This document shows positions 1 to 64,000 of a stretch of 64,000 nt of DNA, one piece after another. Each line of letters begins with the position of its first letter. The first letter of the stretch is position 1. This stretch comes from Nitrospirota bacterium (GTDB lineage Bacteria; Nitrospirota; Nitrospiria; 2-01-FULL-66-17). A model generated the notes under the pieces. The model was not told the DNA's origin, did no database searches, and saw only the letters and a list, made by a program, of their open reading frames with translations. Both the position numbers and the translations under genes were made by a program. The stretch is taken from assembly GCA_040757335.1 (NCBI GenBank), contig JBFLXB010000005.1, forward strand, positions 1 to 64,000. The letters run 5' to 3'.

Positions 1-123
1 AAGATCCAAACCATCAAGAAACGGGCGTATGGCTTTCGCAACCCCGAGCACTTCAAGACCGCCATCTACTTCCACTGCGGAGGCCTCGACCTCTACCCCG
101 TGACCCACGGAATTCCCGGATGA
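1..123 (+). mobile_element. ISL3-type transposase, C-terminal end only
   Basis: The window opens inside a reading frame of 40 codons ending in TGA at 121-123. The peptide holds [20 protein letters not shown], and the IK-[RK]-AYGFR-N-x-E-x-F pattern is the usual C-terminus of ISL3/IS204/IS1001 transposases. Only the tail is visible, so the state of the element cannot be judged. It lies 62 nt before the polysaccharide locus, which fits an insertion-sequence border to a transferred cassette. The family call is from memory of the motif. Confidence 0.65.
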
Positions 124-185
124 ACCATTAAACATGGCAAGTGATTGTTCCCTGCTGCAGATGACTCATGAAGTAAGGACTTCAC

Positions 186-1499
186 ATGAGGCGTGACATT
201 CTTGGTGCCATAGGCAGCGGCTACGGCCTGATGGCACTGACCATTGCCATCCAGTTTGTACTGGTGCCGCTATACCTTCACCATCTCGGAAAAGAGACAT
301 TTGGTGTTCTAACGATGATTCTTGCCGCAATCAACTATGGGGGCATTGGCATTACATGGGTTTCAGGGGGAATGGCTCGTATCCTCGGTGAGCGCGGCGC
401 GGTGGGGGACACCGCTGGGTTCGCCGATGCTTATTCGCTTTCGAAACTTGTTTACACAGGCTACGCGGCAATAACAATCACTGTATTTTGGATGGTTTCG
501 ACTTGGATTTTGGCTGGTACTTTGGACAACCCCGAGAATCTGCAAGCTGTGATCCTCGCCAGTCTCTATTTCCTGGTTATGTACGAATACAACACAGATC
601 GCCTAGCTTTCATCGCACTCTGTCGCCAAACCACGGGGAATATCATCGATGCGGCAGGACAGATTGTATTTGCTTGTGGCGCGGTGGCAGGGCTCTACTG
701 GGGTGGAGGGCTCGCCTCGATCATGGCCTCGCAAATTGGCGGCGTTTTAGTTACTCGTAGTCTGGCATGGCTTTATTGGCACCATGAAGGCATGGCCCTG
801 CGCTGGAACTGGCCGTTGGCCGATCCTGGCCCCATGTGGCAACGGATGAGTGGCAAAATGGGTCAGCATTACGTTGTATACGGAGCGCTACTGCTCACCC
901 TTCAGGCCGATGTGTTGATCATTGGGTGGATCGCCGGTCCGGCGGTTGCTGCGACCTTCTACTTGCTGTGGCGTATCCCCGAAGTGTGCATCCTTTTGCT
1001 GGGGCGTATTCCCGGCGCCGTTGCGCCCCACCTTATCCAGATGGACACGCGTGGAGATATGGAGCGAATTCAACGCACCTACCGCAAGGGTTCGCGCATC
1101 ATGCTGGGACTAGCCGCTCTTGCAGGAGGGGCTTATGCGGTAGCAGGAAGGTGGTTTGTTGAGCTTTGGGTGGGTAACAATGCTCCTGACGGATACATAC
1201 CCTATGTGCTCGCTGGGGCTGCTCTGTTTTTTCTCGGGGCGTCTTGGTGGCCAGCAGGCGTTGCCTACGCTCTGGTGAAGACTGGACCGTTGGTCAAGGT
1301 GACGGCGTTGCATCTGACAGCCAAGCTAGTATTGATTGCGCTGTTGTTTGGCCGAATGGACTATTTGGCTCCGCTAACTGCAATCATCATAACTCACGTG
1401 CTTGGAGTCTTCTTTTTGTATATAAAAATAGGTGAAGATGCCTGTAGAGCGCCACAGATGGCGGTTGGGCAGAAATATACGGAGAGTAGAGTTGTATGA
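186..1499 (+). CDS. Wzx-like polysaccharide flippase (MATE/MOP superfamily)
   Basis: A 437-residue polytopic membrane protein with about 12 hydrophobic stretches. Its N-terminus is that of the polysaccharide biosynthesis/flippase family: a first helix around residues 10-30 followed by VPLYLHHLGKETFGVLTMI. Such proteins move undecaprenyl-linked oligosaccharide repeat units across the inner membrane. AAGGAC lies 7 nt before the ATG. The stop overlaps the next ATG (ATGA), so the two are probably translationally coupled. Being first in a run of glycosyltransferases, it is probably the O-unit exporter. The substrate is unknown. Confidence 0.8.
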   Translation: MRRDILGAIGSGYGLMALTIAIQFVLVPLYLHHLGKETFGVLTMILAAINYGGIGITWVSGGMARILGERGAVGDTAGFADAYSLSKLVYTGYAAITITVFWMVSTWILAGTLDNPENLQAVILASLYFLVMYEYNTDRLAFIALCRQTTGNIIDAAGQIVFACGAVAGLYWGGGLASIMASQIGGVLVTRSLAWLYWHHEGMALRWNWPLADPGPMWQRMSGKMGQHYVVYGALLLTLQADVLIIGWIAGPAVAATFYLLWRIPEVCILLLGRIPGAVAPHLIQMDTRGDMERIQRTYRKGSRIMLGLAALAGGAYAVAGRWFVELWVGNNAPDGYIPYVLAGAALFFLGASWWPAGVAYALVKTGPLVKVTALHLTAKLVLIALLFGRMDYLAPLTAIIITHVLGVFFLYIKIGEDACRAPQMAVGQKYTESRVV

Positions 1500-3274
1500 T
1501 CATTTTGTCGATACACCCCGGGCATAATTCCACCGTTGGTTTGCTTGAGCAGGGCCGACTGGTAGGCTTGCTAAGTCAAGAGAAGATAGACAACATCAAG
1601 AATTCCGCCGCCTTTCCAAAGGATGCAATAGCCGTTCTGCTCGACGAATGTGGAATAGAGCCGAGGCAAATCGAAGCTATTGCCATCGCTGGTAATGATG
1701 TGTTCCCGTCCTATTGCTATGAATATCTCTTCGACCCGAAAAACAGAGTTAAGGAAAGCTCTGCGCTTCGCAAGGCTGCTAAGAGTATGGAACGAGGTGT
1801 GTTAGGTAGCATTATGCCCGGAATCTTTAAGATTGCACGGCGAAACCGCAAAGCAGATCTTGTGGCTGAGGGACGCCTGGAACTTGCGGAGAGGCTTTCG
1901 AAAACTCCATTGAGCGGCAAGCCTGTGACACACATTGACCACCATCAATGCCACGCGTACTCCGCTTACTACGGATTGGCTCAAGACGATGAGCCAGCGC
2001 TCGTTTTCACGGCCGACGGTAGCGGCGATGAAGCATGTGCAACGGTTTGGGTAGCTCGTAATAGGAAGCTCGAAAGAATTGCTAGGACGCCGCCGAATGC
2101 CTCTCTCGGCGGCATTTACTCCAACACAACACGTTTCCTTGGCATGAAAATTCTTGAGCACGAATATAAGGTGATGGGGTTGGCGGCATACTGCAAGGGA
2201 TATCAGAAGGAAACTTACGAGCGCATCTTTGCGCCGGTAATTGATCTTGACCCAGCAAATCAGTTGGTCTTCCGCTCCAGTGTCGACGCGTCCACCTTTT
2301 ATGACTATCTCGTCCGCCATGCTGTCGGGGAACGATTCGACAACATCGCTGGCGCTGTCCAACAGCTGCTCGAAGAGCGTATTACCGCATGGATACTTGC
2401 CGCCATCAAGCAGACCGGTATCCGAAATATTTATACTGGAGGCGGTGTGTTCATGAATGTGAAGCTCAACATGCGTATTCAGGAGATGGAAGAAGTCGAG
2501 CGCGTTCACTTTCTGCCCTCCTGTGGCGACGAATCGAACCCGATTGGTGCCGCGTATACCCTCGCGATTCAACGAGGGCTTTCAGTGAAGCCCCTCGACA
2601 GTCTTTACTTGGGCATCTCCTTCGAACGGGATGAGTTGAAACGGTTTATCTCGGATAACCGACTGGCGGACCGCTATTCCGTGACCGAGCCATCAGATGT
2701 AGAAGAGGCCATTGCCGACTTGCTCGCGCTGCGTGAGGTGGTGGCGCGTTTTTCCGGGCGATGCGAATGGGGCGCTCGCTCACTCGGTAACCGGGCAATC
2801 CTCGCCCACCCCAGCCATCTGGAAAGCTTTTACACGGTCAATGACCTGATCAAATCCCGGGACTTTTGGATGCCATTCGCGCCGACGGTTTTGGATACCC
2901 ATGCCCACAAGTATTTTGAAAACTACAACCCTTCCAAGGTCAAGGCACCCTATATGATTACCGCCTTTAAGGCGTCACCATTGGGTGTCGAGAACCTGCG
3001 TGCCGGGATGCACCAAGGGGATCGCACCATTCGGCCACAGGTATTGACGGAACAGGCTAATCGGGCCTACTACCATCTTCTGAATGTCTTTCACGCCAAG
3101 ACAGGTGTAGGTGCCGTCATGAACACCAGCTTCAATTTGCATGGTTCTCCTTTGGTGGCGACGCCCGAGCAAGCACTGATGACCTTCGAGAAGTCTGGCC
3201 TATGCTATTTGGCGCTCGGGCCATTCCTGATTGCGAAGAAAAATCGACGTCCGGTTCGTATTGGGCAAGAGTAG
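1496..3274 (+). CDS. Carbamoyltransferase, NodU/CmcH family
   Basis: 592 residues. It begins with the family's ILSIHPGHNSTVGLLEQGRL segment. The metal/nucleotide-binding signature HIDHHQCHAYSAYY starts at H146, with H146, D148, H149, H150 and H153 visible. A second nucleotide-site segment, FTADGSGDE, follows, and the C-terminal domain carries RCEWGARSLGNRAILAHP and GAVMNTSFNLHG. These enzymes use carbamoyl phosphate and ATP to carbamoylate a hydroxyl, here presumably of a sugar in the surface glycan. The length matches the family. It overlaps the flippase by 4 nt. The acceptor cannot be read from sequence. Confidence 0.88.
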   Translation: MIILSIHPGHNSTVGLLEQGRLVGLLSQEKIDNIKNSAAFPKDAIAVLLDECGIEPRQIEAIAIAGNDVFPSYCYEYLFDPKNRVKESSALRKAAKSMERGVLGSIMPGIFKIARRNRKADLVAEGRLELAERLSKTPLSGKPVTHIDHHQCHAYSAYYGLAQDDEPALVFTADGSGDEACATVWVARNRKLERIARTPPNASLGGIYSNTTRFLGMKILEHEYKVMGLAAYCKGYQKETYERIFAPVIDLDPANQLVFRSSVDASTFYDYLVRHAVGERFDNIAGAVQQLLEERITAWILAAIKQTGIRNIYTGGGVFMNVKLNMRIQEMEEVERVHFLPSCGDESNPIGAAYTLAIQRGLSVKPLDSLYLGISFERDELKRFISDNRLADRYSVTEPSDVEEAIADLLALREVVARFSGRCEWGARSLGNRAILAHPSHLESFYTVNDLIKSRDFWMPFAPTVLDTHAHKYFENYNPSKVKAPYMITAFKASPLGVENLRAGMHQGDRTIRPQVLTEQANRAYYHLLNVFHAKTGVGAVMNTSFNLHGSPLVATPEQALMTFEKSGLCYLALGPFLIAKKNRRPVRIGQE

Positions 3275-3358
3275 CGGCGGAGACAATTGAGCTTTCCGAT
3301 TCGAAAGCATTGAGCAAGAAGTTGTGTCGTGAAGGGAGTTGCTCCGAAACAACTAGCG

Positions 3359-3436
3359 CCAAAGAGGATTGGCGATGTCGTAAGGGTTGGCGCTGCCGCT
3401 GTTGTGACTCGAGGTGTCCGAGTCCGTGACGAGTAG
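3359..3436 (+). pseudogene. Remnant of a hexapeptide-repeat (LbH) acyltransferase C-terminus
   Basis: The 315-nt gap between the carbamoyltransferase and the polymerase-like gene has no intact gene. One frame ends PKRIGDVVRVGAAAVVTRGV followed by a short tail and TAG. The IGD-x-V-x-VGA-x-AVVT-x-xV pattern is the usual end of left-handed beta-helix acetyltransferases, such as sugar O-acetyltransferases. No start or upstream coils survive in the frame. This reading rests on about 20 residues and could be chance. Confidence 0.35.
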
Positions 3437-3589
3437 ATTCGTAAGGAGCATATGCTTGTGGGATTGACCCGTGGTTGATAGGAGACTGCATTGAGCGCGC
3501 ACTCGGGCCCGGAAGACCAGACTCCGCGTTTATCGCGTAGTGCGGAGTGCTGCGACAATCACCTATAGAAGTGAGCCTTTTAAAGGCGA

Positions 3590-4984
3590 TTGGTAATGGT
3601 TCTCATAATTCTTCTAACAACTGCTGCCGTCATTTGCTGTGGATGGGCAAATGAGCTAATCCGCAAAGGGACTCTTCGTGGAACATTGAACCACTTCTGG
3701 TACTTCTCATTCTTGTGGGTGGTGTTTTTCCCCTTACGAGGATACCTGATAGCGGAGGATATGATTGATCTACAGGTTGATAGATCATGGGAAGAACACC
3801 AATTGGTCACATCCTTGTTGATAGCTTTTTGTTTCTGGTTAGTGGCTTTTGTAGGCTATTTGTCGTTCAGCGACAGGTCTAACGAGCGTGAAATGAGAAC
3901 AGTCGTTACGGTCGATCATAGAACTGGAGCGGCAGTTGTGGCTTTGTGCGTTGGGCTTGCATGGGTATTTCTATTAAGTACCGTGTTTGCGGGCGAAGGG
4001 TTTCGCCCGTTTCTCGGCAATCAGCAGAATGAGGCGCGTTTCGGAGCTGGGCATTTCTTTATCTTACAAGACCTTTACATGTATGCATTTGTTGCTTATG
4101 CAGGTGCCATGTCTTCGCAAAGACCATCGGGCAGTATGGGGCTGTCGTTCAAAGTGACTGTGGTCGCAATTGTAGCGACGGCTCTTATTATGACTATTGC
4201 GGCTTCTTCGCGGAGACATGCTTCAACAGCCATCTTCGTATTAGTGTGTTTATTCTTATTGCGCCGGAGGCGTGGTGGGGCATTGGCTATTCTGGCTATT
4301 GTCGGAACCATATTTGCAGCACCGTTGCTAGACGCTTTTCGTTACATCGACATTTCCCAGGTAGACGGCAGCTTGTTGTCTATCGCAAACGTGTTTTCGC
4401 CCGTTCTTGAGGCAAGGCGGTTTTGGACGAGTTTGTCCTCGTCATTTGAAGGCGTAGACCACCTCGGGGCCTTCATGGAAACCGCCGGAATGGGAGGCCT
4501 GTTGATCGGAGTAGACGGCGGAGTGGCATGGAGTTTTAATACTGTTTTGGCGCTTGTTCCTCGGTTCCTTTGGGAATCGAAGCCGGAACTTTATGGAAGT
4601 GTGGCGGAGCAGTTCTATCTATATCCCTGGATGTATTCCTCCGGGCCAGCCACAACGACTTTGCCGCCAAGCTTCGTTGTCGATCTTAGTTATGGGTTCG
4701 GTATAATCGTCGGATTAATGTTGGCATTCATTCTCGGTCGTGCGTTAAGAGTTCTATCAGTGCAGCTCTGGAGCCTGAATCGGAATGTTGCTGTTCGTGC
4801 AATCCCATTGTTCGTCTTTGTGAACACATTTAATGTTGTCAGGGGCGGGACCGGTTTTCTACAGTCCGTGGTTATATTCGTGATCGTTGCTTGTTTCGTA
4901 ATCGGGTTCAGGCCGATGGGCGGAGAAGTAGCTCGCTTAGTTCGCTTGGTGGTGCTCCCGATGAGAGCGAGAGAGCGAAAGTGA
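3590..4984 (+). CDS. O-antigen polymerase-like membrane protein
   Basis: About 464 residues with roughly ten or eleven hydrophobic segments and no soluble domain. Long loops occur around residues 280-360. Wzy polymerases are defined by topology and context rather than motif. The place in a flippase/glycosyltransferase operon is the main reason for the call. The first possible start is TTG at 3590; ATG at 3596 lies 9 nt after AAGG and may be the true start. DNA here is AT-rich for this window: in 3601-3660, 25 of 60 bases are G or C. The stop overlaps the next gene's GTG by 4 nt. Confidence 0.6.
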   Translation: MVMVLIILLTTAAVICCGWANELIRKGTLRGTLNHFWYFSFLWVVFFPLRGYLIAEDMIDLQVDRSWEEHQLVTSLLIAFCFWLVAFVGYLSFSDRSNEREMRTVVTVDHRTGAAVVALCVGLAWVFLLSTVFAGEGFRPFLGNQQNEARFGAGHFFILQDLYMYAFVAYAGAMSSQRPSGSMGLSFKVTVVAIVATALIMTIAASSRRHASTAIFVLVCLFLLRRRRGGALAILAIVGTIFAAPLLDAFRYIDISQVDGSLLSIANVFSPVLEARRFWTSLSSSFEGVDHLGAFMETAGMGGLLIGVDGGVAWSFNTVLALVPRFLWESKPELYGSVAEQFYLYPWMYSSGPATTTLPPSFVVDLSYGFGIIVGLMLAFILGRALRVLSVQLWSLNRNVAVRAIPLFVFVNTFNVVRGGTGFLQSVVIFVIVACFVIGFRPMGGEVARLVRLVVLPMRARERK

Positions 4985-6084
4985 AAGTGTTCTTTTACCC
5001 CCATAGCTATCTCCGCGACAGGCAACTGGATACAATCCGTCGTTGGCCTGCGAACGAGGCTATCAATCGCGAGCTGCTTCAGGTTCGCACGGGGGCACAG
5101 GTAAGCGCAGTTGACGCGACTGCACCTAAGCTAGGGCGGTCATGGAAGCAGAAGCTCCCCTTGGTCAATGTCAAGGTGCGGCCCAAGGGGACGCCGAGGG
5201 ATGCAGTGGTCTATGTATGGGGCGGGATTATCGCCACTGGAGATTTCATCGTCGACCTGGACAGTCCGTGGGCACTTGTCGGCTATAACCTCCTGGCAAT
5301 GCCGATATATCGACGATTCCTTAAACGCGTTCTTCTCTCGGACCGATGCCGTCAAATTCGATGCATGAGTGAGGCCTGTAGGAAAAGCTTGAGGAGCCTG
5401 TTTGGAGAGCGCGTCTACCAAAAGGCGAGCGTTCATTATCCCTGTATTCCACAAGTGGTTCAATCGGTAGATGGTTTGGCTCAAGATGGATGTCGCTTTC
5501 TTTTCGTTGGTACTCAGTTTGATATCAAGGGCGGTGTGGCGCTACTTAAAGCATTTCAGCGGGTGTATGAACGAGCACCGACGGCGACATTGGACGTCGT
5601 CACGCACCTCCCGTCACAACACGTCGAACTTGCTTCGCGCTGTCCAGGAAGTCGGGTACACCGTGCGCAGTTTACCAGGGAACAGATCCACGAACAGTTC
5701 ATGCGCAAGGCCGATGTGCTGGTACTGCCAAGTTATGTAGAGTCCTTTGGGATGGTGGTGCTTGAAGCGTTGGCTTACGGCCTAGGGGTGATTGCTACTG
5801 ATGTCTATGCATTGGGGGAGATGGTCATAGATGGTCGGAATGGAAGTCTTATTAAGCCTCCTATATCGGTCTGGGATGATGTAATGCCTTCCCCCTACTT
5901 TTATGATCTAGAGAATATCAAGGCGCACATAGTGAAGACCGACACCTCGGCCTTTGAAGATACCCTTGTGAGTGCCATGCTTCGGTTCGCGATTGACGCT
6001 GACTGGCGTGCCTCAGCTCGAAGGGAGAGCGTCCGTCTTATGAAGACTCGGTTTGATTGTAGGCCACAAGGCATCTTACGATGA
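4981..6084 (+). CDS. GT4-family glycosyltransferase
   Basis: 367 residues from the GTG at 4981, which overlaps the previous stop (GTGA). An in-frame ATG at 4891 lies well inside the polymerase-like gene and is less likely. The C-terminal Rossmann half has FLFVGTQFDIKGG and the donor-sugar motif VESFGMVVLEALAYG, the E-x7-E arrangement of retaining GT-B enzymes of family 4. It likely adds a sugar to the lipid-linked O-unit on the cytoplasmic face. The final residues end at the ATGA coupling with the next gene. Donor and acceptor are unknown. Confidence 0.82.
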   Translation: MKVFFYPHSYLRDRQLDTIRRWPANEAINRELLQVRTGAQVSAVDATAPKLGRSWKQKLPLVNVKVRPKGTPRDAVVYVWGGIIATGDFIVDLDSPWALVGYNLLAMPIYRRFLKRVLLSDRCRQIRCMSEACRKSLRSLFGERVYQKASVHYPCIPQVVQSVDGLAQDGCRFLFVGTQFDIKGGVALLKAFQRVYERAPTATLDVVTHLPSQHVELASRCPGSRVHRAQFTREQIHEQFMRKADVLVLPSYVESFGMVVLEALAYGLGVIATDVYALGEMVIDGRNGSLIKPPISVWDDVMPSPYFYDLENIKAHIVKTDTSAFEDTLVSAMLRFAIDADWRASARRESVRLMKTRFDCRPQGILR

Positions 6085-7022
6085 AGAACGTTTCAACTGA
6101 ACTAACCGAACTAGATGAGGGGAAATGTGCCCCGGTGTTCTCTATCATAATTCCGGTTCTTAACCGGGTCCGCTATTTGCCGGGCTGCCTAAAGAGTGTT
6201 CAATCGCAAACTTATAGCGATTATGAAATAGTTGTTATCGACAATGGCAGCACGGACGGCAGCTATGAGCTCGCAATGTCGTTGGCTCAAGAAGACGCGC
6301 GTATTAAGTTGGTGAGAGAGCCGCGAAGAGGACTTGCATTTGCCAGAAATCGTGGAATCGTGTCCGCAGGGGGTAAATGGTTAATCCTGTTGGATTCGGA
6401 CAATCAGCTTTTCGATAAATTTACGCTCTCGAGAATATCTAGCATTATCGCAGATAGGCCGGAGGCTATTGGGTTGCTGACAAATTCTGTTGACCAGAAC
6501 GGTGTTGTGATAAGTGGTGGTAAGTTCTCTGAAGAAGCAGTGTCGCTCAAGGATTATCTGTCACATTTCGGTGAAATGGCGCATGTTGTGTCAGGGTCGT
6601 GGTTTAGAAAGAACCTTTATCCGGAAGTTGAAGGTGCGGTCACCGAGTTCCCGTGGTTGGTGTGGATACCGATGGTTCTAACTAAGAAGGTCTATGCGGA
6701 ATCGGTGTCGCTTATTCGGTATTCTACGGCTACGGAGGGGTCAATAGGTAATAGTCGGACGTCGGTCAAATGGGCAAGGGATATGACCAGATACTACTCT
6801 GAGATTCTCAAGAGACATGGTAAACAGATACTGCTCGCGAAACCAAGTGTGGCCATCAAGTGCTTACTAAAGCTACTCTTGTATGCCCGCGCGGCCGGAG
6901 CGAAGGCTGAGGGTGGCGTCGTACTCTCCCCCGCCGAGAATGTATTATCGAAGGTCGTTTTCGTTGTCCCGCCTCAGGTGGCAATAGGGATTATTGATAG
7001 ATGGAGAGGGGTAGCCGCTTGA
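6081..7022 (+). CDS. GT2-family (GT-A) glycosyltransferase
   Basis: 313 residues. The N-terminal GT-A domain shows FSIIIPVLNRVRYLPGCL, then VVIDNGSTDGS, and a DxD-type metal/nucleotide site at D105-S-D107 (LLDSDNQ). The C-terminal third is more variable, with no long membrane helix. GT2 enzymes are inverting transferases using nucleotide sugars. Start ATG at 6081 overlaps the previous stop by 4 nt. About 230 nt without a recognisable gene follow, so a transcriptional or recombinational break may lie here. Confidence 0.85.
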   Translation: MKNVSTELTELDEGKCAPVFSIIIPVLNRVRYLPGCLKSVQSQTYSDYEIVVIDNGSTDGSYELAMSLAQEDARIKLVREPRRGLAFARNRGIVSAGGKWLILLDSDNQLFDKFTLSRISSIIADRPEAIGLLTNSVDQNGVVISGGKFSEEAVSLKDYLSHFGEMAHVVSGSWFRKNLYPEVEGAVTEFPWLVWIPMVLTKKVYAESVSLIRYSTATEGSIGNSRTSVKWARDMTRYYSEILKRHGKQILLAKPSVAIKCLLKLLLYARAAGAKAEGGVVLSPAENVLSKVVFVVPPQVAIGIIDRWRGVAA

Positions 7023-7255
7023 AGAGGGCCGTTTCCAAAAACACGGGACCTGAGCGCCATACCGGAGTGCCGTTTCTGAGGGCGAGTCAAAACTCGATAC
7101 GGGAGGACTGGCTTTAAAGCGATGTGGGAAATGGCCGCTTGAAAAGGTAAGGCAGGGGCGCCTTTCAATCCGAAACGCGAGTATCGCCGGTGTGTAAGCC
7201 GATCTAGATTTTCTACAGATGCTTGAGCAAACCGCACTGGTTGTGAGAGAGGGAA

Positions 7256-8089
7256 ATGGCACATAGGGAGGAAATCGAGCGTGGTGACAGATTCGGATTC
7301 GGCGCCAATTGGTCTAAATTTGTAGGTTTATTGAGTCAGGATAGGATCAATGCCGCAGAAAAGTCGCTATGCGAACTGCTCAATGTGAACACGTTGAGAG
7401 GTAAATCGCTACTGGATATTGGCTCTGGAAGCGGGTTGTTCAGTCTAGCTGCCAAGCGGCTTGGTGCGAAGGTCCATTCGTTTGACTATGATTGTCAATC
7501 TGTTAGATGCACACAAGAGCTGAAGTGGCGATTCTTTAAGGAAGACCGCGAATGGGCGATTGAGGAAGGTTCTGTTCTAGACGTGGAGTTCTTGGAACGG
7601 TTGGGCAGCTTTGACGTTGTTTACTCATGGGGAGTTCTGCACCATACGGGGGAAATGTGGCGCGCTCTCGATAATGTCGTGCGAAGCGTTCGATTAGATG
7701 GTGCTTTGTGCTTGGCGATATATAACGATCAGGGATGGATTAGTAAATACTGGCTGGTTGTTAAGCGCATATATAATCGGAGTACGGTTGGTCGTACGGC
7801 AATTATTATGTTGCATGCGCCATATCTCTTTGGACTACGTTATCTGATCCGAGCCTTGACAGGTCGCCTTTCTGGTGAGAGAGGAATGTCTCTCTGGTAT
7901 GACATGATTGACTGGCTTGGCGGATATCCATTTGAGGTGGCTAAGCCGGAGGCAATTTATAAGTTTGTCGAAGGGAAGGGGTTTGTTCTGGAAAAACTGA
8001 AAACATGTCGCGGCCGTCATGGATGTAACGAATTTGTATTCAGGAAGAGTAATGCATCGGCGTGTTCTACTTCTCTTCTCCAGCAGTGA
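7256..8089 (+). CDS. Class I SAM-dependent methyltransferase
   Basis: 277 residues. Motif I is clear as LLDIGSGSGLFSLAAKRLGA near residues 52-71. It is followed by an acidic ribose-binding position (FDYD) and a post-motif FDVVYSWGVLHHTGEMW. This is the layout of the methyltransferase-11/25 type common in O-antigen and glycan loci, where it may methylate a sugar. GAGAGAGGG precedes the ATG. The last 38 nt overlap the next gene in another frame. The substrate is not predictable. Confidence 0.82.
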   Translation: MAHREEIERGDRFGFGANWSKFVGLLSQDRINAAEKSLCELLNVNTLRGKSLLDIGSGSGLFSLAAKRLGAKVHSFDYDCQSVRCTQELKWRFFKEDREWAIEEGSVLDVEFLERLGSFDVVYSWGVLHHTGEMWRALDNVVRSVRLDGALCLAIYNDQGWISKYWLVVKRIYNRSTVGRTAIIMLHAPYLFGLRYLIRALTGRLSGERGMSLWYDMIDWLGGYPFEVAKPEAIYKFVEGKGFVLEKLKTCRGRHGCNEFVFRKSNASACSTSLLQQ

Positions 8090-9155
8090 ACTTGGTGGCG
8101 CCGAGCGCAGCCTAACGCGCATGGCCGTGGTGCCTTCAAGCGTAGAGTATCACCTCTCGACGCTGGACGGCGAGGGGCCATGGTGCGAGTGGGTGCGGGG
8201 CATGGGGCGAGAGCCTGTTGTCTTTGGGCGTCGTCAAGGCGCGGGCGGGCACGGCAAATTCGGCTGGCGGGCGCTTGTTGCCCTGTGGCGTTACGTTCGG
8301 CGCGAGCGAATCGCAGTGATTTACGTTTGCGGCATCCGTGCCGCATTCATGCTTAGGTGGCTGAAGACTGTTATGCCGGGGGTGCGGCTCATTCAAGGTG
8401 TGCGCTGGAACCCGGATTCTGATTCTCGACTCGACCGGGGATTCAGACTTGCGGAGCGATGGCTTCATGGGTTGGTGGATGGTTATATCACGAACTCGAA
8501 AATTGCCGCCGATACGCTGATCAGGAGGTGCAAGGTTCCTGCGGGGCGGGTTCGGGTAATTTACAACGGACTTGCAGGTCTGCCGGAAGCGATTTGCCCA
8601 ATGGCCGAGCGCCCCCTGGAAGTGCTGACGGTGGCGAACTTCAGTCCGCGTAAGGGCCATCGAGAGTATCTGGAAGCCGTTCGGTTGGTGCTTGATGCCG
8701 TACCTGATGCCCGGTTTGTGTTCGTTGGCCGTGATGACATGAACGGGGCGATTCAGCGTGCTATTGAGGTAGCCGGACTGTCCTATGCGGTTCGGTGTGA
8801 AGGTTTTCAGGTCGATGTTTCTGCTTATTTCCTGCGAGCCAGGGTGTTTGTGCTGCCATCCCTTTGGGATGAAGGGTGCCCAACGGCATTGCTTGAGAGT
8901 TTTGCATGGAGCTGCCCGGTTGTAGCCTACGGGATCGATGGTATTCCCGAATTAGTCAACAACGCTGAAGATGGGTTCATAGTGCCGGTGCGAGATGCGC
9001 ATGGACTAGCGTCGCGCATCGTTGACCTTCTCAAGAACACGAAGTCTGCAGAACTGTATGGTCTGTCAGGTAGAGAAAAGGTGGCCAAAGCATTTAGTTT
9101 GGCTACTAGCGCGAAATTACATGGAGAAGTGTTTTCGCAAGTGACGCAAGGTTGA
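8052..9155 (+). CDS. GT4-family glycosyltransferase
   Basis: 367 residues from ATG 8052, preceded by AGGAAG at a good distance. An earlier in-frame ATG at 8019 lies deeper in the methyltransferase and lacks such a site. The N-terminus has LLLFSSSELGGAERS, the acceptor-side G-G-A-E motif of GT4. The C-terminal half has TVANFSPRKGHREYL and WDEGCPTALLESFAW with the E-x7-E pair. The GC content is higher than in the genes before it. It likely builds the same glycan; linkage and donor are unknown. Confidence 0.83.
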   Translation: MHRRVLLLFSSSELGGAERSLTRMAVVPSSVEYHLSTLDGEGPWCEWVRGMGREPVVFGRRQGAGGHGKFGWRALVALWRYVRRERIAVIYVCGIRAAFMLRWLKTVMPGVRLIQGVRWNPDSDSRLDRGFRLAERWLHGLVDGYITNSKIAADTLIRRCKVPAGRVRVIYNGLAGLPEAICPMAERPLEVLTVANFSPRKGHREYLEAVRLVLDAVPDARFVFVGRDDMNGAIQRAIEVAGLSYAVRCEGFQVDVSAYFLRARVFVLPSLWDEGCPTALLESFAWSCPVVAYGIDGIPELVNNAEDGFIVPVRDAHGLASRIVDLLKNTKSAELYGLSGREKVAKAFSLATSAKLHGEVFSQVTQG

Positions 9156-9581
9156 ACCTGGAAGGTTCTCATGAAGAAGGCGGATCCGAAGCCTAAAGTA
9201 GTTGGGGATAGTGTAGTTAATGCTCTGTGCGGGTGTCGCTGCGACATCGGGTCGGGCTTGGCGGAGGCGCATCTGACGATACTCACGGCGGCGGTGGCGA
9301 TGGTTGAACCATCTTGGTCCGCGGACAATCAGGATGTGCCCACGGAGATATGGTCATCGGATATGTCCGATTACGGCGACACCCGAGTGACTCCAGGGGT
9401 CGGAGTGGGGTTGGGCAGAGTCTTTGCGAGGAGCTGCGGACCTGGAGGCGGTGGGATTGAGCCGTGGCGTGGTAACGATCGCGGGACACGAGCACTTGGT
9501 AGGGTGGGATAGCCTTCCTCGGCTGTTAATAGGTCTTAGGTATCTCGAGTGGCGGCAAAACTGGGATAAAGGGCGCAAGAC
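9156..9581. other. 426-nt stretch without a convincing gene
   Basis: A 113-codon frame (9171-9512) is open but gives a low-complexity Gly/Arg-rich peptide with no family I recognise. Its early part, PKPKVVGDSVV, vaguely echoes the hexapeptide remnant at 3359. A frameshifted acyltransferase relic is therefore possible but unproven. The stretch separates the AT-rich part of the locus from the asparagine synthase onward, so it is also a candidate cassette border and promoter region. Confidence 0.4.
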
Positions 9582-11546
9582 ATGTGTGGCCTAGCCGGTA
9601 TGTTGGGGCTCAAAGCACTTGACAAGCCGAATGTCTCGTCAGTGACGAGACAGATGATTGGTCAATTGCACCACCGAGGCCCGGACGATCAGGGGGTATG
9701 GTGCGACACAGACGCCGGCATTGCTTTGGGCCATCGGCGGCTTTCTATCCTCGATCTTTCCCCTGAAGGGCATCAGCCGATGCATTCCGCCTGTGGGCGG
9801 TATGTGATTGCGTTCAACGGCGAGGTCTATAACTTTGGGGAAATCAAGGCGGCCCTGGAGAAGCAAGGCGCTGATCCCAAATGGCGCGGGCACTCAGATA
9901 CCGAGGTGGTACTGGCCGCAATCAGTGCATGGGGGCTGAAGCAGGCGCTGGCGCGGTTCGTCGGCATGTTCGCGTTCGCCATCTGGGATCGGCTCGAACA
10001 CTGTCTGTATCTCAGCCGCGATCGTTTGGGCGAAAAGCCGATTTACTATGGGTGGTGCGGAAATGTGTTTCTCTTCGGTTCTGAGCTCAAGGCCCTCCGC
10101 GCTCATCCTGCTTGGCGGGGAGAAATCGACCGCGATGCCCTGGCCCTCTATTTCCGGCACAATTACGTTCCCACCCCTTATTCCATCTATCGGGGCGTCT
10201 TCAAACTTGTGCCGGGAACGTATCTTCAGTTGACTGCAGAAGACGCGCTCAAACAGGATCTGCCGCAGCCAGTGACCTACTGGTCAGCGAAGCATGTGGC
10301 CGAAGAGGGCACGCGCCGTCTCTTCCAAGGCGACGAACGTGAGGCGATTTCGCAGCTTGAGCATCTCTTGCGTGAAGTGGTGGCGGGGAAGATGGTGGCG
10401 GATGTGCCGCTCGGTGCGTTCCTCTCAGGCGGGATCGACTCCTCGACTGTTGTGGCTCTGATGCAGGCGCAGAGCCGTCGGCCCGTCAAAACCTTTACGA
10501 TTGGTTTTTATGAGCAAGGCTATAACGAAGCCGAATACGCCCGAGAGGTGGCCAAACATCTGGGGACCGATCACACCGAACTCTATGTGACTCCGGAAGA
10601 GGTGATGGATGTGATCCTGAGGTTGCCCGACCTTTACGATGAACCATTTTCGGATTCGTCCCAGATTCCGACGTTTCTGATTTCTCAACTGGCCCGCCGG
10701 CACGTGACCGTGAGCCTTTCAGGAGATGGCGGCGATGAGCTGTTCGCCGGTTACAACCGGTATTTCTGGGGACGGAATATCTGGAAGACGGTTGGGTGGA
10801 TGCCGCGGGGGATGCGTGAGATGGCGGCCCGAGCCGTAACAGCGGTCTCGCCACAAGGCTGGGATCGGCTTTTCGATTCCTTGGGACCGCTCTTGCCTTC
10901 TAGGATCAAGCAACAAGCCCCGGGCGATAAGCTTCACAAACTGGCCGACATCCTATCCGTCGATTCTCCGGAAGCGATGTACCACGGTTTGGTATCCCAT
11001 TGGAGGAACCCAGCCTCGGTCGTGTTATGTGCCGGCGAGCCGCCGACGATCTTGACGGACAAGGCGCAGTGGGCCAATTTGTCGGACTTTACGCAACGCA
11101 TGATGTATCTGGACACCGTGAGCTATTTGCCGGATGACATCCTCGTCAAAGTAGATCGGGCCAGTATGGCCGTGAGCCTGGAGGCGCGTGTGCCGTTTTT
11201 GGATCATCGCGTCGTGGAGTTTGCGTGGAGGATTCCCTTGTCGATGAAAATCCGCCAGGGCCAAGGGAAGTGGCTCTTGCGGCAGGTGCTCTATTGCTAC
11301 GTTCCGAAGGCGCTGATTGAGCGGCCCAAGACGGGTTTCGGGATTCCGCTTGATCGTTGGTTACGCGGGCCGTTGCGGGAGTGGGCGGAAGAGTTGCTGG
11401 ATGAAAAACGGCTAAAGGATGAAGGGTTCTTCAATCCCGCGCCCATCCGGGAGAAATGGTTGGAACACCTGTCTGGAAAGCGGAGTTGGCAATACCATCT
11501 TTGGGATGTCTTGATGTTTCAGGCGTGGAAAGAACGCTGGTGTTAG
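9582..11546 (+). CDS. asnB: Asparagine synthase (glutamine-hydrolysing), AsnB type
   Basis: 654 residues. It begins MCGLAG, so Cys2 is the N-terminal nucleophile of the class II glutaminase domain. LHHRGPDDQG and the conserved FNGEVYN follow. The synthetase domain has the PP-loop SGGIDSS at residues 282-288 and the later SLSGDGGDELFAGYNRY. This is a full-length bacterial AsnB. Paralogues of this kind are frequent in surface-polysaccharide and exosortase loci, where they may amidate a sugar acid instead of making free asparagine; that role is inference from context. The end overlaps the next GTG start. Confidence 0.9.
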   Translation: MCGLAGMLGLKALDKPNVSSVTRQMIGQLHHRGPDDQGVWCDTDAGIALGHRRLSILDLSPEGHQPMHSACGRYVIAFNGEVYNFGEIKAALEKQGADPKWRGHSDTEVVLAAISAWGLKQALARFVGMFAFAIWDRLEHCLYLSRDRLGEKPIYYGWCGNVFLFGSELKALRAHPAWRGEIDRDALALYFRHNYVPTPYSIYRGVFKLVPGTYLQLTAEDALKQDLPQPVTYWSAKHVAEEGTRRLFQGDEREAISQLEHLLREVVAGKMVADVPLGAFLSGGIDSSTVVALMQAQSRRPVKTFTIGFYEQGYNEAEYAREVAKHLGTDHTELYVTPEEVMDVILRLPDLYDEPFSDSSQIPTFLISQLARRHVTVSLSGDGGDELFAGYNRYFWGRNIWKTVGWMPRGMREMAARAVTAVSPQGWDRLFDSLGPLLPSRIKQQAPGDKLHKLADILSVDSPEAMYHGLVSHWRNPASVVLCAGEPPTILTDKAQWANLSDFTQRMMYLDTVSYLPDDILVKVDRASMAVSLEARVPFLDHRVVEFAWRIPLSMKIRQGQGKWLLRQVLYCYVPKALIERPKTGFGIPLDRWLRGPLREWAEELLDEKRLKDEGFFNPAPIREKWLEHLSGKRSWQYHLWDVLMFQAWKERWC

Positions 11547-12679
11547 AGCGGCCTCGTTTACTTTTTCTGATCAACGAAGACTTTTACTTCTGGTCACACC
11601 GTTTGGATCTTGCTCGAGCCGCGCGAGATTCCGGATTCGAAGTTCTCGTTGCGACTCGCGTTTGTGACCACGGTCAGCGCATTCAAGACGAGGGATTTAG
11701 GCTGTTACCGATTCGCTTTCGGCGAGGGACCCAAAATCCACTCCGGGAGTTGGCGGCAATCGCGGAGTTGGTCCGTATTTATCGCCGTGAGCGCCCCGAC
11801 ATCGTCCACCATGTTGCGTTGAAGCACGTATTGTATGGTTCGTTGGCAGCGCGTCTTTCAGGGATTCCTGCAATGGTCAATGCATTTACGGGCTTGGGAT
11901 ACGTCTTTATTGCGAGCGGACCCTGGACAAGGCTGCTTCGATCATCTGTCTCGGGGTTGCTACGCTGGGCGCTTGCGGTACCAAATTGTCGAGTGATTTT
12001 TCAGAATCGGGAAGACCTCGAGCATCTGGTCGAGTCCGGGATTGTGAAACGAGATCGGTCCGTGATCATTCGGGGGGCGGGCGTCGATTTGTCTCGGTTC
12101 GTAGCGCTTCCCGAAGCGACTGGCGAGCTGGTCATTGTCCTCGCTGCTCGGATGCTTTGGGACAAGGGAATTGGGGAGTTTGTCAAAGCAGCTAGATTGT
12201 TGAAAGAATCAGGTGCGCGTGCAAGGTATGTCCTGGTTGGGATGTTGGATGAGGCAAATCCAGCGAATATCTCGAAGAGCCAACTTTTGGGATGGGAAGA
12301 AGAAGGGGTGATTGAGTGGTGGGGGCATAGAGAGGATATGCCTCAGATATTGGCTTCTGCTCACATTGTCGTTCTTCCCTCATACAGAGAAGGGCTCCCC
12401 AAGGTCCTGCTAGAGGCGGCGGCTTGTGGCCGGCCTATCGTGTCCACGGATGTTCCAGGCTGTCGAGAAATCGTTAAACATGGTCACAATGGATTTTTGG
12501 TGGCTCCCAGGGATTGCTTTGCACTGGCCAAGGCCATTGGAGAGCTCATAGGAGACCCCGCATTGCGAACTCGGATGGGAGCGCGAGGGCGAGATATGGT
12601 TGTCTCCGAGTTTTCTTCGGAGAAGGTCGCCAGAGAGACGATTGCGCTCTATCGGACACTCCTTAGAAACCGATCGTAG
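11540..12679 (+). CDS. GT4-family glycosyltransferase
   Basis: 379 residues from GTG 11540, which overlaps the asnB stop by 7 nt. A longer in-frame start (11456) would run through 90 nt of asnB. The N-terminus LLFLINEDFYFWSHRLDLAR and the FTGLGYVF segment resemble PglA/capsular GT4 enzymes. The C-terminal domain carries MLWDKGIGEFV and REGLPKVLLEAAACG with the E-x7-E donor motif. Such enzymes often add the second sugar to a bacillosamine or QuiNAc-type primer. That fits the WecA-like and CapD-like genes just downstream, but is inference. Confidence 0.83.
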   Translation: MLERPRLLFLINEDFYFWSHRLDLARAARDSGFEVLVATRVCDHGQRIQDEGFRLLPIRFRRGTQNPLRELAAIAELVRIYRRERPDIVHHVALKHVLYGSLAARLSGIPAMVNAFTGLGYVFIASGPWTRLLRSSVSGLLRWALAVPNCRVIFQNREDLEHLVESGIVKRDRSVIIRGAGVDLSRFVALPEATGELVIVLAARMLWDKGIGEFVKAARLLKESGARARYVLVGMLDEANPANISKSQLLGWEEEGVIEWWGHREDMPQILASAHIVVLPSYREGLPKVLLEAAACGRPIVSTDVPGCREIVKHGHNGFLVAPRDCFALAKAIGELIGDPALRTRMGARGRDMVVSEFSSEKVARETIALYRTLLRNRS

Positions 12680-12706
12680 TTGCAGATAAGATATGCGGCC
12701 TTAGCG

Positions 12707-13702
12707 ATGAAACATGTTCTGGTTACTGGGGCTGGTGGGTTCGTTGGGGACCATCTGGCGAACCAGCTTCGTGAGCGGGGGTGTTCTGTGCGGATGCTGA
12801 TACACCGGCGTCCGGATCGCTGTGCGGAAGTAAACGGTGAGCTAGTCTACGGAGACATTCGGGACGCACGTATCGTTCGCCTCGCTACAGCCGGTGCAGA
12901 CACCGTAATTCACTTGGCCAGTAAAGTGCATGATTTAAAGGAGCTTAAGGATGGGGGCGAACACGACGACGTCACAGTCGGTGGAACAAGAGGTTTGATG
13001 GCTGCGGTCCGCAGCGAGGGGACTAAGTCGTTTGTGTTCTTGAGCAGTCTGTCCGTGTATGGCACAGATACGGATTGCCGAAGGGATGAAGAGGCGACTT
13101 GTGTCCCGACTTCGGCATACGGCCGCGCAAAGCTTCGGGCGGAAGGAATCGTCTTTGAGGAAGGGAGAAAGATCGGAATCCATATCTGTTGTTTAAGACC
13201 GGCGATGATTTATGGTCCGGGGTGCAAAGGCAACCTCCCTCGAATGATCGAAATGATTGATCGTGGATTTTTCCCTCCGTTGCCAGAGGTGAAGAATCGT
13301 CGGAGCATGGTCCACGTTTCGGATGTAGTGGAAGCGGCGATCCTGGCGGCCACCCACCCGGCGGCGAATGGCCAATGCTACATTGTGACGGATGGACGGT
13401 CCTATTCGGCTCGGGAGCTGTACGAGATGATCTGCCGTGCGTTGGGGAAGTCGATTCGGCGATGGCACGTCCCGCTTGGCGCATTCAAGGCGTTGGCGGG
13501 TGCTGGCGATGTCATCGGGCGTCTTCGGGGACGGCGATTTGTCTTTGATTCTGATGCGCTCGACAAGCTTACGGGCAATGCATGGTTTAGCTCCGAAAAA
13601 ATTTCCCGTGAGCTTGGCTATCGGCCTCGCATGACCTTTGAGGACGCGCTGCCGGAGATGATCGCCTGGTACAGAGGGACACAGGCCCGACCGACTTGTT
13701 GA
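12707..13702 (+). CDS. NAD-dependent epimerase/dehydratase (extended SDR)
   Basis: 331 residues from ATG 12707; a TTG ten codons earlier is also in frame. The N-terminal TGAGGFVGDHLANQL is the GxxGxxG NAD(P) loop. The catalytic YxxxK occurs as YGRAK after LSSLSVYG, with the Ser in the preceding strand. The RPAMIYGPG segment typical of UDP-hexose 4-epimerase/4-reductase relatives is present. In operons next to a WecA-like transferase these enzymes often make the UDP-sugar used for glycan initiation. The exact reaction is undetermined. The stop overlaps the next gene by a few nt. Confidence 0.83.
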   Translation: MKHVLVTGAGGFVGDHLANQLRERGCSVRMLIHRRPDRCAEVNGELVYGDIRDARIVRLATAGADTVIHLASKVHDLKELKDGGEHDDVTVGGTRGLMAAVRSEGTKSFVFLSSLSVYGTDTDCRRDEEATCVPTSAYGRAKLRAEGIVFEEGRKIGIHICCLRPAMIYGPGCKGNLPRMIEMIDRGFFPPLPEVKNRRSMVHVSDVVEAAILAATHPAANGQCYIVTDGRSYSARELYEMICRALGKSIRRWHVPLGAFKALAGAGDVIGRLRGRRFVFDSDALDKLTGNAWFSSEKISRELGYRPRMTFEDALPEMIAWYRGTQARPTC

Positions 13703-14709
13703 CGATTCTGCTTGTCGTCGGCTCGTTTCTGATTTCTCTCTCAGTTACCACCGTTGTCCGTCGGTACGCTCTTCGCCATTCGTTGATCGACATTCCCAAC
13801 ACCCGGAGCTCGCATTCCGAGCCGACCCCACGGGGTGGCGGACTCGCCATTGTTCTGACCTGGTTCCTGGCCCTCGCAATTTTGCTTGTCCTTGGACGGC
13901 TCGATCCATGGGTGGGGGCCGCGTTGCTGGCCGGCGGTGCGCTGGTTGCAGGTGTCGGGTGGCTGGATGATCGGCGTGGAGTGTCGGCAGGCTTGAGAGC
14001 TTCCATACATGTGATTGCCGCTGTCTGGGCCGTGTGGTGCTTGGGCGGATTTCAATCGTTTGATTTCGGCGTGACGGTGTTGCCACTGGGCATGGCTGGC
14101 GACTTCCTGGCGGTTGTCGGTATCGCGTGGTTGGTCAATCTCTATAATTTCATGGACGGCATTGACGGACTCGCCGGCGGCGAGGCGGTCAGTGTTGCAT
14201 TGGTCGGGTCGGGGCTCCTCGCATTCGCAGGTGGAGGCGGGATGGGGTTGGCCGTCCTCTCGCTGGCTGCTGCTGCAGGCGGATTCTTAGTGGTGAACTG
14301 GCCTCCGGCGAAGATTTTTATGGGCGATGTGGGAAGCGGTCTCCTCGGATACGCGTTCGGCGTGTTGGCCTTGGCTTCCGAACGAGCGGGAACAGTCCCT
14401 CTCATAGTTTGGATCATTCTGCTCGGAGTGTTTATCGTGGATGCGACCGCCACGTTGATCTTTCGGGTGATGAAGGGCGAGCGGTGGTACGAGGCTCACC
14501 GATCTCACGCATATCAGCGCGCTGTCCAGGCGGGCTACTCACATCGGACCGTCACGCTCGCCGTGCTCGGATTAAACGCTGTGTTGGCACTTGCGGCCGT
14601 TGGAGCAAGCGTGGAGCCGACCCTGCTTCCAGTGGCGCTCGCCGCGACCGTCGGCGGCCTCTCCCTGATCTGGTTTGGCGTCTTTCGCCTCGCGCCGCGC
14701 CCGGATTGA
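13696..14709 (+). CDS. Undecaprenyl-phosphate sugar-1-phosphate transferase, WecA/MraY type (GT4 membrane family)
   Basis: About 337 residues with roughly ten membrane helices. The family signatures are all visible: SSHSEPTPRGGGLAIV near the start, the metal-binding GWLDDRRGVSAG, NLYNFMDGIDGLAG and KIFMGDVGSG. It transfers a sugar-1-phosphate from a UDP-sugar to undecaprenyl phosphate, starting the repeat unit on the inner face of the membrane. The start is TTG at 13696 or the adjacent TTG 13699, overlapping the epimerase stop, so translation is probably coupled. It likely works with the CapD-like dehydratase that follows. Confidence 0.88.
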   Translation: MLTILLVVGSFLISLSVTTVVRRYALRHSLIDIPNTRSSHSEPTPRGGGLAIVLTWFLALAILLVLGRLDPWVGAALLAGGALVAGVGWLDDRRGVSAGLRASIHVIAAVWAVWCLGGFQSFDFGVTVLPLGMAGDFLAVVGIAWLVNLYNFMDGIDGLAGGEAVSVALVGSGLLAFAGGGGMGLAVLSLAAAAGGFLVVNWPPAKIFMGDVGSGLLGYAFGVLALASERAGTVPLIVWIILLGVFIVDATATLIFRVMKGERWYEAHRSHAYQRAVQAGYSHRTVTLAVLGLNAVLALAAVGASVEPTLLPVALAATVGGLSLIWFGVFRLAPRPD

Positions 14710-14734
14710 CTTTGACAGCGTAGCTCATTATAGT
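14706..14734 (+). promoter_or_regulatory. Sigma-70-type promoter for the CapD-like gene
   Basis: TTGACT (14706-14711), a 17-nt spacer, then TATAGT (14729-14734). A start near 14741 would leave a short leader with GGAGG at 14749-14753 before the ATG at 14759. The promoter overlaps the end of the WecA-like gene. Confidence 0.6.
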
Positions 14735-14758
14735 CAGCCCCGACCTTCGGAGGCTTCT

Positions 14759-16786
14759 ATGGGACAGGGACGGTCTCCTCGTACCGGTCGCTCCTCGCGC
14801 GTTCTCGATTCGTTCCTCCACCTTCCGAGTAGTTTCCGCCGCCTCCTCGTTACCGGTGTATTCCTTTTCGAGCTTGCGATTGCCACCTTCCTGGCGTTTT
14901 ACGTGCGGTTCGACGGGGCTGTCGGGGAGCCGCTGGCTCAGGTGGGCACGCGGGCGTTGATCGCGGCCGGGGCTCCGTTTTTCTTGTTCTATTTCCTATT
15001 TGGCGCGCACCGGGGACTCTGGGCGTTTTCCAGTATTCACGACTTCATCAAGATTTCAGCCGTGGCATTGGCCGGCGGTACGGGCTCTTACGCGGTGGTC
15101 CATCACGCCATTGGGTGGTTTTACCCGCGGTCGATTTTCATTTTGACGGCCTCATTCTTGTTCATCTTGATGTCCCTCAACCGCGGTGGAATCCGGCTTT
15201 TCCAGCAGTGGGCCCGGAGTCGCGGGAAAGAGCGGATTCCGGTGGTGATCGTGGGCGCGGGACGCGCCGGGGAGATGCTGGTTCGCGACATGCAGCACAG
15301 CGCGGACTACGCGTACCGGCCGGTCGCGTTCATTGACCGCGACCTGTCCAAGGCGGGCTCGACCATCCACGGGATTCCGGTGGTGGGTGATCACCGGGCG
15401 TGGCCCAAGGTGATCAAGCGCTACGGCCCCCAGGAATTGATCATTGCGATTCCGTCGGCGTCTCCCGCCGCGATGCGAAATATCGTCAAGGAATGCGAGC
15501 CCAGCGGGTTGCCGATCAAGGTGCTGCCGAGCGTCCGCGCCATTCTGCACGGTCACGTCACCGTCAACAGCATCCGGCCGCTCGCGCTCGTGGACCTCTT
15601 GTCTCGGGAGCCGGTGCCCTCCGACGGCAATGGTCTGGAATCGCTGATCCGCGGCAAACGCGTCTTGGTCACCGGCGCCGGCGGCTCGATCGGGTCTGAG
15701 TTGTGTCGGCAGATCGCGGTCCATGCTCCGGACCGGTTGGTGCTGGTCGAACGCTACGAGAACAACCTGCATGCGGTCAGCAACGCGCTTGCCGACCTCA
15801 AGCTGGTTGAGCCGATCAATGTCCGGGCATGTCTTGCGGACGTGCTGGACGGCGAACGCATGGAGCAGATTTTTGCCGAGCATCGACCGGATCTGGTCTT
15901 TCACGCTGCCGCGCACAAACACGTGCCGATCGTGGAAGAGAACCCGTGCGAGGGCGCGCTGAACAACGTGATCGGGACGCACCGCATCGCCACGTTGGCC
16001 AAGGCTTTCGCGGTGGAGCGGATGATCCTGATTTCCACGGACAAGGCGGTCAATCCCACCAATGTCATGGGAGCGACCAAACGGTTTGCGGAGTACATTG
16101 TCCGGTCGTTCAGCGGGGAGGACCGGACCCGCTTCATCACGGTGCGGTTCGGCAATGTGCTGGGCAGCAACGGCAGCGTGGTCCCGCGATTTCAAGAGCA
16201 GATTCATCGCGGTGGACCCGTGACCGTCACGCATCCCCAGATCGAGCGCTACTTCATGCTCATTCCCGAAGCCGTCAATCTGGTGCTGGAGGCGGCGCGG
16301 CGGGGAGAGGGCGGCGAGGTGTTTGTGTTGGACATGGGGGATCCGATCAAGATCGTGGACCTGGCCCACAACATGATCCGGTTGGCCGGGTACGTGCCGA
16401 ACGAAGACATTGCGGTCACGTTCAGCGGGCTGCGTCCGGGTGAAAAGCTGTTCGAGGAACTGTTCGACAAGGAAGAGCGCGTCGAACCCACCTCGCATCC
16501 CAAGCTCAGAAAAGCGGTGCTCAGCTCGGTGTGGGCTGAGCACGAAGTCGAGGAGGCGATGAACGCTCTTTCGAGCGCCATCCGATCTCGGGACGGCTCC
16601 ACACTCAAGGAGACGTTCCAACACCTCATCCCGTCCTACCGGCCCGACAACGCCACGGTTTCCGAACCCGCCCGCAACGGCGCTGCCAATGGTGCGGTCC
16701 GCGAGATCGACACCGAGGTCCTGCCCCCGCTCGTGGTCTCCAACGGTTCGGTCGACGAGACCCGCCGGGCTCGTTCTGGCTCATAG
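14759..16786 (+). CDS. CapD/WbpM-like UDP-sugar 4,6-dehydratase (membrane SDR)
   Basis: 675 residues from ATG 14759, which has GGAGG 6 nt upstream; a 28-codon longer frame exists but lacks a ribosome site. Four N-terminal membrane helices (about residues 20-150) are followed by a first Rossmann-like domain (VVIVGAGRAGEMLVRD). A catalytic SDR domain comes next, with the NAD loop GAGGSIG at G306. The active site reads NVMGATK, with Met where most SDRs have Tyr, as in the SMK-type WbpM/CapD enzymes. These make UDP-4-keto-6-deoxy-GlcNAc for QuiNAc, bacillosamine or FucNAc. The 3' end is duplicated downstream of the TA cluster. Confidence 0.9.
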   Translation: MGQGRSPRTGRSSRVLDSFLHLPSSFRRLLVTGVFLFELAIATFLAFYVRFDGAVGEPLAQVGTRALIAAGAPFFLFYFLFGAHRGLWAFSSIHDFIKISAVALAGGTGSYAVVHHAIGWFYPRSIFILTASFLFILMSLNRGGIRLFQQWARSRGKERIPVVIVGAGRAGEMLVRDMQHSADYAYRPVAFIDRDLSKAGSTIHGIPVVGDHRAWPKVIKRYGPQELIIAIPSASPAAMRNIVKECEPSGLPIKVLPSVRAILHGHVTVNSIRPLALVDLLSREPVPSDGNGLESLIRGKRVLVTGAGGSIGSELCRQIAVHAPDRLVLVERYENNLHAVSNALADLKLVEPINVRACLADVLDGERMEQIFAEHRPDLVFHAAAHKHVPIVEENPCEGALNNVIGTHRIATLAKAFAVERMILISTDKAVNPTNVMGATKRFAEYIVRSFSGEDRTRFITVRFGNVLGSNGSVVPRFQEQIHRGGPVTVTHPQIERYFMLIPEAVNLVLEAARRGEGGEVFVLDMGDPIKIVDLAHNMIRLAGYVPNEDIAVTFSGLRPGEKLFEELFDKEERVEPTSHPKLRKAVLSSVWAEHEVEEAMNALSSAIRSRDGSTLKETFQHLIPSYRPDNATVSEPARNGAANGAVREIDTEVLPPLVVSNGSVDETRRARSGS

Positions 16787-16793
16787 CTGATCG
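16731..16793 (+). repeat. Direct repeat, copy 1 (3' end of the CapD-like gene)
   Basis: A segment of about 63 nt covering the last 18 codons or so of the dehydratase gene plus a few bases. It recurs at 19601-19662 with several mismatches and one 1-nt gap. The last 23 nt differ at only one base. The copies bracket most of the TA cluster. Confidence 0.8.
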
Positions 16794-16903
16794 TTTATAG
16801 CTACCGGGAAATCGAACGCAGCGTGACGGCCTGAGACGTCGCACGCCATTTCCTTTGTGCAGGCGCCTTGCGTCCCACGCGGGGATTCTGCTACGGTGGC
16901 CTT

Positions 16904-17335
16904 GTGTCTCGATCGCTGCAAGCCGCTCTCGCCGACCTTGCTGGTCGGCATGGCCTCGACGCCGTGTACGCGTTCGGCAGTCGATCCCAGGAGGTTGCGG
17001 CGCTCGTTCGAGGTGAGCCGGCCGTGTCGAAGTCTCCACGGTCGGACGTGGACATTGGTGTCTTGCCAAAGCCCGGGATCGAGCTATCGGCCCGCGACCG
17101 TGTCCGGTTGATGGCCGCGTTCGAAGATCGCTTTCATGCCCCCCGGGTCGATCTTGTCGTCCTGCCGGAGGCCTCGGCATTTCTGGCTGCGGAAGTGGTT
17201 GACGGGGCGTTGCTCTACGACGCCTCCCCGGACCGCACCGCCGAGTTCGAACTGTATGTACTCCGACGGGCCGGCGATCTCGTCGGTTTCGAGCGGGAGC
17301 GCCAGCAGTTGATTCTACGAGCGGGCGGGCGGTGA
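16904..17335 (+). CDS. MNT-type nucleotidyltransferase antitoxin
   Basis: 143 residues from GTG 16904; a TTG at 16868 is also in frame but begins before the likely promoter (TTGCGT, 18 nt, TACGGT at 16898-16903). The minimal nucleotidyltransferase signature is present: AFGSRS, then SDVDIGVL, with the DxD after a somewhat long loop, and a third acidic position in PRVDLVVL. MNT proteins pair with HEPN RNase toxins (type VII TA), silencing them by nucleotide transfer. The stop overlaps the GTG of a HEPN reading frame that breaks after 39 codons, so this antitoxin seems to have lost its toxin. Confidence 0.72.
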   Translation: MSRSLQAALADLAGRHGLDAVYAFGSRSQEVAALVRGEPAVSKSPRSDVDIGVLPKPGIELSARDRVRLMAAFEDRFHAPRVDLVVLPEASAFLAAEVVDGALLYDASPDRTAEFELYVLRRAGDLVGFERERQQLILRAGGR

Positions 17336-17451
17336 CGCTGGGTCGGATTCGCGCCAAGGTTGTCGCTGATCGGGCGTCATGGGTCCGTCGCATGCTCGAC
17401 GGGCAATTGGCCTGGATGCAGGTGCATTCGGACGCGATCGACCAGTCGTAG
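17332..17451 (+). pseudogene. Truncated HEPN toxin, N-terminal 39 codons
   Basis: The GTG at 17332 overlaps the MNT stop (GTGA), as in intact MNT/HEPN pairs. The frame encodes VTLGRIRAKVVADRASWVRR and then MLDG, the start of DUF86/HEPN proteins. After that it runs into unrelated sequence and stops at 17451. The catalytic R-x4-6-H region is absent. The MLDG junction sequence recurs in a second remnant at 18854. Intact relatives are about 130-145 residues. Confidence 0.6.
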
Positions 17452-17522
17452 TCTTGTCTATGGCACGCACCAAAACTCGGAGGTTCCTTGACGCCGCTCA
17501 GGGATACGGAAAGGCGGAGGCC

Positions 17523-17795
17523 ATGGAAAAGACCATCAGTGCGACGGAGGCGGTCAGGACATTCTCGGAGATCTTGAATTCGATTAAGTACCGGGGGGAT
17601 CGGTACACGGTCGTGCGGGGCGGCAAACCGGTCGCGCTCATCGGTCCGGTGGAGACGGCGGTTCGGGAACGAACCCTGGGCGAACTGGACGCGCTGCTCC
17701 GCCACGTGCCTCGACTCGGAGCGGAAGCGGAGCGGTTTGATAAGGACCTCCGGGAAATCATCACCCATCAACTCGCCCTGCCGGAGCCGGCATAG
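17523..17795 (+). CDS. Phd/YefM-family antitoxin
   Basis: 90 residues from ATG 17523, preceded by AAGGCGGAGG. It has the Phd pattern ISATEAVRTFSEILNSI, then YTVVRGGKPVALIGPV, the usual N-terminal DNA-binding fold. The C-terminal third (ELDALLRHVPRLG) would wrap the toxin. Upstream in-frame starts at 17379 and 17463 give an unrelated N-terminus. Only the C-terminal half of its PIN toxin remains downstream, so it is probably an orphan antitoxin. Confidence 0.78.
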   Translation: MEKTISATEAVRTFSEILNSIKYRGDRYTVVRGGKPVALIGPVETAVRERTLGELDALLRHVPRLGAEAERFDKDLREIITHQLALPEPA

Positions 17796-17797
17796 TC

Positions 17798-17959
17798 TAC
17801 GCCAGCCTCTGGGCCGGCTTGGCCAAGCGCGGCGTCCAGATGGGGGCCCACGACCTCATCATCGGCTCGACGGCGATCTCGCTCGGGTTTTCGGTCCTGA
17901 CCACGGATCTCCGAGACTACCGCAAAATCAAGGGGCTCACCGTCGAGACCATCGGGTGA
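17798..17959 (+). pseudogene. VapC-type PIN toxin, C-terminal fragment
   Basis: Right after the antitoxin stop, a frame without a start codon reads AGLAKRGVQMGAHDLIIGST and then a strand-rich end with SVLTTDLRDYRKIKGL, ending in TGA at 17957-17959. HDLIIGSTA holds the third conserved acidic residue of PIN domains, and TTDLRDYRKI is the usual end. The N-terminal half with the first catalytic Asp is missing, so the toxin is inactive by deletion. Confidence 0.72.
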
Positions 17960-17986
17960 CCAGCCCCGGGAAGGCTTCCGCGGACG

Positions 17987-18418
17987 TTATTCAGCGTGGG
18001 CGTCGAGCACCGGGAGGCCTTCTGCGGCGGCAGCTTGGTTGAGCCGCACATCGAAGGACGAAAAGGCGACCCTGGCGTCGGGTGACGCGTGCCGCAAGTC
18101 CAACGCGGCGGCGAGGGGGATCGCATCGAGGCCGCGCAGCCCGTGCTTGATCGCCAAGTCTCCTGCGTGTATTTCGGCGAGGTCGAGCACGGCAACGTCC
18201 GGCCACTGCTGCTTGAGTGCCCGCAACACCCGTTGGAATGCGTCGGCGTCCAGGTCGCCCTCTCGGCGTCGGCGCGCCAATGCCGCCACCGCTTCCGGAT
18301 AAGCCACCCGCGAGGTCGCCAAGACCTCGGCGTTCTGCGCCCAGCGGCGGACTGAGTCCGCGTGGGGTTCGTCAAGGTACAGTTTGACGAAACCGCTGGT
18401 GTCGAGGTACAGGATCAC
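17987..18418 (-). CDS. vapC: VapC-family PIN-domain RNase toxin
   Basis: 143 residues. The first PIN aspartate is in MILYLDTSGFVKLYL, a Glu follows in SRVAYPEAVAAL, and the third acidic position is in LRGLDAIPLAAAL. The last strand, ARVAFSSFDVRLNQAA, ends the fold. All needed acidic residues seem present, so it is probably active against RNA. Its ATG overlaps the stop of the upstream antitoxin by 4 nt. It lies opposite to the neighbouring modules. Confidence 0.85.
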   Translation of the reverse strand: MILYLDTSGFVKLYLDEPHADSVRRWAQNAEVLATSRVAYPEAVAALARRRREGDLDADAFQRVLRALKQQWPDVAVLDLAEIHAGDLAIKHGLRGLDAIPLAAALDLRHASPDARVAFSSFDVRLNQAAAAEGLPVLDAHAE

Positions 18419-18675
18419 CGGCGCTCTTCAAGCACGGTTTCGCTCAGGGGTTTGCCGTGCACCGCGACCCCGTCCAGTCCCGCGGGTTTGCCTCCGGACC
18501 ACGTGAGTTTGCCCTGCGAGGCGAGCCGCAACACGCCCTCTCGCTCCGAGCTTAACGGGACGAGTTCCGCGATCTCCTTGCCCCGTTCGGTAATGATGAC
18601 TCGCTCACCCCGCTGCGCTTTTCGTACGTAGCGACTCAGATGCGCCTTGAGCTGCTTGATGCCCACCGTTGTCAT
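18415..18675 (-). CDS. Phd/YefM-family antitoxin
   Basis: 86 residues: MTTVGIKQLKAHLSRYVRKA, then RGERVIITERGKEIAELVPL, the standard Phd DNA-binding fold. The C-terminal toxin-binding part has GLDGVAVHGKPLSETVLEER. It pairs with the overlapping PIN gene. AGAAGGGGTCTGTC precedes the ATG. A good promoter lies 40 nt upstream, where autorepression would act. Confidence 0.85.
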   Translation of the reverse strand: MTTVGIKQLKAHLSRYVRKAQRGERVIITERGKEIAELVPLSSEREGVLRLASQGKLTWSGGKPAGLDGVAVHGKPLSETVLEERR

Positions 18676-18714
18676 GACAGACCCCTTCTGATTGTCGAAA
18701 GTAGTTACTTTGAC

Positions 18715-18743
18715 AGTATAATCGTGGTCTCTATGAAATACAA
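18715..18743 (-). promoter_or_regulatory. Promoter of the minus-strand phd-vapC pair
   Basis: On the minus strand, TTGTAT (18743-18738), a 17-nt spacer and TATACT (18720-18715). The -10 box overlaps TACTTTGACAGTA, a short imperfect palindrome that could be the antitoxin's operator. Confidence 0.5.
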
Positions 18744-18853
18744 CAGTGTGTCAGGTGCTGCAAGACTTCTATCTCGGAAAATTGTTGGCTCGTTCGCCAG
18801 TGTGCCGGTTCGCCGGTTGACCACAACTCCGCAGTACACGATTTGCCGTGGCT

Positions 18854-18931
18854 TGGGTCCGCCGCATGCTCGACGGGATCCGCGGCTTGCCCGCTGGTTG
18901 CATTCTTTACGCGCACCAAAAGTCATGTTAA
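18854..18931 (+). pseudogene. Second HEPN toxin remnant
   Basis: The frame reads WVRRMLDGIRGLPAGCILYA then a short tail to TAA at 18929-18931. WVRRMLDGIRGLP is the first-helix sequence of DUF86/HEPN toxins and continues further into the family pattern than the copy at 17332. Both remnants share GGGTCCG(T/C)CGCATGCTCGACGGG and both are followed closely by a GCACCAAAA sequence. No start codon or catalytic region survives. Confidence 0.55.
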
Positions 18932-18941
18932 AGTGGTGCCT

Positions 18942-19172
18942 ATGGGAGACACCATCATACGGCTCTCGGTTACACTGGACCGCGACACCCTTGACGAGGC
19001 CATGCGTCTGACGGGTTCGCGGACCAAGCGTGAGACGATCGCGCGAGCGCTGGACGAGTTGGTCCGTGCCGAGCGTCGCCGCACCCTTGCGGACGCCGTC
19101 GGGACCGGCGTCTTCGGGCTGACGGAGCGTCAGCTTCGTCGGATGCGCTCGCGCACACATGCCCGAGTCTGA
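18942..19172 (+). CDS. vapB: VapB-type ribbon-helix-helix antitoxin
   Basis: 76 residues from ATG 18942. IIRLSVTLDRDTLDEAMRLT is the RHH beta-strand and first helix, and SRTKRETIARALDELVR the second helix, as in the DUF2191/VapB group. The C-terminal tail would cover the PIN active site. A 33-codon longer in-frame start exists but adds HEPN-relic sequence. The gene overlaps the PIN toxin by 14 nt. Confidence 0.83.
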   Translation: MGDTIIRLSVTLDRDTLDEAMRLTGSRTKRETIARALDELVRAERRRTLADAVGTGVFGLTERQLRRMRSRTHARV

Positions 19173-19587
19173 TCGGACGCTGCGGCTCGTCGATACGAGC
19201 GTCTGGATCAGAGCGGACCGGCCCGGGCACGAGTCGGTCCGCTCTCGCTTGCGGCGTCTGTTGGGGGAGGGGCGCGTCGCGATCTGCTGGCCCATCCGGG
19301 TGGAGTTGCTCGTCGGCGTCAAAATCAGAGAACGATGGGTGGCCTTGGACGAGCAGTTGTCCGCTCTCGACCATCTTCCGGTCACCGATGCAACGTGGCA
19401 TCAAGCGGCCCGTATTGGGCATGACCTGGCACGGCGGGGTCAAACCGTTCCCCTCCCAGATCTCGTGATCGGAGCTGCTGCGATCGAACACGGGGTTGCG
19501 CTCTGGACCGTCGATGGCGACTTCCGGCGGATCGCCAAGGTGGCGTCGCTGACCCTCGACGGATGGGAAGCCGAAGGGACGGCGTGA
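19159..19587 (+). CDS. vapC: VapC-family PIN-domain RNase toxin
   Basis: 142 residues. LRLVDTSVWIRADRPGHE carries the first catalytic Asp, CWPIRVELLVGVK the conserved Glu and VPLPDLVIGAAAIEHG the third acidic site; the end GVALWTVDGDFRRIAKV closes the fold. The whole PIN set is present, so it is probably active. It overlaps vapB, as usual for vapBC. The copied dehydratase 3' end begins 14 nt after its stop, making this the last gene inside the bracketed block. Confidence 0.87.
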   Translation: MPESDRTLRLVDTSVWIRADRPGHESVRSRLRRLLGEGRVAICWPIRVELLVGVKIRERWVALDEQLSALDHLPVTDATWHQAARIGHDLARRGQTVPLPDLVIGAAAIEHGVALWTVDGDFRRIAKVASLTLDGWEAEGTA

Positions 19588-19600
19588 GTGCGGTGGGAGG

Positions 19601-19662
19601 TCGTGGTCTCCAACAGCTCGGTCAGCAACCCCGCCAGGCTCGTTCTAGCTCATAGCTGATCG
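19601..19662 (+). repeat. Direct repeat, copy 2 (relic of the CapD-like gene's 3' end)
   Basis: A diverged copy of 16731-16793, including the equivalent of the dehydratase stop region (CTCATAGCTGATCG). It does not code here. It marks the far edge of the TA block. Confidence 0.8.
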
Positions 19663-20007
19663 CTCAGAGGGCACGGCGGCTCCGACAACAGTGGGTCGGT
19701 TTGCGAGAGGAACCGCACGCGTCCTCGCCTCGGCAAAAGCCGACTTTATTTTTGGGCGATAAAGATAAACCGACATTGTCTCTGGATGTGAGCCGTGTAC
19801 GTGTATAGCCGCTGTGCTCAGGCAATGCGACGTCGTCTCTGCGGGCGCTTGAGCGCGCGGCGCAGGGGCGAGTGGAGGAGAAAATGATCGTGTGCCGGAC
19901 GAACGCCGCCTACAAGCTGGCGGATGGCACCTGGGTAGTGAACGTCGCGCACGCGTTGGAGCGCCTGGCCTCGCGATGAAGGAGGTTGTCCGTTCGCCGT
20001 CGCTCCA
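19663..20007. other. Gap between TA modules with a short unrecognised frame
   Basis: About 345 nt without a recognised gene. A frame with ATG at 19884 preceded by GGAGGAG runs to TGA at 19979 and encodes 31 residues (CRTNAAYKLADGTWVV and a helical end). It is open upstream to 19809 and may be the tail of a lost protein. I do not recognise the family. Confidence 0.35.
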
Positions 20008-20048
20008 TTGACACGCTGTTTGTGACCGTGGTACCGTGACCATGGTCA
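20008..20048 (+). promoter_or_regulatory. Promoter and palindromic operator of the last phd-vapC pair
   Basis: TTGACA (20008-20013), an 18-nt spacer and TACCGT (20032-20037). The inverted repeat TGACCGTGGT (20023-20032) / ACCATGGTCA (20039-20048) has one mismatch and a 6-nt centre. It overlaps the -10 box and ends before AAAGGAG. Its place suits autorepression by the Phd antitoxin. Confidence 0.55.
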
Positions 20049-20067
20049 TAATAAAGGAGCGTGTCCC

Positions 20068-20301
20068 ATGGCTCGTGTCGTCTCCAAAGCCCAGTTTAAG
20101 CCGCGATCACTCCAGTACTTTCGAGAAATTGAGAAGAGCGGAAAAGAGTTGATCATCACGGATCGCGGCCGGCCCGTGTTGAAGATCGTTCCGTACTCGG
20201 TCGATCCGCGTGAAGCGCTTCGCCCGCTTCATGGTTCCGTTGTGAAGTATGATCGGCCGCTGGAACCGGTCGGCGTCGAGGACTGGGAATCCCTCCGGTG
20301 A
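20068..20301 (+). CDS. Phd/YefM-family antitoxin
   Basis: 77 residues: VSKAQFKPRSLQYFREIEKS, then GKELIITDRGRPVLKIVPYS, the Phd DNA-binding fold. The C-terminal region, EPVGVEDWESL, is the common toxin-binding end in pairs with PIN proteins of the VapC-like group. AAAGGAG lies 11 nt before the ATG. It overlaps the toxin's GTG by 4 nt. It lies outside the bracketed block, on its right side. Confidence 0.85.
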   Translation: MARVVSKAQFKPRSLQYFREIEKSGKELIITDRGRPVLKIVPYSVDPREALRPLHGSVVKYDRPLEPVGVEDWESLR

Positions 20302-20693
20302 TTGTTCTGGATACCCATTGCTGGCTCTGGTGGGCCAGCGATCCGGAGCGTCTTTCTTCACGGGCACGCGCGACCATCGATCAAGCCGTGGAAGATGGGA
20401 CGGTGTACATCTCGGCGATCAGTACGTGGGAGATCGCGATGTTGGTGTCGGTCGGGCGGCTCGAGCTCACGATGGAGGTCGCCGACTGGGTTGCAAAATT
20501 CGACGCGCTCCCCTTTGTCCATTTCGTTCCCGTCGACAACCACGTGGCGATCCGATCCGTCCACCTTCCCAGGCCGTTTCACAGCGATCCCGCCGATCGA
20601 ATCATCGTGGCCACGGCCGTGATCGTCGGTGCGACTCTGATCACGAAGGACGAAAAGATCCGTGGCTACCGAGGCGTCAAGTCGGTCTGGTGA
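20298..20693 (+). CDS. vapC: VapC-like PIN-domain RNase toxin
   Basis: 131 residues from a GTG overlapping the antitoxin stop. MIVLDTHCWLWWASDPERLS carries the first Asp, ISAISTWEIAMLV the Glu, and FHSDPADRIIVATA the third and fourth acidic residues; the end ATLITKDEKIRGY is typical. This is the HCWLWW subgroup usually paired with Phd-type antitoxins. All catalytic acids are visible, so it is probably active. Confidence 0.88.
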   Translation: MIVLDTHCWLWWASDPERLSSRARATIDQAVEDGTVYISAISTWEIAMLVSVGRLELTMEVADWVAKFDALPFVHFVPVDNHVAIRSVHLPRPFHSDPADRIIVATAVIVGATLITKDEKIRGYRGVKSVW

Positions 20694-20866
20694 GCGAGCC
20701 GGCAGGTCCTCGTTACTCGCTGGTTCCCTGGTTCGTCGGGCTCATGTGTGCGGACGTTCTATAGGTCTTTCGCGGAGGATACTGAGTCCTCCGGCTCGAT
20801 TGACGCCTCCTGCGCTTGCGTGGTACAGTCTGGCGTTTTCCTTCCACCCGTGTCGAGGAGCGTCAC

Positions 20867-21502
20867 ATGAGCACAACGTATCGGGTCCGTCCCGGACCAG
20901 AAGCCTTTCTCCCCCCGGCGGCGGCGTGTATGGGCGTGACGCTGCCTGATCCGGGGCAAGCGCACATCGAAGGCGTCATCGTCGACGAGGCCACGGCCTA
21001 CGAGGAAGCCGCGCGCCGGTTCCTCACCGCCAAGGTGCCCACGATCTTCCCCGGCCCGCTCGTGCTCTGGCGATGGAACGAGAACTCCAAGAAGAAGGCC
21101 ACGGCCATCAAGCGGCTGTTCGACACCCTGAAGGAGTGCGCGCCGCCTGGCAGCACCCCGATGCTGATTCCCATGGCCGATTACCGGCCCAAGTACCCCA
21201 AGATCAACCCCGAGATCGAGATCAACCCCAACCACCCGAACCTGACCATTTGGCACAATCGCATCGACGTGTGCATGTTCGTGGGGGTGCACTGCCATCA
21301 GGCCAATCTCGCGCTCAAGATCATCCGCGGCGGGACGAACTGTTTCACGATCGCGATGTGCGCGCAGGCCGGGCACGAGGACGCGAACCTGTCGTTCCGC
21401 GACGCGAGCCCGGAGAAGATCAGCCGGTTGGCTGACACGGTGAAGCGGTTGGCGGGGCAGGGGGTTGGTCAGCCGGCTGGGGGCAACGGCGGCCCTCCTT
21501 AG
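20867..21502 (+). CDS. Conserved small protein, probably linked to 2-oxoacid:ferredoxin oxidoreductase (annotated elsewhere as CODH beta-subunit-like)
   Basis: 211 residues from ATG 20867, with CGAGGAG upstream. Conserved-looking segments include FPGPLVLWRWNENSKKKATA, MADYRPKYPKINPE and VGVHCHQANLALKIIRGG. From memory, such proteins accompany the five-subunit pyruvate/2-oxoglutarate:ferredoxin oxidoreductases of Nitrospira and Aquificales (epsilon subunit), and are also named carbon monoxide dehydrogenase beta-subunit family. No cofactor motif is visible. The ATP-citrate lyase genes 2.5 kb away support a reductive TCA role. The other oxidoreductase subunits are not in this window. Confidence 0.5.
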   Translation: MSTTYRVRPGPEAFLPPAAACMGVTLPDPGQAHIEGVIVDEATAYEEAARRFLTAKVPTIFPGPLVLWRWNENSKKKATAIKRLFDTLKECAPPGSTPMLIPMADYRPKYPKINPEIEINPNHPNLTIWHNRIDVCMFVGVHCHQANLALKIIRGGTNCFTIAMCAQAGHEDANLSFRDASPEKISRLADTVKRLAGQGVGQPAGGNGGPP

Positions 21503-21624
21503 CTGGTTGCTGAAAAAGTCCATCCGCTGCGTTCTCGCTCGTCGGAAATCCTCACGTACGACCCAGTACGCTCCGGTTTCCTCCTCGCTGCGGCCTTGCG
21601 GCTGGAGCTTTTTGAGCAACCAGC
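21502..21624 (-). repeat. Interspersed palindromic repeat, copy A
   Basis: The outer arms GCTGGTTGCTGAAAAAG and CTTTTTGAGCAACCAGC are complementary apart from one base. The minus-strand core reads GCAAGGCCGCAGCGAGG ... GAGCGTACTGGGTCGTACGTGAGG ... AACGCAGCGGATGG in pieces, shared with copies B, C and E. It begins at the stop codon of the preceding gene and may act as its terminator. Confidence 0.75.
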
Positions 21625-22009
21625 GAATTCGTAGGGGCGTATTGCAAGACGCTTCGACAGGGCGGTCGCGCGCACGTAGTACGTAGTACGCGCGGACTCG
21701 CGGGCTTCGCCCAGCGAATAAAAAAAACCCCTCTCGCTCTCGATTCTCATGGCCCTGTTACCTTTCTCCCGTTCTCCCCATCTCCCAGCCGCCCCCTCGT
21801 CCCACCACCCCATCTCCGCGTACCCGGCCGCCTCACCGTCTCGGCGGCGCTCGTAGCCCGGCGCTCCTTCTTCGTCGCGCCACTCGCCCCCTCGTCTTGA
21901 GTATTGCTCGCGCTTATTCGTCTGAGCGAGGCGCGGTAGTTCCTTCGGTGCATTGATATTCAGCGGGGGGGCGTGGTTCAATTCGGCTGTTCACTGGCGA
22001 GCCTCGAAC
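21625..22009. other. 385-nt intergenic stretch
   Basis: No gene seen. It includes a small palindrome around GCACGTAGTACGTAGTACGCGCG (21675-21697), like the centre of the interspersed repeat, then an A-run and CT-rich sequence. A promoter for the lipoprotein genes is not obvious. Confidence 0.5.
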
Positions 22010-22408
22010 ATGAAGATGAGCGTGTGGTCGCGCTGGGTATTGGCGGGAGTGGTGGTTGGGTTGACGAGCATGGGATGCGCGCCGTCGCCGCCCATGATGG
22101 AGCGGGAGCGGCCGGCGGATGTGATTGATTTGCGCCTCGCGTATCCCGAGGCGTTCGACCGGGTCGTCAAAGCGTTGGAGGGCGCGGGGTACAAGATCGA
22201 CGTGGCGGATGAGCGGGTGGGCTTGATCCGGACCGCGCCCAAGGCGCATGAAGGGACGGGCGGCGGGGTGACCTACGAAACCGTGGTCATCGTCCGCATG
22301 GGCGGGACGGATCGCGAGAGTTGGCTGGCGATGGATCACCTGGCGATTCCGTCGTTTCCCGACGAAGAGCGCAAGACCCGAGAGCTGTTGAAGGGGCTCG
22401 CGCCGTGA
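22010..22408 (+). CDS. Small lipoprotein of unknown function
   Basis: 132 residues from ATG 22010. A short basic start and hydrophobic stretch end in the lipobox LTSMGC (Cys near residue 24), so the protein is probably a lipoprotein. The mature part has DLRLAYPEAFDRVVKALEGA then YKIDVADERVGLIRTAPK. This alpha/beta pattern resembles the small domain of BamC/DUF3576-like proteins, but I cannot assign a family. It overlaps the next gene by 4 nt (GTGA) and probably forms an envelope operon with the next two. Confidence 0.7.
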   Translation: MKMSVWSRWVLAGVVVGLTSMGCAPSPPMMERERPADVIDLRLAYPEAFDRVVKALEGAGYKIDVADERVGLIRTAPKAHEGTGGGVTYETVVIVRMGGTDRESWLAMDHLAIPSFPDEERKTRELLKGLAP

Positions 22409-23151
22409 AGCGACTCGCGGGCGCGGTGCTGCTGGTGTTGGGCTTGGCGGCTCCCGCGGCCGCGGCGCCCCCTGCGTCATTCGGGGTCGAGTTGGACCTG
22501 GCGTCGCGAGACATCCGCGAGGAAGACGGGAACATTGAGGAAGTGAAAGGCACGGCGGATACCACCAGCATCGTGGGCCAGTTCGCGGTCGGGATCGTCC
22601 GGGGCGTGTCGGTGTACGGCGAGGTGGGCGCGGTGGACGTGTCGGTCGATGAGTTCGACGGCTACCAATCGGCGTTTAACCCGTTATACGGCGGAGGCAT
22701 CCGGCTCTCGGCCCCGGCCAACCGCTACGCCGGCAGCGTGGTATTTTTCTCCGACCTTCGCGCACGCCACGTGTCCAGCAGCGACCGGGTGACCACGCTG
22801 GTCTGCACCGCGAATTGCGGCGACCCCCTGACCGAGGTCGTGGTGTCGGACACGGTGGACGAAGACCTGAAGTGGTGGGAGTACACGCTCAAGTTCGGAG
22901 CGAGCGGGCGCTACACCGATGTCCGTCCCTTCGGGGGGATCGAGTTGTCCAAGCTCGACGGCACGGATACGGTTCGGTCGGTCTCGTCCGGCCTGCTCGA
23001 TCAAGAGTTGGACGTGCGCGAGGAAAACAGCATCGGATTTTTCTTTGGGGCGGACTTTCTGCTCGACCCGCAGGGACAGTCGGCGGTCACGGTCGAGCTG
23101 GACGCCATTGACCGATATGCGTTCAAAGTCGGCTTCACGGTCGGTTTCTAG
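22405..23151 (+). CDS. Outer-membrane beta-barrel-like protein
   Basis: 248 residues from GTG 22405, coupled to the lipoprotein stop. The signal peptide is RLAGAVLLVLGLAAPAAAAP with an A-x-A cut near residue 22. The mature protein alternates polar and hydrophobic residues in many short strands (VSVYGEVGAVDVSV, YTDVRPFGGIELSKL) and ends in a strand finishing with Phe (YAFKVGFTVGF), the usual C-terminal signal for barrel insertion. It resembles opacity-type small barrels. Function unknown. Confidence 0.7.
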   Translation: MKRLAGAVLLVLGLAAPAAAAPPASFGVELDLASRDIREEDGNIEEVKGTADTTSIVGQFAVGIVRGVSVYGEVGAVDVSVDEFDGYQSAFNPLYGGGIRLSAPANRYAGSVVFFSDLRARHVSSSDRVTTLVCTANCGDPLTEVVVSDTVDEDLKWWEYTLKFGASGRYTDVRPFGGIELSKLDGTDTVRSVSSGLLDQELDVREENSIGFFFGADFLLDPQGQSAVTVELDAIDRYAFKVGFTVGF

Positions 23152-23626
23152 CGCCCCGCGGTCCGGGCGCCTGTGCGCACTGGCAGTGGCAGCCGCGTTG
23201 GCTGCGCTGTCGGCCGGCTGCCAGTACGGGTACAGTCGCAGCGCGCTGCAAGGCGAGGCCTATGCGCCGTCCTCGAGTTACGTGGGAATCGGCTACGGGA
23301 TGGGTTGGGGCGCGCCGGGCTCGTACGTCTCATTCTCGTATCGCTACTCGTATCCCTATGGCTATCCCTATTACCCGTACCCGTATTATTCCCCGTACGA
23401 CCCCTGGTGGTACCCGCCGCCCTACGTCTACTATTACGATCCCTGGTGGTATTACCCGAGCTTTTACTACCACTATCCGTACTATCCCTATTACCCCTAC
23501 TACCCGTACGTGGGATCGGCTCCGCGACGAACCTTCCGGGTCAACTCCGGGTCCAGTACGTCGACACCGCCGCCGTCTTCGTCCACCGCCCCCAAGTCGT
23601 CGGGCCGTCAGTTCAGAACGCCGTAG
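23117..23626 (+). CDS. Tyr/Pro-rich lipoprotein
   Basis: 169 residues from ATG 23117, overlapping the barrel gene by 35 nt in another frame. A basic N-terminus and ALAVAAALAALSAGC lipobox (Cys near residue 35) predict a lipoprotein. The mature region is dominated by Tyr, Pro and Trp (YPYGYPYYPYPYYSPYDPWW and similar stretches, about residues 77-135). A Ser/Pro/Thr-rich tail follows. Such tracts are known in small secreted or coat proteins, but I know no function for this one. Composition strongly deviates from neighbours, while the frame is clean. Confidence 0.68.
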   Translation: MRSKSASRSVSSAPRSGRLCALAVAAALAALSAGCQYGYSRSALQGEAYAPSSSYVGIGYGMGWGAPGSYVSFSYRYSYPYGYPYYPYPYYSPYDPWWYPPPYVYYYDPWWYYPSFYYHYPYYPYYPYYPYVGSAPRRTFRVNSGSSTSTPPPSSSTAPKSSGRQFRTP

Positions 23627-23731
23627 CCTCCCAGGTTTGCTTTGGAGTGCTTTCCGAAGTAGTTGCCGGGGCCGAAGTGCCTAGGGGCGCTTAGGCCCAT
23701 TTTCCCTCCGAGTTTCGGGGCCTTTCGGGGC

Positions 23732-23760
23732 TTGCGCGCCCGAATCGATCTTCATATAAT
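23732..23760 (+). promoter_or_regulatory. Promoter of the ATP-citrate lyase operon
   Basis: TTGCGC (23732-23737), a 17-nt spacer and a perfect TATAAT (23755-23760). A start near 23767 gives a leader of about 190 nt that contains the whole repeat copy B. Confidence 0.6.
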
Positions 23761-23826
23761 GAAGCTCTTTTTTCTTCAGACCCAACAGGTTAAACCGTCG
23801 GAAAATAGTGGGCCGCTACGCGCTGG

Positions 23827-23942
23827 CCGTCGAGAAGGCGGCGGATGCAAGGCGGAGCGAGTTTTCACCCCGGAGCGTACTCGGTGCGTACGTGAGGAGC
23901 GAAAACGAGACGACAACGCAGCAAACGCCGCCTTCTCGGCGG
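23827..23942 (+). repeat. Interspersed palindromic repeat, copy B, in the aclBA leader
   Basis: Arms CCGTCGAGAAGGCGGCG and CGCCGCCTTCTCGGCGG are complementary apart from one G/T position. The core has GATGCAAGGCGGAGCGAG, GGAGCGTACT, GTGCGTACGTGAGGAGCG and ACAACGCAGC. It ends 6 nt before the GAGGAG ribosome site of aclB, so folding could affect translation. It is open in the aclB frame from GTG 23808, which may tempt gene finders to a 51-residue false extension. Confidence 0.75.
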
Positions 23943-23960
23943 ATCAGCGAGGAGTGGGAT

Positions 23961-25163
23961 ATGGCGAAGGTACTCGAAGGCCCGGGGATGGATTTGTTTA
24001 AGAAGTGGGGCATGGCCGTGCCCAACCACGTGGTGCTCACGTCGCTCGATCAGTTCGACGCCCTGGCCCAGGCCAACGCGTGGATGCGCGAGAGCAAGCT
24101 GGTGGTCAAGGCGCACGAGGCGATCGGATCGCGGATGAAGCTGGGCCTGGTCAAGGTCGATCTGGACTTGGCGGGCGCGAAGAAGGCCGTGACCGACATG
24201 CTGGGCAAAGACGTGGGGTCCGGGCTCACCGTGAGTCAGGTGATCGTCTCGGAGATGGTGCCCCACAGCGCCGAGTACTACCTGGCGGTCAAGTCGGTTC
24301 GCGAGGGCGCGGACCTGATGATGGCCAGCGTGGGTGGCATCGAGATCGAGTCGCAGTGGGACAAGGTGCAGCACGTCCCGATCGAGGTCGGTGAGCCGGC
24401 GTCGGCCCCAGCGCTCGAAGCCGCGGCCAAGAAGGCCGGATTTTCCAAGGACCTCGTCCCCAAGGTCGTGGAGTTCGCCCGGAAGCTCCATCAGTGCTAC
24501 GACCAGGAAGACGCGCAGTACCTGGAGATCAATCCGCTCGTGCTCGACAAGCAGGGCGAGCTGGTGGCGCTCGACGCCGTGACGCTGCTGGACGGCGACG
24601 CGCGCTTCCGGCATCCGGACTGGAACTTCACGTTCGCGTCCGAGTTCGGCCGGCCCTACACCAGCGACGAGCGCGCGATCATGGAGATCGACAGCCGCGT
24701 CAAGGGATCGGTCAAGTTCATTGAGATTCCGGGCGGTGATACCGCGTTGCTGCCGGCGGGCGGCGGGGCGAGCGTGTTCTACTCCGACGCGGTGGTGGCG
24801 CGCGGCGGCAAGATCGCCAACTACGCCGAATACTCGGGCGACCCGCCGGACTGGGCGGTCGAAGCCTTGACCGACAAGATCTGCAGCCTGCCCGGCATCA
24901 AACGCATCATCGTGGGCGGGGCCATCGCCAATTTCACCGACGTGAAGAAGACCTTCACCGGCATCATCGCCGGATTCCGTCGCGCCAAGGCCGACGGCAA
25001 ACTGGACAACGTGCAGATCTGGGTGCGCCGCGGCGGGCCCAAGGAGGCCGAGGGGCTGGCTGCGATGCGGGCGCTGGCGGACGAGGGCTTCAACATCCAG
25101 GTCTATGATCGGTACACGCCGCTGACCGACATCGTGGACTTCGCGTTGAAAGGAAAGTCATGA
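23961..25163 (+). CDS. aclB: ATP-citrate lyase, small (ATP-grasp) subunit
   Basis: 400 residues from ATG 23961. The N-terminal ATP-grasp domain resembles succinyl-CoA synthetase beta (LVVKAHEAIGSRMKLGLVKV, DAQYLEINPLVL). The C-terminal CoA-binding part has ALLPAGGGASVFYSDAVVAR. With the next gene it cleaves citrate, using ATP and CoA, to acetyl-CoA and oxaloacetate, the key step of the reductive TCA cycle in the cytoplasm. Length suits the bacterial two-subunit form. The stop overlaps the next ATG by 4 nt. Some authors swap the aclA/aclB names; the small subunit is called aclB here. Confidence 0.9.
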   Translation: MAKVLEGPGMDLFKKWGMAVPNHVVLTSLDQFDALAQANAWMRESKLVVKAHEAIGSRMKLGLVKVDLDLAGAKKAVTDMLGKDVGSGLTVSQVIVSEMVPHSAEYYLAVKSVREGADLMMASVGGIEIESQWDKVQHVPIEVGEPASAPALEAAAKKAGFSKDLVPKVVEFARKLHQCYDQEDAQYLEINPLVLDKQGELVALDAVTLLDGDARFRHPDWNFTFASEFGRPYTSDERAIMEIDSRVKGSVKFIEIPGGDTALLPAGGGASVFYSDAVVARGGKIANYAEYSGDPPDWAVEALTDKICSLPGIKRIIVGGAIANFTDVKKTFTGIIAGFRRAKADGKLDNVQIWVRRGGPKEAEGLAAMRALADEGFNIQVYDRYTPLTDIVDFALKGKS

Positions 25164-26986
25164 GTATCGTTGCCAACGCCGACACTCGGGTAGTCATCAT
25201 GGGCGGCCCCGCGGGCGTGAACGCCGCCCGACGAATGGGGGAGTTCTGCCACCTCGTCAAAAAACCGCTGAACGTGGTCGCGTTCGTGTTTCCGCCGGAC
25301 GCGGGCAAGACCGTTGAGGTCCCGTACGGCAGCCAGCTCATATCGCTGCCCGTGTACCGCACGGTGGCGGAAGCCACCGCGGCGCACCCCGAGATCAACG
25401 CGACGCTGATCTACGTGGGCGCGGACCGCGCGACCAAGGCCGCGCAGGACGCGTTGGCCGACCCCAAGATCATGCTGGTCTCCATGATTACCGAGGGCGT
25501 GCCGGAAAAAGACGCGAAGCTGCTGGCCAAAGAAGCCAAGAAGCGCGGCAAAACCTTCAACGGCCCGTCGTCGATCGGCATTCTCTCGGCCGGCGAGGCG
25601 CGGCTCGGCGTGATCGGCGGCGAGTTCAACAACCTGGTGCTCAGCAAGCTCTACCGGCCGGGCTCGTTCGGGGTGATCACCAAGTCCGGCGGGCTGTCCA
25701 ACGAGATCATGTGGATTTGCAGCCAGTTCGCGGACGGCGTGACCACCGCGATCGGCATCGGCGGGGACGCGTATCCGGGAACGGACTTCGTGTCGTACCT
25801 GGAGATGTTCGAGCAGGACCCGCAGACCAAGGCGGTGGTCATCGTCGGGGAGATGGGCGGGAATCTCGAAGAGCAGGCCGCGGCGTGGTACGGCGCCAAG
25901 AAGCGGCGGATCAAGCTGATCGGCGTCATTTCAGGGTTCTGTCAAGAACACCTGCCGAAAGGCATGAAGTTCGGCCACGCCGGCGCCAAGGAAGGCTTGC
26001 GCGGCGAGGGCAGCGCTCGGTCCAAGACCGACGCGCTGCGCAAGGCCGGCGCGATCGTGCCGGACACGTTCGGCGCGCTGGGGCCCGCGATCGAAAAGGT
26101 CTACCGAGAGATGGTCGAGTCCAAAGCCATCTCGCCCATACCGGAAGCGGATGCCGCGGCGCTGCCCAAGCTGCCCAAGAGCGTGGACCAGGCGATCAAG
26201 AGCGGCGATGTGATGATCGAGCCCTTGATCAAGACCACGATCTCGGACGACCGCGGCGACGAGCCGTGTTACGACGGGTATCCCGCGTCCGAGTTGATCA
26301 AGAAGGGCTACCAGATCCCGCACGTGATCGGCCTCTTGTGGAACAAGAAGCTGATGTCCGCGCAGGAAGCCGAGATCATCAAGCGCATCATCATGCTGTC
26401 TGCCGATCACGGGCCGTGCGTGTCGGGCGCACTGGTCACGATCATCGCGGCCGGCGCCGGGATCAACATGGCCCAGGCGGTGGCGGCGGGCATGATGATG
26501 ATCGGCCCGCGCTTCGGCGGCGCGGTCACGGACGCGGGCAAGTGGTTCAAATACGCGATCGATCAGAAACTGACGCCCGAGGCGTTTCTGGACTACATGA
26601 AGGCGAACGTGGGGCCGGTCCCGGGCATCGGCCATCGCGTGAAGAGCGTGAAGAACCCGGACAAACGCGTGGCCGAGCTGGTCTCGTACGTGAAGAGCCT
26701 GGCAATTGCGACCCCGCACCTGGACTTCGCCCTGCAGGTCGAGAAGATCACCACCGCCAAGAAGGACACCCTGATCCTCAACGTGGACGGCACGATCGCG
26801 GCGATCCTCGTTGATCTCGGGTATCCGGTCGAGAGCCTCAACGGGTTCTTCATCCTGGCGCGCACCATCGGATTCATCGGTCACTGGATCGACCAGAAGC
26901 GTCAGGGCAGCCGGTTGATTCGGCTGTTCGATTATCTCGTTAATTATGCGACGCCGAAGCGGCGCGAGGTGCCCCCGCTGGGGTAA
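25160..26986 (+). CDS. aclA: ATP-citrate lyase, large subunit (CoA-ligase plus citrate-synthase-like domains)
   Basis: 608 residues. The N-terminal half is like succinyl-CoA synthetase alpha. It has the CoA-binding start (MGGPAGVNAARRMGEFCHLV), SSIGILSAGEARLG and the phosphohistidine segment FGHAGAKEG with H273. The C-terminal 260 residues are a citrate-synthase-like domain (LSADHGPCVSGALVTIIAAG, VPGIGHRVKSVKNPDKRV, GFIGHWIDQKRQGSRLIRL). This fusion separates it from citryl-CoA synthetase, which lacks the lyase domain. It works with the upstream subunit as a heteromer. Confidence 0.93.
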   Translation: MSIVANADTRVVIMGGPAGVNAARRMGEFCHLVKKPLNVVAFVFPPDAGKTVEVPYGSQLISLPVYRTVAEATAAHPEINATLIYVGADRATKAAQDALADPKIMLVSMITEGVPEKDAKLLAKEAKKRGKTFNGPSSIGILSAGEARLGVIGGEFNNLVLSKLYRPGSFGVITKSGGLSNEIMWICSQFADGVTTAIGIGGDAYPGTDFVSYLEMFEQDPQTKAVVIVGEMGGNLEEQAAAWYGAKKRRIKLIGVISGFCQEHLPKGMKFGHAGAKEGLRGEGSARSKTDALRKAGAIVPDTFGALGPAIEKVYREMVESKAISPIPEADAAALPKLPKSVDQAIKSGDVMIEPLIKTTISDDRGDEPCYDGYPASELIKKGYQIPHVIGLLWNKKLMSAQEAEIIKRIIMLSADHGPCVSGALVTIIAAGAGINMAQAVAAGMMMIGPRFGGAVTDAGKWFKYAIDQKLTPEAFLDYMKANVGPVPGIGHRVKSVKNPDKRVAELVSYVKSLAIATPHLDFALQVEKITTAKKDTLILNVDGTIAAILVDLGYPVESLNGFFILARTIGFIGHWIDQKRQGSRLIRLFDYLVNYATPKRREVPPLG

Positions 26987-27026
26987 AAAAAGATTTTGAC
27001 CCGGCTGGCGCAGTAAGATGGAAGGG

Positions 27027-27083
27027 CTCCCCCCACCCTCCCCTCCCCCTCAAGGGGGGAGGGCAAGGGAGGGGGTGTCTTTT
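27027..27083 (+). repeat. GC-rich palindrome after aclA, terminator-like
   Basis: CTCCCCCCACCCTCCCCTCC pairs imperfectly with the following G-rich AGGGAGGGGGTG arm, then TCTTTT. It resembles dispersed C/G-rich intergenic palindromes seen in many environmental genomes. It could end the acl transcript or lie in a leader for the next pair. Confidence 0.55.
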
Positions 27084-27118
27084 CGGATGTGCTGAACGGC
27101 GATGAGCTAAGGAATCTA

Positions 27119-27832
27119 ATGAACGAGTCAAGTCTCATACAATCTCCCCAGGAAACCGGCCAGATGCCGCGCTTCGTGACCGTCGAAGTCATGGGCAAGA
27201 AATACCGCGTGCCCGAGGGGGTCACCGTGATCCAGGCGCTGTGGTACACGGGGCACGAGATGATCCGCGGCATCGGCTGCCTGGGCGGGACCTGCGGCGC
27301 GTGCGCCATGGTCTATCGTATGCCGGGCCAGTACGAGTTGCTCAACGGCTTGGCGTGCCAGACCACGGTGCGGGACGGCATGTGGTTTTCCATGGTGTCG
27401 GATTACCCCGCAGCGCAGGCGCACTACCGGGTCCAGGACCTCACCAACGCCAAGGAGCAGCTCTTCGAGCTCTACCCCGAGTCCGCGCGCTGCGTGAACT
27501 GCAACGCGTGCAACCGCGTCTGCCCCCAGGGCATCGACGTGCGCAGCAGCATCTGGTATGCGGTGTTCGGCGACTTTCAGAAAGTCGCGGACCTGACCAT
27601 GAGCTGCAACATGTGCGGCTTGTGCATCACGCGGTGCGTGGCCGACATGCCGCCCAACCTGGTCGGCCTGTACGCGCGCCGAACGTACGGCGCGCTCTAC
27701 GCGCCGCCGGCGGAAGAGCTGACGCGACGGGTCGAGGAGTTGACCGGGGGGCGGTACCGCGACGAGCTCGCGCAGTTGCTCACGGTGGATGCCACCGAAC
27801 TCAAATCGCGGGCGGCCGCGCTGAGCCGCTGA
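27119..27832 (+). CDS. Fumarate reductase/succinate dehydrogenase-like iron-sulfur subunit
   Basis: 237 residues from ATG 27119 (AAGGA 7 nt upstream); a GTG at 27089 is also in frame. An N-terminal plant-type ferredoxin domain has IGCLGGTCGACAMVYRM with a later ACQT Cys, fit for a [2Fe-2S] centre. Two C-x2-C-x2-C-x3-C clusters follow (CVNCNACNRVCP and CNMCGLCITRC), so two [4Fe-4S] centres are expected instead of the [3Fe-4S] of canonical SdhB. It lies 4 nt before the flavoprotein gene. No membrane anchor is encoded nearby, so a soluble complex is likely. Confidence 0.8.
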   Translation: MNESSLIQSPQETGQMPRFVTVEVMGKKYRVPEGVTVIQALWYTGHEMIRGIGCLGGTCGACAMVYRMPGQYELLNGLACQTTVRDGMWFSMVSDYPAAQAHYRVQDLTNAKEQLFELYPESARCVNCNACNRVCPQGIDVRSSIWYAVFGDFQKVADLTMSCNMCGLCITRCVADMPPNLVGLYARRTYGALYAPPAEELTRRVEELTGGRYRDELAQLLTVDATELKSRAAALSR

Positions 27833-27836
27833 CGCC

Positions 27837-29447
27837 GTGACCCTCGATCCCATCAGCGAATCCCGCAGCCGCGTGGACTCGACGCGGGCCGGTCGCAAGG
27901 GCCAGACGCTCCCGCTCTTGGCCCAGGCCGACAAAGACGCGCTCCTGCACAAGTTCCATCCCGACTACAAGGCGGACGCGTACCGCTTGCTCAAGGTCGG
28001 CCCCAACGCGGGACACAAGACCGTCCACGAGGTGGCGGACCTGTTGGAAGGGGACAGCGCGGTCACTGCCGCGGACGTCAAGTCCGATGCGGACTACGTG
28101 ACCGACGTGTTGATCATCGGCGGCGGAGGGGCCGGATGCGCGGCCGTGCTCGCGGCGCGCGCGGCCGGGGCCAAGGTGTTGTTGGCCACCAAATTGCGGC
28201 TCGGCGACTCCAATACCGTGATGGCGGAAGGCGGCATGCAGGTGGCGGTCAAGCCCGAGGACTCGCCGGTCCGCCACTTCCTCGACACGATCAAAGGCGG
28301 GCATTTCGCCAACGACCGCGAATTGCTCAAGGTCCTGGTCGAAGAGGGGCCCGCGGCCACGCAATGGCTGCTCTCGCTCGGCGTGTTGTTCGATCGCGAC
28401 GAGACCGGCAATCTCAAAGTCCGCAGCGGCGGCGCCACCAGCACGCCGCGTCTGTTGACCTGCAAGGACTACACCGGGCTCGAGTTGATGCGCGTGCTCA
28501 AAGACGCGGTGATCAACGAGGACGTGCAGATCGTCGAGTTCGCGCCCGCGGTGGAACTCTTGAGCGACGGCACGGGCCGCTGCACCGGCGCGATCCTCAA
28601 GAACCTCGACAATGATCGCTTGCTCACCGTGCACGCCAAGGCCGTGATCCTGGCAACGGGCGGCAGCGGACGGTTGCACATCCAAGGATTTCCCACCAGC
28701 AACCACTTCGGCGCGACCGGCGACGCGTTGCCGCTGGCGTACCGGATCGGGGCCGAGCTCGCGTTCATCGACACGTTCCAGTACCACCCCACCGGCGCGA
28801 TTTACCCCGAACCCATGGCGGGCCTGCTCGTCACCGAGGCGACCCGCGCCGCGGGCGCGCAACTGGTCAATCGCCTGGGCGAGCGGTTCATCAACGAGAC
28901 CGACACGCGCGACGTGGTGGCCGCGGCCATCATTCGCGAGTGCGTGGAAGGCCGCGGGGTCACCACGCCGTCCGGACGACGCGGGGTGTGGCTGGATGCG
29001 CCGATGGTGGACCTGGTGAACGGCGAAGGTACGCTGGACGCGCGCTTTCCCAACATGCGCAAATTGTTCTCCCGGTATCAGATCGACATCCGCGAGCAGG
29101 CGGTGTTGATCCATCCCACGCTGCACTATCAGAACGGGGGTGTGAAGATCGGCGTGGACGGCGATTCAACCGTCAAAGGGCTCTACGTGGCGGGCGAGGC
29201 GTCCGGCGGCCTGCACGGCCGCAACCGGTTGATGGGCAACTCGCTGCTCGACATCATTGTTTACGGCCGCCGCGCGGGCCAGGCCGCGGCCGCGTACAGC
29301 AAGAAGGCCGCGCTCGGCGTGGTGACCGTGGAACACCTCACCCAGTTCCGCCGCGCCCTGAAAGACGCGGGCATCGCGCCTGCAGCGGTCTCGCCGCGTC
29401 TCATTCCGGATTATGTGCGCCGCGAAGAAGCGGTCAGCCGGTCGTAA
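27837..29447 (+). CDS. Fumarate reductase/succinate dehydrogenase-like flavoprotein
   Basis: 536 residues from GTG 27837. About 90 residues precede the FAD loop VLIIGGGGAGCAAVLAARAA. Further family segments are NTVMAEGGMQVAV (covalent-FAD-type region, though the usual His-containing HTVAAQGG is changed), FQYHPTGAIYPEP and the C-terminal LHGRNRLMGNSLLDIIVYGR. It probably reduces fumarate in the reductive TCA cycle with the iron-sulfur partner just upstream. The extra N-terminal segment is unusual for FrdA. The electron donor is unknown. L-aspartate oxidase is less likely given the partner. Confidence 0.82.
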   Translation: MTLDPISESRSRVDSTRAGRKGQTLPLLAQADKDALLHKFHPDYKADAYRLLKVGPNAGHKTVHEVADLLEGDSAVTAADVKSDADYVTDVLIIGGGGAGCAAVLAARAAGAKVLLATKLRLGDSNTVMAEGGMQVAVKPEDSPVRHFLDTIKGGHFANDRELLKVLVEEGPAATQWLLSLGVLFDRDETGNLKVRSGGATSTPRLLTCKDYTGLELMRVLKDAVINEDVQIVEFAPAVELLSDGTGRCTGAILKNLDNDRLLTVHAKAVILATGGSGRLHIQGFPTSNHFGATGDALPLAYRIGAELAFIDTFQYHPTGAIYPEPMAGLLVTEATRAAGAQLVNRLGERFINETDTRDVVAAAIIRECVEGRGVTTPSGRRGVWLDAPMVDLVNGEGTLDARFPNMRKLFSRYQIDIREQAVLIHPTLHYQNGGVKIGVDGDSTVKGLYVAGEASGGLHGRNRLMGNSLLDIIVYGRRAGQAAAAYSKKAALGVVTVEHLTQFRRALKDAGIAPAAVSPRLIPDYVRREEAVSRS

Positions 29448-29465
29448 CAATTGTTCGCCGATTAG

Positions 29466-29512
29466 AAAATCCCCCCTCGCCCCCCTTTTTCAAAGGGGGG
29501 ATGGGAGAATTT
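29466..29512. repeat. Palindrome, bidirectional terminator-like
   Basis: AAAATCCCCCCTCGCCCCCC, TTTTTCAAA, GGGGGGATGGGAGAATTT form a near-perfect hairpin with A/T-rich ends. It sits between the convergent flavoprotein gene and the Anbu gene and would suit termination on both strands. This is a widespread intergenic palindrome type. Confidence 0.6.
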
Positions 29513-29529
29513 ACCTGGTGAACCTTGCG

Positions 29530-29646
29530 CCTGTTCAGGAGCGGCCAGATGCAAGGCGGCGCGAGCACCGCAGCGCAGCGTACTAAGTGCGTACGTGAGC
29601 AGCGGATGCGCAGAGCCAACGCCGCAGATGGCCGGTCATGGACAGG
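29530..29646 (+). repeat. Interspersed palindromic repeat, copy C
   Basis: The arms CCTGTTCAGGAGCGGCCAGATG and CAGATGGCCGGTCATGGACAGG are largely complementary. The core contains GATGCAAGGCGGCGCGAGC, CAGCGTACTAAGTGCGTACGTGAG and CCAACGCCGC. It lies just past the 3' end of the Anbu gene. Confidence 0.75.
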
Positions 29647-29652
29647 CGACGG

Positions 29653-30399
29653 TCAGCCTGGGGGCTGACCGTCCCAGGTCGGATTCGGCAAGCGTGCGAA
29701 CAGTTCCCGCAGCCCATCCGACCACCGCCTCTTGATGTCCCGAAAGTACACGTCGTCCGCGTCAATACTCCGCCGGTAGTCCACCCGCAGGCTGTCGCGC
29801 ACGTAGCAGAGCAGGTCGATCGGCGCGCCCACCGAGATGTTGCTGCGGATGGTGGAATCGAACGAGATCAACGTACATTTGACGGCTTCGTCGAGGCTGC
29901 TCTTGTGCGTGATCACGCGGTCGATGATGGGTTTGCCGTATTTGACCTCGCCGGATTGGAAATACGGCGTCTCGGGCGTGGCCTCGATGAAGTTGCCCGC
30001 GGCGTAGATGTTGAACAGTCGCGACGGTTCGCCGCGAATCTGCCCGCCGAGCAGGATGGAAGTGTTGAACTCGGCCTGGTGTTGTTTCATGTGCTCGGCG
30101 TCCATGTCGTGCACTTCGCGCAGGGCATTGCCCACCACGCGCGCGGCCGCGAACAGGGACGGAACGTTCAACAGGGTGGGCTCGCCGTTGTCCGCTCGAG
30201 CGTGATCGTTGAGGATGCCGACCACGCTCTGGGACACGGCCAGATTCCCCGCGGTCAACATGACGATGACCCGGTCGCCCGGCCGCTCGTAGACCGTCAT
30301 CTTGCGAAACGTGGCGATATGATCGACGCCGGCGTTGGTGCGGGTATCCGAGGCGAACACCAAGCCGGCGTCCAGCGCCATGGCGACACAGTAGGTCAT
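29653..30399 (-). CDS. Anbu (ancestral beta-subunit) proteasome-like peptidase
   Basis: 248 residues. After Met removal the N-terminal Thr of MTYCVAMALDAGLVFASDTR would be the nucleophile, as in Ntn hydrolases. The supporting Asp (SDTRTNAGVDHI) and Lys (FRKM) follow. NAGVDHIATFRKM and the CYVRDSLRVDYRRSIDADD region are typical of Anbu rather than HslV. Anbu forms ring or helical oligomers of unclear substrate. It is last in a four-gene minus-strand operon with transglutaminase, alpha-E and ATP-grasp genes, the known Anbu neighbourhood. Confidence 0.92.
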   Translation of the reverse strand: MTYCVAMALDAGLVFASDTRTNAGVDHIATFRKMTVYERPGDRVIVMLTAGNLAVSQSVVGILNDHARADNGEPTLLNVPSLFAAARVVGNALREVHDMDAEHMKQHQAEFNTSILLGGQIRGEPSRLFNIYAAGNFIEATPETPYFQSGEVKYGKPIIDRVITHKSSLDEAVKCTLISFDSTIRSNISVGAPIDLLCYVRDSLRVDYRRSIDADDVYFRDIKRRWSDGLRELFARLPNPTWDGQPPG

Positions 30400-30418
30400 A
30401 CGGGGAACCTCACAGTGG

Positions 30419-31231
30419 TCACTGCTGTTGGGTGGTCATCACGCGGACGTGCACGTCCATGGCTTCCGCGCCGCCGCCGAAGCGCACGCCCCGAATCGGG
30501 CACGCGTCCAAATAGTCGCGTCCGACCGCCAGCCGCAGGTGCGCGGTGCCGGTGGGCTGCGAATTGGCCACGTCGAAGCTGAGCCAGCCCAGGCCGTCCA
30601 CCCACGCCTCGGCCCACGCGTGGCTGGCGGCTTGGAGCGCGGTGTCCGTCTCCGAATAGAGGTACCCGCTCACGTAGCGAGCCGGCACCCCCAGCGCGCG
30701 GCAGCAGGCGATGAACACGTGGCTGTGGTCCTGACACACGCCGGCGCCCTGCGCGAACACCGCGGACGCGGCGGTCCGGACGTTGGTGCTGCCTTGTTGG
30801 TAGCGCACCGCCCGGCGGATCCCGTTCATCAGATCGAACAGCCCCGCGGGCAAATCGGACGCCGCCGCGCCCGCGTACTGTCCGGCGAAGTCTCGCAGGG
30901 TCGCGTCCGCCTCGGTCAGCGGCGTCCCCCGCAAGAACACCAGGGGGCTGAGGGGTCCCTCGTTCTCGCGAGGGCCGTCCGAGTCCTCCAGCGCGTCCAC
31001 CACGCCGTCCACGTCGACGGCGATCTCGTCGTGCGATCGATCCATTACCAGGACGCGCACGGTGTTGCCGTAGGCGTCCTGCGATTCGGACGTGTGGGCG
31101 GGCACGCCGAGGTGCCACGCCACCACGCGCTGGCGGTTGTCCCGCCGCGGGATCAGCCGCAGGTATTGGATGCTGTAGGCCGCCGGTTCACTGTAGCGAT
31201 ACACGGTGCGATGTTGGATGGCTAGCCGCAC
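30419..31231 (-). CDS. Transglutaminase-like cysteine peptidase
   Basis: 270 residues. It begins with the family's N-terminal RLAIQHRTVYRYSEPAAYSI beta domain. The catalytic Cys is in GVCQDHSHVFIACC, the His in ASHAWAEAWVDGLGWLSFD, and the Asp follows in the same segment. In the Anbu operon this protein has been proposed to cleave or form isopeptide-type bonds in a peptide-tagging system, but its substrate is not known. It overlaps the alpha-E gene by 10 nt and precedes Anbu by 19 nt. Confidence 0.9.
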   Translation of the reverse strand: MRLAIQHRTVYRYSEPAAYSIQYLRLIPRRDNRQRVVAWHLGVPAHTSESQDAYGNTVRVLVMDRSHDEIAVDVDGVVDALEDSDGPRENEGPLSPLVFLRGTPLTEADATLRDFAGQYAGAAASDLPAGLFDLMNGIRRAVRYQQGSTNVRTAASAVFAQGAGVCQDHSHVFIACCRALGVPARYVSGYLYSETDTALQAASHAWAEAWVDGLGWLSFDVANSQPTGTAHLRLAVGRDYLDACPIRGVRFGGGAEAMDVHVRVMTTQQQ

Positions 31232-32169
31232 GCCGGCACCAGAAAGCTATGGGTGATCTCGCGCCCGAGGTCGTTGACGCGCGAAAGGAAGTCCTGCAGA
31301 TAGTCGTGCAATCCTTGCTGCAGAATTTCTTCCATCCGCCCGTAGTGCAGTCGCGCGTGAAGATCGCCGGCCCGGCGGGCGGCTTCCCGGCCGGTTTCGT
31401 CCGGCATCCGCGCCAGCACCTCGTCGATTTCATTGAAGCACGCGTGCAGCGAGCGCGGCATGTCGGCACGCAGGATCAGCAACTCGGCCACGCGCCAGGG
31501 GACGATCACGTCGCGATAGACCTTGCGGTACGCTTCGAACGCGCTGACCGACCGGAGCAATGCGCCCCATTGATAATAGTCCACCGCGCCGGCCACGTCC
31601 GCTGGGTCCGACAACACCAGATGGTACTTCACGTCCAGGACGCGCGCGGTGTTTTCCGCCCGCTCCAAGAACGTCCCCAGACGGATGAACTGCAGGGCTT
31701 CGTCGTGCAGGATCGTGCTCAGCGTGACGCCGTCGAACAGGTGCGAGCGCTCCTTGATCCAGTCGAGTCGCGCTCCGATGTCGTCCACGTCCACCTCCGC
31801 CAGCGTGAGCTGCTGGATTTCCAACCACGTGGTATTCAAGCTCTCCCACATTTCGGTCGTGATGGTCCCGCGCACGGCGCGGGCGCTCTCGCGCGCCGTG
31901 CGCACGCACGAGACGATGCTCGACGGGTTATCGGGATCGAGGGTCATGAAGCGGATGATGGCGCGCGGGAACGCCTGATCGCCGCGCGCCGCAAACGCGT
32001 CGTCGCACGCGGTCATGGCCAGCGCGGCGCGCCACTCGCGCTCGGCCACCGCCGCGTCCTTGGGCAACAGCGACATGCGGTTGGTCACGTCCAGAATCCG
32101 CGCCGTGTTTTCGGCCCGCTGCATGTAGCGCGCCATCCAGTACAGATGATCCGCGGTTCGGCTCAACAC
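31222..32169 (-). CDS. Alpha-E domain protein
   Basis: 315 residues, almost all helical. LSRTADHLYWMARYMQRAEN is the alpha-E signature, repeated in the second half as LGTFLERAENTARVLDVKYH. No catalytic motif is known for the family. It always accompanies the circularly permuted ATP-grasp ligase and transglutaminase and is thought to support that ligase. It is 2 nt downstream of the ATP-grasp gene, so the two are co-translated. Confidence 0.9.
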   Translation of the reverse strand: MLSRTADHLYWMARYMQRAENTARILDVTNRMSLLPKDAAVAEREWRAALAMTACDDAFAARGDQAFPRAIIRFMTLDPDNPSSIVSCVRTARESARAVRGTITTEMWESLNTTWLEIQQLTLAEVDVDDIGARLDWIKERSHLFDGVTLSTILHDEALQFIRLGTFLERAENTARVLDVKYHLVLSDPADVAGAVDYYQWGALLRSVSAFEAYRKVYRDVIVPWRVAELLILRADMPRSLHACFNEIDEVLARMPDETGREAARRAGDLHARLHYGRMEEILQQGLHDYLQDFLSRVNDLGREITHSFLVPACG

Positions 32170-32171
32170 GG

Positions 32172-33623
32172 TCAGTGTTCCAACACCCAGGTGTCTTTGG
32201 TGCCGCCGCCCTGGGACGAGTTGACGACCAACGAGCCTTTGCGCAGCGCCACCCGCGTGAGGCCGCCGGGCACGATGTCGATGTCGCTCCCGCTCAACAC
32301 GAACGGCCGCAGATCCACGTGGCGGGGCGCAATCCCCTGATCCACGAAGGTGGGGCAGGTGGACAATGCCAAGGTGGGCTGCGCGATGTAGTTCTCGGGT
32401 GTGCGGATGATGCGCTCTCGAAACGCCTCGCGTTCCGCCGCGGTGCTGACCGGCCCCACCAGCATGCCGTACCCTCCGGAGCCGTGCACTTCCTTGACCA
32501 CCAGATCGGAAAGGTGCTCCAGGACGTAGGCACGGTCATCCCGGTGGCGCAACTGATAGGTGGGCACGTTCGCCAGGATCGGGTCCTCGCCCAAGTAAAA
32601 GCGGATCATCTCCGGAACGTAGACGTACATGGCCTTGTCGTCGGCCACGCCGGTCCCCAGCGCGTTCGCCACGGCCACGCCGCGGTTGCGATAGACGGAG
32701 AGCAGGCCCGGAACGCCCAGCATCGAGTCGGGCCGGAAGGACAGCGGGTCCAGGAAATCGTCGTCGATGCGGCGGTAGATGACGTCCACGCGCACCGGAC
32801 CGCGGGTAGTCCGCATGTACACCGCGTCGTCGCGCACGAACAGGTCCCGGCCCTCGACCAGCTCGATGCCCATTTGCTGGGCGAGGAACGCGTGTTCGAA
32901 ATACGCGCTGTTGTAGGGGCCGGGCGTCAACAACACCACGGTCGGATTTCGCGCGCCGAGCGGCGCGACCGCGCGCAGGTTTTCGAGCAGCAGGTCGGGG
33001 TAATGATCGATCGGGGCGATGGGTTGCCGCGCGAAGAGTTCCGGGAACAACCGCATCATCATCTTGCGGTTCTCGAGCATGTAGGAGACCCCCGAGGGCG
33101 TGCGCAGATTGTCCTCCAACACGGAGAACCCGTCGTCGGTCCGCACCACGTCGACGCCCGCGATGTGCACGTAGACGTCTCCCGGCACGTCGACGCCGGA
33201 CATTTCGACGCGGTATTGGGGGTTGCGAAAGACCAGGTCGGCCGGGACCAGACCCGCGCGCAGGATGTCCTGGCCGTGGTACACGTCGCGCAGGAACGCG
33301 TTGAGCGCCCGCAGGCGTTGGCGCAACCCGTCGGCCAACCGCCGCCAATCTTCGGACGGGATGATCCGGGGGATGATGTCGAACGGGATCAGGCGCTCGG
33401 TGCCCGCGCCCTCCCCGGACACGGCGAAGGTGATGCCCAGGCGATGGAACAACAGGTCCGCTTCTTTGCGTTTCTGCTCGACCCGCGACGACGGCGTGGT
33501 CTCCAGCCAGTCGGCGAACGCGCGATAGTGCGGGCGGACGTCGCCGTCGGGGGTGCGCATCTCATCGACAACGTCTCTCGGGGGCGAAGTCGGCGGGCGG
33601 GCTCCTGAAGAGTTCCCGATCAT
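32172..33623 (-). CDS. Circularly permuted ATP-grasp protein (type 2)
   Basis: 483 residues from ATG 33623. The [20 protein letters not shown] segment aligns with the family's N-terminal start, so the start is set there and not at the 60-nt shorter ATG. ATP-grasp elements include [37 protein letters not shown] and RPFVLSG. The family is predicted to form amide bonds on peptides; no substrate is established. It is the first gene of the Anbu operon and faces divergently from sucC, with promoter space of about 145 nt between them. Confidence 0.88.
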
Positions 33624-33680
33624 GCCGCAAGCAGTTACGGCCAATCTAATACAAGTGCGGGTCCTCTGGCAACCCATCAA

Positions 33681-33709
33681 TTGACGCGTTTTCGCGAAGT
33701 TGCTACAAT
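33681..33709 (+). promoter_or_regulatory. Promoter of sucCD
   Basis: TTGACG (33681-33686), a 17-nt spacer and TACAAT (33704-33709), 59 nt before the sucC ATG. Confidence 0.7.
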
Positions 33710-33767
33710 CGCGCCTCATTCTATCGAGCAGCCTGAACCCTTGCGTGACCAAGGACGGTAGCCCTTC

Positions 33768-34940
33768 ATGAACATTCACGAGTTCCAAGCCAAACAGTTG
33801 TTCGCCAAGTTCAACGTGCCGGTGCCGCGAGGTCGGAAAACCGACGTCGTTGATGAGGCCAAGGCGATCGCCGATGAACTGGCCGCTCCGATCACGGTGG
33901 TCAAAGCCCAAATCCACGCGGGGGGACGGGGCAAGGCAGGGGGCGTCAAGCTCGCCAAGTCGCGCGACCAGGTCGAACCCCTCGCGCGCGAGATCCTCGG
34001 CAAGACCCTGGTCACGCCCCAGACCGGCCCGCAGGGCAAGGTCGTCAAAAAGCTGTTGATCGAAGAGGGCGTGAGCATCGGCCACGAGTTCTACCTGTCA
34101 CTGGTGGTGGACCGCGCGTCCGCGTCCATCGCGGTGGTGGCGAGCCGAGAGGGCGGCATGGAGATCGAAGAGGTCGCGGCCCACCATCCCGAGAAGATCA
34201 TCAAGGTCTTCATCGACCCCACGATCGGGTATCAGCCCTTTCACGGCCGGCGCGTGGCCTTCGCCTTGGGCCTGCCCAAAGACACGGTCAACGCCTTCAT
34301 GAAGTTGCTGGGCTCGTTGTACGCGCTGTTTACGGCCAAGGACGCGTCGTTGGTGGAGATCAATCCCTTGGTCCTGACCACGGACCAGAAATTCATCGCG
34401 CTCGACGCCAAGATGAACTTCGACGACAATGGCTTGTTCCGACAGGACGACGTGCGCGCGTTTCGCGACCTCGATGAAGAGGAGCCGTTGGAAATCAAGG
34501 CGTCCGAGCACAACCTCAACTACGTCAAACTCGACGGCACGATCGGATGCATGGTGAACGGGGCCGGCCTGGCCATGGCCACGATGGACGTGGTGAAACT
34601 GGCGGGCGGCGCGCCGGCCAATTTCCTCGACGTGGGCGGCGGCGCGACCAAAGATACGGTCAAGGAGGCCTTCGGCATCTTGATGGCCGACCCCAACGTC
34701 AAAGGCGTGTTCGTGAACATCTTCGGAGGCATCGTCCGCTGCGAGCGGATCGCGGGCGGGATCATCGACGCCACGCGGGAAGTGAACTTGCGCGTGCCCT
34801 TGGTGGTGCGGTTGGACGGCACCAATGCCGACGAGGGCAAGAAGATGCTGGGCTCGTCGGGGCTGAATCTGGAGGTAGCCGGTACGATGTGGGAAGGCGC
34901 GCAGCGAATTGTCTCCTTGTCCGGGGGAGCCGCGCGATGA
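33768..34940 (+). CDS. sucC: Succinyl-CoA synthetase (ADP-forming) beta subunit
   Basis: 390 residues starting [20 protein letters not shown], the standard SucC start. The ATP-grasp domain shows [20 protein letters not shown] and [15 protein letters not shown], and the C-terminal CoA-ligase part [19 protein letters not shown]. It makes succinyl-CoA from succinate, CoA and ATP in the reductive TCA direction, or the reverse. Length is standard. Stop and next ATG overlap (ATGA). Confidence 0.95.
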
Positions 34941-35947
34941 GCATCCTGGCCAACAAAGACTCGCGGGTCATCGTGCAGGGGCTCACCGGGCGCGAAGGGG
35001 GATTCCACGCGGACCAGTGCCTGGCGTACGGCACCAAGGTCGTGGGCGGGGTGACGCCGGGCAAGGGCGGCACGATCTGGATCGGCGAAACCTCGGGCAA
35101 AAAAGCGCCGGTCTACGACACGGTGCGCCAGGCGGTCGAGGATACCGGGGCGAACGTCTCGCTCATCTTCGTGCCGCCCGCGTTCGCGGCCGACGCGATC
35201 TTGGAAGCGGCCGACGCCGAGATGCCGCTCATCATCTGTATCACCGAAGGCATCCCGGTGTTGGACATGATGCGCGTGAAACGCGCGCTCGCAGGGAAGG
35301 CCTCGCGGCTGATCGGTCCGAATTGTCCGGGGGTCATCACGCCGGGCGAGGCCAAGATCGGCATCATGCCGGGCTTCATCCATCGCCCGGGCGCGGTCGG
35401 CGTGGTCTCGCGCAGCGGCACGTTGACGTACGAAGCGGTGTGGCAGGTCACGCAACGCGGTCTGGGCCAGAGCACCTGCGTCGGCATCGGCGGCGACCCC
35501 CTCAACGGCACGAACTTCATCGATTGCCTGCAGATGTTCGAACGGGATCCCGACACCGAAGCCATCGTGATGATCGGCGAGATCGGCGGCGACGCGGAGG
35601 AGCAGGCTGCGTCGTACATCTCCCGGTTCGTCAAGAAACCCGTGGTGGGATTCATCGCCGGTATCACCGCGCCGCCGGGCCGGCGCATGGGCCACGCGGG
35701 CGCGATCATCTCCGGCGGGGTGGGGAGCGCGGCGGACAAGATGGCCGCGCTCGAGAACGCGGGGGTGACCGTGGTCAGGAATCCGGCCTTGATCGGTGAC
35801 GCGGTCGAGACGTTGGTCGGAAGGGGCGCGCGACGGGTTTCCACCAAGGCGCGGCCTCGGCGCCCGGTTGCGGCGCGCGCGACCCGCGCGAGGGTCGCAA
35901 CGTCCGGGCGATCGCGGGGACGCGGGCGAGGGAGGAGCGGTCGATGA
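34937..35947 (+). CDS. sucD: Succinyl-CoA synthetase alpha subunit with Arg-rich tail
   Basis: 336 residues from ATG 34937. The CoA-binding start [40 protein letters not shown], the conserved Gly-rich [11 protein letters not shown] and the phosphohistidine in RMGHAGAI (H253) are all present. Usual SucD proteins end near residue 290. Here about 41 more residues follow (296-336), of which 15 are Arg (ending [13 protein letters not shown]). No known domain matches this tail. The next gene overlaps by 4 nt. The core function is secure; the tail's role is unknown. Confidence 0.93.
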
Positions 35948-36513
35948 AGGTCCATGTCCTGGTCGCGATGACCGCCGTGCTCCTGGCGGGGTGGGGCTGG
36001 CTCTGGCCGTCCAAGGGAGGAGCCGAAAGCGCGCGCCCGATCAGCGTGGGCCAGGAGGCCCCCGACTTCACGCTGAACGATCAGAACGGAGTGCCCGTGA
36101 CGCTGAGTGAGTTCCGCGGAGAACAGACCGTGGTGTTGTATTTCTATCCCAAAGACGACACGCCGGGATGCACCAAACAGGCGTGCAGCTTCCGCGACGA
36201 CCTGGCGCGATTCCAGGCGCTCAACGCCCGCGTGTTGGGCGTGAGCGTGGACGGGTTGGACGCGCACCGCGCGTTCGCAGAAAAATACAAGCTCACCTTC
36301 CCGATCCTCAGCGACGAGGATCATCGCGTCAGCCGCGCGTACGGGGTCTTGAGCGGGTTCGCGGGATTTACCTACGCAAAACGCACCACGTTCGTGATCG
36401 ACCCGAACGGCGTGATTCGCCGTATCTTCACCGACGTCGACCCCAACGACCACGCCGCGGAACTCCTTCAGTATCTGAAGACCACGCTCGCCTCGAATCC
36501 CACCGAAGGTTAG
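35944..36513 (+). CDS. Peroxiredoxin, Bcp/PrxQ type, with N-terminal signal or anchor
   Basis: 189 residues. A hydrophobic start ([20 protein letters not shown]) suggests export or anchoring, unlike cytoplasmic Bcp. The peroxidatic and resolving Cys are in [15 protein letters not shown], five residues apart as in Prx[16 protein letters not shown] follows near the end. It would reduce peroxides with thioredoxin-like donors, probably on the periplasmic side. It is coupled to sucD by ATGA. Confidence 0.88.
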
Positions 36514-36566
36514 TCGGATGTCCCGAGCGTTGGGCTGCAGAGCCTGTCAGACGCCCCGCGAAAGCG

Positions 36567-36774
36567 GAGGCTGTTCAGGAATGCGTCAGATGCCAGGCGG
36601 CGCGAGAACCGGAGGGAGTCAAGCTACCGCCGCCGGTGGTGTCGGCAGACTGCGTCTGATGACGCACCGGAAAGCGCACCGCGCAGATTTACCGCGCTGG
36701 GAATGGTCCCTTCCGCACGCTTGGCGAAGCAAGCGCAGCGCCAACGCAGCAGATGACCATTCCCGGACAGCCTC
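36567..36774 (+). repeat. Interspersed palindromic repeat, copy D (long variant)
   Basis: The arms GAGGCTGTTCAGGAATG and CATTCCCGGACAGCCTC are complementary apart from two positions. The left core (CAGATGCCAGGCGGCGCGAGAACCGGAG in two pieces) and right core (GCGCCAACGCAGCAGATG) match the family. The middle GTACT/GTACGT part is replaced by about 100 nt of other sequence. It lies between the peroxiredoxin and anmK. Confidence 0.65.
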
Positions 36775-36781
36775 GTAGTTC

Positions 36782-37948
36782 GTGCTCGTCATTGGGTTAT
36801 CGTCGGGCACCTCCGTCGATGGCATCGATGCGGCCCTCACCGACATCACCGGGACCGGTTCCCGCGTCCGCATCAAACTGGTGGCCTATCGCACCGTTCC
36901 GTACCCGCGCGGCGTTCGTGAGCGCGTGCTGGCACTCCAGTCGCCGTCCGGTCGCCCGATCGAAGAGATCTGCCGGCTCAACGCGTATCTCGGCGAGCTG
37001 TTCGCGGACGCGGCCCGCCGGATTGCCGAGGCCGCGAGGGTGCCGCTTGGCCGCGTGGCGCTGATCGGCTCGCACGGCCAAACTGTCGCGCACCAACCGG
37101 TTCCGGTTCGCGAAGGCCGGTTCCGGGTCGCCTCCACGCTCCAAATCGGGGAACCCGCGGTCATCGCGGAGCGGACCGGCGTCACGACCATCGGCGACTT
37201 TCGACCGCGCGACATCGCGGCAGGCGGGCAGGGCGCGCCGGTCACGCCGTTGATCCATCATCATTGCTTCGCGCATGCCCGCCGTAACCGGCTGGTGGTC
37301 AACCTCGGCGGGATCACGAACGTCACGTGGCTGCCCGCTGGCCCGCGCGGGGCCGGTGCCGGCCGGATCCAGGCGTTCGACACGGGTCCGGGCAACATGC
37401 TCATCGACGGTCTCATGGAACGGTTCACGCGGGGCCGCGAGGTCATGGATCGGTCCGGTCGCGCCGCCGGCGGCGGAACCGTCGCGGACGATCTGCTCCG
37501 GACCTTGCTGCGGCACCCGTTCCTGCGCCGTCGCCCGCCGAAAACCACCGGGCGCGAGACGTTCGGCGCGGATCTGATCGAACGGATCGTCCGCGACGCG
37601 GCCCGCGCGCAGATCAAGCCCCGCGACGTCCTGGCCACGGTCACCGCGTTCACGGCCCGTTCGATCGCCCAGGCGTACGAGCGGTTTCTGCGGCCCTCGG
37701 GACTCGTGCACGACGTGATCGTGGGGGGCGGCGGCGCGTACAACGCGACGCTGTTGGCCGAACTGCGACGGGCCTTTCACCCGGCGTCGGTGGGAACCAT
37801 GGCCGCCCACGGCGTCGCCCCCAAAGCCATCGAGGCCATGGCGTTCGCGTTGTTGGCCTACCTCGCGGCGCGCGGTGAACCCAACAACGTCCCCTCCGCG
37901 ACCGGCGCGAAACGGGCCGTGGTGATGGGAAAACTTATTCCGGGTTAG
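36782..37948 (+). CDS. anmK: Anhydro-N-acetylmuramic acid kinase
   Basis: 388 residues from GTG 36782. The start VIGLSSGTSVDGIDAALTDI is the phosphate-binding loop of the AnmK family. IGSHGQTVAHQP, NLGGITNVTWLP, FDTGPGNMLID and VGGGGAYNATLL follow in order. It cleaves the 1,6-anhydro ring of anhMurNAc and phosphorylates the product, recycling cell-wall sugar in the cytoplasm. Length is standard. No clear ribosome site is seen before the GTG, which lies 8 nt after repeat copy D. Confidence 0.92.
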   Translation: MLVIGLSSGTSVDGIDAALTDITGTGSRVRIKLVAYRTVPYPRGVRERVLALQSPSGRPIEEICRLNAYLGELFADAARRIAEAARVPLGRVALIGSHGQTVAHQPVPVREGRFRVASTLQIGEPAVIAERTGVTTIGDFRPRDIAAGGQGAPVTPLIHHHCFAHARRNRLVVNLGGITNVTWLPAGPRGAGAGRIQAFDTGPGNMLIDGLMERFTRGREVMDRSGRAAGGGTVADDLLRTLLRHPFLRRRPPKTTGRETFGADLIERIVRDAARAQIKPRDVLATVTAFTARSIAQAYERFLRPSGLVHDVIVGGGGAYNATLLAELRRAFHPASVGTMAAHGVAPKAIEAMAFALLAYLAARGEPNNVPSATGAKRAVVMGKLIPG

Positions 37949-37980
37949 GATGTTCCGATGCCCGGAAACCCGCGCCTCTC

Positions 37981-38009
37981 TTGACATAGGGTTGCCCCGT
38001 CGTTAGAAT
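37981..38009 (+). promoter_or_regulatory. Promoter of clpC
   Basis: TTGACA (37981-37986), a 17-nt spacer and TAGAAT (38004-38009), 56 nt before the ATG. No CtsR- or CIRCE-like repeat was noticed around it. Confidence 0.75.
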
Positions 38010-38065
38010 GGGGTCGAACCCTCCGGCCAGGTTTTCACGGCCGGTTCCATCCGCAGGAGGCCCGA

Positions 38066-40495
38066 ATGTTCGAACGTTTCACCGATCGAGGCAGAAAAAT
38101 CATCATCCTCGCGAGGGAAGAGGCCGAACGCCACCAGAACGACTACCTGGGGACGGAGCACCTGGTCCTGGCGATCCTCCGTGAAGGTGATGGCGTTGCG
38201 CTGGCGGTGATCAAGAAGATGGGGCTGTCTCCGGAGCAGGTCCGCTTGGAGATCGAGCGCAACCTGCCGAGCGGCGGCAGCACCATGACGTTCGGCGAGA
38301 TTCCGTTCACGCCCCGCGTGAAGAAAGTCATCGAGTTTTCCATCGAGGAGGCCAAACTCCTCGGACACAACTATATCGGGAGCGAACACCTCCTGCTCGG
38401 CCTGTTGCGCGAGGAGGAGGGCATGGGCGGGAAGATCCTCCGCAGCCTGGGGGCGAACCTGCTCACGGCCCGCCAGCTCACCATCAATCTGCTCAAGAAA
38501 AACGTCCCGCGCGAGAAGGACAAGAAGAGCAACACGCCCGCGCTCGACGAGTTCGGTCGCGACCTGACCCAGCTCGCCACCGAAGGCTCGCTGGACCCCG
38601 TCATCGGCCGCACCGACGAGATCGAACGCGTGCTGCAGATTCTCTGCCGTCGGACCAAGAACAACCCGGTCCTGATCGGCGAGTCCGGCGTGGGCAAGAC
38701 CGCGATCGTGGAAGGCCTCGCGCAGCGGATCGTGGCGTCGGAGGTCCCGGACAACCTGCTCAACCGGCGGGTGATCGCCTTGGACCTCGGATCGCTGGTG
38801 GCGGGCACCAAGTATCGCGGGCAGTTCGAAGAGCGACTCAAGGTGGTCATGAAGGAGATCGTGAGCGCGGGCAACGTCATCATCTTTATCGACGAGTTGC
38901 ACACGCTGGTGGGCGCCGGCGCGGCCGAGGGCTCGATCGACGCCTCCAACATGCTCAAACCCGCGTTGGCGCGCGGCGAGATCCAGTGCATCGGCGCCAC
39001 CACGCTGGACGAGTACCGTAAGCACATCGAGCGCGACGCGGCCCTGAAGCGACGGTTCCAGCCGATCCACGTGCACCCGCCGAGCATCGATGAGACCATC
39101 AAGATCATCCGCGGCTTGAAGGACCGGTACGAGGATCACCACGGCATCACCATCACCGAAGACGCGGTGGTGGAGGCGGTACGCCTGTCCGACCGCTACA
39201 TCACCGACCGGTTCTTGCCGGACAAGGCGATCGACGTGATCGACGAAGCGGGTTCGCGGGCCAAGCTGCTCAACTACGCGTTGCCCACCGAGTTGCGGGG
39301 GTTGGAGCAGGAGTACAAGCGGGTCGCGAAGGAAAAGGACGTCGCGATCAAAGCGCAGAACTTCGAGGAAGCGGTCAAGCTTCGCGAGGAGGAAGAGCGC
39401 CTCAAGAAGATGCTGGAAGACTCCAAACGCGAGTGGAAGCGAACCCAGGAGAAACAGCGGACCAACATCACGAAGGAGGAAGTGGCGTTCGTAGTGGCCA
39501 AGATGACCGGCATTCCGCTGTACAAGCTGGAAGAAGAGGAGTCCAAGAAACTGCTCCAGATGGAAGAGGCGCTGCACAAACGCGTGGTCGGGCAGGAAGA
39601 GGCGATCACCGCCGTGTCCAAGGCCATCCGCCGCGCCCGCGCGGGACTCAAAGGCGAGCGTCGCCCCATCGGGTCGTTCGTCTTCCTGGGGCCGACCGGG
39701 GTGGGGAAGACCGAGTTGGCTCGCACGCTGGCCGAGTTTCTCTTCGACGACCCGGACGCGTTGATCCGGATCGACATGTCCGAGTACATGGAGCGCTTTG
39801 CGAGCTCGCGCTTGGTCGGCGCCCCTCCGGGATACGTGGGGTACGAAGAGGGCGGCCAGTTGACCGAGAAGGTCCGGCGGCGGCCGTATTCGGTGGTGCT
39901 GTTCGATGAAATCGAAAAGGCGCACCCCGAGATCTTCAACATGTTGCTCCAGGTTTTGGACGACGGCGCGCTGACCGACAGCCTGGGGCGGAAGGTGGAC
40001 TTCAAGAACACGGTGATCATCATGACCTCCAACGTGGGCGCGCGGATGATCGACAAGGGCGCGTCGCTGGGGTTCCGGAAGGCCAGCGAGCAGGGCGAGG
40101 TCGTCCGTATGAAAGACGACGTGATGACCGAGTTGAAGAAGACCTTCAACCCCGAGTTCCTGAATCGCATCGATGAGATCGTGGTGTTCCACCCGCTGTC
40201 CAAGGAACACCTCGTGAAGATCGTGGATATCTTGACCGACGAGGTCAACCACCGGTTGACGGAAAAGGGTATCCAAATCGAACTCGACGAGGACGTCAAG
40301 AAGTGGCTCATCGAAGAGGGGTACCAGCCGCTCTACGGCGCGAGGCCGATGCGTCGCTGCGTCCAGCGGCACATCGAAGATCCGTTGTCGGAGGAGTTGT
40401 TGCGCGGCCGGTTCAAGGAACAGAAGAGGATCAAAGTCGTGCTCCGCGACAACGCGCCGACGTTTACCGAAGAAGAGGCCATGGCCGGCGTCTGA
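38066..40495 (+). CDS. clpC: ClpC-type AAA+ unfoldase
   Basis: 809 residues with GCAGGAGG before the ATG. A double Clp N-domain (about 1-150) comes first, then AAA-1 with Walker A GESGVGKT from G205. A UVR-like coiled middle segment follows ([18 protein letters not shown], about 430-450). AAA-2 has Walker A GPTGVGKT from G542 and a Clp C-terminal domain. The short middle domain makes it ClpC, not ClpB. It unfolds proteins for ClpP and is usually stress-controlled. Confidence 0.95.
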
Positions 40496-40522
40496 CGACG
40501 CGCGGTGGCTCGATGGTGACGA

Positions 40523-40558
40523 CGGAGGGGCGGGGTTGACCCGCCCCTCCGCATTTTT
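40523..40558 (+). terminator. Rho-independent terminator after clpC
   Basis: CGGAGGGGCGGG, loop GTTGA, CCCGCCCCTCCG (12-bp stem), then CATTTTT. Confidence 0.88.
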
Positions 40559-40564
40559 GGGGCG

Positions 40565-41578
40565 ATGCTGATTCTTGGAATTGAAACGTCGTGCGACGAA
40601 ACCGCGGCGGCGCTGGTTCGAGACGGGGCCATCATCGTGTCCGAGGAACTGGCGAGCCAGACCGGCATCCACGGCCCGTTCGGCGGGGTGGTGCCGGAGC
40701 TGGCCTGCCGCGCGCACGTCGAGGTGATCGACGAGCTCGTGGCGCGGACGCTCGACAAGGCCGGGGTGTCGGGAAGCGATGTGGACGCGGTCGCGGTCAC
40801 GCAAGGCCCGGGCCTGGTGGGCGCGTTGCTAGTCGGCGTGTGTTTCGCCAAGGGGTTTGCCTACGGGGCGGGCCTTCCGCTGGTGGGCGTCAACCATCTG
40901 GAAGGGCATATCGTGGCGCCGTTGTTGTCGGGCCAACCGATCCAGTACCCCGCGATCGCCCTGATCGTGTCGGGCGGCCACACGCACCTCTACTACGTCG
41001 AATCCTTCGGGAAATACCGGCTGGTGGGTCGCACCATCGACGATGCGGCCGGCGAGGCGTTCGACAAAGGCGCGTCGTGCCTCGGCCTGGGGTTTCCCGG
41101 CGGCCCCGCCATCGACCGTCTTGCACGAACCGGCGATCCCGCCCGGTTCCGGTTTCCGCGTCCGTTGACCGGACGTACGACGCCGCGAGGGGAGCAGGCT
41201 TTCGACGTGAGCTTCAGCGGGCTCAAGACCGCGTTCGTGCAGGCGGTGCGGCGCGCCGGACCCGGGGATGCGGCCTACCCGGACCTTGCGGCCGGCCTCC
41301 AGGAAGCCGTGGTCGACGTGCTGGTGGAAAAGACGCTCGCCGCAGCCACAACCTACCGCGTGCCGGGGATCATCGTGGGGGGCGGCGTGGCCGCCAACTC
41401 GCGGCTGCGGACCGTGATGAGCGAGCGGGCCGCGGCCGAGGGGTTTGCCCTGGCCATGGCCGAGCCGCGCCATTGCACGGACAACGCCGCCATGATCGCG
41501 CTGGCCGCGCTCCAACGGGCGCCCTTCGATCAGCCCTCCGGCTGGGACCTCAACGCCGACCCATCCCTGGCGTTGTAG
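40565..41578 (+). CDS. tsaD: tRNA N6-adenosine threonylcarbamoyltransferase
   Basis: 337 residues. ILGIETSCDETAAALVRDG begins the ASKHA fold. The metal site is in NHLEGHIVAPLL, with a preceding HGPFGGVVPELACRAH and the later ISGGHTHLY-like VSGGHTHLYYVESFG. GGGVAANSRLR is the C-terminal nucleotide site. It adds the threonylcarbamoyl group to A37 of ANN-decoding tRNAs with TsaB and TsaE (not in this window). The ATG comes only 7 nt after the clpC terminator T-run, so its promoter is not evident. Confidence 0.96.
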   Translation: MLILGIETSCDETAAALVRDGAIIVSEELASQTGIHGPFGGVVPELACRAHVEVIDELVARTLDKAGVSGSDVDAVAVTQGPGLVGALLVGVCFAKGFAYGAGLPLVGVNHLEGHIVAPLLSGQPIQYPAIALIVSGGHTHLYYVESFGKYRLVGRTIDDAAGEAFDKGASCLGLGFPGGPAIDRLARTGDPARFRFPRPLTGRTTPRGEQAFDVSFSGLKTAFVQAVRRAGPGDAAYPDLAAGLQEAVVDVLVEKTLAAATTYRVPGIIVGGGVAANSRLRTVMSERAAAEGFALAMAEPRHCTDNAAMIALAALQRAPFDQPSGWDLNADPSLAL

Positions 41579-41590
41579 TAACCACTCACC

Positions 41591-42379
41591 ATGAAGTCGA
41601 TCTTTATCACCGGAGCGTCCTCGGGCATCGGCGAGGCGCTCGCAGTGCGTTTCGCGGCCCCGGACCGCACCTTGGGTTTGGTGGCCCGGCGAAAGGCCGA
41701 GCTCGACCGGGTCGCGGAACAGTGCCGGGCGCGCGGCGCTACGGTCTCGGTCTTTCCCGCTGATGTCCGGGACGCGGCAGCGGTTGACGCCGCGGCCCGG
41801 ACGTTCCTCCGGGCTGCGGGCTCGGTGGACGTGGTGATCGCGAACGCCGGAGTCAGCCGCCGCGACAACGAAGCACGCAGCGGAGCCGACCTTTCCCGCG
41901 AAATCATCGAGACGAATCTGCTGGGCGTCATCTACACGTTCACACCATTTATCGCCGGCATGGACCAAGCGGGATCCGGCTCCCTAGTGGCGATTTCCAG
42001 CGTGGCGGGATTTCGCGGTCTCCCCAACGCCGGCGCGTATTCAGCTTCCAAGGCCGCGGTCAACACCTGGATGGAAAGCCTTCGCGTGCGGCTACGCGGC
42101 TGCGTGCACGTCATGACCGTGTGTCCCGGGTTTGTCGCCACCCCGATGACCGCCTCCAACCGCTTTCGCATGCCCTGGCTCCTGACCGCGGAGGACGCCG
42201 CGGCGCGGATCGAACGTGGCATTCAACGAAAGCAAGCCGTGCTGACATTTCCCGCGCCCATGGCTGGCCTCGTCGCCATCGCCCACCTGCTGCCGCGGCC
42301 GCTGTACGAGGTCGTGGCCGCCTGGGCGATGCGTTACCGCGCGGAACTCCTGAAAAAACAACCGCCCACGAATCGTTAG
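41591..42379 (+). CDS. SDR-family oxidoreductase
   Basis: 262 residues. Classical SDR layout: the TGASSGIGEALAVRFA cofactor loop, NAGVSRRDN, a catalytic Ser in VAISSVAGFRG and YSASK for the Tyr/Lys pair. A hydrophobic C-terminus around residues 220-245 (MAGLVAIAHLLPRPLYEVVA) suggests membrane contact, as in the YqjQ/DltE-like dehydrogenase subgroup. It lies 12 nt after tsaD. Substrate unknown. Confidence 0.87.
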   Translation: MKSIFITGASSGIGEALAVRFAAPDRTLGLVARRKAELDRVAEQCRARGATVSVFPADVRDAAAVDAAARTFLRAAGSVDVVIANAGVSRRDNEARSGADLSREIIETNLLGVIYTFTPFIAGMDQAGSGSLVAISSVAGFRGLPNAGAYSASKAAVNTWMESLRVRLRGCVHVMTVCPGFVATPMTASNRFRMPWLLTAEDAAARIERGIQRKQAVLTFPAPMAGLVAIAHLLPRPLYEVVAAWAMRYRAELLKKQPPTNR

Positions 42380-42430
42380 GTAGAGCGACACGATTCACAA
42401 ACTGCTCTGGAGGTCGTGGCGGCACAGCGG

Positions 42431-42458
42431 TTGAATGCCGCAGAACGTTTGGTATAGA
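42431..42458 (+). promoter_or_regulatory. Promoter of the cytochrome/oxidase cluster
   Basis: TTGAAT (42431-42436), a 16-nt spacer and TATAGA (42453-42458), 35 nt before the GTG. A diverged copy of this region precedes the second oxidase gene near 45740, where the -10 is changed to TTGAAC. Confidence 0.5.
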
Positions 42459-42493
42459 CTAGCTTTGCGCACCCCTTCCCTCGGAGGTGTCCT

Positions 42494-43666
42494 GTGGCAC
42501 CACGAGATGTGTCGCTGGCCCTTCTGCTGTTGTCTGTCGCCCTGTTCGTTCTCGCCACGTATGCTGCGCGCGCACGTCTGATCTTTTCGAGTGCCGGGAC
42601 GGTGGTGTTCTTGACCGCCGTCTTGGCGTTCTTTTCGAACTGGCCCCCTCTGCAAGTCCGCGGCGAAGTCCCTGCGTCAGGATTCCCGCGCCTCGGCCAG
42701 AAGCCGGCCGAAGCCTACACGACGGAGGAACTGGCCTATTTCGGGGAGCTCATCATTTTCGGAGAAGTAGGCACGCTCCGCGGCCAGGGCAAAGGGCAGT
42801 GTCCCTTGTGTCACGCGTTTCGGCCGGAGGATGTCCCGCAACGGGCGCCAAACTTAGCGGGTATCACCAGACGCGCGGCGGAGCGGATCAAAGAGTCTCG
42901 GTATCTGAACCCAGATACGGTCCAGACCGAGTCGTTCAAGGGGAGCGGTCGGGCGCGCACGGCGGATGAATACATCGCCGAGTCCCATATCTGTACGAAC
43001 TGTTATGTCGCGGAAGGGTACGGCGTCAAAGGCTCGAACGACCGCGAGAGCCCAATGGCAATGGATCACGTGCCGCCGATCGGCCTGAACGTCGACGAGA
43101 TGATCGCGGTCCACACGTTTCTATATGTCCACGACGGGGAGGTTCCACCGTCTCCCGCGCAGATTCGAGCGGATCACCAGCGCTTTCTCCCGCCTGGGTG
43201 GCGCGCGGCGGATGGCTCGACAGCCTCCCTCGGGGCACCTCCGAGTCCTGTCGTCGTGACTGGAACGGACACTCCAGAGCGCATAATCGCCAATCTGGGC
43301 TGCGGAGACTGTCATACCATTCCCACGACTGCCTATCGGAATGGCTCTTCCGGGCCGGTGTTGATTGCCAAGACCACGGCCCCCGCACGCATCGCGTCTG
43401 CGGAGTACCAGACGAGTGTAAAGACGGGCAAGGCGCATGCGACGACGCCCAAGGAATACATTATTGAGTCGATCATGCATCCCAGCGCGTATATCCCCTC
43501 GGCGTTCGTCGACATGAAGAATGCCGACATGTCGATCATGCCGGGTTATTCGGGCAAGCTGACCTTCGAGGCCGCCGACAAATTGGCTGATTTTCTGCTG
43601 TCCATCGACGAGGGAGCGGCGGCGAGAGACGGCATCGTGGTTGATCATGAGGGGAGGAAGGGCTGA
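42494..43666 (+). CDS. Membrane-anchored multi-site cytochrome c-type protein of the oxidase cluster
   Basis: 390 residues from GTG 42494 (GGAGG upstream). Two N-terminal membrane helices (about 6-24 and 31-48) precede an exported region. CPLCH at 103-107 and CGDCH at 270-274 are proper heme-binding motifs. A third site at 167-171 reads CTNCY, so the His ligand is Tyr, one base from CAT. MSIMPGYSG may supply a distal Met. It probably feeds electrons to the bd-like oxidase genes next to it. Whether the CTNCY site was ever a heme site is uncertain. Confidence 0.75.
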   Translation: MAPRDVSLALLLLSVALFVLATYAARARLIFSSAGTVVFLTAVLAFFSNWPPLQVRGEVPASGFPRLGQKPAEAYTTEELAYFGELIIFGEVGTLRGQGKGQCPLCHAFRPEDVPQRAPNLAGITRRAAERIKESRYLNPDTVQTESFKGSGRARTADEYIAESHICTNCYVAEGYGVKGSNDRESPMAMDHVPPIGLNVDEMIAVHTFLYVHDGEVPPSPAQIRADHQRFLPPGWRAADGSTASLGAPPSPVVVTGTDTPERIIANLGCGDCHTIPTTAYRNGSSGPVLIAKTTAPARIASAEYQTSVKTGKAHATTPKEYIIESIMHPSAYIPSAFVDMKNADMSIMPGYSGKLTFEAADKLADFLLSIDEGAAARDGIVVDHEGRKG

Positions 43667-43684
43667 GCCCCTGGGGAGGGTACG

Positions 43685-45658
43685 ATGCCGCTGAGAAACG
43701 TGCCTCCGGTCATCTCGCTGGTGATGGCAGCTGTTGCCTGGTACCGCTACTACATTGTTTCCGGCCTCATTCTTGTCGGCATGGTGCTCCTCGTGTTGCC
43801 GGCTTTTTGGGCCGTTGATGCGCCTCCTGCGGGTGCCACAGATCAGACATCGATGCGCGAACAGCAGCCCGATCCAATATCCGCCACAGGGAAGGATGTC
43901 TACTTCAAGATTGAGGGGCCGATCTCGGGTTTCCCAGCCCCACATCTGACCGCTCGCGACTATCCTCAAATCCCTCTGCCGTGGCCCCTTAGCGAGAGTC
44001 GGATCGTGATGTGGGTGCTCGGCCAACAGCATCTGTATTTCGGGGCGTTCGTGCTGGGGGCTTTGTTCTGGATCATGGGCCTGGAATTGCGTGGCGTGCT
44101 CGCACGGAAGGCGGATGCGGCTTAACGATACGACGGTGCGGCCCAAGATGTGTTGGGCCTCGTGGTCCTGGCGGTTTCCGGGGCCGCGATCTCGGGGGCG
44201 GTCTTGTTGTTGGCGTTCGTGTCCTTGTACCCGGACTTCGCGAAATATCTGATCGGGGTGTTCCGGCCGTTTGTCTGGATCTATGGGCTGTTGTTCATCG
44301 CGTTCAGCCTGGCGATCTATCTCTACTACTACTTGTGGCAGCGGATGGCAGCAGGATCCGCGAAATGGATCCACGCGACGTTGGGCGTTGTCGTTAACGT
44401 AATGGGCAACGCGATCATGATGATCGGCAACTCCTGGGGGACCTTTATGATGTCGCCAGCCGGCGTGGATACGCACGGCCGGTCTTTGGGGAATTATGCA
44501 GGTGTCTTGCACAATGCGCTGTGGAATCCATTGAATGTGCACCGATTTGCGAGTCACCTCATCTTTGGCGCCATTGTTATCGCGGCCTATGCGGGTTATC
44601 GTGCGTTGAAGGCCAAGAGCGCTGATCAGGGGGACTTCTATAACTGGATGAGTCAGACGGCGTTTCTCGCTCTGCTCCTTGTCCTGTTTACGGTTCCTTT
44701 TGGCGGCTACTGGTTGCTGCGAGAAATCTATTTGTACAGACAGCAAATGTGGATTACGTTGACCGGCGGGCTATTGGCTTGGCTCATCGTGATTCTGGTC
44801 CTGCTGATGGCCATATTGTTCCTGGCCATCAATTACTATCTCTGGCGGAGAATCGGGTCTTCCCCTGGCGGCGTCTCGTACCAGCCCCATGCGAAATGGA
44901 TCTTCTTGATCCTCGCGCTATGTGCCATGGTCTATATCAGCCCACATACGCTGGTGATGCGGGCCGCCGAGCTCGTTGCGATCGGAGGCCAGCAGCATCC
45001 GGTGGTCGGAAACTATGGCACCGAGGCATCCAAGCAGGCTGCCGTGAATGTCATGATGGCGGTCACGATATGGTCGTTGCTGATGTGGTGGCGAAGTCGG
45101 TACGAGCTAAAGCCTGGCCGATCCTCGCTGGACGTGATTCTGATTGCTCTGTTCGTGGCCGGTGCGGCCAATATCATCTGGCTGTCAATCATCGGGTACT
45201 TCATTCCCGCAAACGTCCGGGTCGGGCAGTCGGTTCCCATATTCATGACGACCCTTCACCTCATCGTCGTGGGATCGCTCTTAACGTTCGCGAGGGTTTA
45301 TGGGGCCAAAGCGCTGGGCCCCAGAGCATCGGGACCCCTGACGTGGAAGGGCTATCTCGCGGTGCTCACGATGGCTGCGGCGATCACCTGGCTCATGGGC
45401 CTCGGGGGGTACCTACGATCGTCGGTGCGTCTATTCTGGCACGCGATGGAGATATTTCGTGATGCCTCGCCGTGGGCCTTTACCCACACGATAGGAGTCA
45501 TGGGGAATGTGATCACCTTCAACGCATTGCTCTTCTGGGGCATTCTGATCGTCATCATCTGGCTGAAACAGTGGGAGCCAAGCGCCGCGCAGAACCGCAA
45601 TGTCCGATACCGGCAGAGATCGAGTGCGACCGACACACCGTCTTCAGCGGTCACTTGA
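43685..45658 (+). pseudogene. Cytochrome bd-like oxidase large subunit, first copy, split by an in-frame TAA
   Basis: Codons 1-146 (43685-44122) are followed by TAA at 44123-44125, and the same frame stays open to 45658. It matches the intact second copy across the break: ARKADAA-stop-RYDGAAQDVLGLV here, ARKPDAAQRYDRAAQDVLGLV there. The stop is thus one base from the CAA Gln codon. No indel is needed. A GTG at 44150 could restart the second part (502 residues), so two polypeptides are possible. Membrane helices and CydA-like segments (GQQHLYFGAFVLGALFWIMG, WGTFMMSPAGV, FGGYWLLREIY) are intact. Sequencing error, decay or a split gene all remain possible. Confidence 0.8.
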
Positions 45659-45788
45659 CGGCGTGGTGAGCCGCCGCTCGGAGAAATTGGAGATTCGCTG
45701 GTGGTTAGCGGTGCCCAGTCGGGCATCGCTCAACGCCGAAGTGTTTGGTTGAACGCGTCGTGCTGACCGCTTTCCTTGGAGGTGTCCC

Positions 45789-47783
45789 ATGACACCACGG
45801 GATGCGCCGCTGGTCCTTCTGCTGGCAGATGAAGTCCTGCTGCTGGTGTCGGCTGTTGTCCTGCTCGTCATCGCCGCGTGGGGCCCTCGCGCGCGCAGGC
45901 GAAAATACCTGTACATCGCTTCCGGTCTCGTCGTTGCCGGCTTAGTGCTCTTCATGTTGGCGGCGTTACCACCTCCGTCTGATTATGGGTACCCTCCAGG
46001 CTCCAGCAGCGGTCAGGCAGGAACGGATGTCTATTTCAAAATCGAGGGTCCGATCTCGGGTCCACCAGCCCCCCGCCTGACTGATCGCGACTATCCTCAA
46101 ATCCCTCTCCCATGGCCACTTGGCGAGAGTCGGGTTGTGATGTGGGTTCTCGGCCAACAGCATCTCTATTTCGGGGCATTCGTGCTGGGGGCCTTGTTCT
46201 GGATCATGGGCCTGGAGTTGCGGGGGTTGCTGGCGCGAAAGCCGGATGCGGCTCAACGCTACGACAGGGCGGCCCAGGACGTGCTGGGCCTCGTTGTGTT
46301 AGCGGTATCCGGGGTCGCGATCTCTGGCGCGGTGTTGCTGTTGGCGTTCGTGTCCTTGTACCCGGACCTCGCCAAGTATCTGATCGGGGTGTTCCGGCCA
46401 TTTGTCTGGCTCTATGGGCTCCTGTTCATCGCCTTCAGCGTGGCGATCTATCTCTACTACTACATGTGGCGGCGAATGGCGGCAGGCTTCTCCAAGTGGA
46501 TCCACGCGACTCTTGGCGTGGTCGTCAATGTGGTAGGGAACGTGATCATGATGATCGGCAGCTCCTGGGGGACCTTTATGATGTCGCCGGCCGGGGTTGA
46601 TGAACGCGGCCAATTCTTGGGGAGCTACATCAACCTGTTGCATCACGCGTTGTGGAACCCCTTCAATGTGCACCGGTTTGCGAGCCATCTCATCTTCGGC
46701 GCAGCCGTCATCGCGGCTTATGCGGGTTATCGCACGCTCAAGGCCGAGACCGAGGATCAAAGGACTCTGTATAACGGGATGTGCCAATCAGCAGTCCTGG
46801 CCCTGTTCTTCGTCCTGGTGACGGTGCCATTCGGCGGCTATTGGCTGCTGCGCGAAATCTATGCGTACCGGCAGCAGATGGGCATCACTCTGCTCGGCGG
46901 CCTATTGGCCTGGATCAGCATTGTCCGAGTCCTCCTTGTGGGCATTCTGTTTCTTGTCGTCAATTACTTTCTTTGGCGGACAATTGAGTCCACCCCGGGA
47001 GGGGCACGGTACCGACCCCATGCGAAGTGGATTTTCGTAATTCTTACAATTGCCTTCATTGTCTACATGACCCCCCATACGTTGGTCATGAGGGCGGCCG
47101 AACTGAAAGCCATAGGAGGTCAGCAGCATCCCATCATCGGGAACTACGGCGTCGAGTCGTCCAAGCAGCCGGCCGTGAACATCATGATCGTTGCCTCGAT
47201 GTGGTCCGTGCTGATCCTGCGGCGGAGTCGGTACGAGCTGAATCCTGGCCGATCGGCGATCGACGCGGCGCTGATCGGCCTCTTCGTGGTCGGTAGTGCG
47301 AACATTATCTGGCTTGGAATCATCGGGTATTTCATCCCGGCGAACGTGCGGGTCGGGCTGTCGGTTCCGATGGTGCTAACAACGCTCCACGTCGTGATCG
47401 CGGGCGCGCTCTTAACGCATGCACGGGTTTATCACGCCAAACCGCTGAGCCAGCGGGCGGCCTGGGGACCACTGTCATGGAAGGGCTATCTCGCGGTGCT
47501 CGCGACAGCTGCGGTGGTCACCTGGCTCGTGGCAATCGGGGGCTATCAGCGATCTACCGTGCGGCTGTTCTGGCATGCGATGGAGATCGTTCGTGACAAC
47601 TCGCCGTGGGCCTTTACCCACACGATTGGCTTGATGGGAAATGTGATCGCCTTCAACGCATTGCTCTTCTGGTCGATTCTCTTCTTCCTCGTGTGGCTGA
47701 GTAGGGCGGGAGAAGGTCCTTCAGCAGTTGGTTCTGAAGAGCTTGTGTCCGCGAACAAGGGGCTGGTCGCTGTGAAGCGCTAA
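45789..47783 (+). CDS. Cytochrome bd-like quinol/cytochrome oxidase large subunit, second copy
   Basis: 664 residues with a dozen or more membrane helices. GQQHLYFGAFVLGALFWIMG has a His in an early helix, and SSWGTFMMSPAGV resembles the W-M-Q-x-P-x-G helix of CydA. HRFASHLIFGA and PHTLVMRAAEL give more possible heme ligands. The protein is longer than CydA and lacks an obvious CydB partner. A similar bd-like oxidase is reported in Nitrospira (from memory). TTGGAGG precedes the ATG. It duplicates the preceding gene but is uninterrupted, so it is probably the working copy. Confidence 0.75.
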   Translation: MTPRDAPLVLLLADEVLLLVSAVVLLVIAAWGPRARRRKYLYIASGLVVAGLVLFMLAALPPPSDYGYPPGSSSGQAGTDVYFKIEGPISGPPAPRLTDRDYPQIPLPWPLGESRVVMWVLGQQHLYFGAFVLGALFWIMGLELRGLLARKPDAAQRYDRAAQDVLGLVVLAVSGVAISGAVLLLAFVSLYPDLAKYLIGVFRPFVWLYGLLFIAFSVAIYLYYYMWRRMAAGFSKWIHATLGVVVNVVGNVIMMIGSSWGTFMMSPAGVDERGQFLGSYINLLHHALWNPFNVHRFASHLIFGAAVIAAYAGYRTLKAETEDQRTLYNGMCQSAVLALFFVLVTVPFGGYWLLREIYAYRQQMGITLLGGLLAWISIVRVLLVGILFLVVNYFLWRTIESTPGGARYRPHAKWIFVILTIAFIVYMTPHTLVMRAAELKAIGGQQHPIIGNYGVESSKQPAVNIMIVASMWSVLILRRSRYELNPGRSAIDAALIGLFVVGSANIIWLGIIGYFIPANVRVGLSVPMVLTTLHVVIAGALLTHARVYHAKPLSQRAAWGPLSWKGYLAVLATAAVVTWLVAIGGYQRSTVRLFWHAMEIVRDNSPWAFTHTIGLMGNVIAFNALLFWSILFFLVWLSRAGEGPSAVGSEELVSANKGLVAVKR

Positions 47784-47837
47784 GGGCGCGCTCCAGTGAC
47801 CCGAGCGTTCCAACCTCGTTGGTCCGAGGAACACCCA

Positions 47838-48764
47838 ATGCCGATCTGGGAATCATTCTGGATTCGGGGATTCATCCCGGTTCAATTCCTCCTTGTACTG
47901 TTGTTCGCGTTCTTGGTATTCGTTGCCGCGAAGCCGATTCTCCGACGTTTCAATATGCACATCACGGCCTTTTGGCAGGCGCTTCTAGTCTGGTTCACCG
48001 GCTACGCAATCTTCAAGTTCGTGGTCGTCCCGCCGCTGCCGTCGCACATGTTTTACCAGTACATGGGCGTCATCGCCGCGGCGACGTTTCTGTGGGTGTC
48101 GGCGACCGACGACTCGTGGAACGAGTGCAAACACACGGTGCTGTCGCTGTTGGGCGGGCGAACGCCAGGGTGGAGGGTAGCCCGAGCGCTCCTGTTCACA
48201 TCGGCGCCGGTTCTGGTCGCGATGAATCTCCATGATTCACTGACGCCGAAGTTTCCGGAGCCGGTCGAGCTGCGCACCTGGGGCGGCGCCCCGCCGAACA
48301 GCATTCTCGTGGACGATGCGTGGTTTACGCTGAGTGAGGAACGAAACCCCTTCCGTGTCGATGAACTTGGCAGGTATTCCGATACGGTGCAGAGTCAGCG
48401 CAGCGATGCGGACCCTTGGAATTCGAACGCAATCCCGTACCTGCGCTACGTCCGTGAGGGAGGGGTGCTCTATTTTCAAGAGTGCCACTATTGCCGCGGA
48501 GCCGCCCTGGATGGTCGGGGGATTTTCAGCAACACGATGATGCCCTTACCGGGTAACTTTTCCGATTCCGGGTTAATTGCCCAGCGCCAGGAATCCTACC
48601 TATTTTGGCAAATCTACGCTGGTGGGATTGGAATGCCCATCGAGACTTTTCCGTGGGCGCAGACTATGCCCGCTTATCGAGAAGTGCTGAGTCCGCACGA
48701 CGCCTGGAAGGTCATCCTGTTCCTATACTGGGCTACCGGATACGAGCCTCGGACCTGGAATTGA
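47838..48764 (+). CDS. Membrane protein with cytochrome c-like C-terminal domain and altered heme motif
   Basis: 308 residues from ATG 47838 (GAGGAA upstream); a GTG 14 codons earlier is possible. Three or so N-terminal helices (about 8-28, 45-65, 75-95) precede a cytochrome c-like domain. That domain has one C-x2-C site at 216-220, CHYCR, where Arg replaces the His ligand (CGC, one base from CAC). The rest resembles a mono-heme domain: DGRGIF, MMPLPGNFSD and a C-terminal helix PHDAWKVILFLYWATG. It probably belongs to the oxidase complex. Loss of covalent heme binding is inference. Confidence 0.65.
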   Translation: MPIWESFWIRGFIPVQFLLVLLFAFLVFVAAKPILRRFNMHITAFWQALLVWFTGYAIFKFVVVPPLPSHMFYQYMGVIAAATFLWVSATDDSWNECKHTVLSLLGGRTPGWRVARALLFTSAPVLVAMNLHDSLTPKFPEPVELRTWGGAPPNSILVDDAWFTLSEERNPFRVDELGRYSDTVQSQRSDADPWNSNAIPYLRYVREGGVLYFQECHYCRGAALDGRGIFSNTMMPLPGNFSDSGLIAQRQESYLFWQIYAGGIGMPIETFPWAQTMPAYREVLSPHDAWKVILFLYWATGYEPRTWN

Positions 48765-48811
48765 GCGACGCCTAGCGGACTAGGCCGTTCGGCCATAGGT
48801 CTCCCGGGTCA

Positions 48812-48840
48812 TTGACAGGGATACGGGCAATACATTAGAA
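48812..48840 (+). promoter_or_regulatory. Promoter of idh
   Basis: TTGACA (48812-48817), a 17-nt spacer and TTAGAA (48835-48840), or TAGAAA with 18 nt; 54 nt before the ATG. Confidence 0.6.
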
Positions 48841-48885
48841 AGCGGGCTCTACTTTCCTGTTCCGGAGCCCCACAATGTCGCGTGA

Positions 48886-51126
<2,241 letters not shown>

Positions 51127-51171
51127 CGGGGCAGCGCCCAAGACGTCGACGGACGTCCAATAGCCTTCGAT

Positions 51172-51215
51172 AAGAGCCTGAGCCGGGATGACATCCGGGC
51201 TCAGGCTCTTTGTTT
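51172..51215 (+). terminator. Rho-independent terminator after icd
   Basis: AAGAGCCTGAGCC and GGCTCAGGCTCTT form a 13-bp stem around a GGGATGACATCC-type loop that can also pair, followed by TGTTT. Confidence 0.85.
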
Positions 51216-51383
51216 CCGGCTTCCCAGGCCCCCCCAAGATCCTGGTTAATTAATTAGTTAAGAACGTCCCCGATCTAGAACCTTATGCAATCTTTACCGG
51301 AGGTTTATCGCCGCATGATCCGATCCCGGTAGTTTTGGTGTGAGGGCAACAAGAAATCTTGCCTCAAGCCTGGAGGTGACTTC

Positions 51384-51506
51384 ATGGATACCGGGTTCTT
51401 CGAGTACGGCTTGGCAGCACTGCTGGGGGGACTGGTCGCAGTGGCGCTCACGATCTGGACCTTTGTCGCCGACGGGATGTCCGGCGGTCTTCGAAAGGGG
51501 GAATAG
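51384..51506 (+). CDS. Small single-helix membrane protein (40 residues)
   Basis: ATG 51384 has TGGAGGTGAC 6 nt upstream. The peptide starts MDTGFFEYGLAALLGGLVAV, continues as a hydrophobic helix to about residue 28, and ends GMSGGLRKGE. It is a plausible one-helix subunit or regulator of a membrane complex, and it follows the oxidase/idh region. No family recognised. The strong ribosome site is the main support. Confidence 0.55.
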   Translation: MDTGFFEYGLAALLGGLVAVALTIWTFVADGMSGGLRKGE

Positions 51507-51568
51507 TCGGAAGCAATCGCGCCGTTCGGCCGCTGATGGCCATTCCCTCAAGCCACGCCCACGGCGCC

Positions 51569-51685
51569 TCAGCCCTTCAAATCTGGAGTCGGCAGCGGCT
51601 TGGCTTTCTTCTCTCCGTCTCCGAGGGGATCGACTTCGGACACGGCCTTTCTGAACCCGCGAATCGCCCGTCCCAGGCCTGAGCC
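51569..51685 (-). pseudogene. TatA-like C-terminal fragment
   Basis: On the minus strand a 38-codon frame reads GSGLGRAIRGFRKAVSEVDP then a Lys/Pro-rich end (KKAKPLPTPDLKG) and stop. G-LGRAIRGFRKA-SE is the amphipathic helix of TatA, and the tail suits its soluble end. The membrane helix is missing. It lies downstream of the phoX fragment in a shifted frame, as if a deletion joined the two. Confidence 0.45.
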
Positions 51686-51710
51686 GGCCGCCTTGGCCCT
51701 CGGCCACGGC

Positions 51711-51983
51711 CGCGCCTTCGTGCTTGAAGCGCCCGAGCGCGGTGCGCTTGACCGGCTTTTGGCTTGCGTCGAACGGATCGATCTCCACCACCCACCCGAA
51801 CCGGTTCTCCTCGTTGGCATAGTCGGGGTCCGACAGATCGAAGCGTCGATCGAACAGATGCCAGCCGTAGCCGAATCGGCGGAGATCGCCCACACGTAAC
51901 TCCCTCCCGAGCCCCGATGTCGCCTTGACCACCTTCCCAACGGTGTGATACTTTGGACCAAGCTTGTTCGGGTGGTGCAGCAT
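51711..51983 (-). pseudogene. PhoX-like phosphatase, internal fragment
   Basis: Minus-strand frame with NRFGWVVEIDPFDASQKPVK followed by RTALGRFKHEGA, the well-known PhoX (DUF839) signature around the active site. Preceding text (LHHPNKLGPKYHTVGKVV, LFDRRFDLSDPDYANEE) may also be PhoX. The protein should be over 500 residues, and only about 90 survive. The frame then drifts into sequence without similarity. The Tat-exported PhoX and a Tat fragment beside each other hint at a lost tat-phoX cluster. Confidence 0.6.
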
Positions 51984-52033
51984 GAAGCCCCGGGACTGCG
52001 TCTTGGGGCTTTGTCGTATCTAAAGGGGGAATT

Positions 52034-53893
52034 GTGGGAAACAGTCCGGTCGCTGTGGTTCGAGAGGATATTCGCAACATCGCCATCATTGCTCATGTCG
52101 ACCACGGGAAAACCACCCTGGTGGATCGCATGCTGCAGCAGGGGGGCGCGTTCGCGGCGCACGAGACCATGGGCGAGCGCGTCATGGACTCCAATGCATT
52201 GGAGCGCGAGCGCGGGATCACCATTCTCGCCAAGAACACCGCGGTGCGGTACCAGGCGCCGGGCCAGGCCAAGTCGATTCTGATCAACATCGTGGATACG
52301 CCGGGGCACGCGGATTTTTCCGGAGAGGTCGAGCGGGTGTTGACCATGGTGGACGGCGTGCTGTTGGTGGTCGACGCCGTGGATGGGCCCATGCCGCAGA
52401 CCCGATTCGTGCTCAAGAAGGCGCTGGAACTGCGGCTGCAGCCGGTGGTGGTGATCAACAAGATCGATCGTACCGATGCGCGGCCGGTGGAGGTGGTCAA
52501 CGAAGTGTTCGATCTATTCGTCGAACTCAACGCGAGCGACGAGCAGTTGGATTTCCCGGTGGTGTACGCGTCGGCCAAGACGGGCGTGGCCTCGCGCGAT
52601 GTGCATGAGCCGGGGCGCGATTTGATGCCGTTGTTCGAGACCATCATCGACCGCATTCCTCCGCCGCCGGGTGATGACGCGGCGCCGTTGCAGTTGCAAA
52701 TCACCACCTTGGACTACGATTCCTACGTCGGCCGGATCGGCCTCGGACGCATTGCGCGCGGCACCATTCGGGTCAACGCACCGGTGGCGCGGGTGCGCGG
52801 CGATGGCGGGGTCGAGCCGGGGAAAATCACGAAGCTCTTCCTGTTCCACGGGTTGCGTCGCTCCGAAGCCGCCGAGGCGAAGGCCGGGGACATCGTGGGG
52901 GTCGCGGGGCTGGAGGAACTGACCATCGGCGACACCTTGACCGCCCCGGAAACTCCGGAGGCGTTGCGGCCGCTCGCCATCGGCGAGCCCACGATCTCCA
53001 TGGCGTTCATGGTCAATACGTCTCCCTTGGCGGGCAAAGAAGGCAAGTTCGTGACCTCGCGGCATTTGCGCGAGCGCTTGCTCCGCGAGCTGCGGACCAA
53101 CGTGGCGCTGCGCGTGGAAGAAACCGGGACCACCGACGAATTCTTGGTGTCGGGCCGCGGCGAGTTGCACCTCGCGATCCTGATCGAAACCATGCGGCGC
53201 GAGGGGTACGAGTTCGCGGTATCGCGGCCGCAGGTGATTTTCAAGACCATCGACGGTGCGTTGTGCGAGCCCATGGAATCGCTGTATCTCGACGTGCCGG
53301 AGCCCTTCGTGGGCGTGGTGATGGAAGGCCTGGGCCCCCGGCGCGCGGAGCTGGAGAACATGGTCAACAGCGGCGACGGGTGGGTGCATCTCGCCTTCGT
53401 CATTCCCGCGCGGGGCTTGTTCGGATACCGCAGCGAGTTTTTGACCTCGACCAAGGGCGAGGGGCTGATCAACCATGCGTTCGCCGGGTACCGGCCGTCC
53501 AAGGGCGATGTGCCCACGCGCAATCGCGGCGTGTTGGTGGCGCTCGAGCCCGGGGAGTCGGTGACGTACGCGCTGCACAACATCCAGGAACGGGGCGCGC
53601 TCTTCATCGGTCCGGGCGAAGCGGTGTATGAGGGCATGGTCATCGGCGAGCACTCGCGTCCCGGCGATCTCATCGTCAATCCGTGCAAGAAGAAGCACCT
53701 CACCAACATTCGTTCCTCCACGGCCGAAGACGCGCTGGTGCTGACCCCGCCGCGTCGGCTGTCGCTGGAACAGGCAATCGAGTTCATCGAGGACGACGAG
53801 CTGGTGGAAATCACCCCGGAGTCGGTAAGGCTCCGGAAACGGTATTTGAGCGGCGACGAAAGAAAACGCCGGCGGAACGCGGCCTCGGCTTGA
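52034..53893 (+). CDS. typA: Ribosome-associated GTPase TypA/BipA
   Basis: 619 residues from GTG 52034 with AAGGGGGA upstream. G1 is [12 protein letters not shown], the switch region [13 protein letters not shown]3 [12 protein letters not shown] and G4 NKIDR. EF-G-like beta-barrel and domain V segments follow, and the BipA C-terminal domain has [19 protein letters not shown] and [13 protein letters not shown]. It acts on the 50S subunit in ribosome assembly and stress or cold response. Length is standard. Confidence 0.95.
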
Positions 53894-53919
53894 CCGCTTT
53901 GCGCCGGGTGTGTTACACA
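53890..53919 (+). promoter_or_regulatory. Possible promoter of guaBA
   Basis: TTGACC (53890-53895), 18-nt spacer, TACACA (53914-53919), 35 nt before the guaB ATG and overlapping the typA stop. The boxes are weak. Confidence 0.35.
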
Positions 53920-53936
53920 GACCGATACTTGGCTGA

Positions 53937-57081
<3,145 letters not shown>

Positions 57082-57082
<1 letters not shown>

Positions 57083-57110
57083 AAAGGCCCGGGCAATGCC
57101 CGGGCCTTTT
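57082..57110. terminator. Bidirectional terminator between guaA and the cold-shock gene
   Basis: AAAAGGCCCGGGC, loop AAT, GCCCGGGCCTTTT: a perfect 13-bp stem with A and T runs on either side, serving both convergent genes. Confidence 0.92.
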
Positions 57111-57127
57111 GAGTTTACGAGTGTAGG

Positions 57128-57328
57128 TTAGACCTTAACGACGTTCGCCGCCTGCAGCCCTTTCGGACCATTCACGATTTCGAACTCGACCTCTTGACCT
57201 TCGTCCAAAGTCTTGAATCCGTCACCTTGAATGGCTGAAAAGTGCACGAAGACATCGCTGCCTTGGTCCTGCGCGATGAAGCCGTAACCCTTGCTGCTGT
57301 TGAACCACTTCACTTTTCCTCTCGCCAC
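57128..57328 (-). CDS. Cold-shock protein, CspA family
   Basis: 66 residues: [20 protein letters not shown] with RNP1 (KGYGFI) and [10 protein letters not shown] with RNP2 (VFVHF). It is a single OB-fold nucleic-acid chaperone of standard length. GGGAGGTGAC precedes the ATG. It has a leader of about 140 nt with a terminator-like hairpin, suggesting control after initiation. Confidence 0.95.
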
Positions 57329-57385
57329 TTTCCGTCACCTCCCTTCCATCAGACTGACGCGGTGTTCTGGTACCGAGGCAACGGG

Positions 57386-57427
57386 AAAAAAAATGCCGCA
57401 GCGATTGGAGTGAAGAACCGCTGCGGC
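57386..57427 (-). terminator. Terminator-like hairpin inside the csp leader (attenuator candidate)
   Basis: On the minus strand GCCGCAGCG, a 15-nt loop and CGCTGCGGC form a perfect 9-bp stem followed by A and eight T. It lies between the csp promoter and the csp start, so if formed it would stop transcription before the gene. Confidence 0.65.
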
Positions 57428-57475
57428 TAACCCTTACCCTCGTCCGACCAACAACCCCCTCAAACGTCTGGCAAT

Positions 57476-57504
57476 TCTTATCATGGCGCGGACGGTGGTG
57501 TCAA
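57476..57504 (-). promoter_or_regulatory. Promoter of the cold-shock gene
   Basis: Minus strand TTGACA (57504-57499), 17-nt spacer, ATAAGA (57481-57476). The expected start near 57469 gives a leader of about 140 nt. Confidence 0.6.
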
Positions 57505-57647
57505 GCGCTCCGGCGCGAGGGATCCCGCCGAACGTCGTGCGGCGTAGGGGCCGCCCACGCGTTGAGGCGCGCGATCCCGCGGGATGCATGGACGAAGATC
57601 CCGCGCTCGGGTATGCTGAGTCGCACGATTCCCGGGAGGCGCTCGCG

Positions 57648-58772
57648 ATGGGCAAGCCGAACATCTTGGTGGTGGACGACGATCCCGCGGTGGGCGCGTT
57701 GCTCGCCGAAACCGCGACCGCGTCGGGGTATGCCACGGTGGTGGTGACAGACGGCGCGGCCGCGTTGGACCGCATCCGCTCGGGCGAATTTGCGCTCGTG
57801 ATCACCGACATCCGCATGCCGGGACTCGACGGGATCGAACTGCTCCGCCGGATCAAGGCGTTCGCGCCCGAAGTGGAGGTGATCGTGGTGACGGCCTTGC
57901 CGGACGTTGAGCGCGCGAGGGACATGATCCGGCTGGGAGCCTCAGATTTTCTCACCAAACCGTTTCGTTTGGGGGAAGTGCGCTCGAGCGTCACTCGCGC
58001 CATCGACAAACACCTGGCGTGGAGAGAGCGCTGGACCCAGCAGCAGGACCTCAAGGCGCAGGTGGAACGCCAGGCGCGCCAAGTCAGAGAGCAACTGGTG
58101 ACGGCCCAAGAACGGTCCGCCGCGCTGCGCGACCGCCTCGACACGTTACGCGCCGCGTACGACGCCACGATCGAAGGGCTGATGTTCGCCCTCGATTCCC
58201 GCGACCGCGCGTCGCTGGGACACAGCCAACGCGTCGCGGTGTTTTCCGAAGAGATCGCGAAGACGCTGGGAGTGAGCGGCGCCGAGTTGGAAGCCGTCCG
58301 GCACGGCGCCATGCTCCACGACATCGGGAATATCGCGGTCCCGGACGCGCTGTTGCAGAAAGCGGGCAAGCTGACCGAAGACGAGTGGCCGCACGTGCGC
58401 AAACACGCCGAGCAGGGGTATCGCCTGGTCCAGTCGATCCCCTCCCTGGGTCGCGCGGCCGAGATCGTGCGACAGCACCACGAACGGTACGACGGGACCG
58501 GCTACCCGCAGGGGTTGGCCAAGGACGCGATCGCGCTGGGAGCGAGGATTTTCGCGGTGGCCGACACCTTTGACGCCATGACGTCGCACCGACCATACCG
58601 CGACGTGTCGACGTATCAGGAAGTCTGCGCGGAACTCGCCGGCTGCACCGGCACGCAGTTCGATCCGTTGGTGGTCGATGCCTTCATGCGAATTCCTGAG
58701 ACCACCTGGACCGAGCTGCGGCGTGCGGTGGAGTTGGTGACGCGGCAGTGGAAGTCCGCGGCCGGCTTTTAG
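57648..58772 (+). CDS. Response regulator with HD-GYP domain
   Basis: 374 residues from ATG 57648 (GGGAGG upstream). The receiver domain (about 5-120) has NILVVDDDPAVGALLAE with acidic pocket, phospho-acceptor Asp in VITDIRMPG, and Lys in FLTKPF. A coiled linker (about 125-180) leads to the HD-GYP domain, with HDIGNIAVPDALL, HHERYDGTGYPQGL and DTFDAM. HD-GYP domains degrade cyclic di-GMP. HDIGN has Asn where HDIGK is usual; the metal ligands are kept. No partner kinase is adjacent. Confidence 0.92.
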   Translation: MGKPNILVVDDDPAVGALLAETATASGYATVVVTDGAAALDRIRSGEFALVITDIRMPGLDGIELLRRIKAFAPEVEVIVVTALPDVERARDMIRLGASDFLTKPFRLGEVRSSVTRAIDKHLAWRERWTQQQDLKAQVERQARQVREQLVTAQERSAALRDRLDTLRAAYDATIEGLMFALDSRDRASLGHSQRVAVFSEEIAKTLGVSGAELEAVRHGAMLHDIGNIAVPDALLQKAGKLTEDEWPHVRKHAEQGYRLVQSIPSLGRAAEIVRQHHERYDGTGYPQGLAKDAIALGARIFAVADTFDAMTSHRPYRDVSTYQEVCAELAGCTGTQFDPLVVDAFMRIPETTWTELRRAVELVTRQWKSAAGF

Positions 58773-58936
58773 GCTGCTGAAAAAGCCCATCCGCGGCGTT
58801 GCCGCTGCGCGTCCGCTCCTCACGTACGCACTTAGTACGCTCCGGTGCGGGCGCTCGCGGCGCCTTGCGACCTACCTCAACCCTGAAGAATGTCGGAAGT
58901 CCCCGAAGGGGGCGGCTGGAGCTTTTTGAGCAGCCT
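58771..58936 (-). repeat. Interspersed palindromic repeat, copy E
   Basis: The arms AGGCTGCTGAAAAAGC and GCTTTTTGAGCAGCCT pair with one mismatch. The minus-strand core GAGCGTACTAAGTGCGTACGTGAG is identical in its central GCGTACTAAGTGCGTACGTGAG to copy C. About 45 nt of extra sequence sit in one half. It separates the two convergent HD-GYP genes and starts at the first one's stop. Confidence 0.8.
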
Positions 58937-58946
58937 GCGTTTCGCC

Positions 58947-60119
58947 TTAAGACGAAACGCGACGTGATGACAACATCGTGCCTACGTCTTCGCGCAATTC
59001 CTGCCATCGTCTTGCTGGCACGCTCATGAACGTGTCAACGACCTTCGGGTCAAACTGCGTGCCCGAGCAACGCTGTATCTCGGCCTTGGCGTGCTCGTAC
59101 GGCAGCGCGCGGCGGTAGGGTCGTTCCGAGGTCATGGCGTCAAAGGTGTCGGCCACCACGAAGATCCTTGCACCGAACAGGATATCCTCGCGACTGGCTT
59201 TGTTCGGGTACCCCAGACCGTCGAATCGCTCATGGTGGTGCAACACGATCTTGGCCGCGTCCTGCAGGAACGCGATGTCTTTGAGCATCTCGTAGCCGTA
59301 TTGGACGTGCCGGCGCATCTCCGTCCACTCCGCGTCGGTGAGTTTGGACGGCTTGCGGAGAATCGTATCCGGAACGCCGATTTTCCCGATGTCGTGCAGG
59401 ATCGCGCCGCGCTTGAGCGTCTCCAGCTCCGCGCCCTTCACGCCCAGCCGGTCTGCCAACTCGACGCTGTACACCGACACGCGCTGTGTGTGGCCCTGGG
59501 TTTCGTTGTCGCGGTAGTCGAGCGCCATGATGAGCGCGTCGATGGTGTCGTGGTAGGACTGTTCGAGCAACGTGAGGGTGTGGTCGAGTTCCTCGCGTCG
59601 CCGGCGCTCGAGCCGCAGGTGCTCGCGGATCTCGCGCGTCTGCTCGGCCACGCGCTGCTCCAGCGACCGGTGATACGCGCGATTCTCGACCAGGAGCTGT
59701 CGGCGTTCCAAGGCCTTCTCCACGTGGACGGCGAGTTCTTCGAGGTTGAACGGTTTGGTGATGTAGTCGTAAGCGCCCAGCTTCATGGCCTGCACCGCCA
59801 TCTGAGTGTCGGCGGCCGCGGTCAACATCACCACCGCGGTTTCCGGTCGGGTCTGGACCAGACGTTTGAGCAGATCAATGCCCGAGAGGCCGGGCATCAT
59901 GATGTCGCTGAGAACGAGGTGGATGGGTTCGCGCTCGAGAACTGCGAGCGCTTCATCCGCGCCGTTGGCGGTCCGGCACAGGTATCCCAAATGTGTGAGC
60001 TTGGTCGTCAACAGCTCGCGCACGTTGCGGTGGTCGTCGACGATCAAGATGCGCGCGGGCTCGTTCCGGATGTCCACTCGGCGTCTTAGTTCTGAAATTG
60101 AGGGAGTGCCGGGATCCAA
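58947..60119 (-). CDS. Response regulator with HD-GYP domain
   Basis: 390 residues from TTG 60119; GTG 60077 (start of VDIRNEPARILIVDDH) is an equally good start and neither has a strong ribosome site. The receiver has ILIVDDHRNVRELL, Asp in VLSDIMMPG and Lys in YITKPF. A coiled coil (about 155-195) joins the HD-GYP domain, which has the full HDIGKIGVPDTIL and HHHERFDGLGYPNK. It is a probable cyclic di-GMP phosphodiesterase. It is similar in layout to the convergent gene at 57648, so the two are likely old duplicates. Confidence 0.92.
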   Translation of the reverse strand: MDPGTPSISELRRRVDIRNEPARILIVDDHRNVRELLTTKLTHLGYLCRTANGADEALAVLEREPIHLVLSDIMMPGLSGIDLLKRLVQTRPETAVVMLTAAADTQMAVQAMKLGAYDYITKPFNLEELAVHVEKALERRQLLVENRAYHRSLEQRVAEQTREIREHLRLERRRREELDHTLTLLEQSYHDTIDALIMALDYRDNETQGHTQRVSVYSVELADRLGVKGAELETLKRGAILHDIGKIGVPDTILRKPSKLTDAEWTEMRRHVQYGYEMLKDIAFLQDAAKIVLHHHERFDGLGYPNKASREDILFGARIFVVADTFDAMTSERPYRRALPYEHAKAEIQRCSGTQFDPKVVDTFMSVPARRWQELREDVGTMLSSRRVSS

Positions 60120-60282
60120 CCGGCGATCGTCCGCCGGATCTGTCGGCTGGGAACCACGACCCAGATTACCTCAACGCGCGGGGCTTTGACAAGCCATTTG
60201 AAGGGGAGAGTCTCCCGGGCCGCCCCGCGCTTGACAAGCACCAACCGACTCGATATTCTCCGGCAGCACCGCGCGTGATTGT

Positions 60283-60358
60283 GGGGCTGTAGCGCAGTTG
60301 GGAGCGCGTCAGACTGGCAGTCTGAAGGTCAGGGGTTCGATCCCCCTCAGCTCCACCA
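60283..60358 (+). tRNA. tRNA-Ala (anticodon GGC)
   Basis: A 76-nt cloverleaf. Acceptor GGGGCTG/CAGCTCC contains the G3-U70 pair that marks alanine tRNAs. The D arm is GCGC...GCGC. The anticodon arm TCAGA-CTGGCAG-TCTGA gives GGC, and the T arm is AGGGG-TTCGATC-CCCCT-like. CCA is encoded. Its part from the anticodon loop onward is duplicated at 61286. Confidence 0.96.
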
Positions 60359-60361
60359 ACC
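60314..60361 (+). repeat. 48-bp direct repeat, copy 1 (tRNA-Ala anticodon loop to 3' end)
   Basis: The repeat starts exactly at the first base of the 7-nt anticodon loop (CTGGCAG) and runs through CCA plus three bases. It is identical to 61286-61333. This is the shape of an attachment site used by tyrosine integrases at tRNA genes. Confidence 0.9.
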
Positions 60362-60547
60362 CTCGCTTAATTCCTCTAAAGACGTCCCTGACTGCTGTAC
60401 TGACTCGTGTAACTGCGCCTGGGATGAGGCGGGTGTCGAAGTGCAGGCAGCGTGGTGTGGGCCCGCAAGGGGCTAACCTGGGCCCCGTACGCGGCGCCAT
60501 TCCCTGCACACAAGCTTGCATTCGTTGGATGGACAGTGGTAACGTAT

Positions 60548-60866
60548 ATGTTACCTAGAGTCGTCGAGTACCTCGAAGGAGAGCTCTCGCCGTTCGGGCG
60601 GTGGTTTGCGGCGCTCAACGCGCCGGCAGCGGCGAAGATCACCACGGGCGCTGTATCGGCTGGGCCAAGGCCACCGCGCCAACGTGAAGTCGGTCGGGCA
60701 AGGCGTCTCCGAATATAAAGTGGATTTTGGTCCGGGATATCGGATCTATTTCGGCCAAGAAGGGAACACGTTGATCATCCTGCTCGGCGGGGGAACGAAG
60801 AAGACCCAATCGCGCGATATCGACCTCGCCCATCGGCGCTGGGCGGCGTACAAGTCACGCAGGTAA
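60548..60866 (+). pseudogene. RelE/ParE-superfamily (HI1419/Gp49-like) toxin with a frameshift
   Basis: From ATG 60548 the frame reads VVEYLEGELSPFGRWFAALN then AAAKITT. The continuing toxin sequence (ALYRLGQGHRANVKSVGQGV, YKVDFGPGYRIYFGQEG, LLGGGTKKTQSRDI) is in another frame and ends at 60866. One extra G in the GGG at 60646-60648 explains the break. Restored, it would be about 105 residues, normal for the family. A sequencing error or programmed slip cannot be excluded. It pairs with the antidote gene 19 nt downstream. Confidence 0.7.
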
Positions 60867-60885
60867 CGATAAACGGGAGGATAAG

Positions 60886-61212
60886 ATGCCGGTCACACGA
60901 AGGTTCCGAATCACGGTCATGGAGCGGGCCGCCCGCGACGCGCGGTTTCGCCAGCACCTATTGACCGAGGCGATCAATCAACTCTTAACCGGCGATCTGC
61001 CCGCAGGCAAGGCGATGCTGCGCGACTACATCAACGCGACGATCTCCTTCGACCAGTTGGCGCACAGGCTCAAGAAGTCCAGCAAGAGCCTACACCGGAT
61101 GCTCGGCCCGCGAGGCAACCCGACCGCAGAGAACCTCTTCGGCATCATCAAGGCGCTCCAGGCGCATGAACGCGTGCAACTCCACGTGAAGTCGCAGCGA
61201 TCCGCCGCGTGA
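60886..61212 (+). CDS. Addiction-module antidote, HI1420-like helix-turn-helix protein
   Basis: 108 residues, ATG preceded by GGGAGGA. The DNA-binding region lies in FDQLAHRLKKSSKSLHRMLG followed by NPTAENLFGIIKALQAHE, the XRE-like fold of the antidotes paired with HI1419-type toxins. Toxin-first gene order is normal for this family. With the upstream toxin frameshifted, it may now only neutralise or repress. It lies inside the tRNA-bracketed cassette. Confidence 0.82.
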   Translation: MPVTRRFRITVMERAARDARFRQHLLTEAINQLLTGDLPAGKAMLRDYINATISFDQLAHRLKKSSKSLHRMLGPRGNPTAENLFGIIKALQAHERVQLHVKSQRSAA

Positions 61213-61285
61213 CGTTGGGGAATGCGGGCGTTCTTCGTGCTTGATGGCACTCTCTCACTCATGGTATCGTTCGGCTTCGTTTGCG

Positions 61286-61333
61286 CTGGCAGTCTGAAGG
61301 TCAGGGGTTCGATCCCCCTCAGCTCCACCAACC
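61286..61333 (+). repeat. 48-bp direct repeat, copy 2 (distal end of the tRNA-Ala cassette)
   Basis: A perfect copy of 60314-60361, 972 nt downstream, lacking the 5' half of a tRNA. It marks the other end of the toxin-antidote cassette. Confidence 0.9.
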
Positions 61334-61405
61334 TCCTTTCCAGTCGTCTGCTTCAGGGTTGTCGAAGTCTCAGGTTTGCGGTGATCCGGTTCGCGAAGTA
61401 AGTCC

Positions 61406-61756
61406 ATGAAAAACGCGGTGAAAGGGGTGTTGCTCTCGGCGCTGGTCTTTCCAGGCCTCGGGCAGATCGCGCTCAAGCGGTATCAGCGCGGGGTCGCGTT
61501 CATGCTCGCGACGCTGGCCGGCCTGGTGCTGGTTGTGGCCACCGCCACACGAGAGGCCGGGAGGATTCTTGCCACGATTGAATCGGAAGGCGGCGTCATT
61601 GATCAGGACGCGATGTCACGCGCCATTGCTCAGGCCACTTCCTGGTCCGGCAACCTCGCCTTCAACCTGTTCCTCGTCGCAATCGCGCTCTGCTGGATCT
61701 ACGCGGCAGTTGACGCCTATCGCATCGGCAAACAGCAGGACCTGCGCCAGCCTTGA
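61406..61756 (+). CDS. Small membrane protein of unknown function
   Basis: 116 residues. KGVLLSALVFPGLGQIALKR at the start, with the P-G-x-GQ motif, resembles TM2/DUF5683-type small membrane proteins. Two helices follow (about 31-48 and 82-104). GAAGTAAG lies upstream. It has no clear functional partner; tatD lies 37 nt downstream. Confidence 0.68.
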   Translation: MKNAVKGVLLSALVFPGLGQIALKRYQRGVAFMLATLAGLVLVVATATREAGRILATIESEGGVIDQDAMSRAIAQATSWSGNLAFNLFLVAIALCWIYAAVDAYRIGKQQDLRQP

Positions 61757-61793
61757 CTCACAGGAAGTCCCGGCCTCGGACGGACTGATTCTG

Positions 61794-62570
61794 ATGTTCA
61801 TCGACACCCACACCCATATCCACGGCCCTGAGTTCGATCCCGATCGCGACCTGGCCCTCGCCCGAGCGCGGTCCGCTGGGGTGGAGGTCTGCGTGGCGGT
61901 CGGGACCGATCTCGACGACAGTCGACGCGCGGTCGACCTCGCGGGCAAACATCCCGACGTCTTCGCGGCGGTGGGCGTGCATCCCCACGAAGCCTCGGGG
62001 GTCACCGCCGCCGGGCTCGAGGCATTGGCCCGCTTGGCCGGCTCGGAACGGGTGGTGGCGTGGGGGGAAACCGGGCTCGATTACTACTACCAGCACTCGC
62101 CGAAGGACGCGCAACGGGAGCGGTTTGCCGATCAGATGGCGGTGGCTTTTCGCCTGGGTTTACCGCTCATCATTCATACCCGAGATGCGTGGGAGGATAC
62201 GTTCCGAATGCTCGATGAGCATCCGCATCACGGCGGGGTCTTCCATTGCTTCACGGGTGAGCGCGAGCACGCCGAGGCCGCGATTTCGCGGGGATTTTTC
62301 GTGTCGTTTTCCGGCATCGTGACCTTCGCCAAGGCCCAAGCCCTGCAAGCGGTCGCGAGCCATGTGCCGCTCGACCGGGTCCTCATCGAGACCGACTGTC
62401 CCTTTCTGGCTCCGGTCCCGAATCGAGGCAAACGAAACGAGCCCGCGTTGGTGTCCCTGGTGGCCGCGAAGCTCGCGGAGCTTCGCGGCATGTCGGTGGA
62501 GGAGACGGCCCGGCATTCGCGCGGGAACGCGCGCCGGTGTTTCCCTCGCCTGGGCGCCGGCTGCCCCTGA
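61794..62570 (+). CDS. tatD: TatD-family metal-dependent DNase/hydrolase
   Basis: 258 residues from ATG 61794; a far upstream in-frame ATG (61533) would overlap the previous gene. The metal-binding signatures are FIDTHTHIH, GETGLDYYYQHSP, IIHTRDAWEDT, VFHCFTGE and the final acidic ETDCPFLAP. TatD enzymes are 3'-5' exonucleases or deoxyribonucleases of the amidohydrolase fold. Length is standard. Confidence 0.92.
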   Translation: MFIDTHTHIHGPEFDPDRDLALARARSAGVEVCVAVGTDLDDSRRAVDLAGKHPDVFAAVGVHPHEASGVTAAGLEALARLAGSERVVAWGETGLDYYYQHSPKDAQRERFADQMAVAFRLGLPLIIHTRDAWEDTFRMLDEHPHHGGVFHCFTGEREHAEAAISRGFFVSFSGIVTFAKAQALQAVASHVPLDRVLIETDCPFLAPVPNRGKRNEPALVSLVAAKLAELRGMSVEETARHSRGNARRCFPRLGAGCP

Positions 62571-62573
62571 ATT

Positions 62574-62602
62574 TTGACACGCCAGTCGGCGGATGTTACC
62601 TT
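62574..62602 (+). promoter_or_regulatory. Promoter of the Ser/Thr kinase gene
   Basis: TTGACA (62574-62579), a 17-nt spacer and TACCTT (62597-62602), 21 nt before the ATG. Confidence 0.6.
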
Positions 62603-62623
62603 ATCGCCGGGCGCGTCTATCTA

Positions 62624-64000
62624 ATGGATCTTCCAGCGCAATTCGGCAAGTACCTCTTGGTGCACCGGGTGGGGAGCGGGGGCATGGCGGAGCTGTTTCT
62701 CGCCAAGCAGACCGGCCTCAAGGGGTTCGAAAAAGTTCTGGCGATCAAGAAAATTCTCCCGCACCTGACGCAAGACCCCGAGTTCGTGTCGATGTTCGTC
62801 AACGAGGGGAAGCTTGCCGCGCTCCTGACGCACCAGCACATCGTCCAGATCTTTGACCTCGGGCACGTGGACGGCGCGTACTACCTCGCGATGGAGTACG
62901 TGATGGGCAAGGATCTGCGCACGGTCGCGGCTCGAGCGCGCGAACGCGGCGGGCGTCTGCCGATCGACCACGCCCTGTCGATCGTGAGCCGGGTCGCGAG
63001 CGGACTCGACTACGCGCACCGCAAGAAAGACCTCAACGGCCGGGATCTCAACATCGTGCACCGCGATGTGAGCCCGCAGAACGTGTTGGTGTCGTACGAG
63101 GGCGAGGTCAAACTCGTGGACTTCGGCATCGCGAAAGCCGCGGGCATCGGACAGGAAACGCGGACCGGGATCCTCAAGGGCAAGCTCGCCTACATGTCGC
63201 CCGAACAGGCCATGGGGCGAGCCATTGACCGGCGGTCCGACGTGTTCGCGTTGGGCATCGTGCTGTACGAGCTGTTGACTGGGCGGCGTCTGTTCAAGGG
63301 CGACAGCGATCTCAGCACGTTGGAGCAGGTGCGGACCGCCCACGTGGACCCGCCCAAACAGATCGACGCCGACATCCCGGACGCGCTCGAGGCTGCGGTG
63401 ATGACCGCGCTGGCGCGGGAGCCCGACCAGCGCTATCAGACCGCCGCGGACTTCCAAGCGGCGCTCGAAACCATCATCGCCCAGCGCGGACGGGGTTCCA
63501 GCACGCTGCACCTGTCCCAGTACATGGCCTCGCTTTTTGCCGATGACCAGCGCATGGACAATGAGCGACTGCAGTCCGTCCACCAAGAAACCGTCAGGGT
63601 TTCAGCGTCCCCACGATCCTCGGTCGCGCCCACTCGCTCGCAGGAGCAGCCGCGTCGCAGGCCGCCTTCCCGGCCGGCTCCACGTCCGGAGCCGCCGCGC
63701 GAGCGCCATCCGATCCGCGCGGCCCTGCTCGGGGCAGTGGTATTGTTCCTCTTGGGGAGCGGGACAGTCGTCGCGACGCCTGGGTTGTTGGCCTGGATGC
63801 GCGATCAACCCGATCAGGTGGCGCGGGTCGGGGACCTGCTGGAGATGAAGTTACGGGAAGTGGGCTTGGCCCGTCTGGTCCCTGAGCCGCCTGGGCAGGG
63901 ACGCTCTGCTCCACCGCAGGCCGGTGAGATCGTGGTTTCCACCGAGGCGGCTGCCATGGCCGCTGCTCCGCCCGACGCCGGGCAGCCACCGCCTCCGCCG
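62624..64000 (+). CDS. Membrane-anchored Ser/Thr protein kinase, cut by the window end
   Basis: 459 codons are visible from ATG 62624 and the frame is open at the edge. The kinase domain (about 8-280) has the Gly loop VGSGGMAELFLA, Lys in LAIKKILPH, the catalytic IVHRDVSPQNVLVS and KLVDFGIAKAAG, then KLAYMSPEQAMG. HRDVSPQN instead of HRDLKPxN is typical of the myxobacterial/deltaproteobacterial-style kinases. A Pro/Arg-rich linker precedes one membrane helix (about 370-392), then a Pro/Ala-rich outer part begins. Signal and targets are unknown. Confidence 0.92.
   Translation, partial: MDLPAQFGKYLLVHRVGSGGMAELFLAKQTGLKGFEKVLAIKKILPHLTQDPEFVSMFVNEGKLAALLTHQHIVQIFDLGHVDGAYYLAMEYVMGKDLRTVAARARERGGRLPIDHALSIVSRVASGLDYAHRKKDLNGRDLNIVHRDVSPQNVLVSYEGEVKLVDFGIAKAAGIGQETRTGILKGKLAYMSPEQAMGRAIDRRSDVFALGIVLYELLTGRRLFKGDSDLSTLEQVRTAHVDPPKQIDADIPDALEAAVMTALAREPDQRYQTAADFQAALETIIAQRGRGSSTLHLSQYMASLFADDQRMDNERLQSVHQETVRVSASPRSSVAPTRSQEQPRRRPPSRPAPRPEPPRERHPIRAALLGAVVLFLLGSGTVVATPGLLAWMRDQPDQVARVGDLLEMKLREVGLARLVPEPPGQGRSAPPQAGEIVVSTEAAAMAAAPPDAGQPPPPP

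Follow-up and report, generated by a model that had tools for sequence, protein, structure and literature searches.

Is the single in-frame stop codon in the first of two tandem bd-like oxidase genes of an uncultured Nitrospirota bacterium the trace of a recent gene loss, a sign of unusual translation, or an artefact of assembly? The pair lies in the window, by which we mean the whole 64,000-nucleotide stretch analysed (positions 1 to 64,000 of contig JBFLXB010000005.1, assembly GCA_040757335.1). The initial annotation of this DNA named four options without choosing between them: a fresh pseudogene, a protein made as two pieces by restart at GTG 44150, suppression of the stop, and a wrong base. 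We consider it likely that a recent nonsense mutation inactivated the first of the two bd-like (CydA-like) oxidase genes, which would make it a fresh pseudogene in a redundant accessory cluster.

The interrupted frame and its cluster

One codon interrupts an otherwise continuous gene. The frame at 43685-45658 (+ strand) comprises 658 codons and ends in TGA, and its one internal stop, TAA 44123-44125, lies in the peptide context KADAA*RYDGAAQDV, where the intact copy has CAA in AAQRYDRAAQDV (Table 1). Translation and comparison with the intact copy bear out the original observation of a TAA in place of CAA with the rest of the frame open, and the same codon, which was proposed for checking in relatives, is a sense codon (K, R or Q) in all intact homologues compared. 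The stop falls after 146 of ~656 codons and so removes most of the conserved protein; no second lesion was found in the copy. Coding signal runs on immediately on either side of 44123, far beyond chance. When 481 kb of this genome were screened by codon potential, with junctions judged by eye and not by homology case by case, 11 candidates emerged; all except 44123 resemble ordinary junctions between neighbouring genes or weak-signal ends, leaving this as the sole stop with flanking coding signal that does not resemble a normal gene junction.

Table 1. Features of the bd-like oxidase cluster, in window coordinates
Feature	Coordinates	Strand	Evidence and remarks
Leader, ribosome-binding site GGAGG and first codons of cytochrome c gene	42471..42529	+	59 bp, 83% identical to 45766-45824, E 1.8e-9
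Cytochrome c gene, start GTG, CPLCH and CGDCH	42494..43666	+	Pfam Cytochrom_C 1.8e-06; 55% identical to C3 cytochrome
Broken copy, part before the stop	43685..44125	+	146 codons and TAA
Content of the part before the stop	43685..44125	+	N-terminal membrane segment, DVYFKIEGPISG stretch, core helix with QQHLYFG
In-frame TAA	44123..44125	+	CAA in intact copy; K, R or Q in relatives
Broken copy, part after the stop	44126..45658	+	510 open codons and TGA; Pfam Cyt_bd_oxida_I 1.4e-07; dN/dS 0.235
Open frame from proposed restart GTG	44150..45658	+	502 aa; without Shine-Dalgarno; out-of-frame ATG 44148 overlaps
Copy of cytochrome c leader before intact oxidase gene	45766..45824	+	GGAGG; repeat match
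Intact bd-like oxidase copy, 664 aa, ends in TAA	45789..47783	+	Homology; AlphaFold2 model best matched by cytochrome bd subunit I
Diverged partner of monoheme cytochrome	47838..48764	+	47% identical to C3 cytochrome; 37/110 conserved columns changed
CHYCR replacing CxxCH	48483..48497	+	In gene 47838-48764; only heme-c motif of gene lost

DNA identity between the two copies is 78.6% over 1,688 bp and protein identity is 74%; the draft genome (3.56 Mb in 61 contigs, 99% complete) holds three homologues, namely the tandem pair and one gene on another contig, C3. In the window the order is a cytochrome c gene with two CxxCH motifs, the broken copy, the intact copy and a diverged cytochrome gene, which probably starts at ATG 47838 and not at GTG 47796. 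This arrangement is a paralogue of the C3 cluster, where a single bd-like gene is accompanied by the same two cytochromes (identities of 55% and 47%). Duplication of a cytochrome-oxidase unit, followed by deletion of most of the second cytochrome, would be the simplest reading of the repeated leader. The intact copy has its own ribosome-binding site, GGAGG, so it would be translatable whatever befalls the first copy; a promoter and terminator scan returned promoter-like sites at chance level and no clear promoter dedicated to the intact copy. On C3, two genes with sulfatase-modifying-factor (FGE) domains (~1e-57 to 1e-59; L041:4796-7615, G000:C3) stand beside the bd-like cluster and are unexpected neighbours of a respiratory cluster. 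A search for the Type II DMSO reductase alpha subunit (NXR-like) gave no match above the cut-off, and nothing therefore marks the organism as a nitrite oxidiser.

Several lines of comparison bear on family and fold. The Pfam match of the part after the stop lies over the cut-off, and the intact copy alone gave no Cyt_bd_oxida_I match at E 0.1. The AlphaFold2 model of the intact copy reaches 80-90 in several core helices; in the PDB it is matched best by CydA chains (E 2e-05, probability 1.0), with low TM-scores and at a mean pLDDT of 63. A sequence search against solved structures gave no useful match. Searching contigs with the broken copy alone likewise yielded nothing, and an alignment used as query found homologues in N. 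moscoviensis, N. defluvii and others at 43–52% identity. No genome from this species or genus turned up, and the nearest homologue outside this genome is 52% identical.

Selection, age and decoding of the stop

Comparison of the two copies indicates that the broken one was maintained until recently. Purifying selection formerly acted on both sides of the stop: dN/dS between the copies is 0.133 over residues 61-146 and 0.235 in the part that follows the TAA, with an overall value of 0.256. When the nearest relatives serve as outgroups, the branches leading to the broken and intact copies are nearly equal (0.233 and 0.210), which points to a young break; in a tree with more distant sampling they are 0.294 and 0.203, and relative-rate tests between the copies were not significant. 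At 127 residues invariant in 25 homologues, private departures number nine in the broken copy and three in the intact one, a suggestive excess that is not significant, with drastic changes in the broken copy that include G356W, L515Q and W549S. A simple calculation gives it a neutral period of ~0–15% of the time elapsed since the duplication, which makes the stop, provided it is real, a young one; at 15%, ~4 stop-creating changes would be expected and at most one is seen (P(≤1) = 0.09). Open frame, past purifying selection and lack of a second lesion together give good support to the fresh pseudogene among the options first listed.

The missing relaxation of rate is as compatible with an intact gene and a wrong base as with a very recent break. 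The stop could be a consensus error, or a minority-strain base taken into the assembly, with the gene intact in the population, and we regard this as unlikely. One base separates the broken copy from an open frame, the copy has neither a significant rate increase nor a second lesion, and the assembly is a draft in 61 contigs. Against an error, the 481 kb screened in this same assembly show no other interrupted frame of similar kind, so the assembly is not generally noisy, and breaks in other subfamily members, with none among the main-clade copies compared (below), also speak for a real stop.

Read-through of the TAA by a suppressor tRNA or by recoding would accommodate the former purifying selection on both sides, but we judge it exceedingly improbable. 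Both RF1 and RF2 are present in the genome, and no tRNA with a stop anticodon was found among 43 tRNA genes, an incomplete set. TAA terminates the intact neighbour and 37 of 165 long frames in our sample, no other such stop occurs in the 481 kb, and the position is a sense codon in relatives; the suppression offered as an option at the outset thus finds little in its favour. The tRNAs for Ile, Leu-UAA and Ala-UGC are absent from the 43 found in the draft, from which we take the tRNA set to be incomplete; the rRNA operon region is probably missing from the draft.

Restart fares little better. A 146-residue N-terminal part and a 502-residue C-terminal part begun at GTG 44150 might assemble in the membrane: this GTG is in frame, 24 bases past the stop, and the stop sits at what is predicted to be a turn between two helices. 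Yet the GTG has no Shine-Dalgarno sequence, which neighbouring oxidase genes clearly have, and an ATG overlaps it in another frame (44148); the restarted part would also lack the first core helix with its conserved QQH motif. We therefore hold a product in two pieces to be very unlikely here, and relatives (below) bear on it as well.

Recurrent lesions in a rare sister clade

In the tree, the window pair groups in a clade that is sister to the main bd-like clade of Nitrospira (support 1.0). The organism's class is the one that contains Nitrospira, and its family also includes G001 and G002. Of 270 genomes in the class, 8 carry a DNA signature of the sister clade; the reversed control matched none. 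Together with the broken window copy, which itself does not carry the signature, this gives nine subfamily copies. Five are intact (the second copy in the window and those of G001, G042, G044 and G262), and four are broken (the first window copy and those of G259, G133 and G024) by lesions that differ and sit at different places. G259 has a TAG directly after the QQHL motif (QQHL*W stretch; L033), and its syntenic orthologue in G262 (L170) is intact. G133 has a TAA and frameshifts that introduce two TAG codons. In G024, a Nitrospira genome, a frameshift or a base error leaves two ORFs that overlap as TGATG (L203:4475-6285, G024:C5), a layout that would allow coupled translation. Stops in G057, G050 and G048 lie outside the gene, before its start or after its end, and were set aside.

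Internal stops are concentrated in this subfamily: 3/8 copies compared with 0/99 in the main clade, where none was seen among ~99 copies (P = 0.00028, an approximation in which species copies are counted as independent). G024 was left out of this comparison because it was found later and its lesion is a frameshift. The lesion cases across the subfamily all come from draft assemblies, and their recurrence is therefore provisional. A conserved recoding position was ruled out, as the stops of relatives lie at other places; such scatter would be expected of decay and not of recoding.

These relatives also weigh on a product in two pieces. The G259 frame likewise reopens with a GTG a few codons past its stop, and the G024 overlap would permit coupled translation. 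Set against this, relatives break at differing points, G133 carries several lesions, and 5/9 copies are intact single genes. A broader version, in which single lesions recur because the subfamily protein can function, or be turned on and off, in the form of two membrane pieces made apart from each other, is in our view highly improbable; some apparent pseudogenes of the subfamily would in that case be functional states.

The first annotation also held that the intact neighbour could relax selection on the broken copy. This is plausible as far as it goes, but it is incomplete: no relaxation is visible in the evolutionary rate, and breaks also occur in subfamily relatives for which the stretches read show no tandem partner, which makes the whole accessory subfamily seem dispensable. 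Its patchy distribution and the different lesions in its other members give the same appearance. Returning to inactivation by a recent nonsense mutation, tandem duplication yielded two bd-like oxidase copies in an accessory cytochrome cluster, and a single CAA to TAA change would have cut the first. Its translation would stop after 146 residues and leave a short, presumably useless membrane fragment, and the intact copy, with the separate C3 cluster, would cover any function still required. The finding holds and is an ordinary one, and the recurrence of lesions in a small subfamily is mildly interesting.

The downstream cytochrome and comparison with known systems

Erosion may extend to the last gene of the cluster. 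The histidine of CxxCH (CHFCH or CHWCH) is kept in 61/61 homologues of this gene, and the window gene has lost it and deviates at 37 of 110 conserved columns with its reading frame intact. In c-type cytochromes, loss of this histidine should prevent normal heme c, and by its motif the product probably binds none. Since the frame is intact, the gene may be in decay or may have taken on another function, and part of its divergence is expected of a distant paralogue because the homologue set is mostly main clade. The first cytochrome of the cluster retains both heme motifs. In the stretches read around the other subfamily members, no homologue of this cytochrome is present. Overall, the window cluster looks accessory and eroding.

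Provided the stop is genuine, the locus captures an accessory respiratory module in the course of its loss following a tandem duplication. The broken window copy and the three broken relatives in other genomes should not be counted as functional among the candidate bd-like terminal oxidases of Nitrospirota, and the adjoining cytochrome, which has no heme motif, is a further warning against reading electron transport from gene presence. The broken copy points to no new mechanism.

The closest known systems are those of Nitrospira, where relatives have been described as bd-like oxidases or OR-N type CydA, with a terminal-oxidase role that is proposed but unproven (PMC6606698, PMC12342949, PMC10839748). 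The window copies are homologous over their full length to bd-like_1 to bd-like_4 of N. moscoviensis (PMC6606698) and to OR-N type CydA (PMC12342949, PMC10839748), and they share with the Nitrospira systems a cluster with two c-type cytochromes, also seen on C3, and several paralogues per genome. They differ in that the pair falls in a separate, rare sister clade and is tandemly duplicated with one copy cut by a stop, and in that the partner cytochrome of the window cluster has no heme motif. In ‘Candidatus Manganitrophaceae’, bd-like proteins have been assigned to terminal oxidase complexes TO_1 to TO_4 (PMC9040806). Two of the nine subfamily members (G042 and G044) belong to Manganitrophaceae; unlike the window genes, these copies are single and intact, with no homologue of the downstream cytochrome in the stretches read. 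As in recent bacterial nonsense pseudogenes of duplicated genes, the broken copy has one premature stop, an otherwise open frame and an adjoining intact paralogue; all that sets it apart from ordinary cases of that kind is that lesions recur within a single small subfamily.

Follow-up and report, generated by a model that had tools for sequence, protein, structure and literature searches.

The leader of the cold-shock gene csp in the 64,000-nt stretch analysed here (the window) carries a terminator-like hairpin, and our best explanation, in which as a whole we place about even confidence, is that it is one member of a conserved family of csp leader RNAs controlling cold-shock genes via transcription attenuation, with cold-shock protein (Csp) itself as the most likely input. 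As a member of this family, the window leader would have the hairpin, a long-range helix that is only suggestive and no detectable U-rich box. The hairpin, its conservation, the genes it precedes, the spacing to the promoter, covariation in the terminator helix and a weaker covariation in the long-range helix are observed by computation, and attenuation at the csp leader is likely. Csp feedback via the U-rich box is a best guess, while a cold-triggered refolding of the leader is unsupported.

The csp locus of the window

A sequence-only reading of the DNA had placed a 'good' minus-strand promoter about 140 nt before csp, followed by a perfect 9-bp stem and eight T with the features of an intrinsic terminator (Table 1). 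The promoter stands in part. The -35 hexamer is perfect, but the -10 matches the consensus at only 3 of 6 positions with a spacer of 18 and at 4 of 6 with a spacer of 19, and a sigma-70 promoter scan gave no entry for it. Judged by its sequence the promoter does look real, since the syntenic ortholog of the window csp (L007 in genome G002, with guaA and the HD gene alongside) keeps TTGACA...CGCCATGATAA(A/G)AA. The hairpin was described correctly, apart from the one A that intervenes before the T tract; between the promoter and the start codon a GC hairpin indeed lies directly before a U tract, and its 9 perfect pairs extend to 12 in the predicted fold.

Table 1 Features of the csp locus, with positions in the 64,000-nt window.
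Feature	Position	Strand	Basis
-35 hexamer TTGACA	57499..57504	-	sequence; promoter core shared with syntenic ortholog L007
-10-like A/T-rich TAAGAAT, weak match	57474..57480	-	sequence
+1	near 57470	-	inferred from promoter spacing of relatives
5' strand of predicted long-range helix flanking the terminator	57431..57457	-	MFE fold
terminator-like stem-loop GCCGCAGCG-N15-CGCTGCGGC, 9-bp perfect stem	57395..57427	-	sequence; match to model R3 (other families only)
single A between stem and T8	57394	-	sequence
U8 tract (T8) after stem	57386..57393	-	sequence; T tract in relatives' alignments A1 and A5
3' strand of predicted long-range helix, past the terminator	57361..57385	-	MFE fold
Shine-Dalgarno GGGAGGTGA	57335..57343	-	sequence
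csp, 66-aa cold-shock domain protein, GTG start at 57328	57128..57328	-	ORF; PF00313 E 6.8e-31

By a strict criterion (at least 9 Watson-Crick pairs, a loop of at most 20 and T6) the hairpin is unique on both strands of the 64 kb, and when 57329-57647 was dinucleotide-shuffled 20,000 times, 2 of the shuffles contained such a hairpin. A generic terminator scan missed it because the loop limit of that scan is 8. The intergenic region is divergent, with csp on the minus strand and a response-regulator/HD gene on the plus strand, hence the hairpin cannot be the terminator of an upstream gene. Folding of the whole 137-nt leader is only slightly more stable than that of shuffles (z -1.25). The predicted long-range helix is only suggestive in the window leader: the flanks of the terminator pair at -34.7, compared with -27.6 in shuffles (z -1.70, p 0.067). 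No upstream stretch of the window leader pairs with the terminator 5' arm beyond chance (dG -13.5 against -18.8 for shuffles), and a U-rich box resembling AGUUUUUGU was absent by eye from 57428-57470.

Several features of the surrounding DNA were also recorded. The converging genes guaA and csp share, at their ends, one symmetric GGCCCGGGCAATGCCCGGGCC hairpin with A and T runs on either side (57081-57110). The genes at 57483-58772 (+) and 58947-60119 (-) are convergent neighbours of like response-regulator/HD-domain architecture, assigned by eye and for the first confirmed by a domain match. A tRNA gene (60283-60355) directly precedes two small adjoining ORFs (60606-61212) that by eye resemble a HigB/HigA-type toxin-antitoxin pair, the first having a sub-threshold Gp49 match and the second no match.

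Leaders in the same genome and in its nearest relatives

Five matches to the csp protein were found in the window's own genome (G000, in which the window locus is L006), four of them true csp genes. The leaders of three of these four carry a hairpin and T tract at a similar position, and that of the fourth (L003) does not. The hairpin is present in two of the three csp leaders read in genome G001 and in neither of the two in G002. As the latter include L007, which keeps the promoter core and lacks the hairpin, there is direct evidence against conservation at the window locus itself. Conservation of the hairpin, the lack of which the sequence-only reading had taken to refute attenuation, thus fails at the syntenic ortholog and holds for three of the four true csp genes of the window genome.

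Across distinct csp leaders of the same class, 24 of 51 have the hairpin with a T tract (L020 among the 24 being doubtful), in a sample skewed toward the best-scoring genes. A DNA search of 98 genomes with the window leader recovered only itself and nothing in the 97 relatives. Most of the window-class leaders tested for an antiterminator pair no better than shuffles. Two side observations concern these leaders: L003, L036 and L037 represent a second csp type within the window's family, with a conserved promoter region TTGACA..TATAAGC and a leader that lacks the terminator, and a small hairpin GGU..ACC was seen by eye upstream of the terminator in several leaders.

Covariance models find the leader before csp and other genes

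Two covariance models, neither containing gene information, were built from csp leaders: R1 from 18 aligned leaders of the same class (alignment A1) and R2 from 17 leaders of other classes. R1 found 48 places in 39 genomes among 295 genomes of the phylum (E<=0.01). Of 30 places examined, six are training copies; the other 24 precede csp (21), a DEAD-box helicase gene (two, L106 and L120) or TypA (one, L119). R2 gave matches in 170 of 395 genomes of the phylum (E<=0.05), in 32 of 297 genomes of the Desulfuromonas phylum (E<=0.01) and, weakly, in 18 of 193 genomes of the phylum of the Omnitrophota genome. Among 114 strong R2 elements read, 10 of which are training sequences, 109 lie upstream of csp, a tally that includes L151, where the contig ends, and L181, whose csp contains stops. 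Medium-score elements were read in 46 cases (38 genomes searched), with csp following in 31.

In total csp lies behind 140 of 160 R2 elements. The remaining 20 precede an unnamed family of about 130 aa (7), an RRM protein (3), S21 (3), a DEAD helicase (3), TypA (1), a small basic protein (1), a DUF47-like ORF (1) or nothing clear (1). A domain scan gave these assignments for the members it covered, and the others, including the DUF47-like ORF and the basic protein, were assigned by eye. Assignments are doubtful for the medium-score hit L319 and for L295, L321 and L225, in which the ORF is distant (214-293 nt). S21 and RRM proteins are of relevance to cold. BipA/TypA and DEAD helicases are described as cold-adaptation factors (PMC8313970). 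The layout that suggested attenuation in the window, a terminator within the leader of a cold-shock gene, is therefore kept far beyond the window genome and marks other cold-adaptation genes.

The strongest Desulfobacterota matches (E below 1e-5, L250-L265) have csp behind 15 of 16 loci, one with an internal stop, whereas csp is not the following gene for most of the weaker ones (E above 1e-5), as expected of chance, and these were set aside. The eight Omnitrophota loci read have csp in two cases and, by eye, a DEAD helicase in three. A pattern scan of species genomes for CTGCGGTTTTT before csp gave 30 loci, which by title belong to Nitrospirota (19), Nitrospinota (3), Methylomirabilota (2), Omnitrophota (2), FCPU426 (1), Desulfuromonas (1) and Catenovulum (2). 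The two Catenovulum loci look like chance, the 5' arm being missing by eye.

The unnamed proteins behind the element (L286, L295, L303, L317, L321, L324 and L211) are about 119-138 aa long and share invariant cysteines (alignment A7). The members scanned have no Pfam or NCBIfam match, and a search of solved structures gave no credible relative. At L181 and L252 the csp copies contain in-frame stops and the leader element still looks intact.

Anatomy of the common form

The common, Thermodesulfovibrionia-type form of the leader begins with GAAGUUUCAGA as its 5' strand, followed by the U-rich box AGUUUUUGU, the terminator and finally a second strand able to pair with the 5' end. In 102 of 159 elements TTGAC lies 32-35 nt upstream of the element start, and TANNNT occupies the -10 position in 44, a spacing by which the element starts at about +1. 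The T tract is conserved in every row of A1 and nearly so in A5, and for almost every csp element the start codon follows it by 40-62 nt.

The terminator helix covaries. In alignment A3 (98 distinct rows) 97.8% of cells are paired, 9 of 11 pairs have double changes, and double-change cells number 55 against 14.5 in shuffled alignments, a count biased by A3 having been fitted to this helix. The long-range helix joins the first 16 nt to a stretch 10-25 nt past the T tract, reaches p<=0.05 in 71 of 107 sequences and is recovered unaided by RNAalifold. It covaries partly: in A5 (101 rows) 82.7% of cells are paired and 50 cells have double changes, compared with 28.0 in shuffles, of which 1 in 500 reached that count, while the distinct double-change pairs number 6, below the 8.1 of shuffles.

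The long-range helix could be read as belonging to a structured mRNA 5' end, in which hairpin and helix protect csp mRNA or help it to be translated in the cold, termination being a minor matter. The helix spans the terminator and is possible solely in read-through mRNA, and some window-class leaders pair strongly between their flanks (for example L053, z -4.55), both of which speak for such a role. However, the conserved U tract directly after the stem is a hallmark of intrinsic terminators and would be needless for a mere protective fold. We regard this explanation as unlikely, although it is the most credible of the alternatives to attenuation.

The U-rich box AGUUUUUGU is complementary to the 5' arm and loop of the terminator: 94.1% of cells are paired, compared with at most 69.7% when the two are slid against each other, and the pairing reaches p<=0.05 in 79 of 108 sequences. 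No covariation was detected between box and arm (1 double-change cell, below shuffles). Over 97 rows the box has 8 deviating letters and its partner 17, and this greater constancy of the box suggests an additional constraint, for instance binding of a protein. Nearest-neighbour energies for 101 sequences favour the terminator over the candidate antiterminator by 4.5 kcal/mol at 37 C and by 5.8 kcal/mol at 5 C, an equilibrium comparison in which the terminator is favoured at every temperature tried.

These data bear on the idea that the leader is an RNA-only cold switch, in which an antiterminator fold prevails at low temperature and no protein takes part. The sequence-only reading had supposed such an alternative fold to win in the cold, and had proposed a search of relatives for a conserved anti-terminator pairing. 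A candidate for it occurs in the common form, which retains the box that can pair with the terminator arm, yet this pairing is invariant rather than covarying and is undetectable in the window leader. The proposed fold is unsupported, in that no antiterminator was detected in the window leader and energies favour the terminator in related leaders, slightly more so in the cold. An RNA thermometer working through equilibrium folding is rejected on these energies. A kinetic trap in the cold, with slow strand exchange, is compatible with them, and we consider the RNA-only switch in general a little less credible again than the structured 5' end.

Membership of the window leader

Membership of the window leader was assessed with a third model, R3, built from 14 leaders of other families only; excluding every sequence of the window's family avoids circularity. 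In the 3.56 Mb of G000, R3 gave only two matches (E 0.78 and 1.0). Both are csp leaders, and the second is that of the window, aligned through its hairpin half alone. Each match is weak by itself, but by our estimate it is unlikely to be chance that both precede csp. An R2 search of G000 gave no match.

Proposed mechanism

In the mechanism we propose, RNA polymerase would start just upstream and make a short leader, in which the GC hairpin and U tract would stop a fraction of transcripts, such that csp is made only through read-through. The U-rich box could compete for the 5' arm and loop of the terminator. Free Csp would bind the box and release the terminator arm, and transcription would stop. 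In the cold, stabilised RNA structures would titrate Csp away, allowing the box to pair with the arm and the regulon to be read through. The strand past the terminator would pair with the 5' end in read-through mRNA, with the Shine-Dalgarno staying free. Retention of the promoter-leader-terminator-gene arrangement over phyla and paralogs argues for regulated read-through; we infer such read-through, and likewise termination in vivo, the role of Csp as ligand and the direction in which it acts.

The U box resembles both the B. subtilis CspB (BsCspB) consensus and crystallised Csp ligands: a preference for GTCTTTG/C is described for BsCspB (PMC7825780), which also binds UUUUUU and GUCUUUA RNA, the crystallised ligands (PMC7704496). 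E. coli Csps are reported to relieve termination (PMC9765468), whereas B. subtilis CspB and CspD changed read-through at terminators by favouring termination (PMC8307031). As these effects are opposite, either sign is possible for the leader.

The relief of termination by E. coli Csps would fit a different scheme, in which Csp melts the terminator and so acts as an antiterminator in positive feedback, or in which the terminated leader of about 65-80 nt is itself the product, as an sRNA. The effect of B. subtilis CspB/CspD opposes the former. Against the latter, the element runs past the terminator into the back-pairing strand, and this, with the steady distance to the start codon, indicates that the element is part of the mRNA. 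We judge this pair of schemes very unlikely. An ordinary terminator or chance hairpin, for which the hairpin-free syntenic ortholog could be cited and against which stand the shuffles and the divergent region, is scarcely credible, as is ribosome-mediated leader-peptide attenuation: a Shine-Dalgarno and start codons precede the hairpin by eye in some window-class leaders, but a Shine-Dalgarno, start and open frame across the hairpin occur in just 8 of 114 elements, so it is not a general feature, and the frames of the window leader stop before the hairpin.

Relation to known systems

No family in Rfam release 15 covers the csp terminator leader. The window locus scores 76.4 bits with the cspA thermoregulator (RF01766), below the gathering score of 78, which is exceeded at two of eight loci (L011, 86.7; L002, 79.1); at L011 the alignment draws its score from the coding sequence and the csp 3' terminator. 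Searched alone against Rfam release 15, the leader (57326-57520) gave no cspA match up to E 5 and chance-level matches only. Likewise, nine common-form loci gave just sub-threshold cspA and chance-level matches at their csp leaders. The E. coli cspA thermoregulator is similar in being a long csp 5' leader thought to govern expression by temperature. It differs in that the window leader alone has no RF01766 match and in that the E. coli switch acts on translation (cited in PMC3738593), bearing out the earlier distinction between the window leader and a translation-level switch.

The B. subtilis cspB and cspC leaders are likewise csp 5' UTRs with conserved boxes (the cold-shock boxes), and suppressor point mutations map to them (PMC8307031); a terminator there is not mentioned in the parts of that article available to us. 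In E. coli, cspB and cspG too are held back by transcripts ending prematurely in the 5' UTR or ORF, a Rho-dependent process (PMC7815308), in contrast to the intrinsic-type hairpin and U tract found here. A literature search, covering titles and the starts of abstracts with few subscription journals, found no terminator leader shared by csp genes.

PyrR and TRAP control attenuators in which terminator and antiterminator overlap. The common-form csp leader resembles these protein-controlled systems in having a terminator, an upstream stretch that is a candidate for pairing with its 5' arm and proposed protein binding at that stretch, and differs in sequence, genes and proposed ligand, Csp binding here being putative. 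Attenuator leaders are thus already known, while the csp leader family and its regulon appear to be new.

Cold-shock control is known mostly from E. coli cspA and Bacillus. The recurrence of one leader design before csp in many little-studied bacteria suggests that the cold response is widely controlled by an as yet uncatalogued on/off switch. More tentatively, and with limited confidence, we propose that one attenuator RNA gauging free Csp, and hence unmet RNA-chaperone demand, may couple csp with a DEAD-box helicase, S21, an RRM protein, TypA and the unnamed 130-aa protein in Nitrospirota, Desulfobacterota and probably Omnitrophota and others. If true, these bacteria would gain a defined regulon, a testable autogenous Csp mechanism and a first clue to the unnamed protein family, and the leader would provide a simple set of parts for building a transcription switch that responds to cold or to chaperone.
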